From: Methanomassiliicoccales archaeon | Lineage (GTDB): Archaea > Thermoplasmatota > Thermoplasmata > RBG-16-68-12 > SOIM01 | Assembly (NCBI GenBank): GCA_030593885.1 | Contig: JAUVGH010000010.1 | Coordinates: 1-56,601, forward strand | DNA: 56,601 nt | Direction of reading: 5' to 3' | The notes under the pieces: generated by a model | Databases searched by the model: none | What the model saw: only the letters and a program-made list of their open reading frames with translations | Told to the model about the DNA's origin: nothing | Made by a program: the position numbers and the translations under genes | Part shown: positions 1 through 56,601 of the stretch, one piece after another | How positions within the stretch are numbered: position 1 is the first letter of the stretch | How the letters are laid out: every line of letters begins with the position of its first letter

Positions 1-107
1 CCCAGTGCTTCCTCAACGGTCTTACCCTGGCTGGCAATGTCCAGTTCGGGACACAACGATACGAAAATATCGCCTTCTTGGGTAATCACCGCTGAGAGTT
101 TCTGCAT
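1..107 (-). CDS. HicB-like antitoxin-family protein, N-terminal fragment
   Basis: The minus strand reads MQKLSAVITQEGDIFVSLCP and continues with ELDIASQGKTVEEALG to the window edge, so only about 35 N-terminal residues are present. The pattern (short beta strand, 'E.g.fvs.cPELdias.G.TveEAl') is that of the HicB/UPF0150 fold, the antitoxin half of HicAB modules, which also occurs as solitary proteins. The ATG at 107 follows a GTGGGAG ribosome-binding site. A TATA-like stretch near 138-147 lies about 35 bases upstream, so the leader would be very short. Whether a HicA toxin gene lies beyond the edge cannot be seen. Confidence 0.65.
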   Translation of the reverse strand, partial: MQKLSAVITQEGDIFVSLCPELDIASQGKTVEEAL

Positions 108-249
108 TCTCCCACTGGGACACAAAGCATTCTGGAAGGTATTTAACGGTTTAGGCTGAATCTAGCGTAGAGTGACATTCCTCATCCAAAGAAAACAAAT
201 ATAACATCAAGAATCCAATATACATCTAGTAATCTCAGGGGGGCAGTGT

Positions 250-552
250 GTGAGGACGAAAATTCCAGGGCTCCACCGCGTGAATTCTCTCAACATTCTC
301 AGAAGAGACGGCTACTGGATCACCAACGAGGGGGATGATATCAAAGCCACCAAACCCTTCGGCAAGAAAAGGTACCCCAGATTCCACCTGAAGATCTCGG
401 GAGAGAACGAGAAGGGCCCGACACACCTGGACCTCCATATCGACTGGGAAAGACCAAAACACTCTCAGTATTGGGGAAAATGCTCGACTGAAGATGATGA
501 CGCGATAAGATCGGAGATGGAGCGCCTGAAGGGGCTTCTGTCCAATTTCTGA
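250..552 (+). CDS. Small conserved-looking protein of unknown function
   Basis: A 100-residue soluble protein starting with GTG at 250 behind a G-rich stretch (GGGGGG, 239-243) that can pair with the 16S tail. It is rich in charged residues and Pro/His (for example LHIDWERPKH near residues 60-70) and has no membrane segment or cysteine pair. The frame ends two bases before the converging xseB stop. An AT-rich TATA-like stretch at about 195-205 would give a leader of some 20 bases. I do not recognise the family. Codon use matches its neighbours, which supports a real gene. Confidence 0.6.
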   Translation: MRTKIPGLHRVNSLNILRRDGYWITNEGDDIKATKPFGKKRYPRFHLKISGENEKGPTHLDLHIDWERPKHSQYWGKCSTEDDDAIRSEMERLKGLLSNF

Positions 553-554
553 AC

Positions 555-773
555 TTATTCCATCTCTTTTTCTTCGAGTCCTTTGTCCCCTTCCACGAGC
601 TCCGTGACCTTCTGTTCCGCTTCCTTCAGCTTCTCATTGCAGAACTTGAACAGCTTGATGCCTTCCTCGAAGTTCTCCAGAGCCTCCTGAAGGGACAGCT
701 TCCCGTCGCTGAGGACCTGGACCTGCTCTTCCAGTTTCTTCAAGGCTTCCTCAAAACTCAACTCTTCTGCCAT
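555..773 (-). CDS. xseB: Exodeoxyribonuclease VII small subunit
   Basis: A 72-residue, almost wholly helical acidic protein matching XseB: 'LSFEEALKKLEEQVQVLSDG' at the N terminus, then 'LSLQEALENFEEGIKL' and 'NEKLKEAEQKV'. In exonuclease VII several XseB chains form a coiled-coil stalk on XseA; the complex degrades single-stranded DNA from both ends to short oligonucleotides. The ATG at 773 lies inside the end of xseA (16-base overlap, different frame), so the two are translationally coupled. Length is normal for the family. ExoVII is chiefly bacterial, so its presence in an archaeon points to old transfer from bacteria. Confidence 0.92.
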   Translation of the reverse strand: MAEELSFEEALKKLEEQVQVLSDGKLSLQEALENFEEGIKLFKFCNEKLKEAEQKVTELVEGDKGLEEKEME

Positions 774-1993
774 CTCTCAACCTCCTTCTTTCCTTTCACA
801 ACGCACTCAATATCACCATCTCTGACCATCAGGTTAATCCCGTCACCCACCTGGACCGCTGCTATCCGATCGATGATCGCCTTCTCAGGCAACTTCAATG
901 CGACCGAATATCCTCTGTCCAAAGTGGCCAGCGGGTTCACTGCATCCAACATTCCTCCGAGTCTCTCCATCCTCTGCCTGGACATCTCCAGAAAATGCTT
1001 CTGTGAGGCGCAGAACCCGGTGTAGACCTCGTCCAACATCTGCTTGTTGAAGTTCACCAGATCCAAAAGCACCCTGGGCTTCAGCATGGTTCCGTACGAT
1101 GACACAGCGTCCTGACGCCTCGTAACCAACTCGATCATCTTGTTCTCGAATTGTTCCCTCATTCCGTAAAGCTGGCTCATCAGTTCCATCATATCCGGCA
1201 CGACGAGCTCTGCTGCCGCACTTGGGGTCGCCGCTCTCATATCGGCCACAAAATCGCATATCGTGAAATCGGTCTCGTGACCGACCGCGGAAACGACAGG
1301 AACCTTCGAGGCGAAGACGGCCCTCGCAACCGATTCGTCGTTAAAGCACCAGAGGTCCTCGATGGACCCTCCGCCCCTTCCGACAATCATGACGTCCACG
1401 TTGCCAAGCGAGTTCAGCCTCTGGATCCCCTCGACTATCGTTGGTGGTGCCTGTTCTCCTTGAACGACCGCGGACGCAAGAACCACATCGGCAATCGGGA
1501 ATCTTCTTCCAAGTATCTTGAATATGTCCCTCACCGCCGCTCCGGTCTTTGAGGTGACAACGCCTATTCTCATCGGGAACGGCGGCAACGGCTTCTTGTA
1601 TTCGTCCTTGAACAGCCCCTCTTCTTCGAGCTTCTTCTTCAACTTCTCGAGGGCGATGTACAATTCTCCAATCCCTTCGGGTCTTATGTCCGATGCGATA
1701 AGCTGGTAGTAGCCCTTTTTCGTGTAGACGTCGATTCTTCCAGTAACGATAATGCTTTGCCCGTCCTCCAGCTTCACTTCGAGCTTGTCTGCGTCCCCCC
1801 TAAACATGGCACATGGAAGCTCGCAACTCTCGTCGATCAGAGTGAAGTACATGTGTCCCGCACCTGAGGTGGAGAACTTATGGACCTCACCCCTGACCAT
1901 GATCTCTATGAATGTGGGATCTTGCTGGAAAATCCTGCGGATATGATGCGTGATCTCCGTAACGGAGTAGACCTTGGGTTCCTCGGTTTCCAA
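758..1993 (-). CDS. xseA: Exodeoxyribonuclease VII large subunit
   Basis: A 411-residue XseA. Residues about 7-100 form the OB-fold DNA-binding domain ('VRGEVHKFSTSGAGHMYFTL', 'VTGRIDVYTKKGYYQL'). The middle is the catalytic domain with the diagnostic GRGGGSIEDLWCFNDE and 'SAVGHETDFTICDFVADMRAATPSAAAE'. The rest is the helical arm that carries XseB. The start is TTG at 1993 behind a strong GAGGAGGAGGGG site, with a TATA-like box at 2041-2051. It ends with the Exo VII C-terminal pattern 'LDRGYSVAL'. It is upstream of and overlaps xseB. Function follows from the family: processive single-strand exonuclease in repair. Confidence 0.95.
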   Translation of the reverse strand: METEEPKVYSVTEITHHIRRIFQQDPTFIEIMVRGEVHKFSTSGAGHMYFTLIDESCELPCAMFRGDADKLEVKLEDGQSIIVTGRIDVYTKKGYYQLIASDIRPEGIGELYIALEKLKKKLEEEGLFKDEYKKPLPPFPMRIGVVTSKTGAAVRDIFKILGRRFPIADVVLASAVVQGEQAPPTIVEGIQRLNSLGNVDVMIVGRGGGSIEDLWCFNDESVARAVFASKVPVVSAVGHETDFTICDFVADMRAATPSAAAELVVPDMMELMSQLYGMREQFENKMIELVTRRQDAVSSYGTMLKPRVLLDLVNFNKQMLDEVYTGFCASQKHFLEMSRQRMERLGGMLDAVNPLATLDRGYSVALKLPEKAIIDRIAAVQVGDGINLMVRDGDIECVVKGKKEVERWQKS

Positions 1994-2057
1994 ACCCCTC
2001 CTCCTCTAAATAGATGGGTTCTTGAGCAGTATGCGACCGCTCGATAAATACTCTTTC

Positions 2058-2543
2058 TCAGCTCTTCAGGTAGCCCTGCAGGTCCTCATGCAGTCTAATC
2101 TGGCATCCCGTCAACTGAAACCTGGAAATCACCTCCCGCAAGGTCTTGATCTCGTCTCTGATCGGAATGAACCATCCCTTGGTGTCCGGATCGAACTTCC
2201 TGTCATCGAGGGCCTTGACCTCCCTCACGAGGTTGGGGTCGTAGTCAAAAGAGACCATGTAATCGTTCCCGACCTTCCTTATGAACACCTCGGTCGCTTC
2301 CACCTCGAACTCCTTGCCTTCCAGAAGGTAACGCTCGATCTCCTTGTCCACCACCACGACGCAGGTCTGCGCTTCGAACTCCCTCACCACATCCTTGTAG
2401 AGATAAAGCGGGACCATCCATTCCTTGGACCCTGGATCGAACCTCCTCTTGGAGAACGACTTGGCGACCTCCACCAGTCTCTCATCATAACCGAACTGTA
2501 TCGATACCTCATCCCCCTTCTTTCCTATGTGAACGGTCTGCAT
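2058..2543 (-). CDS. Stand-alone protein with two HARP-like domains
   Basis: A 161-residue protein containing the same motif twice: 'FGYDERLVEVAKSFSKRRFD' followed by PGSKEWMVPL (residues 17-46) and 'FDYDPNLVREVKALDDRKFD' followed by PDTKGWFIPI (about 98-127). The pattern F.YD..LV...K....R.FDP.TK.W..P is that of the HARP domain of SMARCAL1/HepA-type annealing helicases, where it binds forked or single-stranded DNA. No helicase motifs are present, so by inference this is a small DNA-binding protein. The ATG at 2543 follows GGAGGG, with a TATA box near 2573-2582. It lies directly upstream of the exonuclease VII operon on the same strand, suggesting a shared role in DNA repair. Confidence 0.6.
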   Translation of the reverse strand: MQTVHIGKKGDEVSIQFGYDERLVEVAKSFSKRRFDPGSKEWMVPLYLYKDVVREFEAQTCVVVVDKEIERYLLEGKEFEVEATEVFIRKVGNDYMVSFDYDPNLVREVKALDDRKFDPDTKGWFIPIRDEIKTLREVISRFQLTGCQIRLHEDLQGYLKS

Positions 2544-2622
2544 CTCTATCCCTCCTTCCTAGTTACCAAGAAGAGTATATAAGCTCTGGAAAGGGAGTTG
2601 AGTGAAAGTATTCCGGCAACTT

Positions 2623-3078
2623 CTACATGGTCTGGTCGCCGGCCTCGTCAGGGCCGTCTTCCTCCTCTTCGAATTCATCCAGAGTCTGCTGGGACCGATG
2701 CAGGAATTCCTTCTCCTCCCACATGTCATATGCCGTGGCCGCAGACGATGCCTGGGTGATCATTGCGATTATGAAGGTGACATGAATGAAACTGATGAAG
2801 CACACGTAGCCGTCGATAAAGGCGCGCATAACACCCGTGACCGCTGCTCCAATGGCCATCATCATGGACGCCTTTGCGATCCTGGCGATCCTCTTGGGCG
2901 CTTGGGTCTTCTCAATCTCCACTGAGTTGAAAGCTGCCAGCAGAATGAGCGCTATGCCCACGATGATGTGTATGGGCACAAGATACGGGATGTAGTTCTC
3001 GAGGTCAACCACCACCACGAAAACGATCTCGGCAAATGACAGCCAAACCATCGCGTACAAGGACGCCCAAAGCTTCAT
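2623..3078 (-). CDS. Four-helix membrane protein of unknown function
   Basis: About 151 residues with four predicted membrane segments (near residues 5-25, 32-50, 70-88 and 93-112 from the ATG) and a very acidic C-terminal tail (LDEFEEEEDGPDEAGDQ). I chose the ATG at 3078, two codons inside the longest frame, because it follows GGCGGGTTGGAA; the alternative is TTG at 3084. It lies between the HARP protein and the protease gene with gaps of about 80 and 70 bases and is probably transcribed separately. The family is not recognised, and no catalytic motif is visible. Confidence 0.6.
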   Translation of the reverse strand: MKLWASLYAMVWLSFAEIVFVVVVDLENYIPYLVPIHIIVGIALILLAAFNSVEIEKTQAPKRIARIAKASMMMAIGAAVTGVMRAFIDGYVCFISFIHVTFIIAMITQASSAATAYDMWEEKEFLHRSQQTLDEFEEEEDGPDEAGDQTM

Positions 3079-3149
3079 TTCCAACCCGCCTCCGAATGCG
3101 AGAATGATTCTATGGCTATAACAGTTTTGACGAGGTGCCAGTGAGCGGC

Positions 3150-5105
3150 TTATTCCAGTTTGAGATCCCTCAGCAGTTCATCACCGGTCCTCTCAGGGGG
3201 ATCCTCTCTCCGCCGCTTCAACATGAAGGCCAGCAACACTACGAAGACGGCCTCCACAATCACCAGCAGAATGAGCAATCCTGTCAGCATGGCGTCCGTG
3301 GACGGTTGATCCTCCGCTCCCAGGACAAAGTTGACAACCTCTTCTTCTGGAGGATATACCATCAGGAATGTGGATGATGCCGACCAGTCATTGTACTCGA
3401 CCGTGACCTTGATGGTATCTGTGACGTTCGTGGCGCTCAGGCTGGATGGGGCTATGACACCGGAATATCCTGACACACCGGAGGATACGGTTACATTTTC
3501 CCCGCTCACCATGTTCTCAATTCTGACCGTGGCACCGATGATGTTGTCCCCCTTCTTATCCCTCACATATCCGGACACAGTGTATCCCTTTTCAAGGACA
3601 TTTCGATGAAACGAGTTGTTCATCCATATCCTGGTCTCGTTCAGGAAGTAGAGATCGACATCCACGAACATGTACTCCGGAGGCGTTATTGTGATGACCT
3701 CCTGGATATTCGCGTTCAGGAGGATCGTGAGGGAATCGAACTCTTCGGGCTCTGAATGGTAGTATATATCAATCTCAAGCGTCGCGTTCACAGGAGATAT
3801 AATCACCAGTTCGACATAATCGACGGGTGTTCCGGATTTGAAGATAGTGACGTCGGGCTCGATGAGGGGGTCGGGGACCTGCCCATCGGTGACTGCTACG
3901 TAATCCGAAAGATAATCGTTCCATCCAGTTGCCTTGCTGAAGTCCAGTTCATGGTAAGTCAGGTTGTTGATGATCAGTGGATACCAGATGGACATCCCAT
4001 GGGCGTGAGTGGTGCGGATGGATGCTACGGGGTTGTCCCAGTGGTTTTCGTGGGATACGGTTGCAAGAACGGCTTCCTTCGACGATTGAAGGGCGTGTTT
4101 CAGTCTGAGCACTTCTGGCCCGGCCCACGGTCCCGTGTCGTTGGCGAATTCCTCCTGGATCTTCTCGAATATGTCGTAAAGGTCGTAGACGGCGTAGCCT
4201 TCATAGTTCTCCGAGTTCAACCTTGACGATTTGAACTCCTCCGGGAACATCGGAAGGGCGCTTCTCGCCTGGTCCACGAATCTCCTGACCTCCTCGGCCA
4301 GATAGACGAGCTTAGTTGAGTCCACCACAGACAAAGCCACCGCCAAACCGGTCTGATCGACGTACGATTCAACGTACCTGTCAGCGATGGTTCTCCCCAA
4401 TCCAGCGGGTCCCATTCCAGGGTCGTTGGTCAGGTTGAAGAGAATCGTATGATAAGGCCAGCCCGGTTCCGGTTCGTCCTTTTGCGATCCAACAAAGAAG
4501 CTCACGTAGTCCTTGAGCTCGTAGTTCATCTCGGTTGTCATCCTGCAGGCATCCGCGCCCACGAGATCTATCTTGTTGCCGCTGTTGTTGACCACGAAGG
4601 ACTGGAACGCCCAGGTGAGCTCGTCCAGCTCAAGGTAATCCGATGAAGAACTAGAATCTTGGACCACTCCTCGCCATCCGAGACCGTGTCCCCAGAGCAC
4701 CAGGAAGTACCGGTCCGCGGGGTAGTCGGTCATCCCCCAGTCCATGAAGTCCAGGAGCTCTTGAGGATCGCCCATGTTCACCTCGCCGATGTCCGATAAT
4801 GCACTGACCGGGTCCGGCGTCATATCCTTTTCGACCAAGAACCTCTTCGCCGTGGTCCAGTCCCCATGGGCGCTGGTTCCGCCGGGCCTGCGGTCGAACT
4901 GAACGATGATGTTGACATCGTTCGTTGAGCCGACGGCGGCCATCTCATTGAAGTCATCGATGCCGAAGCTTTCAAGGCTGCTGTCCGCGCCCATGTAGAC
5001 CATGAAGGTCCATTTGGCCGTTTGGCCCTTTGAGGGAGCTGGAAGCACAGCCAGATAGGATATCAAGAGCAATGAAAAGAGCAGAAATGCCCAGAGTTTT
5101 CTCAT
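3150..5105 (-). CDS. Clostripain-family (C11) cysteine peptidase, secreted and membrane-anchored
   Basis: A 651-residue protein with an N-terminal signal peptide (residues 1-27), the C11 peptidase domain ('KWTFMVYMGADSSLE' at 31-45) and both catalytic residues: His140 in RYFLVLWGHGLGW and Cys187 in DLVGADACRMTTEMNYEL. Residues about 510-590 look like a beta-sandwich of the carboxypeptidase-regulatory type ('YTVSGYVRDKKGDNIIGATV'). A C-terminal membrane helix (about 610-632) is followed by KRRRED. It is therefore exposed outside the cell and anchored at the C terminus. C11 enzymes cut after Arg or Lys. By inference it digests proteins for a peptide-using lifestyle or processes surface proteins. 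A TATA-like box lies at about 5131-5140. Confidence 0.88.
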   Translation of the reverse strand: MRKLWAFLLFSLLLISYLAVLPAPSKGQTAKWTFMVYMGADSSLESFGIDDFNEMAAVGSTNDVNIIVQFDRRPGGTSAHGDWTTAKRFLVEKDMTPDPVSALSDIGEVNMGDPQELLDFMDWGMTDYPADRYFLVLWGHGLGWRGVVQDSSSSSDYLELDELTWAFQSFVVNNSGNKIDLVGADACRMTTEMNYELKDYVSFFVGSQKDEPEPGWPYHTILFNLTNDPGMGPAGLGRTIADRYVESYVDQTGLAVALSVVDSTKLVYLAEEVRRFVDQARSALPMFPEEFKSSRLNSENYEGYAVYDLYDIFEKIQEEFANDTGPWAGPEVLRLKHALQSSKEAVLATVSHENHWDNPVASIRTTHAHGMSIWYPLIINNLTYHELDFSKATGWNDYLSDYVAVTDGQVPDPLIEPDVTIFKSGTPVDYVELVIISPVNATLEIDIYYHSEPEEFDSLTILLNANIQEVITITPPEYMFVDVDLYFLNETRIWMNNSFHRNVLEKGYTVSGYVRDKKGDNIIGATVRIENMVSGENVTVSSGVSGYSGVIAPSSLSATNVTDTIKVTVEYNDWSASSTFLMVYPPEEEVVNFVLGAEDQPSTDAMLTGLLILLVIVEAVFVVLLAFMLKRRREDPPERTGDELLRDLKLE

Positions 5106-5167
5106 CTGCTTTCAGATTTGCCTACCCGTATTAAAAGGTTATTGGGTCGTTCTTGAGGAACGGCGCC

Positions 5168-5815
5168 TTACTGTTTTATCTCACTGGCCCTGACCAAAGG
5201 TATGAGTTCCACGCCGATGTTGCCCAGGTTCTCGGCCGCCCCTTCCTCCCTGTCCACGATCACGAGTGCCTTTTCGATGACCCCCCCGGAGTCCCTGATG
5301 AGGCTTATCGCTCTCACCAAAGAACCGCCAGTGGTCGTGACGTCCTCCACGAAGATCACGCTCTCGCCTGTCATGACCTCGCCTTCGAACGCCTTCTGGG
5401 TACCGTGCTCCTTCTGTTCCTTCCTGACAATGAGATATGGTCTGTCGGTCTGCAAGGCCAGTGCAACGGCTATGGGGACTGCACCAAGCTCCACGCACCC
5501 AATCTTGTCCGAAGGCCCGATGTAGGGAGCCATCATCTCAGCAACCCTCATCAGAATCGGTATCTCGGTGATCGCCTTCTTCATGTCGACGTAGTAGCTA
5601 CTCTCCTTACCGCTCGCGAGGGTGAAGGTGCCATATTGGACTGCCCCGCAGCTGATCAACATGGGGATGATGTCCTTTTCCATTGGCTTGGAGCACCCGA
5701 TGCACACGCCGACGCCCGAGATGCAGCAGTCCGAACAGATCTTTTTGTGGCAGGTGACGCATTCGTCTGTGGCCTTCTTAACCTCGCATATCTGGCATGT
5801 TTCCTCTTCGTTCAC
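5168..5815 (-). CDS. pyrE: Orotate phosphoribosyltransferase with Cys-rich N-terminal extension
   Basis: Makes orotidine 5'-phosphate from orotate and PRPP in pyrimidine synthesis. Residues about 46-215 are the OPRT fold: 'GTFTLASGKESSYYVDMKK', 'CVELGAVPIAVALALQT' and the PRPP loop VIFVEDVTTTGGSL. Before it are 41 residues with nine cysteines (7, 10, 19, 22, 27, 30, 31, 38, 41), arranged as a likely zinc-binding finger (CQIC...CVTC...CSDCC...CIGC). The start is GTG at 5815, placed by a GGAGG seven bases upstream; it overlaps the carS stop as GTGA, so the two are coupled. If translation began at the internal Met (MEKDIIP) the finger would be lost, but the open frame, spacing and Cys pattern support the longer form. 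Confidence 0.9.
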   Translation of the reverse strand: MNEEETCQICEVKKATDECVTCHKKICSDCCISGVGVCIGCSKPMEKDIIPMLISCGAVQYGTFTLASGKESSYYVDMKKAITEIPILMRVAEMMAPYIGPSDKIGCVELGAVPIAVALALQTDRPYLIVRKEQKEHGTQKAFEGEVMTGESVIFVEDVTTTGGSLVRAISLIRDSGGVIEKALVIVDREEGAAENLGNIGVELIPLVRASEIKQ

Positions 5816-6375
5816 CAGGGAACCTCCTTCTTGCCCATCCTGTGGCCTATGATGTTGGTTATCCGGTGGAGCACCGGTGTCAGGACGATGATGGTTATCA
5901 GACCCAGAATGGCGAAGCCGTCTAAATAATGCTCGAAGAACCACGGCCACTGAAGCACCGCGACCAGGATGACCGCAAAGATGAGGAAGTCGTACTGGTC
6001 CAGCACGGGGGCCTTCTGGCCCCTCTCGACCCCCTTCCTTCTCTTGATGTATGAGCCTATCATGTCGCCCATCAGGGCCCCGAACGGTAGAAGGAATATC
6101 ACCAGAACATTGTAGGGATAGCTCCCGAAGGACATCTCCGGCCATTCAGAGAACTGATTGGCAAAACCCTGAAGGAGGCCGATGATGAACCCGAATGAGA
6201 CCCCTCCGACGAGACCTCTCCAGGTCTTCCCATCCCCCAGATACCTCCTTCCGTCCTTGTGCATCCTGCCGCCGTCCACGGGCCTTCCACCGCCGATCAG
6301 CACCGCGCCGGGACCTGCAACGTAGGCCGGAAATATCAGCCAAACGCCCTGCAAGATCGCAACGGTCACGTCCAC
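5812..6375 (-). CDS. carS: CDP-archaeol synthase
   Basis: A 187-residue integral membrane protein of the CarS (DUF46) family, which transfers CMP from CTP to unsaturated archaetidic acid in archaeal lipid synthesis. Seen: 'IFPAYVAGPGAVLIGGGRPV', 'DGGRMHKDGRRYLGDGKTWR' (the conserved cytidylyl-transfer region), 'GDMIGSYIKRRKGVERG' and 'APVLDQYDFLIFA', with about five membrane helices. The start is GTG at 6375. A TATA-like box on the minus strand near 6400-6409 lies about 29 bases upstream, so the message is nearly leaderless. It is co-transcribed with pyrE through a four-base overlap. Confidence 0.93.
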   Translation of the reverse strand: MDVTVAILQGVWLIFPAYVAGPGAVLIGGGRPVDGGRMHKDGRRYLGDGKTWRGLVGGVSFGFIIGLLQGFANQFSEWPEMSFGSYPYNVLVIFLLPFGALMGDMIGSYIKRRKGVERGQKAPVLDQYDFLIFAVILVAVLQWPWFFEHYLDGFAILGLITIIVLTPVLHRITNIIGHRMGKKEVPW

Positions 6376-6462
6376 GTTCCCGCAATAAGTAACAATTGAC
6401 CATATAGTTTATGTCCGCGGGCCTTTGGGTTCGTTCGCAAGATTGATAACATGAACGATTGA

Positions 6463-6472
6463 ATTATATATC
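6463..6472 (+). promoter_or_regulatory. TATA box of the first KaiC-like gene
   Basis: ATTATATAT is centred 28 bases before the ATG at 6496. That is the distance at which an archaeal transcript starts on or beside the start codon, so the mRNA is probably leaderless. An earlier ATG at 6491 runs into a stop after two codons. Confidence 0.6.
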
Positions 6473-6495
6473 CTACCAGCCAGTCTTTCAATGGA

Positions 6496-7200
6496 ATGAC
6501 AGTAGAGAAGGTCAAGACCTACGTTGAAGGATTTGATGAGCTTCTGGACGGAGGCATACCCAAAGGATCCCTTGTGCTCATCTGCGGAACTCCCGGAACA
6601 ATGAAGACCACGTTGGCCTACAGCATCCTGCACAGCAATGCCAGCAATGGTTCCAAGGCCTTGTTCATCACGCTGGAGGAGGATCAGGAAGGCATCGCGA
6701 GCGCCATGGAAGAGCTGGGCATGAAGAGCCTGGATGACTCCAGTCTGTACGTACTCGACGTGGGTCAGATCCGCCGTGAGCACCGGTCCGAGGAGGTCGC
6801 CAAGGACTGGTTCGACATACTCAGCAAGTACATCGAGCAGAGGGTGAAGGAGGACAAGTTCGATATCGTTGCCATTGATTCTCTCGCCGCTTTGTATTCA
6901 TTGTTCAAGATGGACAACCCCAGGAGGGACCTGTATCATTTCTTCGGCTTCTTGAAGGATCTGGGAACGACCACACTCATGGTCTCCGAGATACCATACG
7001 GAAAGGATCAGTTGGTGTCTTTTGGGGAAGACTTCCTCGCTGACGGGATCTTCCTCCTGAAGCAGCATGAGGTGGGCGAGACGGATGTCCAGCTGAGGAT
7101 ACGCTGCGTGAAGATGAGGAAGGTCAACCACTTCCAGGGATATCTCACTCTGATCAGGGCCGATGACAAGTTCGTGGTCACCAGGGTCATTTCCGAGTAG
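6496..7200 (+). CDS. KaiC/RadA-like P-loop ATPase
   Basis: A 234-residue single-domain KaiC-type ATPase. Seen: 'VEGFDELLDGGIPKGSLVLI' (residues 9-28), the P-loop GTPGTMKTTLA (31-41), the catalytic Glu pair in LFITLEEDQEG, Walker B 'FDIVAIDSLAALYSLF' and the KaiC-type C-terminal strands ('LRIRCVKMRKVNHFQGYLTL'). The P-loop departs from G....GK[ST]: the last glycine is Met (GTPGTMKT), the same change as in the paralogue at 8492. Such single-domain proteins are common in archaea and usually have undefined signalling roles. The gene converges with the next one, leaving one base between the stops. Confidence 0.88.
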   Translation: MTVEKVKTYVEGFDELLDGGIPKGSLVLICGTPGTMKTTLAYSILHSNASNGSKALFITLEEDQEGIASAMEELGMKSLDDSSLYVLDVGQIRREHRSEEVAKDWFDILSKYIEQRVKEDKFDIVAIDSLAALYSLFKMDNPRRDLYHFFGFLKDLGTTTLMVSEIPYGKDQLVSFGEDFLADGIFLLKQHEVGETDVQLRIRCVKMRKVNHFQGYLTLIRADDKFVVTRVISE

Positions 7201-7201
7201 C

Positions 7202-7720
7202 TCATTCCTTGTCAATGACCTGGAACTTGAATTCCTTTTGGTACGACTCGAGGAAGTTCGAAACATCTATCAGGTCGCTCTTGTCGAAATCGGACCCAAC
7301 TACAATCTCAACGCTCTCAGAACTGAACAGTGCCCCACAGCGAATCATTTCTGGATGGTTCACCCCGGGGAGCTTCACGCTTTCCAGCTCGGACCACGGT
7401 ATGTGCTTCTTCGCCGGTTTGTGGATGTACGTGACGCCTTCGCCGTCGAGCATCAAATGCTGTTTGATCAGACCCCCGTACACCACCGCCGTGCCGAGAC
7501 TCACTCCGAAGCTTCCAACCATGAAAAAGAACACCGCCGTCTCGATATCGGTCATTGGACGGTATGCTTGGATGAGGATCCAGAGGACCATGGGAAGCAA
7601 GAAGACGACAGAGACGATGACCAAGAGCTTGAAGACCAGCCCCCGTCGGATGTCCGTTGAGATATGAAGCCTCTCGAGATCGGTGCCGTGTCGGCCTCCA
7701 TCTGGATCGCTCCCTTCCAT
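7202..7720 (-). CDS. Two-helix membrane protein with PH-like soluble domain
   Basis: 172 residues. A charged N terminus is followed by two membrane helices (about 29-50 and 60-84). The C-terminal domain, 'HLMLDGEGVTYIHKPAKKHI' followed by PWSELESVKLPG, has the strand pattern of bacterial PH-like membrane domains, in which a 'W..I' strand follows a basic stretch. The soluble part is probably cytoplasmic. The gene converges with the KaiC-like gene. No specific function can be assigned. The 342-residue protein at 52089 has a similar C-terminal strand pattern. Confidence 0.6.
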   Translation of the reverse strand: MEGSDPDGGRHGTDLERLHISTDIRRGLVFKLLVIVSVVFLLPMVLWILIQAYRPMTDIETAVFFFMVGSFGVSLGTAVVYGGLIKQHLMLDGEGVTYIHKPAKKHIPWSELESVKLPGVNHPEMIRCGALFSSESVEIVVGSDFDKSDLIDVSNFLESYQKEFKFQVIDKE

Positions 7721-7766
7721 GCCATGGCCTCTGAAACAAAAAGAGAAAGAAACGATGAGGTCTTCT

Positions 7767-8219
7767 CTATTCCTCTTTCAGCTCCCCTTCCCTTATCATC
7801 CAGATGTCTTCAGGGACATCGTCGTATATGGACGGTTCGAAGTCCGGCGCGGCCTCCTTGGCCTTTGCGGTCTTCACCAGCTGCATTATCTTCTCCTTTC
7901 GGAAGATCCAATAATGGATCCTCCACTCCCTCCCGTCGTAAAGGGTGGTCTCCTCCCTCTCGGTCGTGAGCAGGCCGGAGTCCTCCAACATGTAGAAGGC
8001 GTCCCTGTCCTCGGGTTCGAGTATGTTGTCGATGATCCTTTCGCTGTAGCCAAAGAAGTTCATCACGTGCTGGGCCATCTGCCTGGCTTCCTTTTCTTTC
8101 ATCCCGCTGCGGTCGATAGAGTTCTTGATCGCACGGGTCAGGTCGTCGACTGTCAGAGTGCCAGCGGGTCCAATGTCCTTAGTCTTTGTCAGAATTGCCA
8201 AGTCTATCCCCTTCTCCAC
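7767..8219 (-). CDS. Conserved archaeal hypothetical protein, mostly helical
   Basis: About 150 residues, soluble, with 'LTVDDLTRAIKNSIDRSGMK' and 'ARQMAQHVMNFFGYSERIID' near the start, then a strand-rich part 'TTLYDGREWRIHYWIF' and an acidic end (IYDDVPEDIWMIREGE). It resembles an archaeal family of unknown function, possibly DUF6015, which I could not confirm. I place the start at GTG 8219 (EKGIDLAIL follows), not the ATG at 8237. The only good TATA box (8236-8247) overlaps that ATG and sits about 24 bases before the GTG, which fits a leaderless message. The longer form would add six residues. Confidence 0.6.
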   Translation of the reverse strand: MEKGIDLAILTKTKDIGPAGTLTVDDLTRAIKNSIDRSGMKEKEARQMAQHVMNFFGYSERIIDNILEPEDRDAFYMLEDSGLLTTEREETTLYDGREWRIHYWIFRKEKIMQLVKTAKAKEAAPDFEPSIYDDVPEDIWMIREGELKEE

Positions 8220-8235
8220 ATATATTGTCCCCCGC

Positions 8236-8247
8236 ATTTATAAATAA
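8236..8247 (-). promoter_or_regulatory. TATA box overlapping an apparent upstream start codon
   Basis: On the minus strand TTATTTATAAAT ends inside the ATG at 8237. Transcription from it should begin near 8215-8220, at the GTG at 8219, so the upstream ATG would not be transcribed. Confidence 0.5.
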
Positions 8248-8491
8248 GTTTCGCAGTGGATTGGGCTGGTTGACAATATGCATAACATATAGTCGCCCAT
8301 CGTTGTGTTCACCTGTCTTTTCATTGATACCGTCTCCTGTGTACTTGTGTCCGTTCATTGTCGGGAACGCTAATATTGGTCGCCTTTGGTATTTATACTA
8401 GACGTTCTTCAGTTCGTTCCAGCCTTGGGAAAAAGATAAAGATTCCGAAAGCCATTAGGGTTCGAAATCGTCCACTGGTTCTGGGGGAGAA

Positions 8492-9301
8492 TTGAAGTTC
8501 CGGGGACGCAGAGGGGCCACTGTGGTAGAGGATAAGGCGAGCCTGAAGAGAGAAATGGATAAGATCCAGAAGCAGCTGGACACGTTGACGACCAAGTTGG
8601 AGTCTCTGGCCACGGTGGAGGATGTCGGAAGGATCAGGACGCACATAAAGGGTTTTGATGCGAAGATCGGCGGAGGGATACCCAGGTCTCATGTGGTCCT
8701 GCTCGCAGGCCCGACGGGGACGATGAAGTCTTCGATAGCCCTTAGCATTCTATCCCACTACATCGAAGCGGGCGGGAGCGGGTCGTACCTGACGCTCGAG
8801 GAGAGCAAGGAAAGCCTGCTCGGGACGGCTGCGGGTCTCGGATTGGGTCTCGATAAGGAGTCGATAGTGGACATCGGAGAGATGAGAAGGGTCGAGGATG
8901 TGGCCAAGGACGCGGGGAACTGGTTCGACATAATCACCAAGTTCCTGGCCAGGACAAAGAAGAAGCCTTCCCTGATCGTCCTGGACTCCCTGAACGTGTT
9001 GAACTCTTTCGATGACCGATCTTCATCCAGAGATGCGATCTCGGGTTTCTTTCACTCGATGAGGGAACAGGGAATAACCACGATAGTCCTGAGCGAAGCC
9101 GAAGGGCCAATGATGTTCAAACAGCACGAGGATAGGGTTGCTGACGGTGTGATCTTCCTTGGTTTTGAAGTAAGTCACACAAGGGGAACGTGTCTCACCA
9201 TCCACTGCGGCAAGATGCGCCACACAAAACACTCTATGGACTATTACCATTTGAATTTCGAGAACGGAGAGTTCTTCATCTCTGAGGTTGGGGCTCAGTA
9301 G
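8492..9301 (+). CDS. KaiC/RadA-like P-loop ATPase with N-terminal coiled coil
   Basis: A 269-residue paralogue of the ATPase at 6496. Residues about 15-45 form a short coiled coil (LKREMDKIQKQLDTLTTKLE). The ATPase domain follows: 'IKGFDAKIGGGIPRSHVVLL', P-loop AGPTGTMKSSIA, the Glu pair in YLTLEESKES, Walker B 'PSLIVLDSLNVLNSF'. As in the first copy, the glycine before the P-loop lysine is Met. The start is TTG at 8492 behind GGGGGAG, with a TATA-like box (TATTTATAC) near 8390-8398. By inference the coiled coil is for self-association or partner binding. Its 3' end overlaps the converging sepF stop by seven bases. Confidence 0.86.
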   Translation: MKFRGRRGATVVEDKASLKREMDKIQKQLDTLTTKLESLATVEDVGRIRTHIKGFDAKIGGGIPRSHVVLLAGPTGTMKSSIALSILSHYIEAGGSGSYLTLEESKESLLGTAAGLGLGLDKESIVDIGEMRRVEDVAKDAGNWFDIITKFLARTKKKPSLIVLDSLNVLNSFDDRSSSRDAISGFFHSMREQGITTIVLSEAEGPMMFKQHEDRVADGVIFLGFEVSHTRGTCLTIHCGKMRHTKHSMDYYHLNFENGEFFISEVGAQ

Positions 9302-9672
9302 GTTCCCTTGATCTTGTTCCGGTCGATCTTGACTCCACCGGGCGTGCACATCAAAAGGTTCTTTCCGATGCCGGCCACATCCCCTCCAACGTCCTGTGCG
9401 ACCGATTTGAGCTCGTTTGTTATCCTCTTGAGAGCCAGCTCGTCGCTGGAGATGGAATCGTAGTCCACGATCAAGATGTTCCCCTCGTACACGTGATTTG
9501 TCAGATTGCTGATGTCCTCGTACCTGTATATCTCCGCAACCCTCACGAAAGATTTTGCGCCCGTTCCCAAGAGCTTCGATTCATCCTCGAGCTGAATAGC
9601 CCCGAGGTCGATGTAATCTTCCGTCTCAGAGGTTTGCGCTCCTTCCTTGAATCTTTTGAACGGCTTCTTCAT
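9295..9672 (-). CDS. sepF: Archaeal cell division protein SepF
   Basis: A 125-residue SepF: a basic N terminus (MKKPFKRFKEG), which in the family inserts into the membrane as an amphipathic helix; a linker; then the SepF core 'VAEIYRYEDISNLTNHVYEG' and 'NILIVDYDSISSDELALKRI', ending with 'DVGGDVAGIGKNLLMCTPGG'. Archaeal SepF tethers FtsZ to the membrane. I chose ATG 9672, preceded by GGGATGAT. A frame extended to 9708 would start upstream of the transcription start predicted from a TATA-like box near 9714-9720. No ftsZ gene lies in the window. Confidence 0.88.
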   Translation of the reverse strand: MKKPFKRFKEGAQTSETEDYIDLGAIQLEDESKLLGTGAKSFVRVAEIYRYEDISNLTNHVYEGNILIVDYDSISSDELALKRITNELKSVAQDVGGDVAGIGKNLLMCTPGGVKIDRNKIKGTY

Positions 9673-9790
9673 TAAATCATCCCTATCCCGAGTACTGGTT
9701 AATGACATTATTGCTATATGAAACTATTGGGACTGGACAAGTTATATCGGGAGACGAAAACCGGTACCGCGGGAAGGGGTCGGGAAAACA

Positions 9791-9797
9791 CTTAAAT
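9791..9797 (+). promoter_or_regulatory. TATA box of the ferredoxin/flavodoxin reductase gene
   Basis: CTTAAAT is centred 28 bases upstream of the ATG at 9822. This predicts a leaderless transcript and argues against the in-frame start 120 bases further up at 9702. Confidence 0.55.
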
Positions 9798-9821
9798 CGA
9801 CCTCGTTTGTTCTATGAGCCG

Positions 9822-10766
9822 ATGTACGACGTCATTATCGTAGGGGCCGGACCCGCCGGCCTTACTGCGGGTATCTTCGCGCGATCGAGACGGTTGGAGA
9901 CCCTGATCATCGACGCGGGCAAAGCGGGGGGTCAGCTGGTTTTCCTTTATCCCACGAAACTCATTCACGACTACCCTTCCTACATAAGGATCGGTGCTCT
10001 GGACCTTGCCAGACTGATGGTCACCCATACCAGGGAACAAGGATGTGAGATATACGAGGACGAAGAGGTCATCGGCCTGGAGAGAAAGGATGATCATTGT
10101 GTGGTCAAGACGACCCAGGGTGAGTACGAGGCAAAGACGGTCATTCTATCGATAGGCATGGGTCTCTTCGAGCCCAGAAAGCTCAAAGTGCCAGGTGAGG
10201 ACAAGTACCAAGGCAACGGCATATTCTACAGGATCCCGTGCGCGGAAGACTTCGAGAACAAGAAGGTGCTCTTTGTAGGCGGGGGAGACACAGCTTTGGA
10301 GATGGCTCTCAGCGTCGTGGATGTTGCGAAGGAGGTCATCCTGATCCACAGGAAGGACGTCTTCAGGGCGATGGAGGAGAACGTGGAGCATATAGAGGCT
10401 TCCAGCATCAAGGTCATGTTCAACCACGAGCTCAAGGAGATCCGGGGCAACAAATGTGTAAACGAGGTGACCTTGTACAACAATCTGGCCAAGGAAGAGA
10501 GCGTCATGGACGTGGAAGCCATTGTCATCAACATCGGATTCTCGCCCAACCTGGCCAAGGCCACTGAATGGGGAATAGAGCTGGATGAAAGGGGAAAACA
10601 AATCCCCGTGGACGCATCCATGAGGACCTCGGTAGAGGGAATTTTCGCCGCAGGCGACATCGTGGCCTACCCCGGCAAGGACAAGAGGATAGTCACAGGA
10701 TGTGGCGAGGGAGCCACTGCTGCTATTTCGGCCTACAAATACATCAAGAAACCGTACTGGGCCTAG
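9822..10766 (+). CDS. Type-2 ferredoxin/flavodoxin-NADP(+) reductase (thioredoxin-reductase-like)
   Basis: A 314-residue flavoprotein. Seen: the FAD-binding 'MYDVIIVGAGPAGLTAGIFA' at the N terminus, the NAD(P)-binding VLFVGGGDTALEMALS in the middle, and the C-terminal FAD motif 'SVEGIFAAGDIVAYPGKDKR'. Thioredoxin reductases carry a redox CxxC just before the second nucleotide motif. Here the region reads 'GNGIFYRIPCAEDFENKK', with a single Cys, so thioredoxin reduction is unlikely. It fits the TrxR-like ferredoxin-NADP reductases (YumC type). By inference it balances NAD(P)H with ferredoxin or flavodoxin. The gene converges with the PUA gene, overlapping it by four bases. Confidence 0.82.
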   Translation: MYDVIIVGAGPAGLTAGIFARSRRLETLIIDAGKAGGQLVFLYPTKLIHDYPSYIRIGALDLARLMVTHTREQGCEIYEDEEVIGLERKDDHCVVKTTQGEYEAKTVILSIGMGLFEPRKLKVPGEDKYQGNGIFYRIPCAEDFENKKVLFVGGGDTALEMALSVVDVAKEVILIHRKDVFRAMEENVEHIEASSIKVMFNHELKEIRGNKCVNEVTLYNNLAKEESVMDVEAIVINIGFSPNLAKATEWGIELDERGKQIPVDASMRTSVEGIFAAGDIVAYPGKDKRIVTGCGEGATAAISAYKYIKKPYWA

Positions 10767-11248
10767 TCCTCGTCCAACTTCCACAACTTATCGCCGACAT
10801 AGGTAACAGAGTGGACCATCTTCCCCTTTCCTTTCCCCAACATCTCGCTTCCGGGGACCAGGGCCCTGCCGATCGCAAGCGGTTTGAAGTTCTTCTCATC
10901 CCTGATCCAGACCAGGTCACCTTCCTGTATTCCAGGGTCTGCATCAATAATGCCAGGACCCATGATGTCCGCACCGTTGCACACGAATCCCACGGCACCC
11001 ATATCCACGGTAACGAACTTCTTCTCGGCCCGATACTCCAGAACACCCCTGATGGACAGGAATGCTTTCCCTTCGAAGACGAGCGCCAGAACCTTGCCGT
11101 TGACGAATATGGCGTCGAAATCGGGGGCACTTCCGGAATCGACGGTGTCACCCTCGCCAAAAACCGGAACTCCGGCCCGTTCGGAGATCTCTTCAGAGAG
11201 TCGCTTTATCTCCTTCCTCTTGAGCCTGTGCCTCTTTCGAATTCGCAT
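10763..11248 (-). CDS. PUA-domain RNA-binding protein, MCT-1-like
   Basis: 161 residues. A basic N terminus (MRIRKRHRLKRKEIKRL) is followed by a pre-PUA region, then a C-terminal PUA domain: 'FVTVDMGAVGFVCNGADIMG', PGIIDADPGIQEGDLVWI and 'PLAIGRALVPGSEMLGKGKG'. The layout is that of the archaeal relatives of eukaryotic MCT-1/Tma20, which act in translation initiation or ribosome recycling. The target RNA here is unknown. The gene lies 10 bases downstream of the large repeat-tail protein gene on the same strand and may be co-transcribed with it. Confidence 0.82.
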   Translation of the reverse strand: MRIRKRHRLKRKEIKRLSEEISERAGVPVFGEGDTVDSGSAPDFDAIFVNGKVLALVFEGKAFLSIRGVLEYRAEKKFVTVDMGAVGFVCNGADIMGPGIIDADPGIQEGDLVWIRDEKNFKPLAIGRALVPGSEMLGKGKGKMVHSVTYVGDKLWKLDED

Positions 11249-11258
11249 AGAATCGAGC

Positions 11259-14159
11259 TCAACGCCGTCTTCTGAGGATCATGGGGACTAACACCGCAGC
11301 AATGATGGGCACCAGAAGGACCTCGAACTCAGGTATACTCTCGAAGTAGACCTCGTCGCCGTTCATGTCCCAAAGCCATCCGATGCCCCAGTCATCGGTG
11401 TAAGAATAGACCGAGGTCAGATTCCACTTGGGAGTGGTGTTCGAGGTTATCCATGCCATCCAAGTCCAGGACGACCCGCCATCGGTAGAGTACTTGCCCG
11501 ATATCTGAGAACTGCCGTTTATCCAGAACGCATATACGTCGTCTGCGGGCACTAGAGAAACGGTAACATAAGAACTGTCCGAACCGTCGTCCAGTATCGT
11601 TGTGGAGGACCAGGAACTGGTATACTTGGTGTAGTTGACCGCGCCGGTGAGGCTTGCGTAGATCAGATGGATGTTCCCGGAGCTGTCCACCACCGCCGAG
11701 GGCCCTCCCAGGGCCATGAGCTTGGCATCGCTGACCACCGTCACTTCCGAGCTCCACGAAGTGCTGGAGTCGTCGTAATAGTTCCCTGAAATCACCCCGT
11801 TCCGGTTGTAGACGCAGTACATGTCATCATCTGCCAGAGGAACGATCACTGGACCTGGAACGGTGGCCTGGTCCGTGGAGAGGGCGGTGAAGGGGTCCCA
11901 ATTGGAGACGTCCTCTGGTGAACTGGAACGTGTGACGTTGACGTTGTAACCGGTGTCGTTGTTGACCGAGGAAGCGATCCACACGTGCCCTCCGGCGCTG
12001 ACGGAGATCGAGGTGACTTTGAAGGCCATGCTCGCGTTAGAGATGGAAACCGCTGTCTCTGTCCCCCATGTTATCTGGTTTGTGGAAACAGAGCCCTTCC
12101 TGACATATACCTCGGTGTCCGCAGAATCCTTGGCCCCGACTATGTACACCTGCGAATCGGACGAGTTGAACCAGACGGAAGCGTAATAGATGTCGCTGGC
12201 CACGAACGCGTTATCGTAGCTGTTCCCCCAATCCACACCGTCCGAGCTCCACTCCCAGGTGATGTTGCCGATGGTGGCGTTGTGATAGAAGGCGAAGAAG
12301 TAAGAACCGGTATAGAAGACCTTCCGCTGCATGGAGAGCGCCACATGTGCCCCGATCCCGTCATCCTCCACCAGATATATCGCCCTGGAGCGGGTCTGCC
12401 AATCGGTCAGTTGATGGGACAGGTCCCCCAAGTTGTTCCAGGTCGATGTGACGAAGACTATCTTGGGATTGTCGAGAGTGCCGAGTCTGGCGAGACGCAC
12501 GGATATCTCGATCTCGTCTGCATCGATCTCCGCATCAATGCCTGCAACCACCTCCCATGTGCCGTCCACCAGCATCATCAAAGTCTCCTGCATGATGACG
12601 CCGTACATCCCCCTGATCTCGACAATGGTGTTGGCGTTAACTCCATAGAACGATTCGCCGACGTCGTCGGATGAGTTGGAGTCGATGTAAATCATCAGGT
12701 AGTCTTCTCCAGACACCCTCGATTCGGTTATTGGTGCCGGAGGCGATGGTTGGCCGGGTTCGCCGGGAAGATGCTTGGATTTCATCTGCGGTGCGAAGGT
12801 TCCCTCGAGTATCTCTCCGGTCACTTTCAGGTGGAAGAACGCGTCCAATGTCCCTTCAAGTGCCTCGTGCTCGATCATGTCAACGTTGGCTCCCACGCTG
12901 GTGTCCACAGGATCGGGATTCCCCGAGGTCCAGTCCTCAAAGAAACCATCAATGGCTATGCCTGCAGGTATCTCCTCGATATAGGTTCTTACGACCTCCC
13001 CCCGGATGGTGGACGGTTTATCAGCCACAACGGACTCCACTGTTGCCGTGATCAGTGCCCCCACAGGTGCGTCGGCCAGGTCTGCGGTGATGAATTTCGT
13101 TGTCGTTGTCCCCTCGGCAACCGTGAAGGGTAGCTGAGGCGTCTCAATGGTCGCACCGCCGAGGTCCACGATGCTTATGTCGCTGACGGTGACGTCTGAA
13201 GCCATGGCCGTGAACTCGACCCCCATGATCGTTCCGAGCCGTTTTTCGACGATGCTCCTGAATCTGAACTGCTCCACAAGAAGAGCGCCCGGGTCTTTTC
13301 CCACCGGTACCGAAGAGCATGACTGGCCTCCTTCATGGTCGTTCGCGCAGAAGAGCACTAGGAAGTCCTCCTCGAGGCTCAGCGAGTGTATGGTTGTCTG
13401 GACCTCCATCATCCGGCCGTTCGCCTCAGCTTCGACCCTCTCCAATCCAACAAACGCGGTCCAATTGTACCGATCGTCGCCCAGGAACGCGAACGTTTGA
13501 GCGTTAGCGACTATGTTGTCCCCGCCGTGGACCTGGATAACGAAATCCGCCCCGAAGTTGTCCACTCGATATCCTGTCGTCGTGTCCCCGTCGGAATCGA
13601 TGAAGAAATAGAATGTGTCAAAGCCGTTGATGTCCCCCAGAACGATGCCCACGGCCTGAACGTAGAAGGACAGATGGTTGCGCTCAAGATCGATCGCGTA
13701 GGATCCCACGGTCACGTCAGGTCTCGGGTTGTCGGGAGCGTCCACATACATAGGAACGTCGTCCCAATCCGAGAAATCGCCATCGATAGCGATGGAGGGT
13801 GTGTAAAGGTCATATCCAGGTTCCATAAGGTATATGGATACCACAGGTATGACCAGTAGCCCAAGCAGGATCAGCGCAAGACCGACCCGAAGGTCCTTGT
13901 TCGTGACGACGCCGAGATTGTTCCTGCCGAGAGGTATCCTGGAAAGCCCGTTGGTCAGACCGTTGCCGTTGACAAGTCCGTTGCCGTTTACCAGGCCTGT
14001 GCCGTTCACCCGACCAGTGCCATTGACCAGACCGTTGCCGTTGACGAGCCCGGAACCATTTACAAGGCCGGAACCGTTAGTGAGGCCAACGGTCCTTCTC
14101 CGAGCGTTCCCGTTGGTGAGCCCATTGACCGCGCTCAGAGACTTCGACTCCCGGCTCAT
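11259..14159 (-). CDS. Large surface protein with Asn-Gly repeat tail, single N-terminal helix and PEF-CTERM-like end
   Basis: 966 residues. Residues 11-71 are a low-complexity repeat of about ten G[LR][VT]NG units (GLVNGSGLVNGNGLVNG and so on). A membrane helix follows at about 91-110. Outside are two CBM9/DOMON-like beta-sandwich domains, each opened by the same motif (IAIDGDFSDWDD at about 123; 'GIAIDGFFEDWTS' near 403). The second half is rich in Ser/Thr/Trp strands resembling sialidase-type propeller blades. The end, 'IPEFEVLLVPIIAAVLVPMI' plus RRRR, resembles a PEF-CTERM sorting signal. The repeat tail should lie in the cytoplasm. The start overlaps the upstream small membrane gene as ATGA. 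Substrate and role are unknown. Confidence 0.8.
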   Translation of the reverse strand: MSRESKSLSAVNGLTNGNARRRTVGLTNGSGLVNGSGLVNGNGLVNGTGRVNGTGLVNGNGLVNGNGLTNGLSRIPLGRNNLGVVTNKDLRVGLALILLGLLVIPVVSIYLMEPGYDLYTPSIAIDGDFSDWDDVPMYVDAPDNPRPDVTVGSYAIDLERNHLSFYVQAVGIVLGDINGFDTFYFFIDSDGDTTTGYRVDNFGADFVIQVHGGDNIVANAQTFAFLGDDRYNWTAFVGLERVEAEANGRMMEVQTTIHSLSLEEDFLVLFCANDHEGGQSCSSVPVGKDPGALLVEQFRFRSIVEKRLGTIMGVEFTAMASDVTVSDISIVDLGGATIETPQLPFTVAEGTTTTKFITADLADAPVGALITATVESVVADKPSTIRGEVVRTYIEEIPAGIAIDGFFEDWTSGNPDPVDTSVGANVDMIEHEALEGTLDAFFHLKVTGEILEGTFAPQMKSKHLPGEPGQPSPPAPITESRVSGEDYLMIYIDSNSSDDVGESFYGVNANTIVEIRGMYGVIMQETLMMLVDGTWEVVAGIDAEIDADEIEISVRLARLGTLDNPKIVFVTSTWNNLGDLSHQLTDWQTRSRAIYLVEDDGIGAHVALSMQRKVFYTGSYFFAFYHNATIGNITWEWSSDGVDWGNSYDNAFVASDIYYASVWFNSSDSQVYIVGAKDSADTEVYVRKGSVSTNQITWGTETAVSISNASMAFKVTSISVSAGGHVWIASSVNNDTGYNVNVTRSSSPEDVSNWDPFTALSTDQATVPGPVIVPLADDDMYCVYNRNGVISGNYYDDSSTSWSSEVTVVSDAKLMALGGPSAVVDSSGNIHLIYASLTGAVNYTKYTSSWSSTTILDDGSDSSYVTVSLVPADDVYAFWINGSSQISGKYSTDGGSSWTWMAWITSNTTPKWNLTSVYSYTDDWGIGWLWDMNGDEVYFESIPEFEVLLVPIIAAVLVPMILRRRR
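13947..14129 (-). repeat. In-frame repeat coding for GLVNG/GLTNG units
   Basis: About ten copies of an 18-base unit, with reverse-strand forms such as CCGTTGCCGTTGACAAG. They vary at synonymous sites, so the protein sequence seems to be what is kept. The repeat codes the cytoplasmic tail in front of the membrane helix of the 966-residue protein. Confidence 0.85.
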
Positions 14160-14482
14160 GACGTCTCACCTTCCGCATTGAGCTGTTCCACCTCTTCCGC
14201 TGAAAGGGTGCCGCCGCGAATCGATGCAACGAACAATGCAAATCCAACAAAGAGGATCACAGCGCCGACGAGGGCGTAGAAGACGTTCACGGGGCCGAAC
14301 ACAGTGAATGCGGTGCCCACGACCGGGACGCGCAAGAGGTCGTGAAGATACGATCCCAGGGCGAAGTAGAGTCCTCCCAGCACTATCAGCGTCAAGGACA
14401 GGTAGAAGACTATCCTATCCCTAAGTAAGGACGCCGGGGTTATCCTCTTCTTCTCTTCCTCTTTTGGGACCTCCTCCAACAA
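14156..14482 (-). CDS. Small two-helix membrane protein
   Basis: 108 residues: a charged N terminus (EEVPKEEEKKRITP), two membrane helices (about 25-46 and 65-88) and an acidic tail (LSAEEVEQLNAEGE). Its stop overlaps the start of the 966-residue surface protein as ATGA, so the two are translationally coupled and may act together at the membrane. The family is not recognised. The 128 bases between it and the TPR gene hold no other visible feature. Confidence 0.6.
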   Translation of the reverse strand: MLEEVPKEEEKKRITPASLLRDRIVFYLSLTLIVLGGLYFALGSYLHDLLRVPVVGTAFTVFGPVNVFYALVGAVILFVGFALFVASIRGGTLSAEEVEQLNAEGETS

Positions 14483-14610
14483 AGACCTCCTGGAAGTTCG
14501 TGTTCAAAAGAATTCCGGGACTATATATGCGTTTTGGGGTGATTCCTGACGCTCCGCGGCCGGGCAAGTGTGTACGATTGCATAGAATTGTCGTCGGAGG
14601 CTTGCTTCCA

Positions 14611-16797
14611 TTACGAGCTTTTTGCAATCCTGTCCCTTTCCTTCCTTGCCTCAGAAAAATCGGGGTCTATCTCCAATGCGACTTCCAGATACTCCAGTGC
14701 CTTCTTCTTCGACCCTGAGCCAGAGAGCAGCTTGCCCTTCTCGTACCAGTAGTCGGCGCAGTTCTCGTTGGTCGCCAAGGCCATGTCGATGCATCTCAGC
14801 GCATCGCGTGGTTTCTTCATCAAGGAGTACGTAAGGCTCATGCCGTACCATCCGAGGTCCTCGGGGGAGCCGTCCGAAACGACATCCTTGTAGGTCTTGA
14901 TGGCCTCTTTGTAGGACCCCAGTTCTCGGAGGGAATCCGCCTTCATCAGAAGGGCCTTCTTGTCCGCGTCCGGGACCTTCTTGAGCGTTTCCACGACCTG
15001 TCGGTACTTCTTGAGCTCGAAGAGGGACTTGGACTTCTCCACCAGTATGTCAGCTTCGTCCTCCATCGAGTAGGCCTTGTCGAAGGCCGAGAGGGATTCC
15101 GCCGTTCTTCCAGCACATCTGAGAGCCATTCCAAGAGAGAGCCATACCTTCCAGCTCTGAACGCCGTTGTTGACCGCGCTTCTGAGGGACTCGACGGCTC
15201 GAGATGGGTCCCCGGCGCTCATAAGGGCCTGCGCCATCTTGGTCCAAGCGTTCACCTCTTCATCGTTGGTGTCGAGAATCCTGTCGAAACACACAGCTGC
15301 CTCGTTGAACCTCCCGAGTTCGAGCATGAGGTTTCCCTTCTCCTCGAGCGCGTGGATGTTGTTGGGTGACATCAATAGTATATAATCAAGGCATCTGAGT
15401 GCCTCGGAGAAACATATCTGGGCTTCCTCGAAGTTGCCCATGTCTATCATCAGTTCGCCCCTGAAGACCCATGCCTCCTCGAACCCGGGATTGAGGATGA
15501 GCGAGTTGTTGAGAGCGTCCCTCGCCTCCTCCACCATCTCCATCTTCTCAAGCGTCTCGGCCTTGGCGTACCAAGAATGGTCGTAGTTGGGGTTCAGTTC
15601 AAGAGACTCGTTGATCAGCTCCAGGCCTTCCTCGAGACGGCCCTGGTTAGAAAGCGCGTGGCCCTTAGCGTACAAGGCATAGTCGAAGTCGGGTTTTATG
15701 TCCAGCGAACGGTCGTGGAACTGAACGGACTCCTCGTGCCTACCCATCTTGTCCAGCGCGTTGCCGATGTTGTTCCAGGCGATCTCGTAATCAGGGTTCA
15801 CCTCGATGGCCTCGAAGAAGTAAGGTAAGGACTCCTCGTATCTCCCGAGGTTGTACAGGGCGTTGCCCAGGTTGTTCCACAGGACCTCGTCGCCCTTGTC
15901 GATCTCCAGTGCCTTCTCGTAGCAGACAATGGCTTCTTCCAGCCTGTCCATGCCGTGGAAGGTGTACCCCTTGTTGTACCATGCGTGCTTGTATCTGGGG
16001 CTGAGCTCGATGGCCTTGTCGTACGACTCGATGGCCTTGTCGTGGATGCCCAGCATGAAGTAAGTGAATCCCTTGTTGTTCCAAGCCTCTTCGTTCTTGG
16101 GGTCGATCTTGATAGCCTGATCGTACGCGTCGATGGCCTGCTCGTAGCTTTCCATCGCGTACAAGGCATTGCCCATGCCGTTCCAGGCATCCAGGAACTT
16201 GGGCTCGATCCTGGTCGCCCTTCGATATGCCTCCGTGGCCTCCAGGAACCTGTCCACCTGTTCGAGCAGTATCCCCTTTCGGTACCATGCGACGGGATCG
16301 TCGGGATGCTTCTCCGAGATGTTGTCGTAGGCGTCCAGCGCCTTCCTGGTCTTTCCCAGTTGAGCCAGGACCAGACCCATGTCGTACTCGGCAATCCTGT
16401 AGTCCGGATTCAGCTGAAGCGCCTTGGAGTAGCACCTGATGGCCTTGTTGAAGTCCTGAAGATACGAGAACGCGTTCCCCATGTTGTACCAGGCGACCTC
16501 GTAGTTGGGGTCGATCCTAATCGAGCTACGGTAGCATTCAAGGGCCTTGTTGTGATGTCCCAGTGAATCGTACGCCACTCCCATGTTGTTGTAGACGAGT
16601 CTGTCGTCCGTGAGCCCCAGCTTGATCGCTTTCTGGTATTCGACGACTGCTTCTTCGTACCTCCTTTCGTCGCACAGTAGGTTGGCCTGGAAGAACTCCT
16701 TCTCGCCCTTCACCATATCAGGTTTGACCCTCTTCGTGCGGTCAACGCCCTCGATGAGGAGGTTCAGAAGCTGGATGTGGGCCATCGTATCGTTCAT
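14611..16797 (-). CDS. Long tetratricopeptide-repeat (TPR) protein
   Basis: 728 residues, nearly all TPR: I count about 20 consecutive 34-residue units from residue 30 to the end, with the W..G.A......A...Y..A....P pattern (for example 'VAWYNMGNAFSYLQDFNKAI', 'EAWNNKGFTYFMLGIHDKAI'). There is no signal peptide, membrane helix or enzyme domain, so it is a cytoplasmic scaffold whose partners cannot be inferred. The frame starts at ATG 16797. A TTTAAA box centred near 16814 would better fit the second Met at 16785 (MAHIQLL) as a leaderless start. It is divergent from egsA. Confidence 0.9.
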   Translation of the reverse strand: MNDTMAHIQLLNLLIEGVDRTKRVKPDMVKGEKEFFQANLLCDERRYEEAVVEYQKAIKLGLTDDRLVYNNMGVAYDSLGHHNKALECYRSSIRIDPNYEVAWYNMGNAFSYLQDFNKAIRCYSKALQLNPDYRIAEYDMGLVLAQLGKTRKALDAYDNISEKHPDDPVAWYRKGILLEQVDRFLEATEAYRRATRIEPKFLDAWNGMGNALYAMESYEQAIDAYDQAIKIDPKNEEAWNNKGFTYFMLGIHDKAIESYDKAIELSPRYKHAWYNKGYTFHGMDRLEEAIVCYEKALEIDKGDEVLWNNLGNALYNLGRYEESLPYFFEAIEVNPDYEIAWNNIGNALDKMGRHEESVQFHDRSLDIKPDFDYALYAKGHALSNQGRLEEGLELINESLELNPNYDHSWYAKAETLEKMEMVEEARDALNNSLILNPGFEEAWVFRGELMIDMGNFEEAQICFSEALRCLDYILLMSPNNIHALEEKGNLMLELGRFNEAAVCFDRILDTNDEEVNAWTKMAQALMSAGDPSRAVESLRSAVNNGVQSWKVWLSLGMALRCAGRTAESLSAFDKAYSMEDEADILVEKSKSLFELKKYRQVVETLKKVPDADKKALLMKADSLRELGSYKEAIKTYKDVVSDGSPEDLGWYGMSLTYSLMKKPRDALRCIDMALATNENCADYWYEKGKLLSGSGSKKKALEYLEVALEIDPDFSEARKERDRIAKSS

Positions 16798-16883
16798 TAT
16801 GCCGAGAGAATTTAAACTTTATCTCGATAGAATCCCACGAATGAACCATTCAGATTCGAGGCTGAGACCCTACTGGATACAAA

Positions 16884-16891
16884 TTTATATA
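16884..16891 (+). promoter_or_regulatory. TATA box of egsA
   Basis: TTTATATA is centred 44 bases before the ATG at 16932, giving a leader of about 17 bases that contains CGGAGAAG as a possible ribosome-binding site. Confidence 0.55.
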
Positions 16892-16931
16892 ATCGAAGAT
16901 TCATTGATAGCCCCTAAGACCGGAGAAGCGT

Positions 16932-18002
16932 ATGGAAGACCGCGAGAGTTTCTCAAAATCCAAGAGCATGGAGCTCCCCAGGAAGGTCGTCATCGGTCAT
17001 GACGCATTACTGGAGGTTGTGGAGGTCTGTGAAGACCTGAAATTCGGAAAGACCACGTTGATAGTCGTGGACGACAACACCAAGAAGATCGCGGGAGACG
17101 CTGTAACGGAGCTTCTGGAAGATGGCGGGTTCACGGTTCACGATATGGTGATCAAGGAAGCGGACATGAAGAGCATCGGGGAGGTCAGGAGCCTGGCCGA
17201 GGAGATCGGTGCCGACTTCTTGATGGGCGTGGGCGGCGGGAGGCCGATAGACGTGGCAAAATGTGCGTCCACGAATGCCAAACTTCCGTTCGTCAGCGTT
17301 CCCACGGCGGCTTCCCACGATGGCATAGTCTCGTCGAGGGCTTCCATAAAATCCAACAGCGGGAGGGAGTCCATCGTTGCCCAATCCCCCATGGCGGTGG
17401 TCATGGATACTTACGTGATCTCCAGGGCTCCGCATAAACTGCTGGCCGCAGGATGCGGGGACATCATATCCAATTCGACGGCGGTCAAGGACTGGCTGCT
17501 CGCGAGGAATCTCAAGAATGAATACTACAGTTCATACGCCGCATCGTTGGCGGACATGACGGCCCAGATCCTCATTGAAAGGGCAGAATCGATAAAACCA
17601 AGGCTGGAGGAGAGCGCCTGGTTCGTGGCGAAGGCGTTGGTCTCTTCGGGAGTCGCCATGAGCATCGCCGGAACTTCCCGCCCTGCCAGCGGTTCGGAGC
17701 ACAAGATCTCGCACGCATTGGACAACATCACCAAGACACCCGGACTTCACGGGGAGCAGTGCGGGATCAGTACCATCATGATGATGTACCTCCACGGAGG
17801 GGACTGGGAGAGGATAAGGAACGCCCTCCTGGTTGTCGGCGCTCCCACGACCTCGAGAGGAATGGGCATACCGGAGGAGGACATGATAGAGGCTCTCACC
17901 AAAGCACACGAGATAAAGAAGGAGAGATACACGATTCTGGGCGATGAGGGTCTTACGAGAGATGCGGCTGAGAACCTGGCAAGGACGACACGGGTATTCT
18001 GA
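16932..18002 (+). CDS. egsA: sn-Glycerol-1-phosphate dehydrogenase
   Basis: A 356-residue NAD(P)-dependent enzyme that reduces dihydroxyacetone phosphate to sn-glycerol 1-phosphate, the stereospecific backbone of archaeal lipids. Seen: the nucleotide-binding 'LMGVGGGRPIDVAKCAS', 'FVSVPTAASHDGIVSSRASI', the metal-binding region with GCGDIISNSTAVKDW, and the histidines in SGSEHKISHALD and LHGEQCGI. Length and motif order are normal. It is the clearest archaeal marker in the window. UPF0179 follows after 11 bases and is probably in the same transcript. Confidence 0.95.
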   Translation: MEDRESFSKSKSMELPRKVVIGHDALLEVVEVCEDLKFGKTTLIVVDDNTKKIAGDAVTELLEDGGFTVHDMVIKEADMKSIGEVRSLAEEIGADFLMGVGGGRPIDVAKCASTNAKLPFVSVPTAASHDGIVSSRASIKSNSGRESIVAQSPMAVVMDTYVISRAPHKLLAAGCGDIISNSTAVKDWLLARNLKNEYYSSYAASLADMTAQILIERAESIKPRLEESAWFVAKALVSSGVAMSIAGTSRPASGSEHKISHALDNITKTPGLHGEQCGISTIMMMYLHGGDWERIRNALLVVGAPTTSRGMGIPEEDMIEALTKAHEIKKERYTILGDEGLTRDAAENLARTTRVF

Positions 18003-18013
18003 GGAGACCATTC

Positions 18014-18436
18014 ATGCTGATTACGCTGGTAGGGGAAAGACAGGTGAAGGAGGGCAACGAGTTCATCTACCTCGGTTCACTGACGGAATGTAGGGAATGC
18101 AAGTTGAAGGGTGTCTGTTTTAACCTCGAGGAAGGGCGGAAGTACAAGATCAAGAGCGTCCGCGGTGTACGACACGACTGTAAGATCTTTGACGAAGGCG
18201 TCAGGGTGGTGGAGGTGGAGCAGGCTCCATTGATCATCGCATCCAACGGCAAGGGCGCCATAGTGGGTTCGACGATCACATACAGTTTCCCGTACTGCAA
18301 TGAGGTGGCGTGCGAGGCATACAAGTTGTGTCATCCGATAGCTTTGAGAAGCGGGGGTAAGGGAAAGATACTCGAAGTGGGCAAGGATCTGGATTGCACC
18401 ATGGGCCTCAAACTTAAGGAAATAACCATTGAGTAG
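18014..18436 (+). CDS. UPF0179 family protein
   Basis: A 140-residue archaeal protein with a conserved set of cysteines: 'LTECRECKLKGVCFNLEEG', VRHDCKIF, PYCNEVACEAYKLCHP and DLDCTMG. The spacing suggests an iron-sulfur or zinc site, but no function is established for the family. It starts 11 bases after egsA and ends four bases before the converging moeA stop. Confidence 0.85.
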   Translation: MLITLVGERQVKEGNEFIYLGSLTECRECKLKGVCFNLEEGRKYKIKSVRGVRHDCKIFDEGVRVVEVEQAPLIIASNGKGAIVGSTITYSFPYCNEVACEAYKLCHPIALRSGGKGKILEVGKDLDCTMGLKLKEITIE

Positions 18437-18440
18437 AGGT

Positions 18441-19646
18441 CTAGAAGAAGACGACCTCCACAATCTCTCCTTTCTCGACAAAATCCATGTTATCGGGTAT
18501 CTCTACATAGCCCTCTGCGTCACCCAGACTTGTGATCGCCCCGGATTCCTTGAAGACGGGAACGGCCATCTCATTCTCAATCCTCACCGTCAGGAATTGA
18601 TGCCTGCCCAAGGTGGACACCACTCTCTTGGCCAGTTTGAACCTGCCCCTGTTCGCTTTGCCCTCTGGCAAGGACGCCATCTTTCTGAGGGCAGGTGCTA
18701 TGAGGGCGTTGCCCACGGTCAGGCACGCGGCGGGATAACCGGGCAGCCCGAAGACCAGTTGCTCGCCGATCTTACCGAACAAAGTGGGTTTTCCGGGCTT
18801 GATCTGCACACCGTGGAAGATGACATCTCCCCTCTCGGCCAAGACATCCACCAGTATGTCCCTCTCACCGACAGAGCTTCCTCCCGAGAATATGACCACG
18901 TCGCTCTCCTTGACCTTGTCCAGCAGTGCTCCGATCGATTCCAGGGTGTCCTCGACGACGGGGTGCCGTGTCGCGTCGCATCCGTTCCTCTCTGCAAGTG
19001 ACATGATGGTGTAAGAGTTGACGTCATAGACCTGTGAAGGAGTGGGTTCCTTCCCGAGTTCGCATACCTCGTTCCCGGTCGGGGCAACGGCAACTGTGGG
19101 TTTGCGGAGGACCTCGACTTCCTCGATCCCCAGTGCTGCGAGTACGCCTATCTTGCCTGGATGGAGCACGTCCCCGTGTTTGAGAACCAAGGCACCAGAT
19201 GCCATGTCCGAGCCTGCCTGGGAGACGTTCTCTTGCGGGTGGACCGGTTTGAAGACCTTCAGGGCGTCGTCCGTGATCTCCGTCCTTTCGACCTTCACAA
19301 CGGCGTCAGCACCTTCCGGAAGAACCGCGCCGGTGGCAACCTCCACCGCATGCCCCGGGCTGACCTTGATGTCCGACTCATCGCCTGCCCTGACCACGCC
19401 GACGACCTTCAAGCTCCTGGGAGAGAATTCCCCTGCACCGTAGGTGTCCTCGGCCACGACGGCATATCCGTCCATGGCGGACCGCGCAAAAGGGGGTACG
19501 TTGATCCTCGCCTCAACGTCGACCGCGATGACCCTGGCAGCAGAGTTCTCGATACGAACCGTCACGTGCTGGAGCACCGGTTTGGCGTGCTCCCGCAAAA
19601 CGGATCTTGCGTCCTCGAGCGGTATCAGGGAAGAGAACGGCCTCAT
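18441..19646 (-). CDS. moeA: Molybdopterin molybdenumtransferase
   Basis: A 401-residue MoeA, which inserts molybdate or tungstate into adenylylated molybdopterin. Seen: 'PPFARSAMDGYAVVAEDTYG' at the N terminus, 'VAVAPTGNEVCELG', the cofactor-binding 'VVIFSGGSSVGERD', 'FGLPGYPAACLTVGNALIAP', and the C-terminal domain IV. It overlaps moaB by four bases (ATGA) as the last gene of the operon moaA-moaDE-moaC-moaB-moeA. Many archaea use these proteins for tungstopterin, so the metal cannot be told from sequence. Confidence 0.95.
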   Translation of the reverse strand: MRPFSSLIPLEDARSVLREHAKPVLQHVTVRIENSAARVIAVDVEARINVPPFARSAMDGYAVVAEDTYGAGEFSPRSLKVVGVVRAGDESDIKVSPGHAVEVATGAVLPEGADAVVKVERTEITDDALKVFKPVHPQENVSQAGSDMASGALVLKHGDVLHPGKIGVLAALGIEEVEVLRKPTVAVAPTGNEVCELGKEPTPSQVYDVNSYTIMSLAERNGCDATRHPVVEDTLESIGALLDKVKESDVVIFSGGSSVGERDILVDVLAERGDVIFHGVQIKPGKPTLFGKIGEQLVFGLPGYPAACLTVGNALIAPALRKMASLPEGKANRGRFKLAKRVVSTLGRHQFLTVRIENEMAVPVFKESGAITSLGDAEGYVEIPDNMDFVEKGEIVEVVFF

Positions 19647-20143
19647 TCCTTCCTCACCTGTGACAGCATATGGCCCATCTCCGGGAGTATCAGTTTCTCC
19701 ATTGCCAGTGTAACGGCGTTTGGAGATCCGGGAAGACAGAACAAGAGGTTCTTGTCGACGACGCCGGCAACCGCCCTGCTCAACATGGCAGATGACCCGA
19801 TCTCGTCAAATGAAAGCGACCTGAAGAGTTCTCCAAACCCCTCGACCGTCCTGTTCATCAGCGGTTCCAGTGTTTCGATCGTGATGTCCCTGGAGCTTAT
19901 TCCGGTCCCTCCGTTGCAGATGACGGCGTCGGATGTTTCCATGGCCTTCAAGACAGCGTTCCTGATGGGTTCGCTCTCGTCCTTCACGATAGTGTAGTCA
20001 GATATCTCATGTCCCTGGCTCTTGAGTAGCTCTCTGATGGCCCTCCCTGAATCGTCGTTCTCTTCAGTTCGGGTGTCGCTGATGGTCACCACTGCGCATT
20101 TGAGGTTCTTCAGGGCTTCCTTATGATGTTCCAGATGGCTCAT
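19643..20143 (-). CDS. moaB: Molybdenum cofactor protein MoaB (MogA/MoaB family)
   Basis: 166 residues starting at ATG 20143, which overlaps the moaC stop as ATGA; longer frames upstream are antisense extension into moaC. Seen: 'LKCAVVTISDTRTEENDDSG' and the molybdopterin-binding 'AVICNGGTGISSRDITIETL', then 'LFCLPGSPNAVTLAMEKLIL'. In archaea MoaB adenylylates molybdopterin before MoeA adds the metal, so it takes the place of MogA here. It lies directly upstream of moeA. Confidence 0.93.
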   Translation of the reverse strand: MSHLEHHKEALKNLKCAVVTISDTRTEENDDSGRAIRELLKSQGHEISDYTIVKDESEPIRNAVLKAMETSDAVICNGGTGISSRDITIETLEPLMNRTVEGFGELFRSLSFDEIGSSAMLSRAVAGVVDKNLLFCLPGSPNAVTLAMEKLILPEMGHMLSQVRKE

Positions 20144-20568
20144 TCTCCCTTCTCCTTGGATGTTACGACGATGTTGGTGATCCGGGTGTGTGGATACTGC
20201 CCTTTCTCGTCCTTTTCCAGGTACTTCACCATGTCCCAGACCGTCAGCAGGGCCGTGGATACTCCCATGAGGGCTTCCATCTCCACGCCGGTCTTGTATT
20301 CCGCGCGGACCTCGCAGCGGCAAATGACCTTCTCTTCGCTTATATCGAAATCGACGCCAGCGAAAGTTATGGGTATCGGATGGCACATCGGGATCAGGTT
20401 GGATGTCTGCTTGACCGCGTTCAGTCCTGCCGTTCGGGCAACGGTCAAAACGTCCCCCTTCTTCACGGTCCCCTGGCGGATCTCTTCGATCGTCTCGCTC
20501 TTGAGGACCATCTCCCCCTCGGCCACCGCCCTCCTCGGAACGACCTTCTTGTCGCCCACATCAATCAT
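20140..20568 (-). CDS. moaC: Cyclic pyranopterin monophosphate synthase
   Basis: 142 residues from ATG 20568 (MIDVGDKKVVPRRAVAEGE); the start lies inside the last codons of the moaD-moaE gene (8-base overlap). Catalyses the second step of cofactor synthesis, turning the MoaA product into cyclic pyranopterin monophosphate. Seen: 'GLNAVKQTSNLIPMCHPIPI' with the active-site MCHP, 'VEMEALMGVSTALLTVWDM' and the conserved aspartate and lysine in 'WDMVKYLEKD'. Length is normal. Confidence 0.94.
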   Translation of the reverse strand: MIDVGDKKVVPRRAVAEGEMVLKSETIEEIRQGTVKKGDVLTVARTAGLNAVKQTSNLIPMCHPIPITFAGVDFDISEEKVICRCEVRAEYKTGVEMEALMGVSTALLTVWDMVKYLEKDEKGQYPHTRITNIVVTSKEKGE

Positions 20569-21190
20569 CTTGACCAACCCAACCCTCCTCGTCCTTCTTC
20601 CAGATCGGTACAATCTTCTTCAGCTCGTCGATCGCCCACTGGCATGCCTCGAAGGCGTCCTTTCTGTGTGGTGCACTTGCGCCTATGAGAACGATGTTGT
20701 CCCCTATTCCCAGCTCCCCGGTCCTGTGGATGATGTCCATCCTCTCGATGTTGAACCTCTCTTTGGAAGTGCTGATAAGCTCGTCTATCTTCTCCTCGGC
20801 CATCTCTTCGTAGCTCTGGACGACCAGTGAATCAACGCCTGGGTCCTTCCTGACGACTCCCACAAAGAGGACCACGGCACCGCAGGATTCGGCCTTCAAA
20901 GATTCCAGCATCTGATCTACAGAAAAACCTTCATTGGAAAGCCGGGCACCCCCGCTGACAGGCGGCAAGAGAGCGACTTCGTCACCCGGCTCCAGCACCC
21001 TGTCGTCGTCCGCATACTTCCTGTTCACGGAGCAGATGATCGATTCAGACCACTTCTTCAGCGTGGGGTACGTGTCATAGAGCCGTTCCAGCAAATCGCC
21101 CAGACTCGCCCCATCGTCCATCTCGATCTCGATCTGGGGCTTCCCCGCCACGTCCCGGTAGGTTGCAAAGAATCGAACTGTGACTTTCAT
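20561..21190 (-). CDS. moaD-moaE: MoaD-MoaE fusion (molybdopterin synthase, both subunits)
   Basis: 209 residues. Residues 1-81 are MoaD, the ubiquitin-fold sulfur carrier, ending in 'EVALLPPVSGG' with Gly80-Gly81. Residues about 86-209 are MoaE: 'AVVLFVGVVRKDPGVDSL', 'IIHRTGELGIGDNIVLIGAS', 'APHRKDAFEACQWAIDELKK', 'IVPIWKKDEE'. MoaD works only when its C-terminal Gly is free to become a thiocarboxylate. The chain must therefore be cut after Gly81, as described for the mycobacterial fusion MoaX, or use another sulfur route. It lies one base after the moaA stop and overlaps moaC. Confidence 0.93.
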   Translation of the reverse strand: MKVTVRFFATYRDVAGKPQIEIEMDDGASLGDLLERLYDTYPTLKKWSESIICSVNRKYADDDRVLEPGDEVALLPPVSGGARLSNEGFSVDQMLESLKAESCGAVVLFVGVVRKDPGVDSLVVQSYEEMAEEKIDELISTSKERFNIERMDIIHRTGELGIGDNIVLIGASAPHRKDAFEACQWAIDELKKIVPIWKKDEEGWVGQDD

Positions 21191-21191
21191 C

Positions 21192-22112
21192 TCAATCCCA
21201 GTAAGGTTTCCTGGATAGAATCGCTTTGGCGAAGAGCGCTTGAAGTGTCTCTTCGTCCTCCCCGGCCTCCAGAAGGTCCAAGGTCTCGATCTCCCCTGCG
21301 TTCGTTAGCAGACATGGTTTGATCCTACCATCACTGGTCACCCGAATCCTGGTGCAGTTGGCGCAGAAGTCCCTGTTGCTCATGGGCCTGACGACCTCGA
21401 CGACGGCGTTCCAGCCGTTGACCCTCAGAACGTACCTCTTCCTGTTGTGTATCTCGTTGGCCCGGACCTCGGATGTCCAGTCACCCAGGGTCTTCTCGAA
21501 TGGGCCCAGATCGTAGTGATGTGTCTTGTAGAAAGGCGAGTTAACGTCCTCCCGTTTGGAAGTGAGTTCTATCAGCTGTAGCATTGCGCTCTTCTCCGCC
21601 GAGAAAGCGATCAGGTCCTCCAGTTCGGTGTCGTTGAATCCTTTGAGGACGACGCTGTTGAGCTTCAAAGAGCGGAATCCGGCTTCTGCGGCAGCGTCGA
21701 TTCCCTTCAGCAGCCTTTGGAGGTGGTCCTGTCCGGTGAGTCGTTCGTAGGTCTCGGGGTTGAGCGTGTCCATGCTTATGTTCATCCTAGCCAGGCCCGC
21801 CTCCCGGAGCGGCCATGCAAGTTTGTCCAGTCCCACGCCGTTTGTTGTGAGTGAGACCTCCTGAAAGATCTCCGCACAAGATGCGACGATGTCCACGATG
21901 TCGTTCCTGACCAGGGGTTCGCCGCCGGTGATCTTCACCTTCCTGGCGCCGATGCCCGCCGCGGCCCTCAATATCCTCCGTATCTGCCCGAGCGTCATCT
22001 CCTTCGATGTGCGCTCCTGACCCTCGTTGTGACAGTAGATGCAGTTCTGATCGCACCTTTGGGTCACGGCTATGCGGAGGCTGGAGGCTTCCCGGCCATA
22101 CCTATCGAACAT
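21192..22112 (-). CDS. moaA: GTP 3',8-cyclase (radical SAM)
   Basis: 306 residues; first step of molybdopterin synthesis, converting GTP to 3',8-cyclo-dihydro-GTP. The N-terminal radical-SAM cluster motif is CDQNCIYC (residues 20-27), followed by 'VKITGGEPLVRNDIVDIV'. The C-terminal second Fe-S site is CANCTRIRVTSDGRIKPC. The chain ends SRKPYWD and lacks the Gly-Gly end of bacterial MoaA, which I believe is common in archaea. A TTTAAG-type box (22137-22143) lies 28 bases before the ATG, so the operon message is probably leaderless. It is divergent from hflX. Confidence 0.94.
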   Translation of the reverse strand: MFDRYGREASSLRIAVTQRCDQNCIYCHNEGQERTSKEMTLGQIRRILRAAAGIGARKVKITGGEPLVRNDIVDIVASCAEIFQEVSLTTNGVGLDKLAWPLREAGLARMNISMDTLNPETYERLTGQDHLQRLLKGIDAAAEAGFRSLKLNSVVLKGFNDTELEDLIAFSAEKSAMLQLIELTSKREDVNSPFYKTHHYDLGPFEKTLGDWTSEVRANEIHNRKRYVLRVNGWNAVVEVVRPMSNRDFCANCTRIRVTSDGRIKPCLLTNAGEIETLDLLEAGEDEETLQALFAKAILSRKPYWD

Positions 22113-22136
22113 TGTTATGTTTATTCAAGCATAACG

Positions 22137-22143
22137 CTTAAAC
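22137..22143 (-). promoter_or_regulatory. TATA box of the moaA operon
   Basis: The minus strand carries GGTTTAAG centred 28 bases before the moaA ATG at 22112, predicting a leaderless operon transcript. The divergent hflX box lies about 60 bases away. Confidence 0.5.
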
Positions 22144-22195
22144 CTTTCTCAGCACCCACAGGGGCCCCCCTTCATTTCCACTGGAAATCGAAAGG

Positions 22196-22203
22196 ATTAT
22201 ATG
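22196..22203 (+). promoter_or_regulatory. TATA box of hflX
   Basis: ATTATATG is centred about 27 bases before the GTG at 22227. It also contains an ATG (22201) that leads into a seven-codon dead end, so the GTG is the sensible start. Confidence 0.55.
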
Positions 22204-22226
22204 AAAACCAGAAAGATTGGCTAGTC

Positions 22227-23480
22227 GTGGACGTAGTACTGGTGAGCCTGGAGAAGACGGACGACGAAATCGTCGATCTCATAGACTCGATGGGTTTCAA
22301 GATAGTCAAGGAGTTCGTACAGAAGAGGTCGAAGGGCGATCCACGTTTCTTTGTGGGTAAAGGTAAGGCAAAGGAGATCGGGGAATTCGTGGATGAGAAC
22401 CAAGTGGATGTTGTTGTGTTCGACGGGGATCTTAACCCATCCCAGCACTATCATTTGGAGAGCGTTATCGGGATACGCTGCATGGACCGCATCAGCATCA
22501 TCCTGGATCTGTTCGCGACCAGGGCGAGGACCAAGGAGTCGAGACATCAGGTGGCGCTGGCCCGGACCGAGTACGAGCTTCCACTCCTCAGGGAGTGGAT
22601 CTCGAAGAAGAAGGCGGATGAGAGGCCCGGTTTCATGGCAGGTGGGGAGTACAAGGTGGATACGTACTTCGAACATGCGAAGAAGAGAAAGAAGAGACTA
22701 AATCAAGAACTGAAGAAGATGGAGAAGGAAAGGCAACTCAGAAGACAATCCAGAAAAGAAAGCGGATTCGGGTTAATCAGTATCGTGGGGTATGCGAACG
22801 CCGGCAAGAGCTCTCTTTTCAACGCCCTCAGCGACGAAGACATTCTTGTGGAGGATCGGATGTTTTCAACCCTTTCAACTACAACAAGGAGGTTCCAAGA
22901 CTCAAAGAAGAAGCTGCTACTGACGGACACCGTTGGGTTCATCAAGGACCTGCCAGTGTGGTTGATTGAATCCTTTAGGTCCACCCTGGAAGAAGTGTTT
23001 CTGTCCGACATGATCCTGTTGTTGTTGGACGGATCCGATTCTTTGAACGAATTCCGGAAGAAGCTGACGGTCGCACTGGACACTCTCGTACCCAAGGCTC
23101 AATCGGAGAACATTGTACCGGTAATCAATAAGATAGATATGATCTCAGAAGAAGGGAAAGAGATTAGAGAGAAAGCGGTTCAGGAAGCAGGGCTGCCAAA
23201 CGAAGTTTCATTCATTTCGGTCACTGAAGGAACTGGTGTGAATACCTTCGTGGAAAGATTGCACGAGTTCTTCCTGTTGCCCGTGGAACTTAAGATCGAC
23301 ATACCCATGGAAGACGGGATATCCTCGACGCTGTCCTGGCTTTATGACAATGCGCAGGTGGATGATGTTCGTTACGGGAAGGCCGTCAGGATAACACTTC
23401 GTTGCCGGGAAGCAGTGCTCGGAAAGATACAAGAGAGAATAGAGAATCTAGGAGGGAGATTGGAGATACTGACTACTTGA
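22227..23480 (+). CDS. hflX: Ribosome-associated GTPase HflX
   Basis: 417 residues from GTG 22227 (MDVVLVSLEKTDDEI). The N-terminal HflX domain ('DPRFFVGKGKAKEIGEFVDE', 'VFDGDLNPSQHYHLESVIGI') and the linker helix precede the GTPase domain: G1 GYANAGKSSLFNAL, G3 'LLTDTVGFIKDLPVWLIESF', G4 NKID. HflX splits stalled ribosomes in bacteria; archaeal forms bind the large subunit. A longer frame reaches back into moaA but would start upstream of the predicted transcription start. The 3' end overlaps the converging membrane gene by eight bases. Confidence 0.92.
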   Translation: MDVVLVSLEKTDDEIVDLIDSMGFKIVKEFVQKRSKGDPRFFVGKGKAKEIGEFVDENQVDVVVFDGDLNPSQHYHLESVIGIRCMDRISIILDLFATRARTKESRHQVALARTEYELPLLREWISKKKADERPGFMAGGEYKVDTYFEHAKKRKKRLNQELKKMEKERQLRRQSRKESGFGLISIVGYANAGKSSLFNALSDEDILVEDRMFSTLSTTTRRFQDSKKKLLLTDTVGFIKDLPVWLIESFRSTLEEVFLSDMILLLLDGSDSLNEFRKKLTVALDTLVPKAQSENIVPVINKIDMISEEGKEIREKAVQEAGLPNEVSFISVTEGTGVNTFVERLHEFFLLPVELKIDIPMEDGISSTLSWLYDNAQVDDVRYGKAVRITLRCREAVLGKIQERIENLGGRLEILTT

Positions 23481-23847
23481 TCTTGAACTCATCCCTCTTA
23501 TCATAGAAGGTCTGTCTGTGGCTCTCGGTCAAGTAATACGCCAGCTCCTCCAGACGATCGTAATTGCGAACGAAGACCGCCTTGCTGTCCGTGTCGATGA
23601 GCTTGCCGAACTCCCTTCGCTTCTTCAATCCGTCAAAGAAGTACCACCCGCCCCCCATCAGCAGTATCGGCCCCAACATGACCATCCAAACGATCCAGTT
23701 GCCTATAGCATCGAGAATATCCTTCAAGTAGAAGGGGAGTACATCCTCGAAGCCGTACTTGAGGACCAGGAAGAAGGTCATCATTGCACCGACCATCAGA
23801 ATTATGGAGCTGAGCTCCAGCGCAAATTCCCGCGTGAATTTTGGCAT
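23473..23847 (-). CDS. Two-helix membrane protein of unknown function
   Basis: 124 residues: a short N terminus, two membrane helices (about 12-31 and 48-70) and a charged helical C-terminal domain ('KLIDTDSKAVFVRNYDRLEE', 'AYYLTESHRQTFYDKRDEF'). It resembles small Thermoplasmata membrane proteins of the DUF3198 kind, which I could not verify. It converges with hflX. No catalytic residues stand out. Confidence 0.6.
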   Translation of the reverse strand: MPKFTREFALELSSIILMVGAMMTFFLVLKYGFEDVLPFYLKDILDAIGNWIVWMVMLGPILLMGGGWYFFDGLKKRREFGKLIDTDSKAVFVRNYDRLEELAYYLTESHRQTFYDKRDEFKIK

Positions 23848-23942
23848 AGCACTCCTCAGTTAAATTCTCGATAGGGTAAAAGGTTTACCCTCCCGGTAGC
23901 GTACTTGTGCAGGTTTCCACAGGAAATGAAGGGGTGGGTGTC

Positions 23943-24146
23943 TCATCGCTTGGTGGACCAGAGAACGTATGGTGGCCTTTCCTCGTTCCTGACCGCCCTG
24001 CCCTCCGCCTCCAGGATCATGAGGTACTTAGAGGCCGTCGGCGTGGAGGTCCCGGCCCTCTTTGCGATCTCCTTCACCGATTTCTCCCGTTTTCCCAATG
24101 AATTGTGCACTTTCCTCTTGGTGTCCGCCTCCCTTCTAGCGACCAT
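23943..24146 (-). CDS. Small winged-helix DNA-binding protein
   Basis: 67 residues: a basic N terminus, then helix-turn-helix 'EKSVKEIAKRAGTSTPTASK' and the recognition-helix and wing part 'YLMILEAEGRAVRNEERPPY'. This is the compact wHTH found in archaeal transcription regulators. The ATG at 24146 has GAGGG about 10 bases upstream and a TATA-like box near 24192-24200. The target is unknown; the divergent ribonucleotide reductase gene is an obvious candidate. Confidence 0.68.
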   Translation of the reverse strand: MVARREADTKRKVHNSLGKREKSVKEIAKRAGTSTPTASKYLMILEAEGRAVRNEERPPYVLWSTKR

Positions 24147-24269
24147 TATGCTAGCCCTCTTATGAACGGAGACGGTTATGTCGTCCCTCTTCTTTAAGCC
24201 TTTCTTTTGTCTAATATGTTAACTATTTTCCATTAAACAATTACTTTGCTATACTTAGAAAAAGCAGGA

Positions 24270-24277
24270 TTATATAT
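24270..24277 (+). promoter_or_regulatory. TATA box of the ribonucleotide reductase gene
   Basis: TTATATAT predicts transcription from about 24300. That leaves an untranslated leader of about 140 bases before the ATG at 24443, unusually long for this window. The leader contains a GGGG-CAT-CCCC hairpin near 24373-24383; no known riboswitch pattern is recognised. Confidence 0.5.
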
Positions 24278-24442
24278 GATTCCAGCATTACGGTAGAAAT
24301 TGAGGGAACAGGCGCATCATCGGGACGACTTATTTGCGCGGACCCAGTATTCAGTTGATACTTCCAGGGAGGGGCATCCCCCCACAGCTGCTAAAAGGAC
24401 GAGAAACGGTAATCTTGTTCCCCCAAGATTGGACGTGAATCG

Positions 24443-26731
24443 ATGGAGATGGCGGAGGCCCACCCGGACAAAAGCTCCAAAACGGACGTTGAAGATTCTC
24501 TGAATCTCACCGAGAACGCGGTCACCGTGCTTGAGAGAAGATACCTCAAGAAGGACGCTAACGGGGAGGTCATCGAGACTCCCAAGCAGATGTTTTGGCG
24601 CGTTGCAAAGAACATCGCCAGGGCGGATCTGCTCTATAACCCGATGGCGGACGATGCGATGACCGCAAAGCAGTTCTTCTACCTCATGGCCACGGGGCAG
24701 TTCATGCCCAATTCCCCGACCCTTATGAACGCGGGGAGGGCGCTCCAGCAGCTCTCGGCGTGCTTTGTGCTCGAGATCAAGGACACCATGGAGAGCATCT
24801 TCGAGGCGCTGAAGAACACGGCCCTCATCCACAAGAGCGGAGGTGGGACTGGCTTTTCATTCTCAAGGCTCAGGCCCAAGGACGACGTTGTGCTATCCTC
24901 CCGAGGCGTCTCCAGCGGACCCATCTCCTTCATGGAGGTCTTCAACGCTGCGACCGAGGCCGTTAAGCAAGGCGGAACCAGACGCGGGGCGAACATGGCG
25001 ATCCTCAGGGTGGATCACCCGGACATCGTGGACTTCATCACATGTAAGAGGGACAACCGCGCCATCACCAATTTCAACATCTCAGTAGGAATAACCGAGA
25101 ACTTCATGAAGGCGGTGGAGGAGGACAAGGAATTCGACCTCATCAATCCCCGGACCCAGGAGAAGACCAAGAGCCTGAGGGCGAAGGAGGTGTACGGCCT
25201 CATAGTGGACATGGCCTGGAGCAACGGAGAGCCAGGCATCGTTTTCCTGGACCGGCTCAACGCCGGCAACCCCACCCCCGCTCTAGGTGTCATAGAGAGT
25301 ACCAACCCCTGCGGGGAACAGCCGCTTCTTCCGTACGAATCATGCAACCTCGGCTCGGTCAACCTCTCCAAGATGGTCGTGGATGGCGCCATAAACTATA
25401 ACAAGTTCCGAACGGCGGTCAACGCCGCGGTACACTTCCTGGACAACGTCATCGACATGAACAGCTACCCTCTGGAGAAGATAAAGGAGATGACCCGCGG
25501 GAACCGGAAGATAGGTCTGGGGGTCATGGGGTTCGCTGACATGCTCATCGAGCTCGGGATACCTTACAACTCACAAGAAGCGGTCGACATGGGAGAGAAG
25601 GTAATGGCCTTCTTGGAGGCCGAATCCAAGAGGATGTCTGTAGAACTGGCTAAGGAAAGAGGGGCATTCCCCAATTTCGAGAAGAGCATCTACAAGGACA
25701 AGGCAAAGATCAGGAACGCAACCACCACAACCATCGCACCCACGGGAACCATAAGCATCATCGGAGGATGTTCAAGCGGCATAGAACCATTGTTCGCGGT
25801 GGCATTCAAGAGAAAGGTCCTGGATGGGGACGAACTGATTGAGGTAAACCCGCTGTTCAAGGAAAGGGCGGAGAAGGAAGGGTTCTACACGCCCGACCTG
25901 ATGGAGAGGATAGCGGAAAAGGGCACCCTTGCGGAAGTGGATGGAGTTCCAGATCACATCAAGAATCTGTTTGTTACGGCCCACGACATCTCACCGGAGT
26001 GGCACATCAAGATGCAGGCCGCCTTCCAGAAGCACACCGACAACGCGGTGTCCAAGACGGTCAACTTCAGGCATGACGCCACCAAGGAGGACATCGACAA
26101 GGTCTACAAGCTGGCCTACGAACTGGGCTGCAAGGGCATAACGGTCTACAGGGATGCCAGCAGGGACGAACAGGTGCTTTCCACTGGGGCAACGGTAAAG
26201 GCCAGGGAGGACCGGTCGGCAGGACTGATGCCCAGGCCCAGGCCCGCGGTCACCAAGGGCGCGACCATGAAGCTGAAGACCGGCTGCGGGACGCTCTATG
26301 TCACGATCAACGAGGACGAGCACGGCATATGCGAGGTCTTCTCCCAGATGGGCAAATCGGGAGGCTGTGCGGCTTCCCAGTCAGAAGCGGTCAGCAGGCT
26401 GATATCTCTGGCCCTGAGGTCCGGTGTGGAGGTGGAACCCATCATCAAGCAGTTGAAGGGGATCAGATGCCCTGCACCTCTCTTGGCCAAGGGCGGGCTG
26501 ATACTGTCCTGTCCGGACGCCATCGGAAAAGCGCTGGAGAACTACCTTCAGAGAATGAAGATGGAGGCCATGGGCGAGCCCATTCCAGAAGCCACAACGC
26601 TCGACAAGTTCGTGGAGAGCCCGGTGCAGTTCACAAATGTGGTGGGCGCATGTCCTGACTGCGGCGGTCCGCTGATACATGAGGGCGGATGCAACGTGTG
26701 CCGTTCGTGCGGCTACTCCAAGTGCGGTTGA
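24443..26731 (+). CDS. nrdJ: Adenosylcobalamin-dependent (class II) ribonucleotide reductase
   Basis: 762 residues; reduces ribonucleotides to deoxyribonucleotides using coenzyme B12. Seen: 'TPKQMFWRVAKNIARADL', the substrate-site Cys in QLSACFVLEIKD, 'GGGTGFSFSRLRPKDD', the thiyl and catalytic residues in NPCGEQPLLPYESCNLGS, 'TTTIAPTGTISIIGGCSSGI', and a C-terminal zinc ribbon with shuttle cysteines (CPDCGGPL...CNVCRSCGYSKCG). The ATG at 24443 is the first usable start; in-frame stops lie just upstream. Class II enzymes work with or without oxygen, which implies a need for cobalamin. The stop overlaps the converging DUF123 gene. Confidence 0.94.
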   Translation: MEMAEAHPDKSSKTDVEDSLNLTENAVTVLERRYLKKDANGEVIETPKQMFWRVAKNIARADLLYNPMADDAMTAKQFFYLMATGQFMPNSPTLMNAGRALQQLSACFVLEIKDTMESIFEALKNTALIHKSGGGTGFSFSRLRPKDDVVLSSRGVSSGPISFMEVFNAATEAVKQGGTRRGANMAILRVDHPDIVDFITCKRDNRAITNFNISVGITENFMKAVEEDKEFDLINPRTQEKTKSLRAKEVYGLIVDMAWSNGEPGIVFLDRLNAGNPTPALGVIESTNPCGEQPLLPYESCNLGSVNLSKMVVDGAINYNKFRTAVNAAVHFLDNVIDMNSYPLEKIKEMTRGNRKIGLGVMGFADMLIELGIPYNSQEAVDMGEKVMAFLEAESKRMSVELAKERGAFPNFEKSIYKDKAKIRNATTTTIAPTGTISIIGGCSSGIEPLFAVAFKRKVLDGDELIEVNPLFKERAEKEGFYTPDLMERIAEKGTLAEVDGVPDHIKNLFVTAHDISPEWHIKMQAAFQKHTDNAVSKTVNFRHDATKEDIDKVYKLAYELGCKGITVYRDASRDEQVLSTGATVKAREDRSAGLMPRPRPAVTKGATMKLKTGCGTLYVTINEDEHGICEVFSQMGKSGGCAASQSEAVSRLISLALRSGVEVEPIIKQLKGIRCPAPLLAKGGLILSCPDAIGKALENYLQRMKMEAMGEPIPEATTLDKFVESPVQFTNVVGACPDCGGPLIHEGGCNVCRSCGYSKCG

Positions 26732-27102
26732 TCGCCCAGATACACCAAATGGGACGGACATCTGCAATCGGAAGAACCGAATCCTTTTGCCAAGACCTCC
26801 CCTTCTTCCAGGAACTTCGAGTTTATCGAACACTCTTCCCTTTTTGAAGAAATAATCGGGATGAAACCAAGCGCCTCCGCCTCCTCCAAAAAGAAATCGA
26901 TGTGCCATTTCATCTTCTTTTTTTTACCAATATGTCTGCCAATTCTACCCTCCAACGACGAAAGCGCTGAACCCGTGTAGACATACATACCACGCGGAAA
27001 CGAAAAAGTGCCAAGTTTGGCTATCTCAATGTCAGTGTCCTCCGGCAAGAATGCAGCGATACAATACGATCCTTTCACGGTCTGGACAAGTGGAAATGAC
27101 AC
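26713..27102 (-). CDS. GIY-YIG-like DUF123 protein
   Basis: About 129 residues matching DUF123: 'VKGSYCIAAFLPEDTDIEIA', 'GTFSFPRGMYVYTGSALSSL', GRIGRHIGKKKKMKWHIDFF and the cysteine-containing end SSDCRCPSHLVYLG. The fold is related to GIY-YIG nucleases and some members are fused to endonuclease III; activity is not established. The frame opens at ATG 27168, but a TATA-like TTTAAAT (27138-27144) lies inside that extension. I therefore prefer GTG 27102, which gives a leader of about 12 bases; ATG 27168 stays possible. A KKKK run lies at a homopolymer of A/T. Confidence 0.82.
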   Translation of the reverse strand: MSFPLVQTVKGSYCIAAFLPEDTDIEIAKLGTFSFPRGMYVYTGSALSSLEGRIGRHIGKKKKMKWHIDFFLEEAEALGFIPIISSKREECSINSKFLEEGEVLAKGFGSSDCRCPSHLVYLGDQPHLE

Positions 27103-27225
27103 AAAATCCTTTCGGAAGACCCCGTCCAAATCATAGCATTTAAATCCTTGAAGAATCTCTCCCCCCATTGCAGTGCCAGATGAGGCATCTGGACGCTGCG
27201 AAAGTGCGACAAAGAGGTAGGAAGA

Positions 27226-28476
27226 ATGGCGGCAGAATTAAATCCGTTTAAGATAGCGCAACGGCAGCTGAAGATCGCCACCGACGCCTTGGGTTATGAC
27301 GACTCGGTGTACGAAGCATTGAGCGAACCGAAGAGACTCCTGACCGTCTCATTGACCGTCAAAATGGACGATGGGACGTTCAAGACCTTCAAAGGATTCC
27401 GATGTCAGTACAACGATGTCAGGGGCCCATGCAAAGGGGGAATACGCTATCATCCGGAAGAGACCGTCGACACGGTCAAGGCGCTTGCGGCTTGGATGAC
27501 TTGGAAATGTGCGGTTGTGGACATCCCTCTTGGAGGAGGTAAGGGCGGGATCATCTGCAACCCTAAGGAGATGTCCGAAGCAGAGATTGAGAGGTTGAGC
27601 AGGGCCTATATACACGAGGTCGCTGTGATAATCGGGCCGAACAAGGACATTCCAGCTCCGGATGTCTACACCAACCCGCAGATCATGGCCTGGATGATGG
27701 ACGAGTTCAGCATCATGACCGGATACAACGTTCCTGGTGTCATCACCGGCAAACCCATCGAACTCGGCGGGTCGCTCGGGAGAGGAGATGCCACAGCAAG
27801 AGGATGCGTTTACACCACCAGGGAGGCGGCCAAGGAGATCGCCCTGGACCTGAACGGGGCCACGGTCGCGATCCAGGGATTCGGCAACGCGGGACAACAC
27901 GCGGCATCTCTCATGCACGGTCTGCACAACAGCAAGATCGTTGCTATCAGCGATTCTCGAGGCGGGGTCGTCAACTTGGACGGTCTGGAACCTCACGACG
28001 CGATAGCCCATAAGAAGAAGACCGGCAGGGTAGCTGGATTACCTGGCACCGAGGAGATCACCAACCAGGCTCTCCTGGAGATGGACGTTGACGTGCTCTT
28101 CCCCGCGGCACTGGAGAACGTGATTACCCAGGAGAACGCCGGGAACATCAAGGCAAAGATCGTTGCTGAAGCGGCGAACGGGCCGACGACACCTGAAGCG
28201 GACGTGATCATGCACAAGAACGGGATATTCGTCATACCGGACTTCCTGTGCAACGCAGGAGGCGTCACCGTCAGCTACTTCGAGACCGTTCAGAACACGT
28301 ACAACTACTACTGGGACGAGAGCGAGGTCCACGAGAAGCTGAACAAGAAGATGACCGACGCCTTCCATACCGTTCTCGCTGCGGCAAAGAAGCACAACGT
28401 CCATTTGAGGACGGCTGCTTACATGGTCGCGGTGAAACGTGTCGTGGAGGCAATGAAACTGAGGGGCTGGATCTAG
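27226..28476 (+). CDS. gdhA: Glutamate dehydrogenase
   Basis: 416 residues; reversible oxidative deamination of glutamate to 2-oxoglutarate and ammonia. Seen: 'GFRCQYNDVRGPCKGGIRYH', the catalytic lysine region 'ALAAWMTWKCAVVDIPLGGG', the aspartate in GPNKDIPAPDVYTNPQ, the Rossmann motif ATVAIQGFGNAGQHAA, and 'PDFLCNAGGVTVSYFETVQN'. Cofactor choice cannot be settled by eye. The start is ATG 27226 behind GAGGTAGGAAG. With proline dehydrogenase at 45055 it fits amino-acid catabolism. Confidence 0.95.
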   Translation: MAAELNPFKIAQRQLKIATDALGYDDSVYEALSEPKRLLTVSLTVKMDDGTFKTFKGFRCQYNDVRGPCKGGIRYHPEETVDTVKALAAWMTWKCAVVDIPLGGGKGGIICNPKEMSEAEIERLSRAYIHEVAVIIGPNKDIPAPDVYTNPQIMAWMMDEFSIMTGYNVPGVITGKPIELGGSLGRGDATARGCVYTTREAAKEIALDLNGATVAIQGFGNAGQHAASLMHGLHNSKIVAISDSRGGVVNLDGLEPHDAIAHKKKTGRVAGLPGTEEITNQALLEMDVDVLFPAALENVITQENAGNIKAKIVAEAANGPTTPEADVIMHKNGIFVIPDFLCNAGGVTVSYFETVQNTYNYYWDESEVHEKLNKKMTDAFHTVLAAAKKHNVHLRTAAYMVAVKRVVEAMKLRGWI

Positions 28477-28548
28477 CCCTTCTACACTCTTTCCAGACAA
28501 TCGGGTGTGTTGAACAAGTTATCCAAGAGGAATTTGCCGTAGGGTAGC

Positions 28549-29232
28549 CTAGACGCTCTCGACCGTGTGCATCCCGCACTCCTTATCTTCTCTGTCCGGC
28601 CACCTGCCCGCTCTTTCGAACCTTCCCCAACTGCACGCACGAGTGCACGGCTCGCAACCCAGGCTGACGAAGCCCTTGTCATACAGCGTGTTGTACGGGA
28701 CGTTGTACGTCTTGATGTAGTTCCATACATTATCGGCCGTCCACTTGACGATGGGGTTGATCTTCACAGGCATTCCCTCGAATCTCTCCACCGTTCTGAG
28801 GCCGTCCCTGTGCTCTGTCTCATCCCTCCTGAGACCGGTCATCCAGGCATCCAGACCGCTCAGGAACCTTCTCGTGGGTTCGACCTTCAGGCACTCGCAA
28901 CATTTTTTGGGATCTTCCTTGTAGAGTTCCTTCCCGTGGGCTTCTTCGAGCTCTTCCTTGGTGATATTGGGGGAGACCTCCACCAGGTTGAGGTCCCACT
29001 CCTTCACCAGCCTGTCCTTGAAATCCACAATCTCCTTGAACGCGTAACCAGTCTTGATCCAGAACACGGTGATGTCCGGCTTCACCTCCCTGGCGAGGCT
29101 GAGAATGGTGACGCTGTCCTTCCCAAAGCTGCACGCCAGGGCGATCTTCTCGAACTCATTGATCGCCCATGAGATCGTTTCCTTCGTCTCCTGCAGCTTC
29201 GATTCCAACGAGTCTCCTTCATTCTCGGACAT
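28549..29232 (-). CDS. cysH: APS/PAPS reductase-type CysH protein
   Basis: About 227 residues. The N-terminal ATP-pyrophosphatase-like loop 'IALACSFGKDSVTILSLARE' is followed by 'DITVFWIKTGYAFKEIVDF' and the iron-sulfur signature of adenylylsulfate reductases: CCECLKVEP in the middle and GCEPCTRAC near the end, then 'GRFERAGRWPDREDKECGMH'. It should reduce adenylylsulfate (or PAPS) to sulfite for sulfur assimilation, but no sulfurylase or sulfite reductase is nearby. I prefer ATG 29232 because a TTTAAT-type box at 29259-29265 sits about 30 bases upstream; ATG 29292 would add 20 residues. Confidence 0.85.
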   Translation of the reverse strand: MSENEGDSLESKLQETKETISWAINEFEKIALACSFGKDSVTILSLAREVKPDITVFWIKTGYAFKEIVDFKDRLVKEWDLNLVEVSPNITKEELEEAHGKELYKEDPKKCCECLKVEPTRRFLSGLDAWMTGLRRDETEHRDGLRTVERFEGMPVKINPIVKWTADNVWNYIKTYNVPYNTLYDKGFVSLGCEPCTRACSWGRFERAGRWPDREDKECGMHTVESV

Positions 29233-29540
29233 GGGGACAGGGCAATCTCCGAACCGATGTTTAATGCTTGCGTTGACCCCATTCTCAGGCATCTGGTCTC
29301 AATTGTCACGAACCGTGTTGGATGAGCCCTCCAAGAGGAAATGCTCCCATCCTCTGGTTCTGGACGATGCTCCTCCCTCACTTCATAATCAACAGGAGAT
29401 TGTACACAACGAGTTTCATCCTCACCTCCCTGTGCAACAATCAGAAAGGTTTAATATCTGGAACCGGGATATTTTCCATGATATAATCAGTTCGCTCCAT
29501 GCACTCCTCTGGGAGCTTTGGAGGGTAAGGGTGGCTCCAT
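29233..29540. other. Divergent intergenic region
   Basis: About 308 bases between cysH and the divergent surface-protein gene. It holds a minus-strand TATA-like box at 29259-29265 and a plus-strand GTTTAATAT box near 29446-29454. No further gene, RNA or repeat is visible. Confidence 0.4.
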
Positions 29541-32138
29541 ATGGGACTCAACGTGGGTAGAATAACACTGATCTCAATCCTGCTCTTGTCCAGCCTTGCC
29601 GCTCTTCCATTTTCCAATTCTGTTGCGGACCCTGTCGAACAGGAATACTACCTTCACGCCGAGGATTCCAACGGGATATTCAATTACCTTGACCTGGTCA
29701 CGACTCCTCCAGAGCCCAACGCTATTACCATCTCCATAGACGTCCTCGCGGCCGGCCAGTTCAGGGTCGGGGAGGGGTGGATCCAGAATGAGAACTTCAA
29801 CTATGCACGGAACATGATGGGGACATGGACCTTCACCATGTACGTGTACTGCGACGACAACATCATTGACGGACAGCTCTTTGCCAAGGTCTTCGATGGG
29901 TTCAGCACCAGGCTCAACGGCGCTCAGAACAGGTCGCAGTCAATTGGCCACTGCGCGGATCCCGGCACCCCCAAGGAGGTAATTTGGGACGACCAGGTTG
30001 ATCATCTTCAGGCGGGCACATTTGTGGATGGGGAACGCTTCAGGGTGGAGATATGGTTCGACGCCATTTCCGGAGGGACCACAGGGACAGTTAAGACGCC
30101 CAGTGACGAGATATCGTCTCTCGGCCAGACAATAACCGGGTCCTACCTTGACACCCAAGTCAACAACGAGGGAGGCACCCAATACGAGCAGCTCAGAGAG
30201 GCGGACGTCCCGTGTGGAAACACCACCAAATTCGAGGTCGTGGCCGAGATCGGTGTCGAGGGCAAGTCCATTGGCGGGGACTACACCAGTCTTCTGGTCA
30301 ATGACGAGACCTTCGAGATCATAGGGGAGGACAACAACCCCAATTCCTTGAACTGGACCTGGGCCATAGACATCTCCCCCGGCTCGGGTCAATACAGCCT
30401 TTACCTTGACGCGCTCATAGACACGGCACCGCTGAACGACGACGATTTCACGGTATCCTACTCGACCACCGGAGCCTTCCTGGGCGAAGAGACCACCATC
30501 TTCACCATTGATGATACATGGGTCGGGAGCTTCAGCGACCCGCCGCCGGCCCGCTACGATTTTCCCGGGGGAGCCCTCACCGGCGTTCCCACCGTCTACG
30601 TCAGGATCCTGGACACGAATGAGGTGGACTGGCCTCAGGTTAAGGACACGCTCAAGCTGGACAGGATGTACATCGAGCTCGTCGATGCGACCAACAACTG
30701 CTCCGCCCTGGAACACGTATGGGTCATTGACAACCTGCCTGGGGCGGTGAATCACCAACTGCTCCTGAACGGGCATCATTCAGCGTCCACCGACGGGGAC
30801 GACTTCCAGTTCTCCTATTCGGCCATCGGTTCAATGGGGCCATTCGTGAACGCTTTCCTCCTCACCAACACCACCGATCAGGACTTCTATCTGAGCGCCA
30901 CTGTCAGTGGACCGCCTGGATTCACCACTCTCTGGCTCAAGGCCGAGGACACCGACCGCACACCCGGGCCATCGCCGTCACTTGACGACCTCTTCATCGA
31001 CCACATCTACATGTACACGCTCGGAGGAGGGACACCATTCCAGCTGCATCTGATAGCGGACAACGCCACATACCAATCAAGGATCAAGACGATAGAGGAC
31101 GTAACAACCGCAGATACGATGAAGCCCACATCCACCGTCCGATCTCTGCCCCTCTATTCCGACACGGTCTTTGACATCGAGTTTCTGGCCTCCGACATCG
31201 GAAGCGGAGTGAACCACACCGAGCTGTGGTACATCCTCCCGGACGACAACCATGTGAGGTACCTGGGGAAGTATTACACATCACCAATAACCTTCACAGC
31301 TCCCGGGGATGGAATGTACTACTTCTACACCAGGGCCGTCGACAACGCCCTCAACTACGAGGACCCCCCCCTCATGTTTGATGCCATGACCATCGTGGAC
31401 ACCACGCCTCCCACAGTCACACGTGTCAGGCCAAGCGACGGAGAGATCGGCATACGATTAGGCGAGACCGAGATCCAGATCCGGTTCTCGGAGACCATGG
31501 ACAGTGCGACCGTCGAACAAGCGTTCTTGTTGATCGAGGGGAAAGGCAAGAGAGCATGGCAGGCCTCTGACGGTCTCTTCAGATGGAACCACCCTGTCAA
31601 CGATACCTTCACCTTCACCTTGACCAGCGGAGAGGCCTTCAAATACGGGACCACCTACACGATCGTTCTTGACCATTCGGCCAGTGACCTGGCAGGGAAC
31701 AATCTCCCGAGCGACTTTGAGACCACGTTCAATACCGAGGTCGAGTTCGACCCGACTGGTATGGTGATCCTCATAATCATCGCGGCCGTCATGATCGTTC
31801 TTCTGGTCTACTTCATGTTCATAAAGAAGGCGCCCGAAGAGGAGAAAGAGGAGACCATGCAAGTGGCCGTGCACGCTCCGCAGATGCCCCCGCCTCAACC
31901 TCCGGGACCGGTATACCAGGCGCCAACCACTTACACCCCGCCTCCAGTCACATTCACGCCCCCTCCGGCCGGGACCCTGGACAGGCCGATGTGGGAGGCA
32001 GAGAAATCCGGAGAAGAGATCTGGAGGGACGAACAGCCCAACCTCGTGGCGTGCAATCTCTGCAGCAGATTGATATCATCACAGACCCAGTACTGTCCTC
32101 ACTGTGGCAGCAGGACCATGACAGAACGGCCGTCCTGA
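29541..32138 (+). CDS. Surface protein with Big-like domain, membrane helix and cytoplasmic zinc ribbon
   Basis: 865 residues. Signal peptide at 1-29 (ending NSVADPVE). A long extracellular part holds repeated 'YLHAEDSNG'/'WLKAEDTD' strand modules and, near 635-730, a bacterial Ig-like domain ('TPPTVTRVRPSDGEIGIRLG', 'IQIRFSETMDSATVEQAF'). A membrane helix lies at about 740-760. The cytoplasmic tail is Pro-rich (PPPQPPGPVYQAP) and ends with a zinc ribbon CNLCSRLISSQTQYCPHC. A zinc ribbon inside the cell on a surface protein suggests a link to cytoplasmic partners, as in a sensor or anchor; that is inference. Start: ATG 29541 after GGAGGGTAAGGGTGG. Confidence 0.78.
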   Translation: MGLNVGRITLISILLLSSLAALPFSNSVADPVEQEYYLHAEDSNGIFNYLDLVTTPPEPNAITISIDVLAAGQFRVGEGWIQNENFNYARNMMGTWTFTMYVYCDDNIIDGQLFAKVFDGFSTRLNGAQNRSQSIGHCADPGTPKEVIWDDQVDHLQAGTFVDGERFRVEIWFDAISGGTTGTVKTPSDEISSLGQTITGSYLDTQVNNEGGTQYEQLREADVPCGNTTKFEVVAEIGVEGKSIGGDYTSLLVNDETFEIIGEDNNPNSLNWTWAIDISPGSGQYSLYLDALIDTAPLNDDDFTVSYSTTGAFLGEETTIFTIDDTWVGSFSDPPPARYDFPGGALTGVPTVYVRILDTNEVDWPQVKDTLKLDRMYIELVDATNNCSALEHVWVIDNLPGAVNHQLLLNGHHSASTDGDDFQFSYSAIGSMGPFVNAFLLTNTTDQDFYLSATVSGPPGFTTLWLKAEDTDRTPGPSPSLDDLFIDHIYMYTLGGGTPFQLHLIADNATYQSRIKTIEDVTTADTMKPTSTVRSLPLYSDTVFDIEFLASDIGSGVNHTELWYILPDDNHVRYLGKYYTSPITFTAPGDGMYYFYTRAVDNALNYEDPPLMFDAMTIVDTTPPTVTRVRPSDGEIGIRLGETEIQIRFSETMDSATVEQAFLLIEGKGKRAWQASDGLFRWNHPVNDTFTFTLTSGEAFKYGTTYTIVLDHSASDLAGNNLPSDFETTFNTEVEFDPTGMVILIIIAAVMIVLLVYFMFIKKAPEEEKEETMQVAVHAPQMPPPQPPGPVYQAPTTYTPPPVTFTPPPAGTLDRPMWEAEKSGEEIWRDEQPNLVACNLCSRLISSQTQYCPHCGSRTMTERPS

Positions 32139-32146
32139 ACGGGAGA

Positions 32147-34156
32147 TCACTTTTCCATCGCCGATTCGAACATCTCGGCGATATCAACTATATCCAGCTT
32201 CTCCTCAGCATCCTTTGCCTTTATCCCGTCCCCCAGCATGATCAGGCAGAACGGACACGCCGTCGCCATGGTGTCCGCCTTCACATCCAGTGCCTGCTGG
32301 ACACGGGTCTCGTTTATCCTCGACCCCAGGGTCTCTTCCATCCACATCCTTCCGCCGCCCGCTCCGCAGCAGAACCCTGTCCTTTGGTTGTCCTTCATCT
32401 CCTTCAGCTGACCGGAGGTCACAGCTTCCAGTGCGTCCCTGGGTTGATTGTAGATATCATTGTGCCTTCCCAGGTAGCACGAATCGTGGTAAGTGGTAAT
32501 CGCTGGCAGTTTCTTTGAGGTTTTGATCTTCCCCTTCTTCATCAGGTCGGAAAGCAGTTCGGTGTGGTGTATCACCTGGAACTTCCCGCCGAAGTCCGGA
32601 TATTCGTTCTTGAGGGTGTTGAAGCAGTGCGGGCAGGCAGTGACGATCTTCTTGACGTTGTACTTCTTGAAGACACTGATGTTCTCGGTTATCATCATCT
32701 GGCCCAGGTATTCGTTCCCCATCCTTCTCAGCGGTTCACCGCAGCACTTCTCCTCGGTTCCCAGTATCCCGAAACTTATCCCCGCTCTCTTCATTATCTT
32801 CGCAAAGGCGGTGGCCACCTTCCTGTTCCTGTCGTCAAAGGACGCCGTGCAGCCCACGAAGTACAGGTATTCCACATCCTGGTCTGCGGAGAGCTTCTTG
32901 ATCCCGAGGTCCTCCGCCCAGTCGGCCCGCGTGTCGTTGCCCACCATGTACGGATTGAACTGCGTCTCCATGTTCCTCAGAACAGGGTTCATCTCGTTGG
33001 GGAAGTTGGACTCCATCATCACCATGGCCCTTCGAATGTCCACTATCTTGTCTATGTGCTCTATGAAGACGGGACAGTGCTCCTGGCAGGCCCCGCAGGT
33101 CGTACAGGCCCATATCTCATCGTACTGGACCACCTTACCGCCGAGGGGCGGGACCTCTTCCCCTTCTCCGTTCTTCTTGAGAAGGACCTTTCCCCTCTCG
33201 TACAGATGTTCTCTCAGATCGGTTATGATCTTCTTGGGTGAGAGCGGCTTGTCCGTTTGCCACGCCGGACAATTGTCCTGGCACCTTCCGCATTCCATGC
33301 ACGCGTGAAGGTCCCATAACTGCTTGGTCGTGAACTCTTGTATCTTCTGGACCCCGAACACCTCGGTGTCCTCCTCGATCTCCATCTTCTTCAATGCGCC
33401 CTTGGGTCTAAGAGAACGGAAGAATGTGTTCAGCGGACCTATGAATATGTGGGATAACTTCGAGTAAGGGAGGTACATGATGAAGGCGAAGGCCAGCAAC
33501 AGATGGGTCCACCAGAAGACGCCCCAAACGGTCTCTCCTTGAAGGTTGACAGTCTCGAAGAACCAGGCGAACGCAACTCCCACCGGAGACCAGGCTGCGT
33601 CATCCATTGGCTGTCCACCGGGAGATGTTCTGCAGAGAGGTCCCGGATCTCCGTTGAGGATCCTCACGCCCTGGGCCAGGAACCCCGTGAAGATGATGAG
33701 GAATATCAGTGCAAGGGCGATCGCGTCTTCCCTCTTTCTCTCCAACCGCGTCGGCTTGGAAATGTATCTTCTATAGGCAGCAACTATCACGCCCGACATC
33801 ACCGCTATGCCGGCCAGATCCGCCAACAGCGTCGCCCAGAGACAGGTGTCCCCGTACAGCAGGTTGATGCCGAAGTCCATCTGCACGAATACAAGACCAG
33901 TTGACAATAGGAGGTACAGGAACCCGAGATAGATCGCGGTGTGGAAGAGCAACGGAATCGGTTCCCTCACGACCCTTCTCTGCAGAAGGCCGAAGACGAA
34001 GAACGATTTGACCCTCTCGCCCTTCTTGTCCCATCTGCTTTCCTTGACCCCGAGGTTCGCCAGACGGTACTTTCTGTAGAATCCGTACAAGAAGACGACT
34101 AACAGAAGAATCGAGAGGCCCCACATTGCCAATAGCCAGATTTCACTGGGTTCCAT
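32147..34156 (-). CDS. Membrane Fe-S oxidoreductase (HdrDE/FadF-like), electron acceptor for ETF
   Basis: 669 residues. The N-terminal half has about six membrane helices of the HdrE/nitrate-reductase-gamma type, expected to bind heme. It is followed by two [4Fe-4S] motifs, CMECGRCQDNCP and CTTCGACQEHCP, then two CCG domains of the HdrD type ('TACPHCFNTLKNEYPDFGG', CYLGRHNDIYNQPRDAL, GFCCGAGGGRMWMEE). It is downstream of etfB and etfA on the same strand with 11- and 31-base gaps. The inferred role is to pass electrons from flavin dehydrogenases through ETF to a membrane quinone or other carrier. True heterodisulfide reduction is unlikely without methanogenesis genes nearby. Confidence 0.88.
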   Translation of the reverse strand: MEPSEIWLLAMWGLSILLLVVFLYGFYRKYRLANLGVKESRWDKKGERVKSFFVFGLLQRRVVREPIPLLFHTAIYLGFLYLLLSTGLVFVQMDFGINLLYGDTCLWATLLADLAGIAVMSGVIVAAYRRYISKPTRLERKREDAIALALIFLIIFTGFLAQGVRILNGDPGPLCRTSPGGQPMDDAAWSPVGVAFAWFFETVNLQGETVWGVFWWTHLLLAFAFIMYLPYSKLSHIFIGPLNTFFRSLRPKGALKKMEIEEDTEVFGVQKIQEFTTKQLWDLHACMECGRCQDNCPAWQTDKPLSPKKIITDLREHLYERGKVLLKKNGEGEEVPPLGGKVVQYDEIWACTTCGACQEHCPVFIEHIDKIVDIRRAMVMMESNFPNEMNPVLRNMETQFNPYMVGNDTRADWAEDLGIKKLSADQDVEYLYFVGCTASFDDRNRKVATAFAKIMKRAGISFGILGTEEKCCGEPLRRMGNEYLGQMMITENISVFKKYNVKKIVTACPHCFNTLKNEYPDFGGKFQVIHHTELLSDLMKKGKIKTSKKLPAITTYHDSCYLGRHNDIYNQPRDALEAVTSGQLKEMKDNQRTGFCCGAGGGRMWMEETLGSRINETRVQQALDVKADTMATACPFCLIMLGDGIKAKDAEEKLDIVDIAEMFESAMEK

Positions 34157-34187
34157 TTCGGTCCCCCTCCTCCTGGAGGTTATTCAG

Positions 34188-35177
34188 TTACTGCTGAGCT
34201 TTGAGCTTTCGGATCTCCTCGGTCAACAACGGGCATGCCTTGAAGAGATCTGCCACGATCCCGTAATCTGCAAGTTTGAATATAGGGGCTTCCGGGTCCT
34301 TGTTTATCGCCACGATCACTCTGGACGTCCTCATCCCCGCCAGATGCTGAATGGCTCCCGAGATGCCGGTGGCGACGTACAGCTTCGGGCTCACGACCTT
34401 CCCGGTCTGACCCACCTGGAACGAATGAGGCCTCCATCCCGCGTCAACAACAGAACGGGAGGCTCCCACGGCAGCGTTGAGCTCCTTTGCCAGGTCCTCC
34501 ACACACTTGAACCCTTCATCGCCCTTTGTGCCCCTGCCCCCCGAGACGATTATGTCGGCCTCCGTGAGCTCGATCATTCCTCCGGCGCCCTTTATTGTCT
34601 CGACGACACTCGTTCTGAGGTCTTCCGGTGCCACGTTCGGATCGATCTTGAACACCTGTCCCCCAGCAGGCGCTTCCGGCTCGACAGGTACCACCGCTTT
34701 TGGTCTGATGGATACGAACTGGAGTCCTTCGCCTTTCAACGCCACCTGAGCGTAGGTCTTCTCTCCATAGACAGGTCTTGTCGCAACCAGTCCACCGTTC
34801 TCCACCCTGAGATCGCTGCAGTTGGACGCCAGCGCGCCTTTGAGCTTGGCAGCCACTCTTGGAATGAGGTCCCTGCCTTGTGAGGATGCACCGCACAGAA
34901 CCAGCTTGGGCTGCTGGGCAGTTATGAGATTGGCGAGGGCCTTTGCGTACCCATCGGTCGTGTAACTTGCCAGCTGAGGAGAATCGAGAACGAAGACCTT
35001 ACCTGCCCAATTGGATAGCTCCTGACCGAGTGGTTCGATACCAGAACCCGCGATCACAGCAGAGAGCCCCGCTCCGAGAGCTGTTGAGATCTCCCTGCCC
35101 TTTGTTAGAATCTCATTGCTGATGACCTTCAACTTCCCATCCACCTGTTCACACAGAACCACTACTTCGCCAGCCAT
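34188..35177 (-). CDS. etfA: Electron transfer flavoprotein alpha subunit
   Basis: 329 residues. The N-terminal alpha domain ('LVLCGASSQGRDLIPRVAAK', 'LASNCSDLRVENGGLVATRP') is followed by the C-terminal FAD domain with IIVSGGRGTKGDEGF, 'AAVGASRSVVDAGWRPHSFQ', 'GQTGKVVSPKLYVATGISGA', IQHLAGM and 'VAINKDPEAPIFKLADYGIV'. With EtfB it forms a heterodimer carrying FAD. It lies 11 bases downstream of etfB and 31 bases upstream of the membrane Fe-S oxidoreductase, making a compact electron-transfer operon. Confidence 0.95.
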   Translation of the reverse strand: MAGEVVVLCEQVDGKLKVISNEILTKGREISTALGAGLSAVIAGSGIEPLGQELSNWAGKVFVLDSPQLASYTTDGYAKALANLITAQQPKLVLCGASSQGRDLIPRVAAKLKGALASNCSDLRVENGGLVATRPVYGEKTYAQVALKGEGLQFVSIRPKAVVPVEPEAPAGGQVFKIDPNVAPEDLRTSVVETIKGAGGMIELTEADIIVSGGRGTKGDEGFKCVEDLAKELNAAVGASRSVVDAGWRPHSFQVGQTGKVVSPKLYVATGISGAIQHLAGMRTSRVIVAINKDPEAPIFKLADYGIVADLFKACPLLTEEIRKLKAQQ

Positions 35178-35188
35178 TTCACACCCTC

Positions 35189-35983
35189 CTAGATCACCTT
35201 TGCCTCCTCATGAAGCAGTTTGACCAGCTCTTTCACGGCTACTGGCAAGTCTCCTTGGATTATCCGTCCGCCCTCTCTCTTGGACGGCATCGCCATGCTG
35301 GTGATCTCGAACTTCGAAGCCCCGGATCCGAACTCTGCGGGGTTCAATCCCAGGTCGGCCAGTGTCATCTTCTGTACTGGTTTTTGCTTTGCTTTCATTA
35401 TTCCCGGCAATGATGGATATCTCGGCTGGTTGAGGTCCTTCTCGGCTGTTATCACGGCCGGCAGAGACGTTTGGAGGACTTCAGTCGCCCCTTCGATCTC
35501 CCTGTTCACCTTTGCTGACGCTCCACCCTCTGCGATCTCCACCTTTGTTGCCGCCGTCACCTGGGGGATTCCGAGAAGCTCCGCGATCTGTGGGCCAACC
35601 TGTCCTGCGTTGTCGTCCACCGCGACCTTCCCGCAGAAGATGATGTCGTGGGGGACGGTCTTGATGGCCGCTGCCAGAACCCTGGCGGTCCCGAAGAAGT
35701 CCGTTCCTGCCAATTGTGGATCGGTAATGTGGATGCCCTTGTCGGCGCCCATGGCGAGACCGGTTCTGAGAGCCTCTTCCGCCCTGTCGGGGCCCATCGT
35801 TACAAGTGTGACCTCTCCCCCGAACTTCTCCTTTGTTTGCAGAGCCTCCTCGATTGCGTACTCGTCGAACGGGTTCAAAACGTATGTGATGTTCTCTTGA
35901 CTTATGCTCTTGCCTGTGGGGTCCAGTTTGATCGTCGCGGCCGTGTCAGGCACCTGTTTGACGCACACGATGATGTTCATCAT
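35189..35983 (-). CDS. etfB: Electron transfer flavoprotein beta subunit
   Basis: 264 residues: 'NIIVCVKQVPDTAATIKLDP' at the start, 'LNPFDEYAIEEALQTKEKFG', 'VTLVTMGPDRAEEALRTGLA', MGADKGIHI and the EtfB-type 'IFCGKVAVDDNAGQVGPQIA'. It carries the AMP or second flavin site of the dimer. The likely start is ATG 35983 (or the adjacent ATG at 35980), preceded by GTGAT; a TTG at 35986 also opens the frame. A TATA-like TTTTATATCC on the minus strand at 36011-36020 puts the transcript start within a few bases of the ATG. Confidence 0.94.
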   Translation of the reverse strand: MMNIIVCVKQVPDTAATIKLDPTGKSISQENITYVLNPFDEYAIEEALQTKEKFGGEVTLVTMGPDRAEEALRTGLAMGADKGIHITDPQLAGTDFFGTARVLAAAIKTVPHDIIFCGKVAVDDNAGQVGPQIAELLGIPQVTAATKVEIAEGGASAKVNREIEGATEVLQTSLPAVITAEKDLNQPRYPSLPGIMKAKQKPVQKMTLADLGLNPAEFGSGASKFEITSMAMPSKREGGRIIQGDLPVAVKELVKLLHEEAKVI

Positions 35984-36312
35984 CAATCACTTTGGCTTTG
36001 AATGTAATGCGGATATAAAACGGTATTGTGGCGCGGAGAAATCCGTTGGCCAGAGTTGAGAGTTCGTCGTGAATGAGATATGTGATTGACACAGTGTCTA
36101 TTGAGTAAGCAAGTCCCATTTGGGCGCGAAATCTAACCGTGATGATTGGTCGAAAACCTCGTCCTTGGAATTGGTGAAAATGAAGAAGTCACACTCATAA
36201 ACGGTGCTGATTTAGCTGGCCCAGCAAGTTATTTATATTTCCACATTCAATACTCTATATGACCAGACCTCTCTGGAGGAAGAGAGGTTCTTGAACTTTA
36301 GGAGGGGAGAAG
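35984..36312. other. Divergent intergenic region with a 5'-leader hairpin
   Basis: About 330 bases between etfB and the divergent surface protein. It holds the minus-strand TATA box of etfB (36011-36020), the plus-strand TATA box TTTATATT (36232-36239) and, just after the transcript start expected from the latter, a perfect 7-bp hairpin at 36267-36288 (ACCTCTC/GAGAGGT, 8-base loop). The surface gene has its own AGGAGGGG site. The rest shows no gene. Confidence 0.5.
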
Positions 36313-38088
36313 ATGTTAGGGAGCCTCAACAAGATCATTCTGTCATTGTTGGTATCCACCATGCTCTCAGTGATGGCTCTTCCTCAGATACAGACTCCCG
36401 AGCCTCTGGACGGGAGCGGATGGCGCATCGAAGTCGTTCGCCCCGACGATGATGAATGGGGCGGTGCGTCCATCGCGATTGACAGAAATGGCTATCCTCA
36501 CATCAGCTTCAGTCAGGACGATGCATTCGACCTCTTATACGGGCGATGGACGGGAACCTCTTGGAAGATCGAGGTCGTCGACTCCGTCGGTCAACTTGGT
36601 TCTCCCAGTTCACTGGCTTTGGACAGTAACGACCGTCCGCGAATAGGCTATTTTTCCCGCACCGACCAGAGTATCAAGTATGCACAATGGACCGGAAGTT
36701 CTTGGATCAACGAAACCGTGGACTCTTCTGAACCACCTATTTCGCCCGGCTCTCAGTTGTCCCTCGCTCTCGACAGCCGCGATTACCCCCACATAAGCTA
36801 TGAATATGGGTCTCATCGAGGTGTGAAGTACGCGAGGTGGAACGGGTCATCATGGAACTACGAACTCGTAGACCAATCTGTTCATGTTGGCGACGACACT
36901 TCCATAGCCGTTGACAGTGGCGACAATCCGCACATACTCTATTACGATGGAGACAACTATGATGTTAGATATGCGAGGTGGAACGGTTCCGCATGGATCA
37001 GCCAGATCGTGGATCGCTCTGGCTATATCAATACCCCACGTTCTCTGGCTCTCGATGCTAATGACAATCCTCATGTCAGCTACCGGGACATCATCAATCG
37101 CGACCTGAAATACGCGAGGTGGGATGGAAACACGTGGATCAACGAGACCGTTGACACAGCTGACAATGTTGGCTGGACGACATCCATAGCTCTTGACAGC
37201 AGTGACTTCCCCCACATAGCCTACGCCGATTTCACCAGCTTCGACATCAAGTACGCCAGATGGAACGTCACTGCGTGGGTCATTGAGACAGTGGACACAT
37301 CGGGAGTGCTTGGCATTGCTGTGTCATTGGCTCTGGACAGCAACGACCAGCCGCACATAGCTTATCTGAATGATACCGGTTCGAATATTATGTACGCCAC
37401 CAAGGCCGATCTCCAGCCTCCACCCATCTTGTCCTATTCCCCCTCTCACATAGACTTCGGAGATCTGTATCCGGGCGTCCAAGACACCAAGTCCTTCGAG
37501 ATATGGAACTCAGGAGAAGGGACCTTGCAGTACAGCTTCCTTGAGAACATCCCCTGGATAGCGGTCGTCAGCCCATCGCACGGATCGAGCGACGGTGAGC
37601 ACGACATCATAAGCGTGTCGATCGACACCACAGGTCTGTCCAGCGGACAATATGCGGGAGATGTCCTAATATCCTCCAATGGGGGTGAGGGCAACGTCAG
37701 CGTATCCGCGCGTGTGGTTGAGACTCGTTCTCTCACGCTGGACATCGACCCGGACACCCTCAACCTCAAGTCCAAAGGCAGATGGATCACAGCATACCTC
37801 ACAACTGACGGTGCGAACGCAGACGAAATCGACGCTTCATCACTGCTCCTGAATGATGTCCTTTCACCTGAACGGTGGGAAGTGCAGAATAACATAACTC
37901 TAATGGCCAAGTTCAATCGTGCAGCAGTTCAAGCCATCCTACCGATTTCGGAGGCTGTGGATATCAAGATCACCGGTCAATGGATGGACGGAGAGACTTT
38001 CGAACTGCATGACATCATTAGAGTAATTCTGCCTGGCAGGGTTCCCCTGACACCAAAAAGCACCCTTTCTGACTTAGAATTCAGATAA
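36313..38088 (+). CDS. Secreted repeat (propeller-like) protein with ASH-type and C-terminal beta domains
   Basis: 591 residues. A signal peptide (1-26) is followed by about seven copies of a 47-50-residue unit, '...SLALDSNDRPRIGY', 'IKYAQWTGSSWINETVD' (residues about 32-360), forming a likely beta-propeller. Next comes an ASH/BACON-like domain ('IDFGDLYPGVQDTKSFEIWN', about 375-465), then a C-terminal domain with 'LTLDIDPDTLNLKSKGRWIT', seen in other archaeal exoproteins. There is no C-terminal membrane helix, so it is secreted or held by others. The start is ATG 36313 behind AGGAGGGG. The stop is followed by a decayed coding remnant. Confidence 0.75.
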   Translation: MLGSLNKIILSLLVSTMLSVMALPQIQTPEPLDGSGWRIEVVRPDDDEWGGASIAIDRNGYPHISFSQDDAFDLLYGRWTGTSWKIEVVDSVGQLGSPSSLALDSNDRPRIGYFSRTDQSIKYAQWTGSSWINETVDSSEPPISPGSQLSLALDSRDYPHISYEYGSHRGVKYARWNGSSWNYELVDQSVHVGDDTSIAVDSGDNPHILYYDGDNYDVRYARWNGSAWISQIVDRSGYINTPRSLALDANDNPHVSYRDIINRDLKYARWDGNTWINETVDTADNVGWTTSIALDSSDFPHIAYADFTSFDIKYARWNVTAWVIETVDTSGVLGIAVSLALDSNDQPHIAYLNDTGSNIMYATKADLQPPPILSYSPSHIDFGDLYPGVQDTKSFEIWNSGEGTLQYSFLENIPWIAVVSPSHGSSDGEHDIISVSIDTTGLSSGQYAGDVLISSNGGEGNVSVSARVVETRSLTLDIDPDTLNLKSKGRWITAYLTTDGANADEIDASSLLLNDVLSPERWEVQNNITLMAKFNRAAVQAILPISEAVDIKITGQWMDGETFELHDIIRVILPGRVPLTPKSTLSDLEFR

Positions 38089-38111
38089 TATTTCGAAGGC
38101 ACCTCCGATGA

Positions 38112-38318
38112 AGCGAGGCACTTCCAATTGGATGCCCTCTACTCTGTCACCTGTCGGGAAAGATTCATGGACCAGCAGCCTCAGAGAACTTCCCCCGGAA
38201 AAGGATTGAAGGCTTCGATGCCATATCTTCCCCGTATTTCCTAAAATCGCTCCAAGATTCTGACTTCCTTCAGGCAGGCCACGGTTACTGGATTGAAGTC
38301 TCCCAAAACTCCACCTAG
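38112..38318 (+). pseudogene. Remnant of a surface-protein C-terminal domain
   Basis: A frame with no start codon, open for 68 codons from a stop at 38109-38111 to TAG at 38316. It reads ...'IEGFDAISSPYFLKSLQDSD' then 'FLQAGHGYWIEVSQNST'. The last part matches the 'L..G.GYWI' closing motif of beta domains in archaeal surface proteins; similar modules end the protein encoded opposite at 38333. The stop before it and the lack of a start suggest decay or a frameshifted tail of the 591-residue gene. Confidence 0.4.
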
Positions 38319-38332
38319 ACCATTACGAACAA

Positions 38333-41300
38333 CTAGTATCCGACGTAGACGTACCTCGACGGTTGACCTTCCACAGATATCTGATACGCTTCTCCCTGCT
38401 CAATGAACGGATCGTATATCCCCGCAGGCATTTCGGTCGCATGGAATTTCCACACGCCCACGACAATATAGGCCATCCCCGTAACGGACATCATTATCTC
38501 ACAGTAGAAGTCCAGCGTCCAGACAGCAATAGGTTCCAAAGGAAGCCCCATCGCGTTATGCCCGGCCTGATACTCCACTGAGATTACTCCTATGCTGAAG
38601 GTACTGCCTCCCTCGTTCCCGCCGGCTGTCAGGGGGATCACCATGTAGTACCATTCCGAGGCCAGGGACATCACGCCAACGTCTATCCAGTCTGTTGCAT
38701 TGGGACCCAGCGTGATGATGGGCGTGAGGGCCATCTGGTGGAAGTCCATTCTGCCTTCCGACCTGTAGACCACGTAGCCAGTGCTCCCGATTGCAGCTCT
38801 CCAGTACAGCTTGACGTTGTTCTGGATTACCGTTGCCGTCAGTCCTCTTCTGAAGTTGAGGCTCTCCCCCACTCCCTCATGGTATTTGATCATGGAAGCC
38901 GGACTCCCCACGAATGTGAAGTTCGAAGGCGCCGAAAGGAAGATCTGGAATCCTTCCCTCATACCAAGCATGCCAGATCGAACGACGGGACCTCCCCTGA
39001 TGTGCCTGATCCAAGTGTCGCTGGCGTCCATCCAATCTATGTGCTCCGCGTTCGGTATGGAACTGGCATACCATCCAATGTCGTGTTTCACGATCGGTTC
39101 CAGGGGCAGGGAAAAGGCGTTCAAGCCCGGTTCGAAACCTCTGGTCCACTTCCCGACCGTGTTGCTGGTGATGCTCTTGATGCCCAGGTTGTTGACGGCT
39201 CTCACCGAGTAGTAGTATTCCCTGGGGTTGGGATTTGCGGCACCTAGATCCGTCCAGTCCGTTCGCTGAGGATTCACATCACCTAAGGTGCTGTAGAAAG
39301 ACTGGGAGAAATCGAACCCTCTCTGGTCGGGAGACCTGTAGATCAGGTAATTACTGATGTTCGGTCCTGGTATCGTCCACGACAGACGCACATCGTTCTG
39401 GTCCGCATCGATGCCTAAGATGGGAGGATCCACCGGCTCCGGGACCAAGACGTTCACCAGGACATCAGGAAAAAAGACCGTCGCGCTCGAATTGTCCCAC
39501 TTGGTGTAGTTGACCCTGGCATCGGGATGGATGCCCACGAGGACCAAACCCTCTTTCGATGATGTCACCATGTATTGCACATTCCAGGACTGGTTGATCA
39601 GTATCACATCAACATCCCAATCGAGTATGGTGCTGCCGTCGGGGTTCACGGTGACCACATCTGGCGGTAGGGGATTCGCACTCTCATCCTGGAAGGACCC
39701 CGGAACGTAGTGGATGTATGGCGGCAGCGCGTCCCTTATCATCGGGTTCATTCCTGTTGGGGCCTCCACCTTCCTTCCAGCCACGTTCATGACCTGCCTG
39801 AAGATCTTGATGTAGATGTCGTTCAATGCGTCAGCGGTCGGGGCCGGAAGGTATTCTCCTCCCGTCAAGCTAGCTATCTGGCTCAGCAGTGCACCGTCGG
39901 TGTTGTTGCCAAGGCCGATGGTGAAGATGATTATCCCGTTGTCCGCTGCTCTCTGGGCCTCTTGAAGCGCCGCGGCGTTGTTGGCTCTCCCATCGGTTAT
40001 CAGGATCTGGATGTGAAGGTGGTCCGGGTCTCCATATGATATAAGCTCGTCATTTGCCACCGAGATGCCTGCACCAATGTTCGTCCCTCCCCCCGAACCT
40101 GGGAACGAGTCTATGTCGGCCTTGACCTGAGCGTAGTCGGAGGTAAGATGGTGCCCGTTCACCAGCAACGCGGTACTTGTGAACCTCACGGTCGCCGCCC
40201 TGTCAGGCAGTATCATCATGTCCACGTAGTTCTTGGCAGCAACCAATCGCTGGTAGCTCGGGTCGTTGCCGCTCATGCTTCCGGAGTTGTCGATCACAAA
40301 GACGGTGTCCTGCGGCATCCCAGATACCAGAGGAATGCCTCTCCCGGTTACGTTGAGCTTGATGGTAGTCTCCTGAGGAAGCAGGGGCGAATTCTCGATC
40401 CAGATCGTGTCCGGATCTGCCGTTTTGTTCAGGACCAGGAATGGAGGGACCACCGCAGTCGTTCTGAGAACGACCCTGCCCTTCACATTAGCGTTCAAAG
40501 AAGATACGGCATAAGCACGAACTACCTCTACAGTTCCCGTTCCTGGGTCCGGCGGTATGTGAACATGGACCTTGAGTTGGAACACGTCTCCCCACAACAT
40601 GGCGTCGCTGTCTGGAACGCCGTCGCTGTCATGGTCGACGATCGGGTTGCCCAAACCGTCAAGAAGATCGACCTGCCAGCCCAAGGTTGTCGTGTAAGTG
40701 ATATCAAAGACGTCAGCGCTGCTCCCAGAGTAGTTGAGAGTGACGTTATATTCGACTATCTGACCAACACTCCCCCACTTCGATTCATCCTGCCACATCC
40801 TCGCCGTTTCCGGTGTGAGAGTGGAATCGAAAGACCATCCGGCCGCGGTCGAGGACACATCGTCGAAACCATCGTATCCCCATAAGACCTGGTCCTGCAC
40901 TCTTGCCACGGACCTGTCCTGTGTATGTGCCGATGACCATCCCACCATGTCCACCAGCCTTCCCAAGTCGTCGTAAAGGTAGACGTTGTCTCCACTCACC
41001 GTTCCATCGTCCATGCCGAAATCCGTCGGGAAATCCTCACCTCTCAGGACGAAGTGATTCTTGTCAACATCCATATCCACGGCCGTCATGATCAACTCCG
41101 AATCGACCACCAGCTTCCATCCGTTGGTGTTGATTGTTCCGCCGCCCTTGTAGTAGAGCTCTATGAACCTGTCATTGAGAGAATTGGCGTTGAAGTGCAC
41201 TTCCTTCAGAACGACCTGAGGTCCGGGATGCAGTCCCATGCGGTCGTTCTGCACGCCGAAGGTCGGGGTCGGATCCCTCACCCATTCGCTCTGATAGGCC

Positions 41301-43420
41301 GCACCGTCCCAATATCGGGAGACGCTCTCATCCTTCAAGGGGTCCGGTACAGGGCCCATTTGCCCGAACGAGACCGAGTCCAGTTCGTAGCCCGATGAAT
41401 AATGTAAGCTGACCGTCCCTCCTTCTTCGCTCGCGAAACCCTCTCCAGGGCCAACCGTGTAGAATGAATACTCTCCGGGGGAGAAGGTCGTCTTGCTCCA
41501 GGTCCCCGTTGTCCACTTAGCGACCCCATCCGGAGAGAGGTATATCTCTGAAGACATGAGCAGGAAGTCCCCGTAGTTGAATATCTCTATCTTCTCGCTT
41601 CCGACGGTGTCAAGGTCCTGTATCTCAGTGATGAACAAGTCCAAGTCAAGGGACGGTATCGTTCCGAAGGTCCAGCCGGCCTGTATCGAGGACGCATCGT
41701 CGAAGCCGTCGTAGTCCCATTTTGTGGTATCGGCCACTCTCGTCATGGATTCGCCCTTGTTGTGTGCGGACGACCAACCGACCATGTCCACAAGCCTGTC
41801 CAGCGGGTCGTACAGGTAGACGTTGTCGCCGTTCACCGTTCCGTCGTCCATGTCAAAACCCGATGGAAAACCCATTCCCCTGAGAACCAGCAACCTCTTG
41901 TTCGTGTCCAAGGTCACAGCCGGCAGGACGTACTCTGAATCCACGACCAGCTTCCATCCGTTGGTGCTGATCGATGCTGTTCCGGGATAGAACAGCTCTA
42001 TGAACCTCTCATTGGGTATGTTGGCGTTGAAATACACCTCATTCAAGACGATAGGGGGAGGCTCCAGCCTTCCGGCGCAATCATTCTGTGATCCGAACGT
42101 GGGCGTTTGGTCCCTTACCCATGAATCCGTGTATCCCGTTCCGTTCCAATACCTGCAGACGCTCTCATCTGTCAGTGGGTCCGGTGCCCTTCCCGCTTGC
42201 CCGAACGAGACCGAGTCAAACTCTATGCCCGTGGAATAGTGCAGCGAGACTGCACCGCCCTCAGAGTTCTGGAACGACTCCCCAGGTCCCAGAGAATATA
42301 CCGAATAATCTCCTGGCGAGATCGTCGTCTGGCTCCAGGTCCCTGACCCCCATTGAGTTATACCATCCGGAGTCAGATAGATTTCTGAGTCAGAGACCGT
42401 TCGCAGCCCATGGTTCATCATCTCGACCTTGCCGTTGCCCACCGAACCCGTGTCCTGAACCTCGGTTATCGACAATTTGGTGGTCCTATCGATCAGGAAG
42501 TTCTTGGCATCGATGACTCCAGCCAAGGGGTAGTTGCCTCCAAAGGCGATGACGAGCGGCAAAGAGACGCTGGACCCCATCGGCAGTGTCCCAACCTCCC
42601 ATCCGACCATGCAAGTTATCTCCTCTGGCACTGCGACCACCTGGTTGGTCATCAGAGAGGCGTAGAGCGACTTGTCAGAAGTTGGATCCACCGCACCCTG
42701 TTTTCCGGCCGCGCCTCCGTAGTAGTGGTTCAGGGGCAAATTGGGCTCGGCCGAGGCAAGACCCATCAAAGTGGTTCCTGTGGTGACATCCAGTATAGAG
42801 TAAGTTGCAAGACCGGCGTCCCAGTAGTCAATGTCATCTCCCGGAGTGTCGGCGATCCTCAGCCGGAAGTTCATCCCGACCCTCAGATCGAGGATGTCCT
42901 GCCCGTAGATGTTCTCTATTTCCCACATGATTATTGCCCAATCCTGGTCCTGCTCAGTGTAAGCCCTCTGATAGATCTTGAGATCGTTGGAGACCCTGGT
43001 CACTCCTGTCTGCCTGAATGAGGCGTACGTCTCCTGGACGGCGCCGTTCTCAATGTAGATGTTGGGCTCGTCAATGGTAAAATCTCCCGTTCCAGAACCG
43101 TACCCGTTCGCGACCTCCGTGCTTCCTCCCCCCGAAGGATAGGCGCTGTGGTAGATGGTCAGGAAGCTCTTGTAGACGAAGTGGCTCTGGGTCACCCAGT
43201 TCCAAGCGATGTCGTTGGTGATGACGCCAAAGTCGTTCACACTGAAGTCCACGTTACCCACGCTCAAAGCAAGCCCTGCAGCTTGCGCCGTCGGCAGAAA
43301 AAGGGACCCCGACAGGGTCGTCATCGTGGCCAGGATGATAACTATCGATATTGAGATGGCTTTTGAGGCTTGATCACTTTGATTATATGCTCTTCTGGAT
43401 TCTCCCTCCTCTATGCCCAT
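38333..43420 (-). CDS. Giant surface protein with duplicated lamin-tail modules, VWA and FnIII-like domains
   Basis: 1695 residues. Residues about 20-47 are a signal helix ending PTAQA. Residues about 50-310 are beta-rich. Next is a tandem pair of units of about 277 residues (about 316-592 and 593-869), each with lamin-tail-like strands ('VVLNEVYFNANIPNERFIEL' and 'VVLKEVHFNANSLNDRFIEL'). A VWA domain spans about 1030-1215 with the full MIDAS motif DNSGSMS and 'IQILITDGRAN', then 'FTIGLGNNTDGALLSQIASL'. FnIII-like and two 'LNAFSLPLEP'/'HNAMGLPLEP' beta modules close it; no membrane anchor is seen at the end. The inferred role is adhesion or matrix binding. A TATA-like TTCTTATATC lies near 43509-43518. 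Confidence 0.8.
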   Translation of the reverse strand: MGIEEGESRRAYNQSDQASKAISISIVIILATMTTLSGSLFLPTAQAAGLALSVGNVDFSVNDFGVITNDIAWNWVTQSHFVYKSFLTIYHSAYPSGGGSTEVANGYGSGTGDFTIDEPNIYIENGAVQETYASFRQTGVTRVSNDLKIYQRAYTEQDQDWAIIMWEIENIYGQDILDLRVGMNFRLRIADTPGDDIDYWDAGLATYSILDVTTGTTLMGLASAEPNLPLNHYYGGAAGKQGAVDPTSDKSLYASLMTNQVVAVPEEITCMVGWEVGTLPMGSSVSLPLVIAFGGNYPLAGVIDAKNFLIDRTTKLSITEVQDTGSVGNGKVEMMNHGLRTVSDSEIYLTPDGITQWGSGTWSQTTISPGDYSVYSLGPGESFQNSEGGAVSLHYSTGIEFDSVSFGQAGRAPDPLTDESVCRYWNGTGYTDSWVRDQTPTFGSQNDCAGRLEPPPIVLNEVYFNANIPNERFIELFYPGTASISTNGWKLVVDSEYVLPAVTLDTNKRLLVLRGMGFPSGFDMDDGTVNGDNVYLYDPLDRLVDMVGWSSAHNKGESMTRVADTTKWDYDGFDDASSIQAGWTFGTIPSLDLDLFITEIQDLDTVGSEKIEIFNYGDFLLMSSEIYLSPDGVAKWTTGTWSKTTFSPGEYSFYTVGPGEGFASEEGGTVSLHYSSGYELDSVSFGQMGPVPDPLKDESVSRYWDGAAYQSEWVRDPTPTFGVQNDRMGLHPGPQVVLKEVHFNANSLNDRFIELYYKGGGTINTNGWKLVVDSELIMTAVDMDVDKNHFVLRGEDFPTDFGMDDGTVSGDNVYLYDDLGRLVDMVGWSSAHTQDRSVARVQDQVLWGYDGFDDVSSTAAGWSFDSTLTPETARMWQDESKWGSVGQIVEYNVTLNYSGSSADVFDITYTTTLGWQVDLLDGLGNPIVDHDSDGVPDSDAMLWGDVFQLKVHVHIPPDPGTGTVEVVRAYAVSSLNANVKGRVVLRTTAVVPPFLVLNKTADPDTIWIENSPLLPQETTIKLNVTGRGIPLVSGMPQDTVFVIDNSGSMSGNDPSYQRLVAAKNYVDMMILPDRAATVRFTSTALLVNGHHLTSDYAQVKADIDSFPGSGGGTNIGAGISVANDELISYGDPDHLHIQILITDGRANNAAALQEAQRAADNGIIIFTIGLGNNTDGALLSQIASLTGGEYLPAPTADALNDIYIKIFRQVMNVAGRKVEAPTGMNPMIRDALPPYIHYVPGSFQDESANPLPPDVVTVNPDGSTILDWDVDVILINQSWNVQYMVTSSKEGLVLVGIHPDARVNYTKWDNSSATVFFPDVLVNVLVPEPVDPPILGIDADQNDVRLSWTIPGPNISNYLIYRSPDQRGFDFSQSFYSTLGDVNPQRTDWTDLGAANPNPREYYYSVRAVNNLGIKSITSNTVGKWTRGFEPGLNAFSLPLEPIVKHDIGWYASSIPNAEHIDWMDASDTWIRHIRGGPVVRSGMLGMREGFQIFLSAPSNFTFVGSPASMIKYHEGVGESLNFRRGLTATVIQNNVKLYWRAAIGSTGYVVYRSEGRMDFHQMALTPIITLGPNATDWIDVGVMSLASEWYYMVIPLTAGGNEGGSTFSIGVISVEYQAGHNAMGLPLEPIAVWTLDFYCEIMMSVTGMAYIVVGVWKFHATEMPAGIYDPFIEQGEAYQISVEGQPSRYVYVGY
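40811..42470 (-). repeat. Tandem duplication of about 830 bp inside the giant surface gene
   Basis: Two head-to-tail units, roughly 42470-41641 and 41640-40811. They code for matching modules: 'LSITEVQDTGSVGNGKVEMM' against 'LFITEIQDLDTVGSEKIEIF', and 'GDNVYLYDPLDRLVDMVGWS' against 'GDNVYLYDDLGRLVDMVGWS'. The boundaries are approximate. Confidence 0.75.
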
Positions 43421-43556
43421 TGAGTGTCCTCCGCATACACGAACCTCGCTTTGTTTCTCTTAGGAGCGAGGGCCAGTCCTAAGCCACCAGAGAATCTATC
43501 TTTTTGCAGATATAAGAATGTTGTGCTAACTCATAGCACGGTTGCTGGATACTCTC

Positions 43557-44288
43557 CTAGAAGCTCCTCTCAACCCTCAGTATCTCTTCCCTGTTGCTGT
43601 CCGCAACGTTGATCTCGTCCAGAACAATTTCTCCATCTTCCACATTCATTATGTTGAAGGAAGGATGCGATCTTCCCTTCAACCTTTGAGATGAGGCCGT
43701 CCCTGCCGTGACAAAATGCGTGTTCTCCAGCTTCCACACCCAGGGCAGATGCTTGTGCCCCGAGAAGACGAAGTCCACATCCAGCTCCGTGATCAGCCTA
43801 AGAACGTGTCCGGCGTCCACCGCGATGTTCCTCTCCCTTCCAGTTCCTGGAATTGCGATCAGATGGTGGTGCAGAGCAAGGATCTTCATCTTGTTCTCGA
43901 CCGAGAGCTTCTTCTCTATCATTGCGTAGTTCTCTCTGCCCACGTGTCCGTCGTCCAGATCAGGGACAGTTGAATCCAGTCCCAATATCACGACCTTGTC
44001 ATCCTTGTAGCAGGGAAACCTGGTCCCGAACATCTCTTCGAATATCTTGTACCCCTCGTTCCTGGCGTCGTGGTTCCCGGGGACCATTATCAGGTTCTTG
44101 CAGTCTATCCTATCCACATACTCCTTCACCACATCCCATTCGTGGATGAAGGCCTCGGTCGTGAAGTCTCCGGTGATGACAACTATGTCCGGGTTCTCCG
44201 AATCCAGTATCTTGATCACGTTCTCCCCCCATTCCTCCACGAAGTTCATGCTTGTCAGATGCAGGTCCGAAACATGTGCGATCTTCAT
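43557..44288 (-). CDS. Calcineurin-like metallophosphoesterase
   Basis: 243 residues with all metal-binding blocks: 'KIAHVSDLHLTSMNF' (D-x-H), 'PDIVVITGDFTTEAF' (GD), 'NLIMVPGNHDARNEG' (GNHD), ALHHHLIAIPG (H) and 'VDFVFSGHKHLPWVWKLEN' (GHxH). The layout is closest to the CpdA/class III cyclic-nucleotide phosphodiesterase group, but the substrate cannot be told from sequence. Start: ATG 44288 behind AAGGAGGAAT. The small protein at 44374 is upstream on the same strand and may share its transcript. Confidence 0.9.
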   Translation of the reverse strand: MKIAHVSDLHLTSMNFVEEWGENVIKILDSENPDIVVITGDFTTEAFIHEWDVVKEYVDRIDCKNLIMVPGNHDARNEGYKIFEEMFGTRFPCYKDDKVVILGLDSTVPDLDDGHVGRENYAMIEKKLSVENKMKILALHHHLIAIPGTGRERNIAVDAGHVLRLITELDVDFVFSGHKHLPWVWKLENTHFVTAGTASSQRLKGRSHPSFNIMNVEDGEIVLDEINVADSNREEILRVERSF

Positions 44289-44373
44289 TTCTTCATTCCT
44301 CCTTCCTATTCAAATGCCAGAAGCCGCTGTTACTTACTTCAATCTTTTGCGAGAGCGTTCCCGCAGTACGCCT

Positions 44374-44892
44374 CTAAGCGTACTCCTTCCCTATACCCTT
44401 CTCAAAAAGCAACCTGTCCAGACTTCTCTTCAGCTTGAGGTTCAGTTCCCTCTGCTTACCGGAGAGCTCCGTCGGGCTGCCGAACTGCACCGGTCCCTGC
44501 AGCATCGCAGACGATTCTATGTCCGCCACCCGTCTCGGCTTGGACTTCAAGACCTTGTCCACTATCGGGACCATGTCCTCGTACCCTATTGTCCCGTCGA
44601 TGAACTTCCTTATCATGTTCTCCGGGATCGGTCTCAACCCGTACTTGGGTTCCTCTTCACGGATCACCTTCGAGGCCTCTTCCTCCCCACCGACCTTCAT
44701 TCCCAGACCTATCGGCTTGCTTCTGTAGAGCGAATCGACCTTCACCTGCCAGAGTTCCTTCCCGGTCGATATGAAGATGTCGTTATGCGTCCCTTTCGGC
44801 TCTCCGATCAGGACCGTCCAGTCAGCCGGGTCGCTGTTGTACTTGCTCGAGAGCTTTCTCATCAACTGGTCAACGGGCAGAGCCTCTTCCAT
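44374..44892 (-). CDS. Hypothetical protein, soluble
   Basis: 172 residues, alpha/beta: 'DWTVLIGEPKGTHNDIFIST' and 'ELWQVKVDSLYRSKPIGLGM' near the N terminus, then a helical middle ('PIPENMIRKFIDGTIGYEDM') and a basic helical end ('LSGKQRELNLKLKRSLDRLL'). There is no membrane helix or known motif, and I do not recognise the family. ATG 44892 follows GGTGAGAAG. A palindromic TATA (TTTTTATAAA) near 44988-44997 could serve both this gene and the divergent proline dehydrogenase gene. Confidence 0.6.
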   Translation of the reverse strand: MEEALPVDQLMRKLSSKYNSDPADWTVLIGEPKGTHNDIFISTGKELWQVKVDSLYRSKPIGLGMKVGGEEEASKVIREEEPKYGLRPIPENMIRKFIDGTIGYEDMVPIVDKVLKSKPRRVADIESSAMLQGPVQFGSPTELSGKQRELNLKLKRSLDRLLFEKGIGKEYA

Positions 44893-45054
44893 CTCTTCTC
44901 ACCGAAAGGTCGCTTACGTTCTCCCTATCTCCTCTCCCGACCAAAATAGTTTCTGTTTGGATGTAGCGTACGGTCGTCCACTGTTACATTTTTATAAATC
45001 GGGGGTCTTTCAGATTCGACCAGGGGGCAGGGCACGCTAAAGAGCACTCTTCTG

Positions 45055-45960
45055 TTGCTTTCCGAGAACCGGTTCGTCGAAAGGACGATCATGCGTTTTG
45101 AGATGTCCAAGAGAGCCGCTAGACGTTTTGTCCCGGGTGAGAGACTGGAGGACGCCATCACCACCGCGAAGGAACTGAACGAAGTGGGGATCATGGCGGG
45201 GATAGACCACCTCGGGGAGAGCGTCGAGGACGAGTCGCTCGCCAGGAAGATGGCGGATGTTTACGTTCAGATACTGGAAGAGATCGCGGCGAAAGGTATC
45301 GATTCCAACATATCGGTGAAACCCACCCAGCTGGGGCTGGGGATCAGCAACGAGCTCTGTCGGGAGAATGTGGAGAGGATCGTCAAGAAGGCCGCCGAAT
45401 ACGGCAACCACGTGAGAATGGACATGGAGGACTCATCCTTCACCCAGAAGACGCTGGACGTTTTCAAATCCATTCGGAAGACGCATCCCAACCTGGGCAC
45501 GGTCCTGCAGACCTATCTCTATCGGACCGAGAAGGACGTGGAGGACGCCATAGAGAACGGTTACGGCCTCAGGATATGTAAGGGGGCGTACAAAGAGCCG
45601 AGCGACATTGCCTTTTCCAAGAAGGCCCAGGTGGACCAGAACTTCATCAAACTGTTGGAGAAGCTGCTGGGAGAGCGCGCGAGGAAGAACGGTGTATACG
45701 TCGGCGTTGCGACGCATGATGACAAGATCATCGACTGGACCAAGGACTTCGTGAGGGAGAATGGAGTGGGCAAGGAGGAGTTCGAGTTCCAGATGCTTTA
45801 CGGGATCAGGACCAACCTGCAGAAGGAGCTCGTCAAAGAGGGCTATCAGATGAGGGCATACATTCCATTTGGGACGCACTGGTACCCTTATTACATGAGG
45901 AGGCTGGCGGAAAGGCCTGCGAACCTCTTTTTCTTTGCGAAGACTTTCTTGGGGGAGTAG
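45055..45960 (+). CDS. Proline dehydrogenase (FAD-dependent)
   Basis: 301 residues of the PRODH (beta-alpha)8 fold: 'RRFVPGERLEDAITTAKELN', 'IDHLGESVEDESLARKMADV', 'NISVKPTQLGLGISNELC', 'VRMDMEDSSFTQKTLDVFKS', 'GYGLRICKGAYKEPSDIAFS', GVATHDDKII, 'FEFQMLYGIRTNLQKELVKE' and 'RAYIPFGTHWYPYYMRRLAE' with the substrate arginines. It oxidises proline to pyrroline-5-carboxylate. TTG 45055 keeps the family's 'LSENRFVERT' helix; ATG 45091 would cut it, and no better start lies upstream. No P5C dehydrogenase gene is in the window. Confidence 0.92.
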   Translation: MLSENRFVERTIMRFEMSKRAARRFVPGERLEDAITTAKELNEVGIMAGIDHLGESVEDESLARKMADVYVQILEEIAAKGIDSNISVKPTQLGLGISNELCRENVERIVKKAAEYGNHVRMDMEDSSFTQKTLDVFKSIRKTHPNLGTVLQTYLYRTEKDVEDAIENGYGLRICKGAYKEPSDIAFSKKAQVDQNFIKLLEKLLGERARKNGVYVGVATHDDKIIDWTKDFVRENGVGKEEFEFQMLYGIRTNLQKELVKEGYQMRAYIPFGTHWYPYYMRRLAERPANLFFFAKTFLGE

Positions 45961-46049
45961 ACGCTTTCATTTTTCCTTACCCAGTACTTCTGGGAATCTC
46001 AGGTCCAGTACACTGAGATGACTACTGATTTCAAGACTGAACAATAACA

Positions 46050-46057
46050 ATTATAAA
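46050..46057 (+). promoter_or_regulatory. TATA box of the 1627-residue surface gene
   Basis: ATTATAAA is centred about 40 bases before the ATG at 46093, giving a leader of about 13 bases. Confidence 0.5.
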
Positions 46058-46092
46058 CTGATAGCCTGCTTAAGAAGTGGGGTGTCTTAGCT

Positions 46093-49000
46093 ATGAACAC
46101 TAAGCGTTTGAGTTGCGTCGTGTCAGTTCTACTTCTGTCGAGTGCCTTCTTTTCTGTCCTTGCTACGGTCCCAGTGAGTGTGAATGCCACCAGCAATCCC
46201 GGCGATGAGAAGGTAATTGAGGCCACTGATGATGGAGTATACTTCACTGTTGGCCAGACCTCATTAACATCTCAGATTCCTGGTGTCGATTCATCTTTGA
46301 AGGAGAATCAGAGATCGATCAGGGGCGACCTCAAGATGAATGCAGTGCCCGTCAACGGACTGAAAAGTGCCCGATTCCCAGACCTTTCTGGCAAGATCGG
46401 TGAAGATGACCCGTCTCCAGCGGGTACAATAGATCCAGAGCCAATGGACGCACCTTTCCTTCCGAACGACGTTCTCGTTTACAATGATATTGTGAACAGC
46501 GAGAAGAACGTCAGCCTGGCCAAGACTTCAAATGGGACCCTGTACGCTGCGTACGATCATGACATTGGAACCGGTCTCAGGGACGTATACGTTTCCAAGT
46601 CGACCGATGGGGGCTCGACATGGGCAAAGAGGGACATTGCCGTGGATGCTGCCGAGGACGAATCTTGTCCTTCCATCGCGGGAGATTACAGCCCGAATTT
46701 CGGTTCAGACATTCTTTATGCTTGGTACAGCAATCCAACTTTTGAATTCGCCTGGTCCCTGGACGGTGATACGTGGTCGATAGAGGATTTCGGGGGCGGG
46801 GAAACCTGGTGGGAGGATGTGAGATGCCCATACGTGGACGTCCGCGGCGATTTCGTGGTCATTGTTTCAGAGGATTTAAGCCCAATCGACGGCAGAGACA
46901 ACTGGCGCATTCTGTACACGTTGGATGGGATGTCATGGACGATGTATTATTGGAATATGTGGCCCGGTGCATGGGTGTATCAACCCAGGGTGTCAATAAT
47001 GGATGACGATGAGATCTTCGTCGTTATGGACGTTTATGACAAATCTGACCCCGATCCCGGCAATTGGTTCCACGACACCGTGATGGCTCATGGCACATTG
47101 ACCAATGATTTTCTGTCTGATAGTTGGGACTCATTCTTGTTTATCACTGGAATCGAGAATCTGGCCCTCACAAGTCCTACCGTTGAAGCCTTCGGCCAGC
47201 GAGTTACCCTGGCCCAGGAAGTCTACAATCCTGGCATAGCCCCCTTGTCCACAAGCCTAATTTACTGCCTGTGGACACCTGATTTCGGCAAGGTTGGAGG
47301 AGCAAATTGGTACCCATGCGAAGACGGTATTGGTTACATTGCCTACGACCTCACGGAGACGAAGAATCAGAAATACCCCTCCTTCTACCAGGAAGACGGC
47401 GAACTTCATTTCTCATGGTTGAATGGAACGGATATCAACTACAGGTTCTCACCCGACGGCGGCTTCGAGTGGCTTACGGGGCCAATGAAGGTAAATGACC
47501 CAGGCTCCAGTACTGTAATGGATGCTTGGCACTCTCCGGACGTGATCTCCGACAAAGGCAGACCGTATATTGCCTGGCACGATACAAGGGGCTCGGATGA
47601 TATCTACTTCCAGACCTTCGAGACCAACCGATGGTATGGGATTCGCACAGACCAGTCCCAACCGGGGTTGCAGGTCCGTGAGGTAGGCGATTCATGGCAT
47701 AGCTCTTCCGCCTACTACTTGTGGGGCGACGGCTCAAGCCATGATGTTGAGGCTCAAAGCAGCTATGAGATTCCTGCGGACACTCGATATTCTTTCAGTC
47801 ACTGGGATGATGGCCAGTTAGTGAATCCCGCCACCGTCACCGTGTCTGATTCAAGTTTCAATATTACTGCACAATATGATCTGGAGTTCTGGTTGGAGAT
47901 GATGGGAGGCACCACTAATCCCCCGACTGGTTGGCGGCAGGCATATACTTGGATCAACCTTTCGGCCTCTCCTCCCGCAGCCCCACCTGGCGGGCAATAC
48001 ATATTCATGGGATGGTCAGGGGACTTCACTGGCATGGATAACCCATGCGTTGACTGCGTCTATATGGATGGTCCAAAGACGATTATTGTATATTGGATGC
48101 TTCAATGGAGCGTAACCATAGACACCATTCCGACCGGGCTTACGATTCAGGTGAACGGAAACAACTATGGCGCTCCGCACACAACCTGGTTCAACGACTC
48201 GGAGATGTATACCATAAATACACCCAGTCCGCAGGGAGGACCTACGAGCAGGTATGTTTGGAGCGATTGGTCCGATTCTGGCCCACAATCTCATAACGTC
48301 TTCGTAATCGCACCCTGGGCCAGCTTCACTGCATCCTTCTTGGCAGATTACCAGATGACAATAGACACAAATCCGACCGGTCTGAAGGTCAAGGTCAACG
48401 GTACCGACTACACGGCCCCGTACACATTCTGGTGTCCTGAAAACACCAGCCTCTTGCTGGAGGCGACCTCACTTCAATATCCAGGCACTCTGGGTGAACG
48501 GTATGCTTGGAGCAACTGGAGCGATGGCGGGAGCCAGATTCATCAACTCAACTGTACCGGCCCAGAGACTATCGTAGCTAATTACATCTTGCAGCGTTCC
48601 GTGAACATAACGACCGGCCCTTCTGGTTTCAACGTAATCGTGGACGGGCAGACGTACGCGACACCTCTGCAGATCTGGTTCAATGATTCTTCAATGCATG
48701 TTATTGAAGCGCTAGGCAGTATTCCTATAGGGGCCAATAATAGGTATAACTTCACTGTTTGGTCCAATTTCTGTCCCAGGGTTTGTTTTTATTGGGCGAA
48801 TGTGAGCGATGATTCTCTCGCTGCCAACTATGGTTTCCAGCACAAAATCACATTCCAGTCCAACTCCCCCGGTACCACGATCGAATTGGACGGATCCCCC
48901 CTAATGCTGCCCTATGTCTTCTGGTGTGATGATGGCTCGTCGCACATCGTGAACGCGCCAGATCCGCAGACGTTCGTTGATACACGGTATATCTTCAACA

Positions 49001-50976
49001 GTTGGAGCGACATGGGAGCGAAGATGCACAACATCAACTGCCTTGCACCATCGATCATCCAGGTCGACTTCGACAAGGAGTACAGGGTCTACATCTACAC
49101 CACTCTGGACGGCGTCGGATCGAACCTCGATGTAATAGTTGGTGTGACAACGTATCCAACCCCGGCGGGGGTTTGGTGGCCCGCGGATACCATGATGGCC
49201 TTGGACACCAACGAGTTCCAGCCTGGTCAGAACCCACCCAGCGGAATGAGGTATAAGTTTGGCGATTGGGACGATTCCATGCTAAGGAGCAGAATGATCA
49301 ACGTCAACACACCCGGATTGGCCTATGTTGCCAACTTCGGGACGCAGTACAAGCTGACATTCGTCGACCCGCACGGCACTCCGATGACCACACCGACTGG
49401 CGACCCTGTCACGGACGGTCTCTACTTCGACATGGGTACTTCAGTGACCATCGCAACGGACGATACGGTGCCTGACACTGCGGACCATAGATGGCGGTTC
49501 GATGGATGGTCAAGCGGAGATCTGGGCGGCTACACGGGCCCACAGATCGATCCGGACATTACAATGAGCGGACCGATAACTCAGACAGTAGTGTGGATTG
49601 ACCAATACATGCTGAGCTTCGTCTCTGCCTATGGGATGCCCATCGCCACCGGCTGGCACGAACAACAGGGCCCCACCGAGTATTGGTATGACATGGGCGA
49701 TGTCGCATTCTTCTTTGTGGAGACTGAGGTTTTCCTAACACCAGGTCAGGATTCGAAGGCCGTGTTTGATAGTTGGGTCGGAGGCACGAATGGAACGACT
49801 ATGAACTCACCTGTCATAGTCACTGCATCTTGGCATCTGGAGCACTTGGTCACGCTTGTTAGCAGCCACGGGACAACTCCACCTTCCACATGGGTTGTGG
49901 AAGGAGAATCTTACGCCCTCACAATCGAGGAGTTCTTGATCTTCGGAGAGTCCAGACATTACTTCTCAAGCTGGACAACTGCCGACACCGGGAACGGAGG
50001 TTATCAAGGAACCAACAGGCAAGTAACACTTACGGTAACTGGACCAATCACCGAGACAGCAGTTTGGGAGACCCAATACCTACTGACAATCGTGACGGCC
50101 CATGGAACGCCCTCAGCAAGCGGCGAGGCAGGGCAGCAAAGCTCCAGCGAGTTCTGGTTCGCGGAAGCCACATCTGCAATTTTCTGGGTGGATGATGAGG
50201 TTTTGATATCGTCTGGTAATGACGAGAAGGTCGTGTTCGACGCTTGGACAGGAGGGATGAATGGTACGACCATGACGGCTCCGCTTACCGTAACTGCCAC
50301 CTGGCATACCGAGTACCTCGTCACCGTTGACAATGGCGGACATGGGACCGAGCCCGCTCCCGAATGGGTGATCGGTGGTGGAACCTACGACCTAGCTATC
50401 GAGAATCTTGTTGAGGACACAGATACGAGATACCGCTTTAGCGGCTGGACGAGCTTGAATGGATACGAAGGACCCGATAATGAGGCCACCTTGACCGTGA
50501 CTTCCCCTATCGCCGAAACCGCGACTTGGATCACAGAATACTCACTTACCATAGTCTCGGTGCACGGAGCCGACAGTATTGGAACCCCACTCGGCGCGGG
50601 ATGGTACGAGGACGGGTCTACAGCGGAAGTCGTTGTCAGTCAATCGGTGACAATACTCGACACCATCTACACCTTTGAGAACTGGGTGGGGACGGTCGCT
50701 GAGCCAAACTCTGCCAGTACTTCACTTGTCATGAATGAGCCCAAACTCATCTACGTGGAATGGTCCTCTCAACCCGTATCCGATGAGCCCGACTCCCAGC
50801 CCCTTGACCTGATCTTGATCCTTTCGATCGTTGTCATTGTGATTGTCATTGCAATCGCTGCAATGTTTCTCATGAAGCGGAGGAAACCGGTCGAAGATGA
50901 GGCTCCGGAAACGGATGCTGAAGAGGACTCTGTTGAGGAATACGATATTGGAGAGTCGGGTGGAGAAGAAGAGTAG
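46093..50976 (+). CDS. Giant membrane-anchored surface protein with two sets of beta repeats
   Basis: 1627 residues. Signal peptide at 1-34 (ending SVNATS). Residues about 120-510 look like a sialidase-type propeller ('VYVSKSTDGGSTWAKRDIAV'). Residues about 560-1040 hold six or so repeats of about 80 residues with 'IDTNPTGLKVKVNGTDYTAP' and 'RYAWSNWSDGGSQIHQLNC', of PEGA/InlB-B type. Residues about 1070-1550 are a second repeat set ('LTIVTAHGTPSASGEAGQQS', 'FDAWTGGMNGTTMTAPLTVT'). A membrane helix at about 1568-1592 is followed by an acidic tail (EDEAPETDAEEDSVEEYD). Many N-x-S/T sites suggest glycosylation. Role inferred as a cell-surface or S-layer-type structure. Confidence 0.82.
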   Translation: MNTKRLSCVVSVLLLSSAFFSVLATVPVSVNATSNPGDEKVIEATDDGVYFTVGQTSLTSQIPGVDSSLKENQRSIRGDLKMNAVPVNGLKSARFPDLSGKIGEDDPSPAGTIDPEPMDAPFLPNDVLVYNDIVNSEKNVSLAKTSNGTLYAAYDHDIGTGLRDVYVSKSTDGGSTWAKRDIAVDAAEDESCPSIAGDYSPNFGSDILYAWYSNPTFEFAWSLDGDTWSIEDFGGGETWWEDVRCPYVDVRGDFVVIVSEDLSPIDGRDNWRILYTLDGMSWTMYYWNMWPGAWVYQPRVSIMDDDEIFVVMDVYDKSDPDPGNWFHDTVMAHGTLTNDFLSDSWDSFLFITGIENLALTSPTVEAFGQRVTLAQEVYNPGIAPLSTSLIYCLWTPDFGKVGGANWYPCEDGIGYIAYDLTETKNQKYPSFYQEDGELHFSWLNGTDINYRFSPDGGFEWLTGPMKVNDPGSSTVMDAWHSPDVISDKGRPYIAWHDTRGSDDIYFQTFETNRWYGIRTDQSQPGLQVREVGDSWHSSSAYYLWGDGSSHDVEAQSSYEIPADTRYSFSHWDDGQLVNPATVTVSDSSFNITAQYDLEFWLEMMGGTTNPPTGWRQAYTWINLSASPPAAPPGGQYIFMGWSGDFTGMDNPCVDCVYMDGPKTIIVYWMLQWSVTIDTIPTGLTIQVNGNNYGAPHTTWFNDSEMYTINTPSPQGGPTSRYVWSDWSDSGPQSHNVFVIAPWASFTASFLADYQMTIDTNPTGLKVKVNGTDYTAPYTFWCPENTSLLLEATSLQYPGTLGERYAWSNWSDGGSQIHQLNCTGPETIVANYILQRSVNITTGPSGFNVIVDGQTYATPLQIWFNDSSMHVIEALGSIPIGANNRYNFTVWSNFCPRVCFYWANVSDDSLAANYGFQHKITFQSNSPGTTIELDGSPLMLPYVFWCDDGSSHIVNAPDPQTFVDTRYIFNSWSDMGAKMHNINCLAPSIIQVDFDKEYRVYIYTTLDGVGSNLDVIVGVTTYPTPAGVWWPADTMMALDTNEFQPGQNPPSGMRYKFGDWDDSMLRSRMINVNTPGLAYVANFGTQYKLTFVDPHGTPMTTPTGDPVTDGLYFDMGTSVTIATDDTVPDTADHRWRFDGWSSGDLGGYTGPQIDPDITMSGPITQTVVWIDQYMLSFVSAYGMPIATGWHEQQGPTEYWYDMGDVAFFFVETEVFLTPGQDSKAVFDSWVGGTNGTTMNSPVIVTASWHLEHLVTLVSSHGTTPPSTWVVEGESYALTIEEFLIFGESRHYFSSWTTADTGNGGYQGTNRQVTLTVTGPITETAVWETQYLLTIVTAHGTPSASGEAGQQSSSEFWFAEATSAIFWVDDEVLISSGNDEKVVFDAWTGGMNGTTMTAPLTVTATWHTEYLVTVDNGGHGTEPAPEWVIGGGTYDLAIENLVEDTDTRYRFSGWTSLNGYEGPDNEATLTVTSPIAETATWITEYSLTIVSVHGADSIGTPLGAGWYEDGSTAEVVVSQSVTILDTIYTFENWVGTVAEPNSASTSLVMNEPKLIYVEWSSQPVSDEPDSQPLDLILILSIVVIVIVIAIAAMFLMKRRKPVEDEAPETDAEEDSVEEYDIGESGGEEE

Positions 50977-51134
50977 CTCCACAGAGATTCAGGAGTCGAA
51001 TACAAAGGTGGACTTGGGCCCCAAGAAGAGGTCGGCTGAGAGTCCGTGTGGTCTATGAAGACAACGACAGGACGCTCGACACCACCGCCATGCCTGTGCC
51101 TGAGGCTGTCGGTGGGTTCTAGCTAGGTATCGGG

Positions 51135-51728
51135 TCACGTCTCTGGCGTCCAAAAACCAGCGTAAGTGGAATCATATCCGGTCGGAAGGTAGATGATAAT
51201 GACCTCATAGTACGAGTCGGGCGTCAGATCGGTCATCGATATCTCATCGCCAGGGTCCAGTTCGAAGTTATTGTTCATATCCCTGTAGGAAAGACTTCCG
51301 ACGTCCTGTCCTCTCACCAAGATGAGGTCACAGTCGTGGTCGTTTGTGAACTGATACGTGCCCTCGGATGTTCCGTCCCTTCTCACGATCACCTCGAACT
51401 CGGTCGCAGCTGGATCACGGCTGAAATTGGTCAGTTGGACCTTCGCCTTCGTGGGGCCTTCGACCTCCACAGATGAATCAAAGGCCATTGGAACCTCGTA
51501 GTCATCGAAGTACACATCATCTCCCATATTGAACATGAAATAGGACATGAACATCGGCAAGACAGCGACGGCAATCGCCAGCATAACGACCACGGCCACA
51601 ATGGCGGCGGTCTTATCTTTCTTGGGCGGCGGAAAAGGACTGAAGTAAGGCGGTGGGTACGGGTACTGAGGATACTGCTGATGATAGATGGGTTGCTGCT
51701 CAGGGGGTCTAACACCATTTGTCGACAT
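51135..51728 (-). CDS. Pro/Tyr-rich membrane protein with a single extracellular domain
   Basis: About 197 residues from ATG 51728 (MSTNGVRPPEQQ), preceded by GAGGGAA; a start at 51737 would add three residues. The N-terminal 40 residues are Pro/Gln/Tyr-rich (YPQYPYPPPYFSPFPPPKK) and cytoplasmic. A membrane helix at about 43-66 follows, then a beta-rich outer domain ('KVQLTNFSRDPAATEFEVIV', 'RDMNNNFELDPGDEISMTDL'). The topology resembles proteins that start with a type IV pilin-like helix, but no prepilin cleavage site is seen. A TATA-like GAGTTAAATACTCC lies near 51759-51772. Confidence 0.6.
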   Translation of the reverse strand: MSTNGVRPPEQQPIYHQQYPQYPYPPPYFSPFPPPKKDKTAAIVAVVVMLAIAVAVLPMFMSYFMFNMGDDVYFDDYEVPMAFDSSVEVEGPTKAKVQLTNFSRDPAATEFEVIVRRDGTSEGTYQFTNDHDCDLILVRGQDVGSLSYRDMNNNFELDPGDEISMTDLTPDSYYEVIIIYLPTGYDSTYAGFWTPET

Positions 51729-51834
51729 TTCCCTCACACTAGAATATTCAACGATATTGGAGTATTTAACTCTAGCGGGGAGAAGTAAAGCCAGTATGCG
51801 AAACCTCGACCTTGACGAATCACCACAGGAGAAT

Positions 51835-51959
51835 GAGGGGGCCTAGATCACCGCCATAAGCCCCCTTAGGTCGCGGATCTTGTCTGATCGGATAGGAAAT
51901 GTCTGGAATTCCTCGGGACAAGGGGCTCTGTGGAAGGGCCCTATTCTTCTCTTTTTCTT
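51835..51959 (+). repeat. Structured repeat, copy A
   Basis: About 125 bases. Stem 1 pairs 51835-51842 with 51860-51867 (GAGGGGGC/GCCCCCTT). Stem 2 pairs GATC 51876-51879 with GATC 51886-51889. The core at about 51887-51914 is identical in copies A and B and nearly so in C. A last hairpin (51921-51928 with 51936-51942) is followed by a T-rich run. It may be a small RNA or a mobile/cassette boundary element. Confidence 0.7.
51921..51959 (+). terminator. Terminal hairpin with T-rich tail of repeat copy A
   Basis: AGGG(G)CTC pairs with GGGCCCT across a short loop, followed by ATTCTTCTCTTTTTCTT. The same layout ends copies B and C, so plus-strand transcription of the element probably stops here. 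Confidence 0.5.
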
Positions 51960-52019
51960 GCACTATCCGTTGCGCTCCAACAACGACTCTTAGTGGTTCG
52001 AGAGGAATCTTCATATCAT

Positions 52020-52043
52020 GCCTAACCATTCGAATGATTAGGC
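52020..52043. promoter_or_regulatory. 24-bp near-perfect palindrome, possible operator
   Basis: GCCTAACCATTC and GAATGATTAGGC pair at 11 of 12 positions (one C/A mismatch) with no loop. It sits 45 bases before the 342-residue protein gene. A perfectly centred palindrome suits a dimeric regulator better than an RNA hairpin. Confidence 0.4.
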
Positions 52044-52088
52044 AAGAACTGGTAGGGTGCAATCAAGGAGAGTATTCAACTGTCAGGT

Positions 52089-53117
52089 TTGGAGAAAGAC
52101 TTGAAGGTGAAGAGCTTCACATCCAGACGTGGGTTGCGTTTGATGATGCTAAGACCGATTCTGTTTACATCTATTGTAGTCATATTAGTTGTTGTCTCGG
52201 TAGTCGCTCTTCTCCCCAACTACGTTTCTGGGATTGGCATTCCTGTATCTATCTGGACAGAAGTCTGTCTGATCTGGGTCATAATCGCTCTCTTGACCGT
52301 ATACTCCGTGGAATGGTGGTCGGAGGCGTGGAACGCTTGGAAAGGATTCTCTATCAGAGGAACAGATGTTTTGATTCGAGGAGAGGTGTTTGGAGCTAGG
52401 GATATCAAGGAAGTCAGCAGGAATCCAGAAGAGGACCACATTTCGGTTGTATTGTCAAAACCGACTGGGAAGGGCTCAGTGAGACATATCAACAAGAACC
52501 TTCTCACTTCAGTTGATCAATTCCTCGGAAGTCTCGGTGAGATAGGTGTCAATGTTAGTAGACAAACCATCTACATGAAATGCAGGAAATGCGGCGGGCG
52601 AATATCTGGAGAGAATGTCTTCTGTGAGGTTTGCAGCAGTGAGCTTGGAGTCAAGGACGATGGGACAGAGGGGATTTCCGACGAGGTTGAATGGCACGAA
52701 GTCCAATTTCATGAAGGAATCTCTCTACTTTTGGTGATATTGGCAGGTATCTCGCTCGGGCTGTTCTCCTCCTTTGTCAATCCTTCTCCGATTAGTATGG
52801 TAGTGTTTGTGATGTTGGTAGTTGTAGCTTATCTAGTGTTAATGTCTATTGTCCATCGTGCTTTCCCCCATTTCATTGTTCTTGAAAAGGATGGCGTCGT
52901 TCTGAAATACAAGCATGGTCGACAGAAGGTCCGCCATATACTCTGGACCGACATATCCAGATGCGTCTCGCGGAAGGAGGGAAGAGGAATCAAGATGATA
53001 GTCACCAGGGAGGAGGAGTCAATTCCCTTGCGAGTGAAACCTGAATTTGCTGACCGAATATTGACCCGTATGATGGTCAAGAATCCAAATACTCTTCCGA
53101 TAAAGACAGATAAGTGA
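52089..53117 (+). CDS. Four-helix membrane protein with internal zinc ribbon and PH-like end
   Basis: 342 residues. Two N-terminal membrane helices (about 23-44 and 55-73) are followed by a soluble part containing the zinc ribbon CRKCGGRISGENVFCEVC (about 166-183). Two more helices lie at about 212-232 and 237-258. The PH-like C-terminal domain reads 'HFIVLEKDGVVLKYKHGRQK', 'VRHILWTDISRCVSRKEGRG'. The start is TTG 52089; an internal Met (MMLRPILF, about residue 20) is an alternative. It lies between repeat copies A and D/B. Family not recognised. Confidence 0.62.
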   Translation: MEKDLKVKSFTSRRGLRLMMLRPILFTSIVVILVVVSVVALLPNYVSGIGIPVSIWTEVCLIWVIIALLTVYSVEWWSEAWNAWKGFSIRGTDVLIRGEVFGARDIKEVSRNPEEDHISVVLSKPTGKGSVRHINKNLLTSVDQFLGSLGEIGVNVSRQTIYMKCRKCGGRISGENVFCEVCSSELGVKDDGTEGISDEVEWHEVQFHEGISLLLVILAGISLGLFSSFVNPSPISMVVFVMLVVVAYLVLMSIVHRAFPHFIVLEKDGVVLKYKHGRQKVRHILWTDISRCVSRKEGRGIKMIVTREEESIPLRVKPEFADRILTRMMVKNPNTLPIKTDK

Positions 53118-53185
53118 CATCATGAGTTCCCCATTACCCCGCCTGGGATGTCTAGGCTCTTCCGATCTCCTGACAAGGTTTTTGC

Positions 53186-53216
53186 GAATCGGATAGGAAA
53201 TGTCCGGAATCCTTCG
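53186..53216 (+). repeat. Structured repeat, degenerate fragment D
   Basis: GAATCGGATAGGAAATGTCC and the next 11 bases match the core of copies A-C with a few changes. The left stem and the terminator hairpin are missing. Confidence 0.6.
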
Positions 53217-53257
53217 ATGAAATGTCGATTGAAAACGCATAGCCAGATAGGTATAAA

Positions 53258-53380
53258 AAGGGTGCCAGGTCACCGCCGTAAGCCCCCTTCGGTCGGTCGG
53301 ATTCTGTCTAATCGGATAGGAAATGTCTGGAATTCCTCGGGACAAGGGGCTCTGCAGAAGGGGTCTGTTGTTCTCTTTTG
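53258..53380 (+). repeat. Structured repeat, copy B
   Basis: About 123 bases in the same orientation as A and C. Stem 1 pairs 53258-53265 with 53282-53289, with a T/C mismatch that copy A replaces with G-C. Stem 2 has GATT 53300-53303 against AATC 53310-53313, a T-A pair where A and C have C-G. The core at about 53311-53340 is identical to copy A. A final hairpin and a T-rich run end near 53379. Confidence 0.7.
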
Positions 53381-53435
53381 CCTGGAGTGCCAGAAGAATC
53401 CTCGCTTCACGCCTCAGAGCCGTCCGGGCAAAAGC

Positions 53436-53445
53436 GTTATATATT
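53436..53445 (+). promoter_or_regulatory. TATA box of the nucleotidyltransferase gene
   Basis: GTTATATATT is centred about 27 bases before the ATG at 53467, predicting a leaderless message and ruling against starts further upstream inside repeat B. Confidence 0.55.
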
Positions 53446-53466
53446 CTGGTACACATGTGCCAATAT

Positions 53467-54024
53467 ATGATACACTTGTATCAGAGAATTACACAGTTGA
53501 AAGTACTCAGACATTTCTTCTCTTCTCCGAACGAGACGTTCTATTTGAGGGAGATGGCACGTCTGTTGAACATGAGCCCCATGACCCTCAAACGCTCTCT
53601 CGACGCCCTTGTGGGAGATGATCTGATAGTGAGGGAGGAAGTCAAAAACCAGATCCTGTACCGCGCCAATGTGGACAGCCAGGCATTTCGTTTCGCGAAG
53701 ATAGCCTACAACCTTTCTTGGCTGGAAAAGAACTCGGTGACTGAATCTCTTGTCAAGAATGTTCCCGGAACCAGCTCGATAGTCCTCTACGGGAGCTACG
53801 CGAAGGGTGAGAACGACCAGCACAGTGATCTTGACCTTCTGATCATCTCAACCGTCAAAGAAGTGGAAGCGAACGACATTGAGAAGAGACTGGGCATTGA
53901 CGTCAACATCATGAACTTCAGCGGGGCGAGTTGGACCAAGCAGGCCAAGAAGAATAGGGCTTTCTATCTGGACATCATTACCGAGGGCATCGTACTGTAT
54001 GGGACCCGGCCGGTGGTTGAATGA
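53467..54024 (+). CDS. Nucleotidyltransferase with N-terminal winged helix (MNT-type antitoxin)
   Basis: 185 residues from ATG 53467 (MIHLYQRITQLKVL). Residues about 8-75 are a winged helix ('FYLREMARLLNMSPMTLKRS'). Residues about 95-175 are a minimal nucleotidyltransferase with the signature 'IVLYGSYAKGENDQHSDLDL' (GS...DxD) and a later 'GIDVNIMNF' acidic strand. The next gene, a HEPN protein, overlaps by four bases (ATGA). In MntA-HepT pairs the MNT enzyme adenylylates and silences the HEPN RNase; the wHTH suggests it also regulates itself. The pair lies between direct repeats B and C. Confidence 0.85.
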   Translation: MIHLYQRITQLKVLRHFFSSPNETFYLREMARLLNMSPMTLKRSLDALVGDDLIVREEVKNQILYRANVDSQAFRFAKIAYNLSWLEKNSVTESLVKNVPGTSSIVLYGSYAKGENDQHSDLDLLIISTVKEVEANDIEKRLGIDVNIMNFSGASWTKQAKKNRAFYLDIITEGIVLYGTRPVVE

Positions 54025-54458
54025 GACTTGAGGATTGTTTTGAGAAGGGTCTGCTGAGAAGGCGCCGTCCCGACCCGCTCAAGGCCAGGAGGGCCGTGGA
54101 GATCGCACGGTTGGATCTGGATAGAGCGAAGAGGTTGATGGACAAGGAGTTCCATATGGAATCAACACTGTTCTGTTACACGGGGATGTTTCATGCCGCA
54201 AGGGCTTTGCTTTTCAAGGACGGTATCTTTGAGCGGAGCCATGTATGTGTGATTGAATACTTGAACGAACATTATGTGAAGAACCACATTCTTGGAGTCA
54301 ATCATTTGAGCTGGCTCGATTCCATGCGCATTGATCGCCATGAGGCACTGTATGGTCTAGAGGTCAGGGAAGTGTCACGTGAAGATGCCGAGGAGTCGCT
54401 ACGAAGAGCTTCAGAATTCGTTGAGGTAATAGAAGACAAGCTGAAGGACGATGAGTGA
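54021..54458 (+). CDS. HEPN-domain protein (putative RNase toxin)
   Basis: 145 residues, all helical: 'ARRAVEIARLDLDRAKRLMD', 'TLFCYTGMFHAARALLFKDG', 'ERSHVCVIEYLNEHYVKNHI' and 'DSMRIDRHEALYGLEVREV', the last holding the Arg/His/Tyr cluster where HEPN RNases have R(x4-6)H. Here the spacing is R-I-D-R-H, shorter than the consensus, so RNase activity is likely but not assured. Translation is coupled to the nucleotidyltransferase gene by ATGA. Repeat copy C begins 24 bases after the stop. Confidence 0.82.
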   Translation: MRLEDCFEKGLLRRRRPDPLKARRAVEIARLDLDRAKRLMDKEFHMESTLFCYTGMFHAARALLFKDGIFERSHVCVIEYLNEHYVKNHILGVNHLSWLDSMRIDRHEALYGLEVREVSREDAEESLRRASEFVEVIEDKLKDDE

Positions 54459-54481
54459 CTGCTTTTTCCCAGGGGATTCGG

Positions 54482-54604
54482 AAGGGTGCCAGGTCACCGC
54501 CGTAAGCCCCCTTCAGTCGGTCGGATCTTGTCTGATCGGATAGGAAATGTCTGGAATTCCTCGACAAAAGGGCTCGGGAGACGGGTCCTGTTCTTTTCTT
54601 TTTT
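54482..54604 (+). repeat. Structured repeat, copy C
   Basis: About 123 bases. Stem 1 pairs 54482-54489 with 54506-54513. Stem 2 pairs GATC 54524-54527 with GATC 54534-54537. The core near 54535-54562 matches A and B. The terminal hairpin has seven pairs including two G-T (54569-54575 with 54583-54589), then a T-rich run. Confidence 0.72.
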
Positions 54605-54605
54605 G
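54569..54605 (+). terminator. Terminal hairpin with T-rich tail of repeat copy C
   Basis: AGGGCTC and GGGTCCT pair across a 7-base loop and are followed by GTTCTTTTCTTTTTT. It probably also ends the nucleotidyltransferase-HEPN transcript. Confidence 0.55.
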
Positions 54606-54696
54606 ATCGATTGCGAACCCTAGGTTGGCCTTCTGAATTCGATGGGAATACCATTATAACTATGAATGTGACTTCAATTATGAGGATGCTTGAGAT

Positions 54697-56601
54697 ATGG
54701 AATCCAAGAAGGGCAGTCTTGCTGTCATGTTTCTCGTGACTGTGAGTGCTTTCTCTGCCACACTATCGGTCATTCCTGAGAACGCAGAGGCAACCATCAG
54801 ATATGTTGGAGGTGGAGGACCTGGTAACTACACCACCATTCAGAGCGCCCTAGATGCTGCCAATGTTGATGATACGATTCTTGTCTTCAGTGGGACATAC
54901 GTCGAGAGTATCGTGGTCAGTAAGTCGTTGAGGTTATTGGGAGAACACAGGAATACAACCATTATTGACGGTGCAGGGATTTCTATGGTAGTCCTCATAG
55001 AGACAGGTCTGGTGACTATGTCGGGCTTCTCCGTCACCAACGGTAGTTGGGGGATTAGTCTAGCTGATTCAGCCTACACAACAATTTCCAATAACAATAT
55101 CTCAGGCAATGATTACGGGCTTGGATCTGGTCGTTCACCATACAGTACCATTACCAACAATATCATTTCGAAGAACGATGACGGTGGAGTGGTAATATTT
55201 GATTCCCAAGGCAATACAATCTCCAACAACAACATCTCAGGTAACTATGGCGGTGTTGACATTTATGACGATGATCGTAGCATCGTCGAAGGGAATAACA
55301 TCTCCAATAATGCAGTGTTTGGCGTGGGTTTCTATAATTCAACAGACAGCGAAGTGTCCAACAACTACTTTTTGAACAATGGTTACACGAATACTTACAT
55401 TGCGAGCTCTTCGGGGATCTGGGTCACCGACAATTACATTTCCAACAGTACCGTCGGTATCTGGCTTGAGGATTCCAGTTGGCACGAGATCAGTGGTAAC
55501 TCGATGGAAAGAAGCAGCATCTTCCTCTCAGGCAATCAAATCGAGCATTGGAACACTCATTCTATACGGTCTTCGAACACAATAGACGGAAGACCTGTTT
55601 ACTATTATAAGAATGCAGTTGGTGGAACAGTGCTTCCGGGTGCTGGCCAAGTAATTCTTGGCAACTGTAATGGCGTGATAGTGGAAAACCAGAGTATCAG
55701 CAATGTATATTCTGCAATCCAAGTCGGTTTCGGAAACGGCAACACAATCATAAACAACACGGTCTTCTCGAATCACAATTCTGGAATCCGTCTTTCATCT
55801 TCCGTTGGTAACACAGTAGTGGACAATAACATCACCACAAACGCTGAAGACGGTATGTACCTTGACTATTCTGATGGTAACAGAATCATAAACAACACTA
55901 TTTCCTTCAATGGACAATATGGAGTATACGTTCTTCAGTTCTCCGATAACAACATGATATACCACAACAACTTCTTGAACAACGGAGTACTACAAGCAAG
56001 ATCCCTCACTCCCACCAATCGTTGGGACGACGGATACCCTTCAGGAGGCAATTACTGGTCGGACTATACGGGAAATGACACCAAGAATGGTGTCAATCAG
56101 GATCTTCCAGGCAGTGACGGAATAGGTGACATTCCGTACAACATCTCGGGAGGAATGAACCAGGACAGGTATCCTCTCATGGATCCTCTTGTCGTTCTAC
56201 CGACAGTTCCGTCCGAACCACAGAATCTTAACGCGACGGCCGAGAATAAACAGGTCTCATTGTCATGGAGTCCACCTGCCTCTCATGGGGGCTCTCCGGT
56301 CACGAATTATCGCATCTACAGAGGCAATACATCAGGTGGCGAGATTTTCCTGAAAGAAGTCGGAAATGTTCTGGCTTACGTTGACGGAGGTCTCACTAAT
56401 GGCCAAACTTACTTCTACTATGTCTCCGCGATAAACATAGCAGGGGAAGGACCCAACTCCACGGAGGTCAATGCGACACCTATACTAATCCCAAGAGTTC
56501 CATCAGAGCCACAGAACCTTCTTGCTACCTTCGGCAACGGTCTGATAGACCTCACATGGGACGCACCTCTTTTCGATGGAAACTCCTCGATCACGAACTA
56601 C
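54697..56601 (+). CDS. NosD-like right-handed beta-helix surface protein with FnIII domains, 3' end outside the window
   Basis: 635 codons, open from ATG 54697 to the window edge. Signal peptide at 1-32 (ending ENAEA). Residues about 45-430 are parallel beta-helix turns with the 'NTI.NN..s.N...Gi' pattern ('NTISNNNISGNYGGVDIYDD'). Then comes the typical NosD/PbH1 closing block 'RWDDGYPSGGNYWSDYTGND'. Two FnIII domains begin near 508 ('VPSEPQNLNATAENKQVSLS') and 606. Such proteins bind or degrade polysaccharides or form surface structures; no catalytic site is evident. A TATA-like ATTATAAC lies near 54652-54659. Confidence 0.85.
   Translation, partial: MESKKGSLAVMFLVTVSAFSATLSVIPENAEATIRYVGGGGPGNYTTIQSALDAANVDDTILVFSGTYVESIVVSKSLRLLGEHRNTTIIDGAGISMVVLIETGLVTMSGFSVTNGSWGISLADSAYTTISNNNISGNDYGLGSGRSPYSTITNNIISKNDDGGVVIFDSQGNTISNNNISGNYGGVDIYDDDRSIVEGNNISNNAVFGVGFYNSTDSEVSNNYFLNNGYTNTYIASSSGIWVTDNYISNSTVGIWLEDSSWHEISGNSMERSSIFLSGNQIEHWNTHSIRSSNTIDGRPVYYYKNAVGGTVLPGAGQVILGNCNGVIVENQSISNVYSAIQVGFGNGNTIINNTVFSNHNSGIRLSSSVGNTVVDNNITTNAEDGMYLDYSDGNRIINNTISFNGQYGVYVLQFSDNNMIYHNNFLNNGVLQARSLTPTNRWDDGYPSGGNYWSDYTGNDTKNGVNQDLPGSDGIGDIPYNISGGMNQDRYPLMDPLVVLPTVPSEPQNLNATAENKQVSLSWSPPASHGGSPVTNYRIYRGNTSGGEIFLKEVGNVLAYVDGGLTNGQTYFYYVSAINIAGEGPNSTEVNATPILIPRVPSEPQNLLATFGNGLIDLTWDAPLFDGNSSITNY

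Follow-up and report, generated by a model that had tools for sequence, protein, structure and literature searches.

The juxtamembrane linkers of bitopic receptors normally drift in sequence, and ordinary disordered linkers drift in composition. Elastin-like VPGXG sequences consist of short, length-variable, uncharged or basic repeats in which a beta-branched residue is joined to a turn dipeptide and Gly, and the tract described here resembles them in these respects. The dipeptide Asn-Gly has a preference for type I' turns and hairpins (PMC7714341); when it lies in an unstructured chain, it deamidates faster than any other dipeptide, its half-life being a matter of days (PMC4682632).

An array of this dipeptide was found in the window, i.e., the whole analysed stretch of 56,601 nucleotides of contig JAUVGH010000010.1 of a Methanomassiliicoccales archaeon. 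Here the most deamidation-prone dipeptide is repeated along a tract for which disorder is predicted, and yet it is nearly invariant. Literature searches for NG/TNG repeats, repeat surface proteins of Thermoplasmata and archaeal juxtamembrane low-complexity tracts returned nothing relevant, and no describing paper or domain family was found for the array; the protein family that carries it is apparently undescribed and lineage-wide.

The array gene and its product

The array gene belongs to a trio of genes on the minus strand of the window, with the following features:

14611-16797, minus strand: TPR protein of 728 aa, first gene of the syntenic trio
14156-14482, minus strand: upstream gene of 108 aa with two hydrophobic stretches, adjoining the array gene in the relatives compared
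11259-14159, minus strand: whole array gene, 966 aa, its start ATG overlapping the stop of the upstream gene (ATGA)
13947-14126, minus strand: Asn-Gly array, ORF residues 12-71, 13 NG, mostly GLVNGx or GLTNGx units
13896-13946, minus strand: basic spacer between array and membrane helix, 17 residues, LSRIPLGRNNLGVVTNK
13824-13895, minus strand: predicted N-terminal transmembrane helix, about residues 88-111 (hydropathy; AlphaFold2 helix 88-111)
12435-13788, minus strand: ectodomain with two CBM9-like (IDGxFxDW) beta-sandwiches and a beta-domain between them (profile A2; all-beta AlphaFold2 model)
11403-12329, minus strand: distal ectodomain, modelled as a beta-propeller (AlphaFold2 and Foldseek)
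11259-11336, minus strand: C-terminal IPEF motif, hydrophobic helix and RRRR end, PEF-CTERM-like, a possible archaeosortase signal

The trio of TPR, 108-aa and array genes is syntenic in the genomes G001, G002, G003, G004, G005, G010 and G016, the TPR gene being only partly held in the last, and the identity of the array protein across these relatives goes down to about 38%. Elsewhere in the window, a secreted-looking protein of 1695 aa with lamin-tail and VWA domains is encoded at 38333-43420, and a protein of 1627 aa with a signal-like N-terminus, a C-terminal membrane helix and an acidic tail, matching no Pfam family, at 46093-50976.

The N-terminus of the array protein reads MSRESKSLSAVNGLTNGNARRRTVGLTNGSGLVNGSGLVNGNGLVNGTGRVNGTGLVNGNGLVNGNGLTNGLSRIPLGRNNLG (window ORF 11259-14159, minus strand); about 11 residues precede the array, and the protein is almost without a cytoplasmic domain of its own. 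NG dipeptides were found at residues 12, 16, 28, 34, 40, 42, 46, 52, 58, 60, 64, 66 and 70, and the membrane-proximal end of the array is GLVNGNGLTNG. The main run, defined by a spacing of no more than 6, comprises 11 NG at spacings of 6, 6, 2 or 4, while the longest comparable run in 5000 shuffles of the same protein was 3; the repeat reported by the initial annotation is thus real. Its description as a strict five- to six-residue unit is approximate, the units being of 6 residues with spacings of 4 and 2 residues mixed in. According to Tandem Repeats Finder, this is the sole array in the window (period 18 bp, matches 76%).

Only hydropathy and AlphaFold2 were used to locate membrane helices. 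A helix does follow the array, as had been noted, and AlphaFold2 places a second hydrophobic helix at the C-terminus (residues 949-965). For residues 1-80, including the array, the pLDDT of about 25 predicts disorder; the array model of a paralogue contains some low-confidence strands with pLDDT of 50-60.

A Pfam search of the 966-aa protein gave no match at E 0.1. The first CBM9-like sandwich defines the family 'chassis', that is, the membrane helix with a CBM9-like outer domain, and chassis profile A2 matches the window protein over profile positions 6-351 with E 7.8e-82, a value that is partly circular since the protein belongs to the seed alignment. No solved structure was retrieved by the sequence search of the ectodomain profile against the PDB, and a PDB sequence search gave low-complexity matches only, the best being pyridoxal kinase. 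For the distal ectodomain, the nearest structures found by Foldseek were Photorhabdus PLL/PHL lectins and sialidases (E 2e-9, 13% identity), a likeness at the level of fold only; this lectin/sialidase-like propeller at 11403-12329 was modelled despite zero matches to Pfam models.

The C-terminus of the window protein contains a PEF motif, a hydrophobic helix and a basic tail, IPEFEVLLVPIIAAVLVPMILRRRR, and none of the NCBIfam sorting (CTERM) models scored above cut-off against the protein. In the family, PE[FYL] was found in 61 of 79 complete C-termini and the terminal hydrophobic helix in 66 of 79. Among 27 good genomes, 17 contain both archaeosortase TIGR04178 and the chassis, 8 contain neither, and two are discordant (1 + 1), so that the two agree in 25/27 (Fisher p 3e-5, uncorrected for relatedness). 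The archaeosortase gene was not found in the 86%-complete genome of the window organism (G000) and is present in its congeners G001 and G002. The PEF-CTERM-like family ends, with the window protein left unmatched by the curated CTERM models, may represent an undescribed sorting class.

Domains ahead of the array in 43 paralogues include zinc ribbons (23/43), TPR (19), HhH (9) and KaiC-like ATPase matches (4). Since intracellular zinc-ribbon, TPR and HhH domains precede the array in paralogues and the spacer is basic, the cytoplasmic side proposed for this tract of a surface protein is supported. The intracellular N-terminal domains, the CBM9-like or lectin-like ectodomain, the PE[FYL] C-termini and the co-occurrence with archaeosortase likewise agree with a probable N-inside, ectodomain-outside orientation. 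Taken together, there is strong reason to regard the array as facing the cytoplasm and disordered.

Distribution, anatomy and constraint of the array

A search of the G000 genome with the array of a paralogue revealed seven ORFs with arrays and no further array-bearing ORF, and a search with the ectodomain profile retrieved the same 7 ORFs as full-length chassis proteins, the array being present in 7/7. Among 61 relatives, largely represented by MAGs, arrays were matched in 51 and the chassis in 50. At least 3 NG lie directly before the helix in 72 of the 78 chassis proteins that were fetched by ectodomain and had enough upstream sequence, a proportion that may be somewhat inflated because profile A2 was seeded with array-bearing members; among close and class relatives (Thermoplasmata), 57/58 chassis bear the array. 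Within the class, almost every chassis protein has the array, and almost no other protein does. The array is not essential to every chassis, as the six that lack it have in its place linkers that are acidic, rich in Pro/Glu, or short and basic.

A scan of 84,980 GTDB species with array peptides gave 31 loci, all in records labelled archaea and nearly all in Thermoplasmata, Methanomassiliicoccales or Euryarchaeota; short fixed peptides were used, and distant dialects may escape such a scan. Several genomes from beyond the class but within the phylum also have arrays ahead of this chassis, e.g., (GLTNGN)n, GMVNGRGMVNGAG-type runs and (GLVNGRS)n. The highest count in one genome is 23 array matches (G060, 5.2 Mb). 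The single-contig genomes G060 and G050 of the same class (5.2 and 3.2 Mb; loci L109-L128) contain 23 and 10 array matches, respectively, with the common dialect LTNG. No relative was found in the viral contigs searched. Confinement of the repeat to one gene, or its disruption or variation in frame in close relatives, which the initial annotation had named as speaking against its reading, was not found: the array is present in frame in 7 genes of its own genome, and it occurs in most of the class genomes examined as well as elsewhere in the phylum. One family member (L252, G051 C18) is broken by a single in-frame TAG and is possibly a pseudogene or an assembly error.

Across 129 arrays, the copy number ranges from 4 to 34 NG (median 13), and the unit consensus is [L/R/I/M]-[T/V/I]-Asn-Gly, with T, V or I directly before NG in about 89% and L, R, I or M usually one step earlier. 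In recognisable units, Asn is retained in 97% and Gly in 99.6%, and Asp replaces Asn in 6 of about 1450 units. The most frequent NG spacing is 4 (828), followed by 6 (297) and 2 (118), and then by 11, 8, 7 and 10; spacings are even in 90%. Arrays consist of 27% Gly and 20% Asn, with about 11% Lys and Arg, about 1% Asp and Glu, and almost no aromatic residues; the term 'uncharged' therefore suits the window copy and not the family. The last NG is separated from the membrane helix by a median of 14 residues (interquartile range 12-17), the spacer carrying a mean of 4.1 K/R vs. 1 D/E, and the cap NGxGxxNG terminates 110 of 153 arrays. The composition of the array is constrained and its length variable, and the gap between its end and the membrane helix is nearly fixed.

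The unit dialect is kept among orthologues (cosine similarity 0.93), while that of paralogues is 0.56 across genomes and 0.52-0.58 within G000, G004 and G005, where two paralogues resemble each other no more when they come from one genome than when they come from different ones. In these three genomes, the dialect is gene-specific and not genome-specific. Paralogues of G060 and G050 reach 0.91-0.94, forming an expanded lineage with one dialect.

Units of the window array mix synonymous codons (GGG, GGT, GGC and GGA for Gly; GTA, GTC and GTG for Val), and the mean Gly-codon heterozygosity is 0.67 in arrays vs. 0.71 outside the arrays in these genes. Comparison of the window gene with its orthologue in G002 over 75 aligned codons of the array region revealed 0 amino-acid and 10 silent codon changes, while the 891 codons outside the array contain 93 amino-acid and 150 silent changes. 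The constraint is not absolute, since 7 amino-acid vs. 8 silent changes were found in the array region relative to G001. With silent sites near saturation and Asn and Gly almost invariant, selection acts on the protein level, in agreement with what had been suggested from the silent differences between units. Array length does vary between relatives, as anticipated: the G002 array has grown in frame and exceeds that of the window gene by 36 residues, and between the congeneric orthologues L194 (G038), with 28 NG in an almost pure RTNG run, and L245 (G051), with 3 membrane-proximal NG, a recent expansion or contraction has taken place.

Possible functions of the array

Strict composition, free length, a near-fixed membrane end and exclusivity to one family suggest that the chemistry of the array matters, and not only its length; accordingly, the array is read here as a composition-dependent tether with low-affinity motifs. 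The proteins would be ordered as cytoplasmic part, NG array, basic spacer, transmembrane helix, CBM9-like ectodomain and C-terminal helix. Each [L/R/I/M]-[T/V/I]-Asn-Gly unit might form a short turn motif, and the array as a whole could serve as a multivalent, low-affinity docking tract at the inner face of the membrane, concentrating or positioning the fused zinc-ribbon and TPR modules while leaving them flexible. In the window protein, the array would position the TPR protein of its own operon instead of a fused module; the 728-aa TPR protein may act in trans in place of the domains that paralogues have fused in cis ahead of the array. The length-tolerant, composition-constrained disordered tether is well supported, and the docking by NG motifs is inferred; the combination is proposed tentatively, as a reading that could well prove right. 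Against it stand the other linkers of a few family members, the amino-acid changes in the array region relative to G001, the low-confidence strands in the model of a paralogue, and the gene-specific dialect in G000, G004 and G005, which weakens the case for a single partner reading exact units.

The array could also be a dedicated intracellular recognition or sorting tag, common to a whole class of archaeal surface proteins, whose repeated [T/V/I]-Asn-Gly turn would be read at the inner face of the membrane by a cognate cytoplasmic factor; in each cell, this factor would organise different receptor- or lectin-like proteins, from several to tens of them. We regard such a tag as possible but doubtful.

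A plain entropic spacer, i.e., a soluble, uncharged, protease-tolerant filler that holds cytoplasmic modules off the membrane and changes its length by slippage, agrees with the free variation of length among congeners, the mixed NG spacings, the predicted disorder and the unrelated linkers of some chassis. However, it explains poorly the composition constraint, namely, the 97% and 99.6% retention of Asn and Gly, the T, V or I before NG and the near-saturated silent sites, nor does it account for the exclusivity to one family, the preferred end motif and the near-fixed distance to the membrane; moreover, with only about 11 residues before its array, the window copy has no fused module to hold off. 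These arguments make a pure spacer unlikely.

Homotypic association of the arrays of different paralogues, packing by Asn-Gly beta-turns into a cross-beta or condensate-like submembrane layer, would draw on the preference of Asn-Gly for type I' turns and hairpins (PMC7714341), the beta-branched residue before NG, the 90% of even spacings, the many paralogues per cell and the low-confidence strands of one model. It is nevertheless improbable, as the window array is modelled as disordered (pLDDT about 25), aromatic residues are almost absent, spacings of 4, 6, 7 and 11 do not fit one solenoid, and paralogues of one genome do not have a common dialect, except for the expanded G050/G060 lineage. 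Since the dialect is conserved in orthologues and differs between paralogues, a single self-assembling lattice is not claimed. A beta-solenoid is likewise unsupported, the NG spacings being mixed and AlphaFold2 giving no confident solenoid. N-glycosylation of NGS/NGT units was rejected: most units of the family are NGL or NGR, and the tract is placed in the cytoplasm.

Very different N-terminal modules ahead of one conserved chassis and the in-frame block expansion in G002 could be expected of a recombination or slippage hinge, in which repetitive DNA joins new cytoplasmic modules to the common transmembrane helix and ectodomain and the protein repeat itself is nearly functionless. With silent sites near saturation, however, DNA copies are too unlike for frequent recombination while the amino acids are held; the dialect is retained by orthologues (0.93), and the array by syntenic orthologues of the window gene down to 38% identity, which leaves this mechanism little credence. 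A deamidation timer, by which exposed Asn-Gly would turn to Asp/isoAsp over days and the acidified, formerly neutral or basic tract would mark the age of the protein, is very improbable. In its favour, unstructured Asn-Gly deamidates fastest, with a half-life of days (PMC4682632), and Asp rarely substitutes for Asn (6 of about 1450 units); the isoaspartate-repair family PCMT is uninformative here, being matched in 61/61 genomes, with arrays or not, by a model that also catches other methyltransferases.

Significance and comparison with known systems

The family couples cytoplasmic zinc-ribbon and TPR modules to carbohydrate-binding-like ectodomains in poorly known archaea. Were the array a recognition tag, it would open a way to study how the cell surface of such archaea is organised from within; were it no more than a tether, it would be one of the rare disordered linkers whose composition is tightly constrained.

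Among the known systems, substrates of archaeosortases with PEF-CTERM share with the family the C-terminal [IV]PEF, the hydrophobic helix, the basic end and the co-occurrence with TIGR04178, but this likeness concerns the end of the protein opposite to the array, and the window protein lacks a curated CTERM match. With CBM9-like domains, the family shares the IDGxFxDW beta-sandwich directly outside the membrane; 1 of 43 members matches Pfam CBM9_1 (PF06452), whereas the other 42/43 are too diverged for Pfam. The hexapeptide left-handed beta-helix has the same six-residue period and, as in part of the family, an aliphatic residue, but spacings of 4, 6, 7, 8 and 11 in the arrays, the absence of regular 18-residue coils and the disordered model set them apart. 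Compared with elastin-like VPGXG repeats, the array has Asn-Gly for Pro-Gly and spacings of 4, 6 and 7 residues instead of a fixed pentad, and it is intracellular and membrane-tethered, so that a likeness without implied homology is meant. The disordered juxtamembrane linkers of bitopic receptors are, like the array, cytoplasmic, adjacent to a single membrane helix, predicted to be disordered, basic near the membrane and variable in length; the array differs from them in that a single strict motif is repeated in it and conserved throughout a class.
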